DNA of 20,975 bases from a virus. Shown here piece by piece: positions 1 through 20,975 of the stretch. How positions within the stretch are numbered: position 1 is the first letter of the stretch; each line of letters starts with the position of its first letter. Made by a program: the position numbers and the translations under genes. The stretch covers positions 1-20,975 of IMG/VR virus record IMGVR_UViG_3300010158_003896, one strand, 5' to 3'. Under the pieces are notes generated by a model, which had not been told where the DNA came from, made no database searches, and was given only the letters and a program-made list of their open reading frames with translations.

Positions 1-2547
1 ATCAGGAACAACAGCTAATGTATTGATAATATTGATATTATACATTGGTTCATGCCATGCTTTCGTATCTGCAAAACCATAGTTATTATCACAATTACCT
101 GAACCCATACCTGCTGTACCGTAAACATCAGTATCAACCCCAAGTACCATATATTCCCCACCTCTATCACCTATATATTCAGCCCCTAAGCCACTTGCAT
201 CCGTACCATTATTGTTAGCATTTCTAAATTCATCAATACTAAAAATAGCCTTACTAACAGATAATGGATTACCATATAAACTTGTTATCCAAGCAGGGAA
301 ATTCGGGTTTCTCCATTTCCCAAATTGAACATATCCTGTTCCTGTTCCCGATACAGGGTCGGGAGATACATTAATAGTTCCATCTCCACTACCTCCTGAA
401 CCATCCTTATAGAACCTTGGATAAACACAAATATCTGTTACATCAGGGTCTAATACCCTATTGTGCCCCCAAGGCATTTCGGTAAATATCCCAACGGGGG
501 AAACTAATTGAGCACTATAATTACCACTTGAACCAATAGAATTTACTAATGTTTGTGTCATTAATCCACTCCATGGAGCAGATTCTGTGCTATAAAACCA
601 AAATTTACGAATAGCTTTACTACCGGGGGAACCTGCATTTGAACTCGGCATTAAGTAATACATACCAATACCTTGGCATATTACTCTACCTGCAGGAGCA
701 GTTCTTAATACTGAAAATGCTTGTACCCAATCAGGTATATTTGTAATTCCATTCAATGCCATTCCAAGTGCATAATAACTTGGGGCAAATCCTATCGGGT
801 TATAATCTGTATAGTTTGAACATGCTGCATCAATATTATTACAATCATTACATACCAATAAATCTAACCGGTAATCTTGATAATTTACATTACTATCAAT
901 TTGAGTAGTAGGCGTAAATGGTTTATATCCTTCATCCGATGCTTTATGTGGTTGGCTTACGCTTCCACATGTTCCACAACTTGCAGGCTGTGAATTTAAA
1001 TCACAATCACCTGTACCATTCTTTTCACCATCACAAGCAATATTACCAAATGAGCAACAATCTGTCTTAGGAATAGCATCTACAAGGTCATATGTTTCAT
1101 GGCATAGCTGTTCATCATTGTTACTATATGTTACAGCCGTGGGAACACCGTGAAAACTAAATAACACGGTATCTGCCGTAGCATCATCCCGCCTGTCAGG
1201 CATAACGGCAGAAGTGAAATTAGTTACCTTAGATACAAATGTATGCTCCATTTGAGCACCATAGAACCCTACCCCAAAACCATAAGCCTCACCTCTCCTG
1301 TAACTCCTTCTATATGTACCATTCCATGAATCGTCATATCCAATTTTACCCATCTTGTCAAGAACAGGGAACATTTCTACCCCATTCCTCGTGGTAAACG
1401 TAGGATTAACGGTTAAACTCTCATATTCAACATTATGAAGTGTCAGAACATTGTTAAAGTATCTTATAGATTTTGCACTTTTTATCGTGCCTAACATTAT
1501 TCCCGCTTCATCATCAGTTATAGCCTCACCAATCGCACCAATATCTACGATAGTCTTAATGCCTATTTCTCCATCAGCAACAGCTACACGCCCAATAATA
1601 AAGCCCGTAGGGGTAAAGCCTACGGCTGCTCCTTGGTTATAGGCGTATCTAAGTATTTCTACATATTTATAACCGACATCATTCTGTACCCTGAATTGTA
1701 ATACTACCCCAAGTCCTCCCTGTGTTGCAGCATCAGCACCATAGGTTTTAATCCCCGGATATTGATTTGAACGGTAGTCAAGATTTAATGGAACAGGGAT
1801 AGTCGGGGTAGTGGGTAACCAATTGGTATGATTACCATTGTTATCCACATATCTAAAGGTATAGCAATACTGTCCAACTTTTAATCCACCTGAACCAAAG
1901 GTAGCATCTGCTCCCGCGTAACCACCACCGGCAGTTAATTCACGGAATACCATCTTATGTGGTGGAGTAGGTAAATTAACCGTATATTTTCCTATGTTGA
2001 AATTATGGAAAAATGTTTCAGAACAGATTAGATTTGCATCTATCATTTCCTGAACCGATAAAATAATCGGTGGAGTATAATTATCGGTAATATATAATTC
2101 TCCTTGGATACAATTATTATTCCAATGGAATTGTATCGGGTGCATTATGTTAATTGGTAAAGCAGGATTTGCAGCACATATTACTCCATCTATCCTAATA
2201 AATGGTGCAAGTACCTGTGTGGCATCACAGTAAAACTCAATAATGTGGGTTTTACACATGGTTATACCCAAGCAAGTCCAATCCCCTGTATCAAATATGC
2301 TCTGTCCTAATCCAATATCGAAGTAATACTGAACACAGCTTGTATCTATTGAAGCATATTTTAATGATTCTCCATTAATAGTCTGTAATGCCCCGTAATC
2401 CGCTTCTAACCCATTAGGGCGCATATTAATAGCATCAATATACTCCCCGTTATCCTGTAGTCCGAGTAATTCAGCATCAATAGTATAGGCTGCCCCTGTT
2501 TGTAGGGTTCTTATGGTTCGCTCGTAATTTCTAAATGGTATAGGCAT
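1..2547 (-). CDS. Very long tail protein (muzzle/stabilisation-type), C-terminus cut by window edge
   Basis: An open frame of 849 codons begins with MPIPFRNYERTIRTLQTGA and runs off the left edge without a stop, so only the C-terminus is missing. It is the last and longest gene of the tail block, directly after two ring/tubular-type proteins. In podoviruses with P22-like tails this place belongs to the gp10-like stabilisation protein, and in crAss-like phages to the muzzle. The composition fits an extracellular beta-rich virion protein: many Gly, Asn, Thr and Tyr, no signal peptide and no membrane segment. A Cys-rich stretch lies at about residues 488-530, with CCSFGNIAC and SCGTCG, and another Cys pair (CNDC) lies near 560-578. 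The start is ATG, 15 bases after the stop of the preceding gene, with an A-rich leader. The function is inferred from position and size; I recognise no specific domain. Confidence 0.6.
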   Translation of the reverse strand, partial: MPIPFRNYERTIRTLQTGAAYTIDAELLGLQDNGEYIDAINMRPNGLEADYGALQTINGESLKYASIDTSCVQYYFDIGLGQSIFDTGDWTCLGITMCKTHIIEFYCDATQVLAPFIRIDGVICAANPALPINIMHPIQFHWNNNCIQGELYITDNYTPPIILSVQEMIDANLICSETFFHNFNIGKYTVNLPTPPHKMVFRELTAGGGYAGADATFGSGGLKVGQYCYTFRYVDNNGNHTNWLPTTPTIPVPLNLDYRSNQYPGIKTYGADAATQGGLGVVLQFRVQNDVGYKYVEILRYAYNQGAAVGFTPTGFIIGRVAVADGEIGIKTIVDIGAIGEAITDDEAGIMLGTIKSAKSIRYFNNVLTLHNVEYESLTVNPTFTTRNGVEMFPVLDKMGKIGYDDSWNGTYRRSYRRGEAYGFGVGFYGAQMEHTFVSKVTNFTSAVMPDRRDDATADTVLFSFHGVPTAVTYSNNDEQLCHETYDLVDAIPKTDCCSFGNIACDGEKNGTGDCDLNSQPASCGTCGSVSQPHKASDEGYKPFTPTTQIDSNVNYQDYRLDLLVCNDCNNIDAACSNYTDYNPIGFAPSYYALGMALNGITNIPDWVQAFSVLRTAPAGRVICQGIGMYYLMPSSNAGSPGSKAIRKFWFYSTESAPWSGLMTQTLVNSIGSSGNYSAQLVSPVGIFTEMPWGHNRVLDPDVTDICVYPRFYKDGSGGSGDGTINVSPDPVSGTGTGYVQFGKWRNPNFPAWITSLYGNPLSVSKAIFSIDEFRNANNNGTDASGLGAEYIGDRGGEYMVLGVDTDVYGTAGMGSGNCDNNYGFADTKAWHEPMYNINIINTLAVVPD

Positions 2548-2562
2548 ATTTTCTTATCAATA

Positions 2563-3333
2563 TTATTTGTACCATTTTGCATTATTGTTTCTCTCGTCCA
2601 TATCATTCCGCATCCATTCACTCATAGCCACAGCGTTACGGATAAATGCCCACCAACTGCCATCCTGCTGATTCATTAACGCCTGTGTAGCAATAGCAGA
2701 CATAGTGCTGAATAGTTTTATATCGTGCCTCATAAGTAACATAGAGCAATCCCTGTTCATCATATCAGTTACCACTTGCCTATATTCTCTTGGTACCGTA
2801 GGTATTTCATCAAGTGCTCCACCGAATGTATTGTAAATTATACGGTACTTGGCAAATTCAGCACAGTTCCGGCTAAACATTAGATAACCACCTTCCATAT
2901 TAGCATAATATAGATTCGTGTGGTCAAATGCTCTACCACCAGTTACATACGGGTTGTAATATGGGTCATACGGTTGGTCATCGTGCTTATCAGCGGAATA
3001 TGCCTTACCGCCTGGGGTAGTAACAAAATTCACTTTAAAGTGAACTATCCGCAAATCTGCCCCCGGTGAACAGCATTTATCATTGTAAATGTATATTTTC
3101 TGTGGATTAATAAAATCATCAGGAACAGGGATAGCTAATGGTGTACTGCTGTCAGAAAATAATCCATCATTCCATGTGGTAAATATGAAATATTGGGTAC
3201 TTAATTTCTCCAATATCCTCTTTATTTTCTCCTGATACCACCCTTTTGACCTTAGCCTAAATTCATCATCCCCAAGAAACTGAGTAACATCAGCGATAAT
3301 TGCATCAGAAGTAACGGTTTGTGCGCTTAACAT
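2563..3333 (-). CDS. Ring/tail-tubular-type protein
   Basis: This 256-aa soluble protein has an N-terminal helical segment (residues about 7-50), a beta-rich middle and a C-terminal helical part ending NNNAKWYK. The C-terminal half has the motif VPREYRQVVTDMMNRDCSML. A helical N-terminus, a strand-rich centre and C-terminal helices are common in the small adaptor or tubular proteins that stack beneath a podovirus portal. It lies between another such protein and the giant tail protein, which is the expected place of a lower ring or tail-tubular component. It starts at ATG four bases after the stop of the 47-codon gene upstream, so the two are probably translated together. No sequence signature was recognised, and the ring role is inferred from order. 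Confidence 0.5.
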   Translation of the reverse strand: MLSAQTVTSDAIIADVTQFLGDDEFRLRSKGWYQEKIKRILEKLSTQYFIFTTWNDGLFSDSSTPLAIPVPDDFINPQKIYIYNDKCCSPGADLRIVHFKVNFVTTPGGKAYSADKHDDQPYDPYYNPYVTGGRAFDHTNLYYANMEGGYLMFSRNCAEFAKYRIIYNTFGGALDEIPTVPREYRQVVTDMMNRDCSMLLMRHDIKLFSTMSAIATQALMNQQDGSWWAFIRNAVAMSEWMRNDMDERNNNAKWYK

Positions 3334-3337
3334 ATAC

Positions 3338-3481
3338 CTAATTTAATGAGTAATAAACTTGGAAATATTCACCACATATAAACATGGAGAAATTATCCCA
3401 CATAGATATGGACATAAATCTCCCTCCATTATCGTCCGTGAAAGCCCCAATTCCTAAATATGGGAAACGCGCTGTTTTCAT
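3338..3481 (-). CDS. Small 47-aa protein between two tail genes
   Basis: A complete small ORF fills the gap between the two ring-type genes. It begins MKTARFPYLGIGAF and ends EYFQVYYSLN. Its start codon overlaps the upstream stop in the string GCATGATGAAAAC, sharing one base, and its TAG stop is four bases before the next ATG. This fit makes a chance ORF unlikely and suggests translational coupling along one mRNA. The peptide is rich in aromatic residues (F, Y, W) and Gly, has one Cys, and has no clear membrane segment or signal peptide. Its function is unknown. A minor virion or assembly protein is possible from context. An opposite-strand frame covers part of this stretch but has no signals of its own. 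Confidence 0.62.
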   Translation of the reverse strand: MKTARFPYLGIGAFTDDNGGRFMSISMWDNFSMFICGEYFQVYYSLN

Positions 3482-4233
3482 CATGCTTCTTGTTGCTCTT
3501 GTGAAATTGATTGAACAGGTGCCCCGCCGGGTATTGGTAACGTGTTTATGTTACCATCATTCATACGGTCCCGTGGTAACATGAGTGCGAACTTGCCCAT
3601 ATTGACTATATCTGCCCGAAGGATAGCAATTAAATCTTCTGGTAAATTCATCGGGGTATCAATGTTAGTATTGTCAATTTCGTCAATAGTTGGATTCAGG
3701 TAAACGAAAGCCTGTAATGACTTAATTGATACTTCTTCTAACCCTAATAACCATATTAATGACATATTATCTCGGAAGTAATATGGATTTGTGGTACTCG
3801 GTTTTTCTAATGGGTTAGCATAGTAATTATATACTTTAGCAGGAGTGGTCCTGTGGAACTTTACATTCGCATATTCAGGAACATCACAGATAGTATCGGT
3901 AGAATAGGTTAATAGGTGTAGCCCTGCATCAAAGTCAAGATCAACTATTTTCCGTGGGAATTCAATAAATTTTTGGTTTTTAATCTTTGATTTATCTGTT
4001 CCTGCAGAATATGTTTGAACAGGAATATCATCAAAAATGGCTAAATAATCCCCTTCTATAGTGCCCGTAGCCTTAATATTATTGGTAAAACGGGATTTCC
4101 GTAACCGTGAAGCTCCCGTTAATGCCCAAAATAGGATAGCATCTTGGTTAATTTCAGCAGAAGCGTAGTTCTGTTTTAGTATCTTGGATACATCATTAAC
4201 AAAGGTAAGCCAAGTGGTTCCATTATTTGCCAC
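3481..4233 (-). CDS. Ring/tail-tubular-type protein (GTG start)
   Basis: This 250-aa protein has an N-terminal helical region (residues about 5-45, with FVNDVSKILKQ and ILFWALTGASRLRK), a beta-rich middle and a C-terminal helical stretch containing LPEDLIAILRADIVNMGKF. The tail is Gly/Pro/Gln rich. Together with its place before another such protein and the giant tail protein, this suggests a podovirus ring or tail-tubular protein that extends the portal channel. The start is GTG, chosen because the peptide begins MANNGTTW right after an (AACT)n leader that also precedes other virion genes here. A terminator and a TATATTTG promoter lie just upstream, so this gene begins its own transcription unit. 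The assignment is by context and general fold character only. Confidence 0.5.
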   Translation of the reverse strand: MANNGTTWLTFVNDVSKILKQNYASAEINQDAILFWALTGASRLRKSRFTNNIKATGTIEGDYLAIFDDIPVQTYSAGTDKSKIKNQKFIEFPRKIVDLDFDAGLHLLTYSTDTICDVPEYANVKFHRTTPAKVYNYYANPLEKPSTTNPYYFRDNMSLIWLLGLEEVSIKSLQAFVYLNPTIDEIDNTNIDTPMNLPEDLIAILRADIVNMGKFALMLPRDRMNDGNINTLPIPGGAPVQSISQEQQEA

Positions 4234-4234
4234 T

Positions 4235-4257
4235 GTTAGTTATGGTTAGTTAGTTAG
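4235..4257 (-). promoter_or_regulatory. AACTAACT-type translation leader
   Basis: The mRNA leader just before the GTG start is built of AACT/CTAACTAACTAAC repeats. The same motif stands before the major capsid, TerL and 274-aa virion genes. It is unstructured and has no Shine-Dalgarno core, which suits Bacteroidetes-type initiation. A role in translation is inferred. Confidence 0.4.
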
Positions 4258-4263
4258 GTACGA

Positions 4264-4271
4264 CAAATATA
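4264..4271 (-). promoter_or_regulatory. Promoter -7 box TATATTTG for the tail block
   Basis: On the minus strand the sequence reads TATATTTG, a full match to the Bacteroidetes -7 consensus TAnnTTTG. It lies 31 bases upstream of the GTG start and directly after a terminator T-tract. No good -33 box stands 19-21 bases upstream; that position falls in the terminator stem. Confidence 0.5.
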
Positions 4272-4272
4272 C

Positions 4273-4300
4273 AAAAAAAAGAGCCTAATGAAAGGCTCTT
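4273..4300 (-). terminator. Rho-independent terminator after the secreted-protein gene
   Basis: On the minus strand an 8-bp perfect stem (AAGAGCCT with AGGCTCTT) and a 6-base loop are followed by a run of ten T. It begins 33 bases after the stop of the 166-aa gene and separates it from the tail block. Confidence 0.85.
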
Positions 4301-4332
4301 AGTTTATTTTATGGCAAATAAACAGGTAATAC

Positions 4333-4833
4333 TTAGTCTAATATAGGTGCTTTCCATACTCCCGCAGGACTTCTCTGCATCACTTTAGCACTATCAGTAT
4401 CCTCTATTTGTATAATCTGTGGGCATAGTGAAGTACTTGGTAAAGCTGTTCTTTGAGCAGAAGTCCTTCTCCAATATTGACCAGCAGGGCGATTAACGAT
4501 ATATTGTAAATTTAGATAATTAGCAAAATTATTAGCCGTTACAACAACAGAACCAATTTTAATACTATCTCTCGATGGAGCATAATGTAGTGTGTCAAGC
4601 AATGTAGTTCCTGCATAGAACCGAATAATTGTATATGTGTATCCAACTACTTGAGCAGTATCTACATATGTGTTATTTTGAGGAGGGCAAACAACAATAG
4701 GCAATAGTATTCCTGTTTTGTAAATCTGAACATCACCATTTGGTGCCTGAACGATTGATAGATTCTGTGCGGATACGGGTTCACAACACGTAAACAGTAA
4801 CACAATGGTAAGTAATGCGATAATTTTTCTCAT
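4333..4833 (-). CDS. Secreted or periplasmic protein with signal peptide; moron-like
   Basis: This 166-aa protein starts with a classical signal peptide: Met-Arg-Lys, then a hydrophobic core (IIALLTIVLLF), then CCEPVSAQ. The likely cleavage is by signal peptidase I after VSA; the Cys pair does not form a good lipobox because Thr stands at -1. The mature part is Thr/Ile/Val rich, probably beta-structured, with two further Cys (VVCPPQ, SLCPQI) that could form a disulfide after export. The gene has its own promoter, lies between two strong terminators and sits inside the tail region, the organisation of a moron. Phage proteins of this kind often act on the host envelope, for example in superinfection exclusion, but nothing in the sequence proves that here. 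An exported virion accessory protein is the alternative. Confidence 0.7.
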   Translation of the reverse strand: MRKIIALLTIVLLFTCCEPVSAQNLSIVQAPNGDVQIYKTGILLPIVVCPPQNNTYVDTAQVVGYTYTIIRFYAGTTLLDTLHYAPSRDSIKIGSVVVTANNFANYLNLQYIVNRPAGQYWRRTSAQRTALPSTSLCPQIIQIEDTDSAKVMQRSPAGVWKAPILD

Positions 4834-4866
4834 TGGTAATTTCTTTTAGTTTGATTTAAGTTCTTA

Positions 4867-4874
4867 CAAATATA
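4867..4874 (-). promoter_or_regulatory. Promoter -7 box TATATTTG for the secreted-protein gene
   Basis: The minus strand reads TATATTTG 33 bases upstream of the ATG, directly after the T-tract of the upstream terminator. No clear -33 box is present; the expected position is inside the T-run. The leader before the ATG is A-rich (AAAAGAAATTACC). Confidence 0.55.
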
Positions 4875-4887
4875 AACAAGAAATGAC

Positions 4888-4928
4888 AAAAAAAAAATAC
4901 CCGTAAGCGTTATGAGAACCTACGGGTA
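4888..4928 (-). terminator. Rho-independent terminator upstream of the secreted-protein gene
   Basis: On the minus strand TACCCGTA and TACGGGTA form a perfect 8-bp stem with a 15-base loop, followed by a run of ten T. It would stop any transcript arriving from the right and insulates the 166-aa gene. The stretch from 4929 to about 5064 carries no gene. It is AT-rich and holds a 7-bp inverted repeat (TCTTCTA at 5009-5015, TAGAAGA at 5030-5036) and a tandem AGAAGATT pair (5031-5046). Confidence 0.8.
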
Positions 4929-5080
4929 CCGAATTCAACAGTTAAAAAACAGAACCTAAAGGTAAACGGTTTTGGGATATTAATCAAATAATTCAAAAGT
5001 GATTAATTTCTTCTAAAAATTTTCTAAAATAGAAGATTAGAAGATTTTCTATACGAAATTTTATAAGGAGAGAGCGAAAG

Positions 5081-5108
5081 CCCACTCATCAGCTTTGCTG
5101 TGGGTGGG
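5081..5108 (+). repeat. Left-end subterminal hairpin of the IS element
   Basis: CCCACTCATCAGC, a TTT loop, then GCTGTGGGTGGG fold into 12 pairs including one T-G wobble, with a single bulged T. The layout matches the right-end hairpin and is the expected recognition structure for a Y1 transposase. Confidence 0.8.
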
Positions 5109-5153
5109 ATGTAAGCGACCTACCACAAAAGTAATAATTATTTTAAATAAATC

Positions 5154-5183
5154 TTGCAGTTTCTTTAAACTTTTGTATATTTG
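5154..5183 (+). promoter_or_regulatory. Promoter of tnpB
   Basis: TTG at 5154-5156 is separated by 19 bases from TATATTTG at 5176-5183, a close match to the Bacteroidetes promoter. The ATG is only 17 bases beyond the -7 box, so the leader would be very short and carries no Shine-Dalgarno sequence. Confidence 0.6.
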
Positions 5184-5199
5184 TGCATATTTATAATTA

Positions 5200-6372
5200 A
5201 TGCTAAAGGCTTTTAAATATCGTTTATCTCCCACAAAGGAACAATCCATTCTGCTAAATAAGCATATTGGAGCAGCTCGTTTTGTGTATAATTTAGCATT
5301 AGAGTGTAAACAAATGGCTTGGGCTGGGAATAAAATTAATCTAAGTTGTTTTGCCTTGCATAGCCAATTAAAAGAACTTAAAAACGAATGTGATTGGTTA
5401 AAAGAGATTAATAGCCAATCCTTGCAGCAATCAATAACTAATTTAGATAAAGCATACACAGCTTTTTTTAAAGGACAAAATAGTTTTCCAAACTTCAAAA
5501 AGAAATCAAATGGTGGTAGTTTTAATATACCACAAAATGTACTTTTAAAAAATGAAAAGTTAGTTATTCCTAAATTCAAAAAAGGAATTGATATTGTTCT
5601 GCATAGACCGATTAAAGGAATAATAAGACAAGCCACAATAAGCAGAACACCAACTGGTAAATACTTTGTGTCTATACTTTGCGAAACTGGTGAAAAAATT
5701 AAACCTAAAACGAAGATTAAAGAAAGTACAACCATTGGAATAGATTTAGGAATTAAAACATACCTTGTTTCTTCTGATGGGAAAGAATTTGATAACCCTA
5801 AATACTTACGCAAAGCACAAAGTAAATTAAAATATGTGCAGCGTAAATATTCAAAACACAAAGGTAAAAGAACGAAGCATAAATTGGCTATACTACACGA
5901 AAGGGTAGCCAACCAACGTAAAGATTTTCTACACAAAACTTCAAGCGAACTCATCAAGAACCACGATAGTTTAGCGATAGAAGATTTAGCTGTTTCCAAT
6001 ATGATTAAAAACCACAAACTTGCACAGGCAATAAGTGATGCTGGGTGGTCAACTTTTGTAACTATGTTGGAATACAAATCAGAATGGTATGGCAAAAACA
6101 TTCTGAAAATTGGTAGATTTGAACCATCATCGAAGCTACACGCAAACTGCGGACACATAAACAAAGACCTAACTCTAAAAGATAGAGAATGGACTTGTCC
6201 GAAGTGTGGCGAAGTTGTTTCGAGAGATGTAAATGCTGCCATAAATATTAAATCATTTGCATTAAAAAATATCTTATCTGGAACGGATAGGAAAAATCAA
6301 GGTAAGTTGCCAACATTAGTTGGAGCGTTGACCCTTGAAGCCCAACCCATCGCCTATGGCGTGGGTGGGTAG
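5200..6372 (+). CDS. tnpB: TnpB, RNA-guided endonuclease of IS200/IS605 type
   Basis: A full-length 390-aa TnpB. It begins MLKAFKYRLSPTKEQ, the usual N-terminus, followed by the helical REC/WED part to about residue 175. The RuvC-like nuclease then follows: TIGIDLGIKT supplies the first Asp (about D182), LAIEDLAV the Glu (about E261) and SRDVNAAINI the last Asp (about D343). Between the last two lies the zinc ribbon, where the usual first Cys is replaced by His (KLHANC, H314 and C317), while the second CPKC pair is intact. The family cuts DNA next to a transposon-associated motif, guided by an omega RNA transcribed from the 3' end of its own gene, and helps keep the element in place. All catalytic residues are present, so it is probably active. 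The stop codon lies at the edge of the right-end hairpin. It is the only plus-strand gene in the window. Confidence 0.96.
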   Translation: MLKAFKYRLSPTKEQSILLNKHIGAARFVYNLALECKQMAWAGNKINLSCFALHSQLKELKNECDWLKEINSQSLQQSITNLDKAYTAFFKGQNSFPNFKKKSNGGSFNIPQNVLLKNEKLVIPKFKKGIDIVLHRPIKGIIRQATISRTPTGKYFVSILCETGEKIKPKTKIKESTTIGIDLGIKTYLVSSDGKEFDNPKYLRKAQSKLKYVQRKYSKHKGKRTKHKLAILHERVANQRKDFLHKTSSELIKNHDSLAIEDLAVSNMIKNHKLAQAISDAGWSTFVTMLEYKSEWYGKNILKIGRFEPSSKLHANCGHINKDLTLKDREWTCPKCGEVVSRDVNAAINIKSFALKNILSGTDRKNQGKLPTLVGALTLEAQPIAYGVGG

Positions 6373-6397
6373 TTCACAATGTGTTACCATTATCAAA
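6240..6397 (+). ncRNA. Predicted omega RNA (reRNA) with guide from flanking phage DNA
   Basis: Known TnpB systems transcribe the guide RNA from the tnpB 3' end and right element end, with the guide directly beyond the border. Here the scaffold would overlap the last tnpB codons and the hairpin at 6341-6369. If the border is at 6377, the guide would begin AATGTGTTACCATTATC. The 5' end is not determined. This is inferred by family analogy only. Confidence 0.45.
6341..6369 (+). repeat. Right-end subterminal hairpin of the IS element
   Basis: CCCAACCCATCGCC, a TAT loop, then GGCGTGGGTGGG form 12 pairs with bulged T and A. The foot AAGCCCA is shared with the left end. The tnpB stop codon begins directly after it. 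Confidence 0.8.
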
Positions 6398-6472
6398 AAA
6401 CAATCCCCGACCAAGCCTACACTTGCATCAGGGCAATACAGTAATCAATTAATTAAGGCTACCAATTTACAC

Positions 6473-6508
6473 AAAAAAAATAATCCCTGAACATGGAAAC
6501 AGGGATTA
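6473..6508 (-). terminator. Rho-independent terminator
   Basis: On the minus strand TAATCCCTG and CAGGGATTA form a perfect 9-bp stem with a 10-base loop, followed by eight T. It closes the short unit that starts at the promoter at 6563-6570 and would also stop read-through toward tnpB. Confidence 0.85.
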
Positions 6509-6557
6509 CTCTTAGGCTCTTTTTAATCCAGTTAGTCAAAACAGGGTTGGTAGAACT
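6473..6557 (-). ncRNA. Candidate small RNA of about 85 nt
   Basis: A TATATTTG promoter box (6563-6570) is followed by a perfect terminator (6473-6508) with no ORF between. A transcript starting about six bases after the -7 box would be roughly 85 nt, with the terminator hairpin as its 3' end. Neighbouring units follow the same promoter-gene-terminator plan with a gene inside. This one is therefore either a small RNA gene or the remains of a cassette that lost its gene. No function is recognisable. Confidence 0.4.
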
Positions 6558-6562
6558 TGATA

Positions 6563-6570
6563 CAAATATA
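6563..6570 (-). promoter_or_regulatory. Promoter -7 box TATATTTG of the short cassette
   Basis: The minus strand reads TATATTTG directly after the T-rich arm of the terminator at 6572-6607. This copies the terminator-then-promoter arrangement seen at 4264-4300 and 4867-4928. No good -33 box is visible. Confidence 0.45.
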
Positions 6571-6571
6571 T

Positions 6572-6607
6572 AAAAAAAAACCCCTCCAAAATTAAAGGGA
6601 TTTTTTT
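6572..6607. terminator. Bidirectional terminator between converging tnpB and head genes
   Basis: CCCT/AGGG (4 bp), one mismatch, then seven A-T pairs give a stem flanked by an A-run on the left and a T-run on the right, so it can end transcripts from both sides. It suits the convergent tnpB and head-block transcripts. Confidence 0.6.
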
Positions 6608-6633
6608 CTCTTTTTGTTGATATTAACGTGGTC

Positions 6634-6656
6634 AAAAAAATAGGCGTTGCACCTAT
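6634..6656 (-). terminator. Terminator of the head/packaging block
   Basis: On the minus strand ATAGG and CCTAT plus a G-T wobble enclose a 5-base loop and are followed by seven T. It lies about 33 bases after the stop of the connector-like gene. Confidence 0.65.
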
Positions 6657-6688
6657 GGCACAAACATACTAAATTTTCTGTAATTACA

Positions 6689-7564
6689 TTACATCGCTTT
6701 CATAATTTGTAATAACTCATTATTTGTTATCTGATACAAATTACTACCCGTATTCTCCTTGATACTGATTATACTCATAGTTTTCTGTACTAATGGGGCT
6801 ATCATTGTTTCAGGATACGGTATTGTATCGGTTATTGCCGTAATTAATCCTGGCGTGGTGATATACATAATACTCACCAATTGCTGTGATATATCAGGGG
6901 AAATCTTAATCTCCCGTGGAACGGCTAATTGATAACCACCAAAGGTGCTTGTGTAATTACTGGCATTCAGATATGCCCATTGGGTAAATGTGCTTACACG
7001 GCTCTTAAAACCTGCTGAAAAACGATTAGTCTTTCTCTTGTTCCATTCTTCAATGGGTATCCTATTACACATATTAGTGCTGTCAATATGGGATAACTCA
7101 GGTCTAAATGTGCTTTGCTGTGGTTCCAACAAAGTTGTTCCTACAGCGTTCCATATTTGCGTTACAATTGGGGCATTATAAGTTTCAATACCAAAAAACG
7201 GGGCAATCTCCGTGTAATAGATTCCCGGTAAATTGGGTATTAAATCAGGAGCATCTAATACTACTACCGTTGGTAATGGCATAATTGCCAAAATTGTCCA
7301 ATAGTCTTTGCCGTTAGATAAATCAGCAGGGTTAAAAATAACCCCGCTGTATCTATTGGTTTGCCATACGTTAGTGTATGTTAATTCTCTAAATGTTTCT
7401 TCAGGAAACTTCTTTACCCCAATTAATGGAGTAATCACAGATACTGTCCACTCAATTGCTGAATTTATAGCAGGTTTAAAATCACGGTTAAAATCGAAAT
7501 AACCATTACCCTCTGCATCTAATTCAGATATTACTCGGTTTACAATCTCTTGAACAGTTATCAC
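6689..7564 (-). CDS. Connector/ring-type protein below the portal (GTG start)
   Basis: This 291-aa protein begins with an amphipathic helical region (TVQEIVNRVISELDAEG, then INSAIEWTVSVITPLIG), has a long beta-rich middle and ends with a helical segment (LVQKTMSIISIKENTG, NNELLQIMKAM). That N-terminal pattern is common in head-tail adaptor and ring proteins of tailed phages. Its position, last in the head block and upstream of the tail block, agrees. The start is GTG, three bases after the previous gene's TAG, and no ATG is available nearby; the string TAGTGAGTG carries two stops in different frames and the start. It is followed by a terminator. In a crAss-like phage it would correspond to one of the ring proteins next to the portal. 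This is inferred from order; no motif was recognised. Confidence 0.5.
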   Translation of the reverse strand: MITVQEIVNRVISELDAEGNGYFDFNRDFKPAINSAIEWTVSVITPLIGVKKFPEETFRELTYTNVWQTNRYSGVIFNPADLSNGKDYWTILAIMPLPTVVVLDAPDLIPNLPGIYYTEIAPFFGIETYNAPIVTQIWNAVGTTLLEPQQSTFRPELSHIDSTNMCNRIPIEEWNKRKTNRFSAGFKSRVSTFTQWAYLNASNYTSTFGGYQLAVPREIKISPDISQQLVSIMYITTPGLITAITDTIPYPETMIAPLVQKTMSIISIKENTGSNLYQITNNELLQIMKAM

Positions 7565-7567
7565 TCA

Positions 7568-8500
7568 CTATAGTGCTTTATGTATTGCATGGGCATTCAT
7601 GCCATTAACATTAGCTAATTGGCTTGTTAATCCACCGGTTGTATTTTTATCAGGTGTTTCTCCTAATGCTGAATACAAGTCCTCAACCTTTTGTTTAATG
7701 GTGGTATTCCCTCTCATTTCATCTTTTACAATGGCATTTACAAGTAGGATATACACTTCATCAGAAGATTTTTCAGCAACATCAATACCACGGGCACGAA
7801 CAGAACTAATTCGGTCAAATGGTGTCATAGACGAGGCTATTTTCTGTGCATTCATTACCGCCGGTATATAACCGGATCTATTGAACTGCTCAGGGATTGT
7901 ACTTTCGTACATTACCACTCCAAAATCAGGGTGATTACGTAGATATTCAGCTTCTTTTTTGTTCTTACAGATAAAATGTAAGAACTGTACTACCTGTGCT
8001 TCCCCTTTATGATTGTATCCATCATGCACTTGGGCACCACGTTCAAACTTAATTGGAACAGGTGTATTGCTTTTGGATCTAAACGGTGGAACATGACGAG
8101 TTCCATCGGGTTTCTGTACCCCAAAATCAGTATGTGACCAACCTCCTGAACCTGCTCTCATAAATAAAATAGGTTCTGTCAGTAAATCTTCTTCATGATA
8201 TTGGGCAGCTACTTGGTCATCGGTTAATTCCTCTTTACCATTAGTAGCAATACCAGCCATAGTGTTTGTTACGGTGGTTAATATCCGCTCTAAAGCACTT
8301 TCGCTGATTCCACCTGTATTACTCGTTGCCGAAGTATTCGTTGTTTGAATAACAGTTAATCCTTCTTCTTCAAGTAATTTACGGGCTTCCGCAAGAGCAG
8401 ATGCTCTTAGTTCTTCAGCCGAAGGTGGTGTAGAACTTTTGGCAGGGGGAGTGTTATTGCTCCCCTTGCCATCATTCTTGTTTTGTGATTCTAATGCCAT
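7568..8500 (-). CDS. Head-region protein with disordered N-terminus, unknown function
   Basis: The 310-aa product starts with a low-complexity, polar stretch rich in Asn, Ser, Pro and Lys (residues 1-30), then a charged helix (SAEELRASALAEARKLLEEEG, about 27-47), a Ser/Thr linker and, from about residue 95, a folded domain with FGVQKPDGTRHVPPFRS and NHPDFGVVMYESTIP. A helical segment near 245-285 (VYILLVNAIVKDEMRG, QKVEDLYSALG) follows. It starts 22 bases after the major capsid gene and shares its transcript. A capsid accessory protein or an internal (cargo) protein is plausible, as such genes often follow the capsid gene. I do not recognise a family, and it has no signal peptide or membrane segment. 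Confidence 0.55.
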   Translation of the reverse strand: MALESQNKNDGKGSNNTPPAKSSTPPSAEELRASALAEARKLLEEEGLTVIQTTNTSATSNTGGISESALERILTTVTNTMAGIATNGKEELTDDQVAAQYHEEDLLTEPILFMRAGSGGWSHTDFGVQKPDGTRHVPPFRSKSNTPVPIKFERGAQVHDGYNHKGEAQVVQFLHFICKNKKEAEYLRNHPDFGVVMYESTIPEQFNRSGYIPAVMNAQKIASSMTPFDRISSVRARGIDVAEKSSDEVYILLVNAIVKDEMRGNTTIKQKVEDLYSALGETPDKNTTGGLTSQLANVNGMNAHAIHKAL

Positions 8501-8522
8501 GTTTTTATTGATTTGCTATTGA

Positions 8523-9779
8523 TTATTGTACGATAATTTTCGCATGAGCAGCAGCGTTGTTATTTTGTGTACTGAAAGAATCAGAAATAAAACGTTGTGT
8601 ACTCATGTTCAAAAACGGACCTTGACGACGATCAGGAGTTGAACCTGTATCAGCCCAATTCGCTAATTTAACCGGATGAATTAAGTTATAATCCAACAAG
8701 TAAGCGAAGTTTTGATATTCTACAGGGAATGATGCTGTATCTTGGAACCTTTGGAAAGGAACGATAACAACAGTACCCATACCGAATTTATATTCGTCTA
8801 ACTCAAGGTTTAATTTGGTAGATGAATCACTTAACAAGAAACGACCATTACCAGTTACAGAAGCATTTTTGTACTGCTTTCTCAATTCATTGGCTAAACG
8901 GGGAGTAAGGAATAAAAATTTACGTTGTCCCATTTGACCGTATTGTGAATTTAAGATAGCATTTTCCAAAGCATCTCCTAATGATGTAAGAGGAGTTGTA
9001 AGAATGTTACCACCTGTAGTGATAAATTCATCAATACCCTCACATGATTTAGCTAAACGAGCACCAGCAAGTGTGAACTCACCACGGATACCTTGCCAAA
9101 ACATGTTACTCATAGAGTTACGCATGTGTAATACAAGGTTCTCAAATTCTTGATTCAAGAAATCAGGAATGTAAGATAGTTTTTGCTGTTTTTGCAATTC
9201 GAGCATAGTGTACTCAATCATACCTGATAACAAGTATATATAGTTGTGCTTACGCTTCGGAATCATACGGTATTTGTAGTTAATGGTTTTAGCACCATCA
9301 CCTTCTACCGGTGTTACGAATGGCAACATTTGACCAACGGTTAAAGCCGGAATGGTTTTATTCGTCATTGGTTTTAACGTAATGGTATTAGCATTTGGGT
9401 TAAAACTTTCAATCGTAGCAGCCCATCCAAGTCCACCAACCAACATATCAATAAATGCGATATCAGTTGTAGTTGCTACTGTAACAGTTACAGTAGATGG
9501 ATAAGTAGTTGCAGCAGTTGCAGCAGTAACCGTAAATCCTACTCGGTCATATGGGTTTTCGTTGAACTCAAATTCATCCGACATTTTGTACATTGGCTCC
9601 TGCTTGAACAGCAAGGTAGTATCAATGAACATTTCTGGCCAGGTTCTTGTAAGAATTTTAGCCACTTCCCTTTGTATCCAATATCTCTCTTTGTTACCAA
9701 AAAGACCGTACTGCGAACCAAGGGGGTTAAAATTGGCTTCATTAAAGCCAGCTGCTTGGGTATTTTGTAATTGTGCCAT
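8523..9779 (-). CDS. Major capsid protein, HK97-fold candidate
   Basis: A 418-aa protein just downstream of an acidic scaffold-like protein, in the usual place of the major capsid protein. The first 60 residues include an extended arm and helix (FGNKERYWIQREVAKILTR). A beta-rich stretch of Val, Thr and Ala at 80-160 could be the E-loop or an inserted surface domain. The C-terminal half has the typical pattern of a long spine helix followed by GDALENAILNSQ, then RKFLFLTPRLANELRKQ and FGMGTVVIVPFQRF, similar to the P-domain and A-domain of HK97-fold capsids. The C-terminus carries LNMSTQRFISDSF. The start is an ATG preceded by an AACTAACT-repeat leader. It is somewhat shorter than the crAss-like capsid proteins I know (about 490 aa), so identity by search is worthwhile. 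A structural role is nearly certain. Confidence 0.78.
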   Translation of the reverse strand: MAQLQNTQAAGFNEANFNPLGSQYGLFGNKERYWIQREVAKILTRTWPEMFIDTTLLFKQEPMYKMSDEFEFNENPYDRVGFTVTAATAATTYPSTVTVTVATTTDIAFIDMLVGGLGWAATIESFNPNANTITLKPMTNKTIPALTVGQMLPFVTPVEGDGAKTINYKYRMIPKRKHNYIYLLSGMIEYTMLELQKQQKLSYIPDFLNQEFENLVLHMRNSMSNMFWQGIRGEFTLAGARLAKSCEGIDEFITTGGNILTTPLTSLGDALENAILNSQYGQMGQRKFLFLTPRLANELRKQYKNASVTGNGRFLLSDSSTKLNLELDEYKFGMGTVVIVPFQRFQDTASFPVEYQNFAYLLDYNLIHPVKLANWADTGSTPDRRQGPFLNMSTQRFISDSFSTQNNNAAAHAKIIVQ

Positions 9780-9780
9780 T

Positions 9781-9806
9781 AGTAGTTAGTTAGTTTAGTT
9801 AGTTAA
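9781..9806 (-). promoter_or_regulatory. AACTAACT-type translation leader of the capsid gene
   Basis: The leader reads as AACTAACTAAACTAACTAAC followed by TACTA up to the ATG. It is the longest copy of a motif shared with three other virion or packaging genes and stands before the gene expected to be expressed most. A role as a translation enhancer is inferred. Confidence 0.45.
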
Positions 9807-9843
9807 TCGTATTGTCAGTTAGTTTTTTGTGATTCTGTGAAAT

Positions 9844-11100
9844 TTAATACAAGTCCTTTTTCTTCGATTCTTGATATTTCTCAAAGCCTTGAAGTTGCTT
9901 ACTTGTTTCATCTTCCTGTATAGTATTCATTTTCTCCGCAAGTTCAGGTGCCATACCGTTACCTTGTCCTCTTGATAATTCTACGTTAGTTGCAGATTTA
10001 CCAGCTAATTCAGCTAATTGATTAGAAAGTGATTTATTAGCTTCCCGTAGTTTAACCATAGCCTCTTGTTGCTTCTGTATAAACTTTGGTGCATGCTCCG
10101 CATATACAAGTTTACTGATACCATCTTCGGCAAATCCTTTGTCATTAAAGAACAATTCCTCAAATTTACCTTCGGTAATCTTTTTATGTATATCCCGAAT
10201 TTCAGGGGTATCTCCAAATGTATCAATAGCTTTTTTAAAGGCAGAATCAATAGAACGTGTCATAGAAGCAACCGCTTCCTGCTCTTTTAATTTACGACCA
10301 TTTTCTGCCTGTGTAATTGAATTTTGCTTTAGCACATATTTTTCTCTGGCTAATTCAATCGCATCTACTACTGAATCACTTTCAGGATAATCTTCAAAAT
10401 CTTCTTCCGTAAGTTTTGTTTTCGGTAGCATCTCTTTTACAAGTTTATAAGCATTATGCTTATCCACAGATAAAGAATAATCTAACTGTGTTCCGTTAGC
10501 AATGGCAAATGCAGTCTTATAATCTTGACCTGCTTCAATTGCTAATATAGCAGCTTTCAAATCTTCGGGGAAACCAAGAATCTGATTTCTGAATTTTTCT
10601 AATTCCTGTGAAGCCTTCTCAGAAGTTTCAGCACGTTTAGATAAATCCTCCCACTTATTGTTTAATTCAATTACTCCTTCTAAAGAAGTAACATCAATAC
10701 CATGCTTGTTTTTAAATACGGTTACGCCTTCGGTTAAATCCTTTGGAGCATCAACCGTTTTTACCTCACCTAATATTTTACCGAATATTCCTGTTTCTAA
10801 ATCTGGTTCAATAGATGAATCCGTTTTAGTATCAGCCTTTGTGGTATTAGAACCATTTTCAACTTGTTTTTCATCTTTATCGGTTGTCGTAGTAGCTTTA
10901 GCTTCTTCAAACGATTTTGCATTAACATTAGATGAAGGAGTAATGAATTCAGCAATTTCTTCTTTTGTCAAATCGTCCTTAGTAGAATCCAATGTCGCAA
11001 GAAAATCACGATTAACCCCATCACCAGTTGGCATTACAAATACAGGAGCCATATTGGCTTCTGCTTGTTCTGTGGTTATATCAGCTGTAGATTCAGCCAT
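9844..11100 (-). CDS. Scaffold-like acidic helical protein
   Basis: This 418-aa protein is hydrophilic, strongly charged and predicted to be mainly helical. The N-terminal 100 residues are low-complexity and acidic (Thr, Asp, Glu, Lys). A central helical region includes NNKWEDLSKRAETSEKASQE (about 150-170), and the C-terminal third has a likely coiled coil (FIQKQQEAMVKLREANKSL) before a Lys-rich end (YQESKKKDLY). It lies between the portal and major capsid genes, where scaffolding proteins are normally encoded. Its function would be to guide procapsid assembly from inside the shell. No protease gene is recognised nearby, so whether it is cleaved or leaves intact is unknown. A TATATTTG promoter lies 38 bases upstream. 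A minor capsid or internal protein is an alternative. Confidence 0.6.
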   Translation of the reverse strand: MAESTADITTEQAEANMAPVFVMPTGDGVNRDFLATLDSTKDDLTKEEIAEFITPSSNVNAKSFEEAKATTTTDKDEKQVENGSNTTKADTKTDSSIEPDLETGIFGKILGEVKTVDAPKDLTEGVTVFKNKHGIDVTSLEGVIELNNKWEDLSKRAETSEKASQELEKFRNQILGFPEDLKAAILAIEAGQDYKTAFAIANGTQLDYSLSVDKHNAYKLVKEMLPKTKLTEEDFEDYPESDSVVDAIELAREKYVLKQNSITQAENGRKLKEQEAVASMTRSIDSAFKKAIDTFGDTPEIRDIHKKITEGKFEELFFNDKGFAEDGISKLVYAEHAPKFIQKQQEAMVKLREANKSLSNQLAELAGKSATNVELSRGQGNGMAPELAEKMNTIQEDETSKQLQGFEKYQESKKKDLY

Positions 11101-11222
11101 ATATCTTTTATTTTAGTTTTAATAGGTAAAAAACAAACAAATATAATTTTAATTCGGTACTAAATAATAGAAACTTGAAGTAAAGTATGATAATAGCCTG
11201 TAAATCAACAATATAAATTTTA
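11101..11222 (-). promoter_or_regulatory. Intergenic promoter region upstream of the capsid block
   Basis: It contains TATATTTG (11138-11145) within the 18-base string at 11129-11146 that recurs at 15019-15036. A 9-bp inverted repeat (GTATGATAA at 11185-11193, TTATCATAC at 11220-11228) spans the portal stop but has no T-tract, so it is a weak terminator or a protein site. No -33 box is evident. Confidence 0.5.
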
Positions 11223-13472
11223 TCATACACTACCCAATTGTTTCTTTTTATCATTTAGCGCATTTAATTGTCCCTTTTTGATCTCTGTAGCAGACTTAAC
11301 TGTACTATCAAATACTTTAGCATTAATTGCTTCTTGTGCTGTAGCCTGTGCCCCTGCTGTGCTTTCCCGTTGCATATTAATACCTTCCTGTCTAATAGAA
11401 TCTTGTCGGTTCATCTGCTCCTGCATTAACGCATCTTGCTTCTGTGCCATCTGTGAATCGGTAATCGCTTTCCTGATTTGATACTGAGCTACGGCTGAAT
11501 ATAATTCTTGAACCGTAGAACGACCAATAACCTTACCGAATGTTTCTCCATCAATTACCCCTGCAGCTAAGTAAGCATCCGCTTTAGCATTTGCAATTTC
11601 TACATCTTTACCATGTGGTAATGATTTTTTCATCTGTATTAATACCTGCTCATTTAATGTTTCAGGAGAAACCATTATCTCCCGCTGTAAATCAGAACCC
11701 AATGAGTAACTTAATGAAGCAGGATTATCATAATAAATCTTTCTACCACGTGTAGCAATAGACTGATAGCATTGACGAAGTATATCGGATAAAGCAGAAA
11801 ATATATCTTCCTGCATCAACGAACCCTGTTGAATCTGCATCTGATTGGTTCGTACCAATTGATTCATATCAGAACCAAGCATTACAGGATTAGCACCCAC
11901 ACTATTCTGTGCTGCCATATTAATATTGCCATTCACAGCGTCTAACTGCATCGTAGATGCTAAATCAGTTCCAGGCAATCTCATTACTTGATTTGGTAAT
12001 CCACCTCTCTGAATAACAGAAGTAGGAATACCATTCTGCAGGTTAATCCTGAATTTAGTTTCTCCACCTGCTTGTGCATCAATAACCGTTTTATCATATA
12101 AGGTTACGGGTGGTTGGTATTGGTTAATCTGTTGCTCTTTAACAGACAATACTTTATTATATAACCGTTGCTCCCCAACAATAAATCCCACTATTCCTTG
12201 TGGATACCCATTAAAATAGGAGAATGTGTTACATTTATACGGGAACTGGGTTCTGCCAAATAAAAATGGGTTATTCTCTGAATATGGCATTTCTCCATAT
12301 TCAAGGATAATCGGTAAGTTACCTTGGTCAGGATCGGTTGGTGTGACATCCATGGTACAATCCACGAACTTCACAAAATGTAGAATCTCTTTTAATGATT
12401 TCCGTTTTTTCTTCCCTTCAAGAACTTTAATAAATACCGGATTTTTGGGTTCTATTAAATCTTCATCAGTAAACCGGCTTTCAGGGTGGTTAATACGGGT
12501 AAATAATTCATCCCCATATTCATTCATTACTACCCCTTCTTCCCTCCATTCATTATCACGGAAATACGCTCTCATTACACGCACTCTACCCGTAGTATTC
12601 CCAAGCCATGCCCTGTTGTACCATTGAGTACCATTATTGGTAATCTGAGAAGCCATATTAATTTGAGCTCTCTGGTCCTCTGTTAATTCAGGATATGCTT
12701 CATATATGTTTGATGGTAAATCGAGCCAATAATCACCCATGTAATTACCATCCTGCAAATCAGGTTGCTGTGCAGATACATCCCATATAAACCTGCTTGC
12801 ATCTATTCTTTCAAAAGATTGGTACCCATTGTGGACCGTATCATATAAAACTCCAATACCAAAAACAATTAACTGATTTGCTAACCATTTTTTTACCTCT
12901 CCATTTAATTGGTTCATATCCGCTACCGCACGACATAAACAATTGATACCATTTACTAAATCATCAGAATAGTAACTTTTAAACTCTCTTTCAGTATCAG
13001 CATCCGTTTCCCCAATAGGGTAATTAGATTTGATATGGTCACCAAGCACCCCACCTACGTTATTCGCTACTATTCCCATTGCCTTAACACGGGCAAGTTC
13101 ACGGTCATAACGCCTTTTTGTCATATCCGACATCGGCTTTAATTCAAACTCGTAATCGCTTGAAATAGCCATGTTCTTAATCATTCTAACAATCGGCATA
13201 ATAATGTTTGCCGTTTGCATTGTCCTCATGCGTGGGTTGCCTGATTCATCATTCAAAAAGAAATCTGTATCATCCGAGAACATCCATTGAAGATTGTTTA
13301 CACTATCTCCATGTAAAAAGTTATTGTTAAACCAGTTTTGTTGCCGAGAAATTGTTATTTCAAAAGTTTGAGCCCTATACATAATATAGTTACCCCAACC
13401 AATATAATAGGCTTTATCTTTTGGTTTATCGGTGTAATTTGGATGGAATAAACTTCCTTGGCTATAAATCAT
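11223..13472 (-). CDS. Portal protein
   Basis: This 749-aa protein lies between the terminase block and the scaffold/capsid genes. Features typical of large podovirus portals are the N-terminal helical part (TANIIMPIVRMIKNMAISSD, about 87-106), a central beta-rich wing and stem region with GIGVLYDTVHNGYQSFERID, FVKFVDCTMDVTPTDPDQGN and YSENNPFLFGR, the helical segment YNKVLSVKEQQINQYQPPV, and a long C-terminal Gln/Met-rich helical barrel (about 650-749, with MAQKQDALMQEQMNRQDS). It would form the twelve-subunit ring through which TerL pumps DNA. The start ATG overlaps the stop of the preceding gene in ATGA, a sign of translational coupling. The product has the length of crAss-like portals. 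There are no transmembrane segments and no frameshift. Confidence 0.82.
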   Translation of the reverse strand: MIYSQGSLFHPNYTDKPKDKAYYIGWGNYIMYRAQTFEITISRQQNWFNNNFLHGDSVNNLQWMFSDDTDFFLNDESGNPRMRTMQTANIIMPIVRMIKNMAISSDYEFELKPMSDMTKRRYDRELARVKAMGIVANNVGGVLGDHIKSNYPIGETDADTEREFKSYYSDDLVNGINCLCRAVADMNQLNGEVKKWLANQLIVFGIGVLYDTVHNGYQSFERIDASRFIWDVSAQQPDLQDGNYMGDYWLDLPSNIYEAYPELTEDQRAQINMASQITNNGTQWYNRAWLGNTTGRVRVMRAYFRDNEWREEGVVMNEYGDELFTRINHPESRFTDEDLIEPKNPVFIKVLEGKKKRKSLKEILHFVKFVDCTMDVTPTDPDQGNLPIILEYGEMPYSENNPFLFGRTQFPYKCNTFSYFNGYPQGIVGFIVGEQRLYNKVLSVKEQQINQYQPPVTLYDKTVIDAQAGGETKFRINLQNGIPTSVIQRGGLPNQVMRLPGTDLASTMQLDAVNGNINMAAQNSVGANPVMLGSDMNQLVRTNQMQIQQGSLMQEDIFSALSDILRQCYQSIATRGRKIYYDNPASLSYSLGSDLQREIMVSPETLNEQVLIQMKKSLPHGKDVEIANAKADAYLAAGVIDGETFGKVIGRSTVQELYSAVAQYQIRKAITDSQMAQKQDALMQEQMNRQDSIRQEGINMQRESTAGAQATAQEAINAKVFDSTVKSATEIKKGQLNALNDKKKQLGSV

Positions 13473-14140
13473 GATACATTCTCCTGTAATAATTTTAAAT
13501 TCCTATCCATCCGGCCTTCAAATGATTTGCTTGATTCACCACCTTTACCAATATTCAGGTTAAACCCGTATCCACTTTCTTTCTGTTTTAATAGTATGGG
13601 TAGCATTTCATTCGCATCTTTGATATTCTGCAATATTAGTTTTATATCCTTTGGGTCTGTTGTCTTAATTACTTTTGGATCGTAATGAGTAATTGTAGCT
13701 ATGGCAAATTGGATAGAACTTTCTAATGCTAATTGAGCAGAATATCTTACATATGGGTCAAACTTAGACATCATTTCAATAGCAGAACGCATTTCATGGG
13801 TGAATTCGAGATTAACATATCTATCAAATTCCTCAATTGCCATGGTCTGTATTAACCGGTTATGATTAGTCCAGAAAGCATCTTCTGCACTAATTTTAGC
13901 CCTGTCTATATCGTTTAACCCTGCTTCTACATATGGTGACATTAAGCAAGCGAACAGCCAACAAAACTTCATTTCTCGTGCCCTTAGTGTTTTGAATTCC
14001 GGCATTTCATTAAGAACCGGATACATTTTCTTCAAATCATAAGGCACAAAACGACTTATCCCCCCAGTACCCCCAAAAAGTACGGGGTCTTGGGGGGATT
14101 GGTCTATCGTAGGTTGGTTGTTATTACTTCCTTCCTGCAT
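13469..14140 (-). CDS. Helical protein upstream of portal, unknown
   Basis: The 223-aa product has an Asn/Gln-rich N-terminus, then GGTGGISRFVPYDL and mostly helical sequence: MKFCWLFACLMSPYVEAG (about 57-75), FDRYVNLEFTHEMRSAIEMM (about 100-125) and YSAQLALESSIQFAIATITH. It ends with a basic and glycine-rich part. It overlaps the portal gene by four bases (ATGA) and starts 10 bases after the 274-aa gene, so the three are one operon. A role next to the portal or terminase, or in the capsid, is possible. Nothing specific is recognised. A strong GC-rich hairpin lies inside its 5' coding part (14057-14098). Confidence 0.6.
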   Translation of the reverse strand: MQEGSNNNQPTIDQSPQDPVLFGGTGGISRFVPYDLKKMYPVLNEMPEFKTLRAREMKFCWLFACLMSPYVEAGLNDIDRAKISAEDAFWTNHNRLIQTMAIEEFDRYVNLEFTHEMRSAIEMMSKFDPYVRYSAQLALESSIQFAIATITHYDPKVIKTTDPKDIKLILQNIKDANEMLPILLKQKESGYGFNLNIGKGGESSKSFEGRMDRNLKLLQENVS

Positions 14141-14150
14141 CAGTTTACTA

Positions 14151-14975
14151 CTATAAGTAAGCTGATACTGGTGTAAATACTCCGCTTAACACATGAATCC
14201 ATGCTTGGTTGAATGAACCAGCACCTGAATCTGCTGTTGCATCTACAAACACAATTCCGTTAATTGGAACTTGCTCATTCTGTTTAAGACTTTCATCTGC
14301 TCCTGAGAAATTGTAGAATGTAAAGCCGTATGTGTTGTAAGTAGCACCTACTACAAGTCCACTACCACCTAACAATGTGTTTACGATTGCAGGTGTTCCA
14401 CTTGCTTGTACTAATGGAGTAGTGATAGATAATGCTGCATTAGCAATTTGTCCGCCTAATTGAACAGAGAAACCAAATACCTCAAGATTAACATCACCGA
14501 AGTTACCTTGTATGGTTAAGTTATTACCTGCGTTAGCAGCAGTTACATTACCACCTGATTGTGCAGTAATCATAGCAGCAAAAGCAGTTACCTCTGTTGC
14601 AATAACAGCAGTAGCACAGAAATAAGTAAATATCTGAGTATAAGGATTGTTATCATCACCAATTTTAGTAACGATAACCTGCCAACGGGCACCAACTACA
14701 GGTGTGTAACCGCTTGTAGTAACACGTGTAATCTGATATACTCCAAGTGAATATGCTTCAAACCATGTACCTACTCCACCAAGTACGGTATTAGTTTGGA
14801 TATTGGAGTATTTAATCAGATTGGTACCTGTGGTTCCCCATCCTGCCCCATTACCGGAAGTATCAACAATATTAAAATAGCCATTTGACAATTTAACATC
14901 CGCTTGTAAGGATGGGTTGTCATTGAGAATACCTATGTACAGGTATTGGGATTTGTCAAGAAGTGCAGTTGCCAT
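14151..14975 (-). CDS. Beta-rich virion protein (capsid decoration or head-fibre candidate)
   Basis: The 274-aa protein is rich in Gly, Ala, Thr, Val and Asn with few charges, as is usual for surface proteins built of beta strands. It starts MATALLDKSQYLYIGILND, and segments such as TTSGYTPVVGARWQVIVTKI and GATYNTYGFTFYNFSGAD suggest repeated strand-loop units. There is no signal peptide. A promoter box lies 53 bases upstream, and an AACTAACT leader precedes the ATG, as in the major capsid gene, which suggests strong expression. Capsid decoration and head-fibre proteins of crAss-like phages are encoded in this part of the block. The role is inferred from composition and context. Confidence 0.5.
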   Translation of the reverse strand: MATALLDKSQYLYIGILNDNPSLQADVKLSNGYFNIVDTSGNGAGWGTTGTNLIKYSNIQTNTVLGGVGTWFEAYSLGVYQITRVTTSGYTPVVGARWQVIVTKIGDDNNPYTQIFTYFCATAVIATEVTAFAAMITAQSGGNVTAANAGNNLTIQGNFGDVNLEVFGFSVQLGGQIANAALSITTPLVQASGTPAIVNTLLGGSGLVVGATYNTYGFTFYNFSGADESLKQNEQVPINGIVFVDATADSGAGSFNQAWIHVLSGVFTPVSAYL

Positions 14976-14985
14976 TAGTTTATGT

Positions 14986-15002
14986 AGTTTAGTTAGTTAG
15001 TT
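14986..15002 (-). promoter_or_regulatory. AACTAACT-type translation leader
   Basis: Read on the minus strand, AACTAACTAACTAAACTA stands shortly before the ATG of the 274-aa gene. It is the same motif as before the capsid, TerL and ring-type genes. Confidence 0.4.
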
Positions 15003-15018
15003 GTATGTTATTTGTTGT

Positions 15019-15036
15019 AAAAACAAACAAATATAA
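15019..15036 (-). promoter_or_regulatory. Repeated phage promoter TTATATTTGTTTGTTTTT
   Basis: This 18-base string is identical to 11129-11146 and contains the -7 box TATATTTG. Both copies lie in gaps upstream of virion genes and lack a -33 box at the usual distance, so the extended TTTGTTTG part may replace it or be read by a phage factor. The gap (14976-15108) also holds the palindrome TTGATAATCAA at 15088-15098. Confidence 0.5.
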
Positions 15037-15108
15037 GTTTTTCCTACTCATATTTATAATAATAACCCAATAAGATATTTTATATTATTGATAATCAATA
15101 CAATAAAA

Positions 15109-15396
15109 TTAGATTGGAACCTGTTTTACCTCTCTTTTACTGACAATTGTCGGATAAATAACGGTAGAAATCTCTGTTTCAAAGGATGATATATCCCGCC
15201 TGAAATCTCTTAATTTAAGATTAAGTGCCTTTAATTCAGCCTTGGGTAACTCCTTTGTTTCAATAGCATTAATAATAGGAGCCATATCGGTTAAAATTTG
15301 TATTAACTCAATATATGGCTCCCTTATTTCTCTGAACCGCTGTTCCGTAGAACGGGGATCAACTGCTTTTTTTCTCACTTTCGTTAGGATTAACAA
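15109..15396 (-). CDS. Small helical protein, no ATG start; possible frameshift extension
   Basis: This frame of up to 95 codons is charged and helical (RFREIREPYIELIQILTDMA, ELKALNLKLRDFRRDISSF) and ends VSKREVKQVPI. It has no ATG near its beginning: the choices are TTG at 15396-15394 or GTG at 15378-15376, both inside the end of the upstream gene. A run of seven A at about 15367-15373 lies in the overlap. One A fewer, a +1 or -2 frameshift, or RNA polymerase slippage would join it to the upstream frame as one protein of about 190 residues. It may thus be a separate protein with a rare start or the second half of a joined one. The function is unknown. Confidence 0.5.
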   Translation of the reverse strand: MLILTKVRKKAVDPRSTEQRFREIREPYIELIQILTDMAPIINAIETKELPKAELKALNLKLRDFRRDISSFETEISTVIYPTIVSKREVKQVPI

Positions 15397-15673
15397 TTGC
15401 TACGGAGGACATATTGAGTATTCCTTTCATTAATAACCCAATCCCTTCATCATTATTCATCGTTAATCCAACTCCAGGTAATTCGCTCTTAGCCTGTACC
15501 TGTATCATCCCTGTATTATCAGCGAACATAATCCGTGTTACGGATATTGTTTCTACTGCAATAGGTTGTTTTTGGTCAGATACCTGCTGATTAGGCTGTC
15601 CTAACTCCGGCTCCGAGGAAGTTTGTAATTCCGGATTGCCCTCCTGTAATGATTGTTCTTGATTCTCTGTCAT
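15359..15673 (-). CDS. Small protein downstream of terL, unknown
   Basis: This 104-aa product begins with a disordered Gln/Glu/Pro/Ser-rich part (residues 1-38) followed by a compact domain: ISVTRIMFADNTGMIQVQAK, then LPGVGLTMNNDEGIGLLMKG. It ends NPNESEKKSS. The first 83 bases overlap the 3' end of terL in another frame, and the last 38 overlap the next ORF. The compact overlaps suggest translational coupling. No family is recognised. It may be the N-terminal half of a larger protein (see the following ORF). Confidence 0.58.
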   Translation of the reverse strand: MTENQEQSLQEGNPELQTSSEPELGQPNQQVSDQKQPIAVETISVTRIMFADNTGMIQVQAKSELPGVGLTMNNDEGIGLLMKGILNMSSVAIVNPNESEKKSS

Positions 15674-18110
15674 GTTTATTATCGTTTAAAGTTGTTCTTG
15701 AAAGTTGTCCATTAGGTAATCTAACTATATGGACTACTTGTGATTGTATTAATTTAATTTCATCGGGTGGCATATACACAAGTCCTGCATTGGCAAATGT
15801 ATCTGCAGCCATTTGGGCATATGTGATACTAAACAAATCATCATCTCTGTGCCTGTTTAAATCCTGTGCTGCCCATGTATAAGATTGCCCATTAGAAGTT
15901 GGTTTCTGCACAAATGTACGCAATTGTTCAAATGGTTGCCTAAAACAAATACGATTTCCGTAATCGCTTAACATAGACCTCATTGCCTCTATAATACGAG
16001 GTTTTGTATTGGCTTTATTACTTATTCCCACTTTTGCCCCTTGAATTCTATACCGTGGGTTAAGATCATTATTCATTATCAATGTTTGCCCCATATCGGA
16101 CAAATGTTCTATCTTATTGATAAATTCCTCACCGATATTGTACTCTATTAAATGTGGTGGCTTACCATAAAATATACCCATCATTATAGCCTGTCTATAA
16201 CATTCTCTAAAATCATCCTCACGGAAGCTTAATAATGCTACAGGCATCAGTAAGCAGTTATCCCATATGCAGGAACTAAAATATGAGTGACCCGAACTAC
16301 TATTAATTGGGTCAGTTCCTTGAAAATATCTCCATGGACTACGTGTGTCAGGTTGTTCAGGGAACCTGTATATATATGGAGTTATAATCACCGGGCGTTT
16401 ATTATTATCATCAATAACTACCTCCTCCATTGTTTCCCATCTTACGGTATGGAACTGATATTCGAACAATGAACCTGCTGTATTAGGTTGGCTATAGTCA
16501 TATTCAGGGATAAACCGCCCACCAATAGGCATATCCTTGGTAAACCTTTTGTTGAACTCACCTATCCTATCTAATTGAGCGTTAATGTATTCGAATGGTA
16601 CAAGTGTATCTGTACTTTTAAGAAATACATCTTCTAAGGTTAATGCGTTTGCAGCATGAAATATTATCCGTAAATCTTTGTGCTTAATGCCTTTTTTATT
16701 GTAAGCCTGTAGTCTAAGGGTTTCATAATGCTGTGCCGTATGACCAGGGTTACAATAGAAATCTAAGAACACGGGTATAAATGCACCATCTATATTTCCT
16801 GTTTTCCATGCTTCGATAGAATCTCGGTACATATCCTCATATACTTCCGATATAATTTTACCACCGGTTCCCCACATGATAATCTGTCCCTTGATTTCCC
16901 GTTTACCCGTGTTTGGATTGTTCCAAAATTTAGTAGGTTCCCATTCTGCCACCATCTCTGTCAGGCAATTAACGAATGCGGCTTCATCCACAAATACCAT
17001 AGATGGAGTACCACCATTGATAGCTGCAGGCGTAGCTGTTTCACAGGATATAACACGCATACCTGAATCCTGTTTTCCCTTACTTTTATCCTCGGTAAAC
17101 GTAACCATGTTACCTGAGTAATTATATACAACCGCTTGTAAATGAGTAGGAAACTCAGATACAGCGTATTTTATTTTATCCCTAAATATCTCGTTAGTTT
17201 TATTATCTGTATGGGCAATAAACTTAGAAAAGAAGTTAAGCCTGAACATAGTTTTAACAGCAGCTATATATCCCATTACGGATGAAATACCAATTTGCCT
17301 GCATTTTGCTATAAGCAAAGAGTACCCACAATCAATGAGGTAACATAAAACTGATTGGCAATCATAGAAACTATCCCCGAACATTAGGTATCCTTCGGGA
17401 GCAAGTTGCTCTTTTAGTTTACCAGATTTCCGAATTATGTAACTTGTATTAATCCGTATTTTCCTGATTTCTGACTGGATATAATCATCAATATCCTCGT
17501 CCATGGCAAAATCATAGACACTTGTCTTATCTTCTAACCATGTATCTGCCTGTTTTTTATATAGTTCAAACTTGTGATAATGTGAGGCATGGGAGAACCC
17601 TGCTACACAGAATGACAATATCCATTGCCGAAAATCTTCATCAGGCATACCCATACCGTCCTGTTTACGATACGGCAACCAATCTTCTTTTCGTATATCA
17701 TTACCATTAATATTATCTAATTCGGGATGTGGCTCCTGTTTTTTCTCATAAATCTGTTTTATCGCTTTCTCTGTCGTAATTTCATCTATCGAAATATCAT
17801 TATTATTATGATTGAACAGGGTTACTTCATCATTATTATTATTTACTACAGGTTTAGTATCTAAATAACCAAGGGATTTCATTCTCCCGTAGGTAACATT
17901 ACCGAGTACCTCTTTGGCTAAATCATCCCCAATAGCATTTGCTATATCTACATACAGCATCATTAATAGAGAATCAGAAGCATCTTTTACTATTACAGGC
18001 TTCTTCTTCCTGACTACTTTCTTTTTACTGTTATTCTTAACTGTTACTTTCGGTATATCTTTTTTTGGTGGTTTTTCTCTCCTTATCGGAGCCATCTTCC
18101 TGAATCGCAT
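15591..18110 (-). CDS. terL: Terminase large subunit (TerL)
   Basis: An 839-aa packaging motor. The N-terminal 260 residues are an unusually long extension with a Lys/Arg-rich part (KKKVVRKKKPV, about 29-39) and an Asn-rich stretch (90-105). The ATPase follows: a Walker A-like KCRQIGISS (about 269-277), a Walker B with catalytic Glu in SMVFVDEAAF (370-379) and the coupling motif MWGTGG (about 412-417). The RNase H-like nuclease has YFQGTDPINSS (first Asp near 600), LIEYNIGEEF (about 654-663) and RDDDLFSI (about 755-762). It cuts concatemeric DNA and pumps it through the portal. The upstream ATG is chosen because an AACTAACT leader precedes it, although MAPIRREK five codons in is possible. The start overlaps the Cys-rich gene by 28 bases and the end overlaps the next gene by 83. 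No small terminase is recognised with certainty. Confidence 0.93.
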   Translation of the reverse strand: MRFRKMAPIRREKPPKKDIPKVTVKNNSKKKVVRKKKPVIVKDASDSLLMMLYVDIANAIGDDLAKEVLGNVTYGRMKSLGYLDTKPVVNNNNDEVTLFNHNNNDISIDEITTEKAIKQIYEKKQEPHPELDNINGNDIRKEDWLPYRKQDGMGMPDEDFRQWILSFCVAGFSHASHYHKFELYKKQADTWLEDKTSVYDFAMDEDIDDYIQSEIRKIRINTSYIIRKSGKLKEQLAPEGYLMFGDSFYDCQSVLCYLIDCGYSLLIAKCRQIGISSVMGYIAAVKTMFRLNFFSKFIAHTDNKTNEIFRDKIKYAVSEFPTHLQAVVYNYSGNMVTFTEDKSKGKQDSGMRVISCETATPAAINGGTPSMVFVDEAAFVNCLTEMVAEWEPTKFWNNPNTGKREIKGQIIMWGTGGKIISEVYEDMYRDSIEAWKTGNIDGAFIPVFLDFYCNPGHTAQHYETLRLQAYNKKGIKHKDLRIIFHAANALTLEDVFLKSTDTLVPFEYINAQLDRIGEFNKRFTKDMPIGGRFIPEYDYSQPNTAGSLFEYQFHTVRWETMEEVVIDDNNKRPVIITPYIYRFPEQPDTRSPWRYFQGTDPINSSSGHSYFSSCIWDNCLLMPVALLSFREDDFRECYRQAIMMGIFYGKPPHLIEYNIGEEFINKIEHLSDMGQTLIMNNDLNPRYRIQGAKVGISNKANTKPRIIEAMRSMLSDYGNRICFRQPFEQLRTFVQKPTSNGQSYTWAAQDLNRHRDDDLFSITYAQMAADTFANAGLVYMPPDEIKLIQSQVVHIVRLPNGQLSRTTLNDNKHDRESRTIITGGQSGITNFLGAGVRTA

Positions 18111-18400
18111 ACTGAGTTAGTTAGTTTAGTTTTTGGTGGTATAGGTCCTTTAAACCCCTTTAATAAACACCAACATAAAGCACATTGGTCAGTCTTTGTT
18201 ACTTTTTCTTCATTCCTTTTACCAAGTTTATTCACCCTATGAGGGCAAGTAAGGCATATAGTTATTCGCTCTATCTCAACCTCATGTGATACATAATCCT
18301 TATTAATAGCATCTTTAATGCCATTACTTAAAGACTTAACCATATTAGATACTTTAAATCCTTGGCTATCGGTTTCGGGTAAATTATTGCAATCGCACAT
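18083..18400 (-). CDS. Small Cys-rich (zinc-binding) protein
   Basis: The 105-aa product starts at ATG (MCDCNNLPETDSQG); a TTG two codons upstream is in frame but less likely. It has Cys pairs MCDC near the N-terminus, CLTCPHR (about 50-56), CALCWC (about 73-78) and a last Cys in CDSGRW at the end. The pattern Cys-x2-Cys, then Cys-x2-Cys-x-Cys, then Cys-x3-Arg-Trp is that of the small zinc-ribbon proteins common in tailed phages. Its substrate is unknown. It lies between SSB and TerL and overlaps TerL by 28 bases. A -7-like box TAAATTTG (18408-18415) lies only eight bases before the ATG, so a nearly leaderless transcript is possible. A role in DNA or RNA binding, or in packaging, is not shown. 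Confidence 0.6.
   Translation of the reverse strand: MCDCNNLPETDSQGFKVSNMVKSLSNGIKDAINKDYVSHEVEIERITICLTCPHRVNKLGKRNEEKVTKTDQCALCWCLLKGFKGPIPPKTKLTNSVCDSGRWLR
18114..18130 (-). promoter_or_regulatory. AACTAACT-type translation leader of terL
   Basis: Read on the minus strand, ACTAAACTAACTAACT precedes CAGT and the ATG. It is the fourth copy of the leader motif in the window, here within the 3' coding part of the upstream gene. It supports the ATG at 18110 rather than the later one. Confidence 0.4.
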
Positions 18401-18412
18401 ATACAAACAAAT

Positions 18413-18955
18413 TTACAGATTATTATTTAACCGTTCCTGCCGTTTACCTTCAAGATATGCTTGATAGTCTTGTTCGCTCATCTTTTCCTTTAACTGAAAC
18501 GTGCCATCTTCCTGAAATTCAACGAATTTACGTGTTGTAAGTCCAGGGTTTTCTTTCTCAAATGCTACATATCCGATAATTTCTTCTTCGGTTCTCTGTT
18601 CAATATTACTTCCTGATGGCAGAAAACTTTTGAATGTTTGGGCAATCATTACCATCATAGGTTTATTAGTAACCTTGGAGGTAATCAATTTTAAATACCC
18701 GTTCACTTCAACAATCGTACCGGGCTTAAAATAGTTTACCAATTCAAGACTATGAGTAAAAACGTTAATATAGACACTCCCGTTTATGGTCCGATATTCA
18801 TCTTTCGCAATATCCTTATATCTACGGGTGGTAGCACCTTCTATTATTATACAATAGTGTTTACCCTTGTCATTATTGTATTCTATCACATTTACATTAC
18901 CGATTAATCTACCGATAAACTGTGTTTTAAGTGATTCTGACTGATTTACGCTCAT
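18413..18955 (-). CDS. OB-fold single-stranded DNA-binding protein (SSB-like)
   Basis: The 180-aa product has an N-terminal OB-fold of the SSB type: TQFIGRLIGNVNVIEY (about 11-26, matching the family opening with Gly-Arg-Leu), KHYCIIIEGATTRRYKD, SVYINVFTHSLELVNYF and KPGTIVEVNGYLKLITSK (about 78-95), in the usual order of strands and the helix before the Gly-Tyr-Leu strand. It would cover single-stranded DNA during phage replication. The C-terminal 60 residues are charged and end GKRQERLNNNL, without the acidic DIPF-like tip of bacterial SSBs, so it probably does not dock host partners in the usual way. It starts ten bases after the stop of the 274-aa gene. An OB-fold protein with another ligand is the alternative. 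Confidence 0.7.
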   Translation of the reverse strand: MSVNQSESLKTQFIGRLIGNVNVIEYNNDKGKHYCIIIEGATTRRYKDIAKDEYRTINGSVYINVFTHSLELVNYFKPGTIVEVNGYLKLITSKVTNKPMMVMIAQTFKSFLPSGSNIEQRTEEEIIGYVAFEKENPGLTTRKFVEFQEDGTFQLKEKMSEQDYQAYLEGKRQERLNNNL

Positions 18956-18964
18956 ATCTTATTT

Positions 18965-19789
18965 TTATATTTTGTGTAATTCCTGTGGAATATCATATTC
19001 AAATCCATTTTCCACCCTACTTAATCCCCAAAATGTACCATTAGGCTCATGTCTAACATCATCAATAACGTACATACCATCTGTTAATCCGTTCAAAACG
19101 GCTCTTTTAGGTACATTAAAGTAGCATAATGCAGTCAATTTGTCAATGTAAATGCGTTCTCCTTCGGTAAAACGCTTGTCTAACCGTGAGTTCAGGTACA
19201 TTTTCCCTGTTTCAGGATCACGATTAAAGGTTGCTACATCATGGTTAATGGTACCTGTGAGGAACATGCTCCCGAAATCGGAGTATGCTACATCATCTTT
19301 TATTCGGATAAATGGGTGGGTGGGTATATCGGGTATAACCTTATCTACAAGTTTCATGTATTGGAATCCTACCCACTTAGTGCCGTACATATTAACGGAG
19401 AAATTGGGTATCATTTCGTAAATACCTGATTTTATCCCCTGTTTATACATAGATTCAGATTCATTTTTAAAATACAATGAATAACCGGCTCTTGAAGATT
19501 TGACTATATACTTACCGTACATGAGGTATTGCTCTGCAGAAACCTTACCCATGAGAACGAGGTTGTAACTTGGGTATTTAATAACGGATATTAGGTCATT
19601 ATGTAATAACCCAATTTCCTTGAAGGCACGTTCTCCAAGTTTACAATTACCATATTCTAAGGTTGCTATACCACATTTCAGGGAACGCTCTGTATAATGC
19701 TTAGAATCATATTCAGGGAGCGTGTATCTCTGTACCTTGATTTCATCAATAGAAATATAATTCTTGTCTTTATAAACTCCTTTGCTCAT
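18965..19789 (-). CDS. Conserved-looking 274-aa protein of unknown function
   Basis: The product has mixed alpha/beta character. Visible segments are YTERSLKCGIATLEYGNCKLGERAF (about 31-55), SYNLVLMGKVSAEQYLMYGKYIV (about 74-96), MYGTKWVGFQYMKLVDKVIP and FNRDPETGKMYLNSRLDKRF. It carries several Cys in the first 60 residues and in LTALCYFNVP, and has no signal peptide, membrane segment or recognised catalytic motif. It is placed between a winged-helix protein and an SSB with only 12 and 9 bases of space, so the three are made together. A role in replication or DNA handling follows from context only. A beta-sheet-rich DNA-binding or processing protein is possible. Confidence 0.6.
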   Translation of the reverse strand: MSKGVYKDKNYISIDEIKVQRYTLPEYDSKHYTERSLKCGIATLEYGNCKLGERAFKEIGLLHNDLISVIKYPSYNLVLMGKVSAEQYLMYGKYIVKSSRAGYSLYFKNESESMYKQGIKSGIYEMIPNFSVNMYGTKWVGFQYMKLVDKVIPDIPTHPFIRIKDDVAYSDFGSMFLTGTINHDVATFNRDPETGKMYLNSRLDKRFTEGERIYIDKLTALCYFNVPKRAVLNGLTDGMYVIDDVRHEPNGTFWGLSRVENGFEYDIPQELHKI

Positions 19790-19801
19790 ATATTCATATA
19801 C

Positions 19802-20320
19802 CTATACCATGTGATTAATATCGCCCAATTTTTTCCAATCGTCCATTAATTCTAACAGGTTTTTAAGATTATCTTTACAGAGAACATGTGGATTAACCAT
19901 GTAGGTACATTTGTTATTGCTTACGTGTCTAATGGCTCCTGATACGACTAACTCTTTACAGCTTCGCCATATAATCTGTCTGCATGCGGATTCGCTTTTA
20001 TCTTTAAATTTTTCTCCATAAATATAGACAGGTGAACCGTAGCAATTTTCGATAATGTGATTATCTGTCATAGCATGAGAGAAAATGAGCAGAACTCTCC
20101 ATTCATTTACTCCGAGGCTACATAGAACGCTGTTAGCGTAATCGGTATCTAATAGGCGAATAGTTTTAACCTTTGGTAATTTCGGCTTGTTAGGGACTAT
20201 GTATTCACGTTCTATCACACGTTCATCTGTTTTTTTATGAACGGCTACAATCTGAATTACCTTTTCTCTATCCCATTCTTGCTCTTGCTCTATGTTGTTA
20301 TCTATGTCAGTCAATGTCAT
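19802..20320 (-). CDS. Winged-helix protein, RepL-like (replication initiator or regulator)
   Basis: This 172-aa protein has a charged N-terminus and, from about residue 58, a winged-helix-like domain: YANSVLCSLGVNEWRVLLIF, then SESACRQIIWRSCKELVVSGAI (about 109-130) as the probable recognition helices, and CTYMVNPHVL (about 138-147). The order helix, Ser-Gly-Ala-Ile hairpin, Tyr-Met-Val-Asn-Pro is like that of the RepL family of plasmid initiators and related phage or plasmid regulators. It would bind DNA; whether it starts replication or controls transcription is open. Its promoter is preceded by three direct repeats with a 21-bp period, which may be its binding sites. The ATG overlaps the stop of a 26-codon ORF in ATGA. 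It is the first large gene of the minus-strand block. Confidence 0.55.
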   Translation of the reverse strand: MTLTDIDNNIEQEQEWDREKVIQIVAVHKKTDERVIEREYIVPNKPKLPKVKTIRLLDTDYANSVLCSLGVNEWRVLLIFSHAMTDNHIIENCYGSPVYIYGEKFKDKSESACRQIIWRSCKELVVSGAIRHVSNNKCTYMVNPHVLCKDNLKNLLELMDDWKKLGDINHMV

Positions 20321-20397
20321 ACTCCGATAATAGCCTTAACTGATAATTCATTCAACTCACTCGGAGTAACAAATTCAAACTTTTCAATAAATCTCAT
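20317..20397 (-). CDS. 26-codon leader ORF
   Basis: A short ORF (MRFIEKFEFVTPSELNELSV, then KAIIGV) lies between the first promoter and the winged-helix gene. Its TGA overlaps the next ATG (ATGA), as expected for a translated leader. It could be a small protein or act to couple translation. No homology is recognised, and a chance ORF of this length is possible. Confidence 0.4.
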   Translation of the reverse strand: MRFIEKFEFVTPSELNELSVKAIIGV

Positions 20398-20478
20398 AAC
20401 ATAAAACTTTTTTAACTGACTACTAATTACTTAACATATAATACAAGTCAAACTACATTTAATACTTGTATCACATTA

Positions 20479-20510
20479 CAAATATAGTTATATTCCTTTA
20501 AATAACAAAA
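20479..20510 (-). promoter_or_regulatory. Strong Bacteroidetes-type promoter of the first operon
   Basis: On the minus strand TTTTG (20510-20506), exactly 19 bases, then TATATTTG (20486-20479): the best full promoter in the window, with both boxes matching. The -33 box lies inside the nearest of three direct repeats, so a repeat-binding protein would compete with RNA polymerase or position it. Confidence 0.65.
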
Positions 20511-20561
20511 GTTAAATAATCCACAACAAAAGTTAAATAAATTATAACAAAAGTTAAATAA
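20504..20561. repeat. Three direct repeats, 16 bp, exact 21-bp period
   Basis: AACAAAAGTTAAATAA occurs at 20504-20519, 20525-20540 and 20546-20561, identical in all three, with the start-to-start distance 21 bp each time, two helical turns. This puts the same face of each copy on one side of the DNA. Such spacing is typical of iterons or cooperative operator sites. They lie directly upstream of the promoter. Confidence 0.85.
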
Positions 20562-20573
20562 AACAATATTGAT

Positions 20574-20586
20574 AATCAAGTACTTA
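20574..20586 (+). promoter_or_regulatory. IHF-like site
   Basis: AATCAAGTACTTA fits the E. coli IHF consensus WATCAANNNNTTR in full. It overlaps the palindrome TTGATAATCAA (20569-20579), which also occurs at 15088-15098. The consensus is degenerate, so chance is not excluded. Confidence 0.3.
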
Positions 20587-20698
20587 CACGATTTTCCCCC
20601 TTAACAAACAAAAACAACCCCTTTTTTACTCCGTTGAGAACACGAAAGTGTTCGTGAATTAGCAACTACATGGCATTACGTAACTCATACTCGGTTCT

Positions 20699-20749
20699 AC
20701 CATAATCACCATTCACCCATTCACACATTCACCCAATGTTACCATAATC
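20699..20749. repeat. Short repeat block
   Basis: ACCATAATC stands at 20699-20707 and 20741-20749. Between them lies a tandem of three 8-mers: ATTCACCC (20711-20718), ATTCACAC (20719-20726) and ATTCACCC (20727-20734). This could be part of an origin or a protein-binding array. Confidence 0.6.
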
Positions 20750-20881
20750 TATACACACGTAGAATTATAAAAATTATTTCCACATTGATTAATTACGTCT
20801 TATCGGGGGTACCATTTTAACATTAATTTAATCATATTCTACACGTAAAAATAGTAATTAACTATATTCTCTCTGTAAAGG

Positions 20882-20973
20882 TAGGATATACCATAAACCA
20901 CCCCTCCCCACCTGAAAAGCGAAAACGCTGAAAGCGTAAACAGGTGAAAGGGGGGGTACCCTTGGTCATCCTA
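20882..20973. repeat. Large nested hairpin (structured element)
   Basis: Four stems nest inside each other: TAGGAT with ATCCTA (20882-20887, 20968-20973), ACC with GGT (20890-20892, 20964-20966), CCCTCCC with a run of seven G (20902-20908, 20950-20956, one T-G wobble), and CACCTG with CAGGTG (20909-20914, 20941-20946). The tip holds ACGCT-GAA-AGCGT (20925-20937), which competes with AGCG-AAAA-CGCT (20918-20929). No T-tract follows, so it is not an ordinary terminator. It could be a structured RNA on either strand or an origin or packaging signal. Confidence 0.6.
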
Positions 20974-20975
20974 TG

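What the first reader, a model, noticed from the sequence alone, without database searches (positions are those of the whole stretch)
5059..6397. A TnpB guide nuclease element inside a phage, with predicted guide and empty site
The element has an intact TnpB, matching end hairpins and no TnpA. If the borders are right, the uninterrupted phage site would read TTTTAT joined to AATGTGTTACC, TTTAT or TTTTAT would be the transposon-associated motif, and the guide would copy the phage sequence at the insertion point. The nuclease would then cut relatives that lack the insertion, giving the carrier phage an advantage in mixed infection. Hairpins and residues are seen; the system role is family knowledge plus inference.
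Basis: partly seen in the sequence, partly recalled or inferred. Interest (0 to 1): 0.7.

Follow-up and report, generated by a model that had tools for sequence, protein, structure and literature searches.

The report
Phage-borne TnpB guide-RNA transposon
A crAss-like phage carries a small transposon with an intact RNA-guided DNA-cutting enzyme (TnpB) and its guide RNA; it is one of a group of closely similar elements scattered through unrelated phages, which probably cut phage DNA copies lacking the element so that it is kept and spread.

Summary
Window 5065-6377 is a 1,313-bp IS200/IS605-type element with an intact tnpB (5200-6372, D182/E261/D343), LE and RE hairpins and no TnpA in this 21-kb fragment of a distant crAss-like phage. 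Relatives at other sites (84-88% DNA identity) fix the borders: shared sequence ends at TTCAC (6377), and the next bases, the guide, differ at every site. The last ~105 nt form a covarying omega-RNA overlapping the tnpB 3' end (17 pairs with changes on both sides, 0 of 500 shuffles); synonymous divergence there falls about four-fold. dN/dS is 0.075.

Two corrections. Sister elements sit after TTTAC, not TTTAT, with identical TAM-contact residues, so TTTAC is the likelier preferred motif and this site's TTTAT may be weak or drifted. The empty site was not found: no relative of this phage and no copy of the 19-nt target is in the collections searched.

The homing role stays inference from published TnpB work. 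TnpB in phages, including crAss-like ones, is known. New here: a phage-borne lineage (11 of 12 members in viral contigs; absent from 197 other Bacteroidales-order genomes) whose inner clade has a Cys-to-His zinc ligand.

The parts
5059..5064 (+). TTTTAT, flanking motif left of the element (insertion site / putative TAM; sisters have TTTAC)
   Evidence: Left-end comparison of 12 loci
5065..6377 (+). IS200/IS605-type element, 1,313 bp, tnpB only
   Evidence: Same length as L005, L006, L007; similarity to unrelated contigs ends at 6377
5081..5108 (+). left-end hairpin, preceded by foot sequence GCGAAAG
   Evidence: DNA fold z -3.8; conserved in L002, L003, L005-L007, L044
5154..5183 (+). putative Bacteroidetes-type promoter: TTG (5154-5156) and TATATTTG (5176-5183)
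   Evidence: Conserved upstream of tnpB in most of the six relatives; promoter class from general knowledge
5200..6372 (+). tnpB, 390 aa; catalytic D182, E261, D343; zinc ligands H314, C317, C333, C336
6273..6377 (+). omega-RNA scaffold, overlapping the tnpB 3' end
   Evidence: Covariation in A1, RNA fold z -3.8, synonymous constraint
6340..6370 (+). right-end hairpin; followed by the terminal TTCAC at 6373-6377
6378..6397 (+). predicted guide (first about 16-20 nt of phage DNA after TTCAC)
   Evidence: Columns after TTCAC are not conserved among 14 elements; in ISDra2 the last ~16 nt of the guide RNA come from flanking DNA (PMC8612924)
6572..6609 (-). terminator-like stem downstream of gene 6689-7564; the element lies in the intergenic gap between this and gene 4333-4833
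   Evidence: consensus match only

Best explanation
A non-autonomous IS200/IS605-type transposon of a phage-borne TnpB lineage. Its tnpB transcript carries, at its 3' end, an omega-RNA scaffold that runs through the right end into phage DNA and so gains a guide copied from the insertion site. TnpB with this RNA would recognise the uninterrupted site, next to a TTTAY motif (TTTAC preferred), and cut it; the carrier copy is spared because RE, not the motif, lies next to the target. Repair from an element-bearing copy would restore the element after excision, or install it in a co-infecting related phage. Movement to new sites would need TnpA from another element. Shown by sequence: element, borders, omega-RNA structure, intact nuclease under selection, several distinct insertion sites in relatives. 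Inferred: cutting, the exact TAM, repair-coupled retention or homing, TnpA in trans.
For: Border agreement across relatives with unrelated flanks. Omega-RNA: 34 pairs, 96.6% of cells paired against 85.7% shuffled, 17 pairs with changes on both sides, 0 of 500 shuffles; slid controls collapse. Mean dS 0.85 in codons 1-340 but 0.21 in codons 346-390; dN/dS 0.075 in codons 1-340. Catalytic triad kept in all 41 aligned TnpBs. Precedents: guide from flanking DNA and TAM equal to the insertion motif (PMC8612924); TTCAC followed at once by guide, with TTTAA as TAM (PMC11043419); gene drive in plasmids (PMC11870625). TnpA elements with like ends exist in the record holding L003.
Against: No empty site or target found for this phage. 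The site motif is TTTAT whereas sisters with identical TAM-contact residues have TTTAC, so the element's own target might be cut poorly. The first zinc ligand is His instead of Cys; untested, though His commonly binds zinc. Nothing shows expression in infected cells.
Confidence: 0.8

Rival explanations
1. A passenger transposon with an intact nuclease that has no homing role between phages: it moves occasionally by TnpA in trans, and TnpB only restores it after excision in the same genome.
For: No element-free relative with a target is known; unrelated insertion sites across phages; TnpB elements are common in bacteria and phages alike.
Against: The nearest lineage is found almost only in viral contigs (none in 197 other Bacteroidales-order genomes), which suggests that spread between phages matters; strong selection on nuclease and RNA.
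Confidence: 0.35
2. A domesticated or nuclease-dead TnpB acting as an RNA-guided repressor (TldR-like) with a fixed target.
For: Phage-encoded TldR proteins exist (PMC13418256, abstract).
Against: Catalytic D182, E261, D343 intact; the guide region differs at each insertion site and equals the local flank; mobile ends intact.
Confidence: 0.03
3. A decayed remnant: TTTAT instead of TTTAC and the changed zinc ligand mean that the system no longer works.
For: TTTAT differs from sisters; His at zinc ligand 1.
Against: The His is shared by all seven members of the inner clade, which are under purifying selection; no frameshift or stop; RNA helices kept. The motif lies outside the element and does not affect the nuclease.
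Confidence: 0.1

Closest known systems
ISDra2 TnpB (Deinococcus radiodurans), PMC8612924 / PMC10097598, PDB 8bf8, 8h1j
   Same: Homology over nearly the full length (2.8e-66), same triad, guide RNA from tnpB 3' end plus RE plus flank, TAM left of LE
   Different: Flanking motif TTTAY not TTGAT (K76 that reads the G is S72 here, Q80 that reads the A is Q76); HCCC instead of CCCC zinc site; no TnpA; phage-borne
Sulfolobus islandicus IS605-type TnpB7 (PMC11043419)
   Same: Right end ends in TTCAC with the guide starting at the next base; TTTA-type TAM (TTTAA)
   Different: Archaeal chromosome; last TAM base A; no sequence comparison made here
TnpB genes of epsilon crAss-like phages (PMC11054128)
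   Same: TnpB inside crAss-like phages, present in some relatives only
   Different: Ends, guide RNA and lineage not described in the passages read; relation to this TnpB not tested
IS200/605 elements that gene-drive in plasmids (PMC11870625)
   Same: Proposed mode of spread: cut element-free copies of a multi-copy replicon
   Different: Shown for plasmids in the laboratory; not for phages and not for this element

Membership tests
TnpB (OMEGA RNA-guided nuclease) | RuvC triad D/E/D and TNB domain | tested here: met
   D182, E261, D343 aligned to D191, E278, D361 of ISDra2 TnpB; TNB domain PF07282
TnpB (OMEGA RNA-guided nuclease) | zinc finger in the TNB domain (four Cys in ISDra2 TnpB) | tested here: inconclusive
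   First ligand is His314 in this clade of seven (HCCC); the other three Cys are kept. All-Cys is not met; zinc binding by HCCC is plausible but untested. Many features place it in TnpB, so this marks a variant site, not a different family
TnpB (OMEGA RNA-guided nuclease) | structured guide RNA at tnpB 3' end and RE, ending in flanking DNA | tested here: met
   Covariation and synonymous constraint, fold; transcription not shown
TnpB (OMEGA RNA-guided nuclease) | RNA-guided cleavage of TAM-flanked DNA | not testable with these tools
   Needs a cleavage assay
IS200/IS605 element | subterminal hairpins and conserved cleavage sequences at LE and RE | tested here: met
   Hairpins, TTTAY|LE and RE TTCAC| conserved across loci
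IS200/IS605 element, autonomous form | Y1 transposase TnpA | tested here: not met
   PF01797 absent from this fragment, so filed only as a tnpB-only, non-autonomous derivative. TnpA elements with like ends occur in the record of L003
TldR (nuclease-dead TnpB repressor) | lost RuvC triad, fixed guide | tested here: not met
   Triad intact, guide region differs at each site
Crassvirales-like phage (host of the element) | crAss muzzle, portal and ring proteins | tested here: inconclusive
   Muzzle PF25731 34 bits over cut-off 27, portal phrog_6547 5.8e-9, ring protein 2 only E 0.04; no nucleotide relative

The most novel reading that the evidence does not exclude
A TnpB lineage that has become specific to phages, probably of Bacteroidota (11 of 12 members in viral contigs, the twelfth on a phage-like contig of a MAG), moving between unrelated phages and acting as an RNA-guided homing nuclease in co-infections, with a clade-wide HCCC zinc site.
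Probability: 0.35. Interest if true: 0.55.

Novelty: new member of a known kind. Interest (0 to 1): 0.35.

Why it matters
It gives a phage setting, with defined borders, guide RNA, guide and two candidate motifs, in which the proposed gene-drive role of TnpB can be tested between phages as it has been in plasmids. If the lineage is phage-specific, TnpB joins HNH and other homing nucleases as a means of inter-phage competition, with a guide that changes with each insertion instead of being fixed.

Tried and rejected
Empty-site search by joined 17-mer TTTATAATGTGTTACCA: 4 hits, about what chance gives for a collection of this size, none near homologous proteins. Relatives of the phage by gene 6689-7564, the putative capsid gene and the portal: none in IMG/VR, none in INPHARED by DNA or by capsid or portal protein; terminase gave one 9% local match. 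These IMG/VR scans need exact peptide patterns, so distant relatives can be missed. Restored reading frames on joining the flanks of L002, L007 and L114: shifts of the border by a few bases give ORFs nearly as long, so this does not prove the borders and is not used. Lysozyme relatives of the L002 site are too diverged at the gene end to read a junction. Empty-site relatives of L007 and L114 by their joined proteins: none. Nuclease-dead TldR reading rejected on the intact triad. Rfam has no match at gathering threshold. A second target of the guide inside the window: none but the element's own right junction.

Full report
What is there. The window is a 20,975-b virus record with late phage genes on the minus strand: muzzle (Pfam PF25731, 34 bits, cut-off 27), a portal like phrog_6547 and a weak ring protein 2 match, so probably a distant crAss-like phage. 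Between genes 4333-4833 and 6689-7564, in an intergenic gap, lies an element on the plus strand. Its ORF 5200-6372 encodes a 390-aa TnpB, homologous over nearly its whole length to ISDra2 TnpB. Hairpins lie at 5081-5108 and 6340-6370.

Borders. IMG/VR holds TnpBs 88-92% identical in six contigs (L002-L007, of which L003 and L004 share one site) and more distant ones; one more is on a Bacteroidales MAG contig (L044). DNA similarity ends at window 6377, or within 3 b of it, in the close ones. In an alignment of 14 right ends all share GGGTAGTTCAC, and the next 20 columns are not conserved. On the left, TTTAC precedes LE in L002, L003, L005, L006, L007, L044 and L011, and TTTAT in the window, L036, L111, L113 and L114. 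The element is therefore 5065-6377, 1,313 bp, the same length as in L005, L006 and L007. The flanks differ, so the elements have moved. Restored frames at joined flanks do not discriminate between neighbouring borders and are not used as evidence.

Guide RNA. RNAalifold on the 14 right ends gives 34 pairs. On that structure 96.6% of cells pair against 85.7% in shuffles; 17 pairs carry changes on both sides (8.6 in shuffles, 0 of 500 reach it); slid versions fall to 34-43% paired. The window's own RNA folds at -43.3 kcal/mol, z -3.8. Among seven close tnpB genes mean dS is 0.85 in codons 1-340 and 0.21 in codons 346-390; dN/dS in the first part is 0.075. In L009 and L010 the ORF has a stop just before the terminal hairpin while the RNA end is kept. 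So the tail of the ORF appears to be selected as RNA more than as protein. The scaffold is 6273-6377 and the guide should start at 6378, as in Sulfolobus TnpB7, where the guide follows UUCAC (PMC11043419), and as in ISDra2, where the guide comes from flanking DNA (PMC8612924).

Motif. The sisters have TTTAC. In ISDra2 the last TAM base is contacted by Y52 and S56, the A before it by Q80 and the G by K76 (PMC10097598). By alignment these are C50, H54, Q76 and S72 here, and the window and its TTTAC sisters are identical at all four. Q for the A and loss of the K for the G fit TTTAY. So TTTAC is the likelier preferred motif. The foot of LE is GAAAG in the window and GAAAG-like in the TTTAC sisters, and GTAAAA or GTAAAT in the other TTTAT elements and in L011. 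I infer that this site was TTTAC and drifted, or was used through a G-T pair. An empty-site sequence would decide.

Enzyme. D182, E261 and D343 are present, as in all 41 TnpBs aligned. The first zinc ligand, Cys in all other rows, is His314 in all seven members of the inner clade. This is shared and under selection, so unlikely to be damage; its effect is unknown.

Where the lineage lives. The tree puts the window in a well-supported group of 12, of which 11 come from viral contigs. The twelfth, L044, is on a 109-kb MAG contig with endolysin, ParB-like, PAPS reductase and methyltransferase genes, which looks like a phage or other mobile element. Of 198 genomes of that MAG's order only the MAG itself has a match at 1e-100. 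The sampling is uneven (peptide patterns taken from the window), but the genome collection is very large (257 billion bases) and gave one close hit. TnpB as such is common in phages: 401 INPHARED records match, none at 60% identity or more, and TnpB has been reported in epsilon crAss-like phages (PMC11054128).

TnpA. None in this fragment. In the record of L003 a TnpA element has the same kind of ends (TTTTAT|AAGACGGAGCGTAAAACCC ... GGGTAGTTCAC; L111), so TnpA in trans is plausible, not shown.

How it probably works. TnpB with this RNA would cut the uninterrupted site; the carrier is safe because TTCAC, not the motif, adjoins the target (one search finds no other target in the window). Repair from a carrier copy then keeps or installs the element. 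Retention and gene drive are published for other TnpBs (PMC8612924, PMC11870625, PMC10278001). In a phage that replicates to many copies per cell this should work as in multi-copy plasmids; that step is inference. No target or empty relative was found, so the claim of advantage in mixed infection is open.

Verdict. A real, well-preserved member of a known kind, with a likely phage-borne lineage and an unusual zinc site as the points worth following.

Noticed in passing
L114:1436-3183: An IS605-type element with TnpA and intact ends in which most of tnpB is replaced by a 277-aa ORF with a PDFYL...WVDIKGKF (PD-(D/E)XK-like) motif, leaving only the TnpB C-terminus and RE: possibly a homing nuclease taken into a TnpB element. 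No Pfam hit.
   Followed up: partly
L012:4950-6170: A related TnpB (68%) with intact triad but no LE hairpin and a shortened RE stem, packed between a nucleotidyltransferase-like and an epimerase-like gene whose ATG overlaps the RE; may be an immobilised or domesticated copy.
   Followed up: partly
L113:1046-2853: An IS605-type element interrupts a PhoH-like gene (PF02562, 1.7e-18) of a phage record.
   Followed up: no
L009 and L010:5001-6184: tnpB has an early stop just before the terminal hairpin while the RNA end is kept, which suggests that the protein tail is dispensable.
   Followed up: partly
window 1-20975: The phage has no detectable relative in IMG/VR for three structural genes and none in INPHARED by DNA: a deep, poorly sampled crAss-like lineage.
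   Followed up: partly
window 5061-6242 (-): A 393-aa open frame runs antisense to tnpB; long antisense frames also occur in several relatives (L002, L005, L044, L036), probably a codon-usage shadow.
   Followed up: no
L036:9740-9862: A second right end of the same kind, apparently without an intact tnpB before it: a remnant or a minimal mobile form.
   Followed up: no
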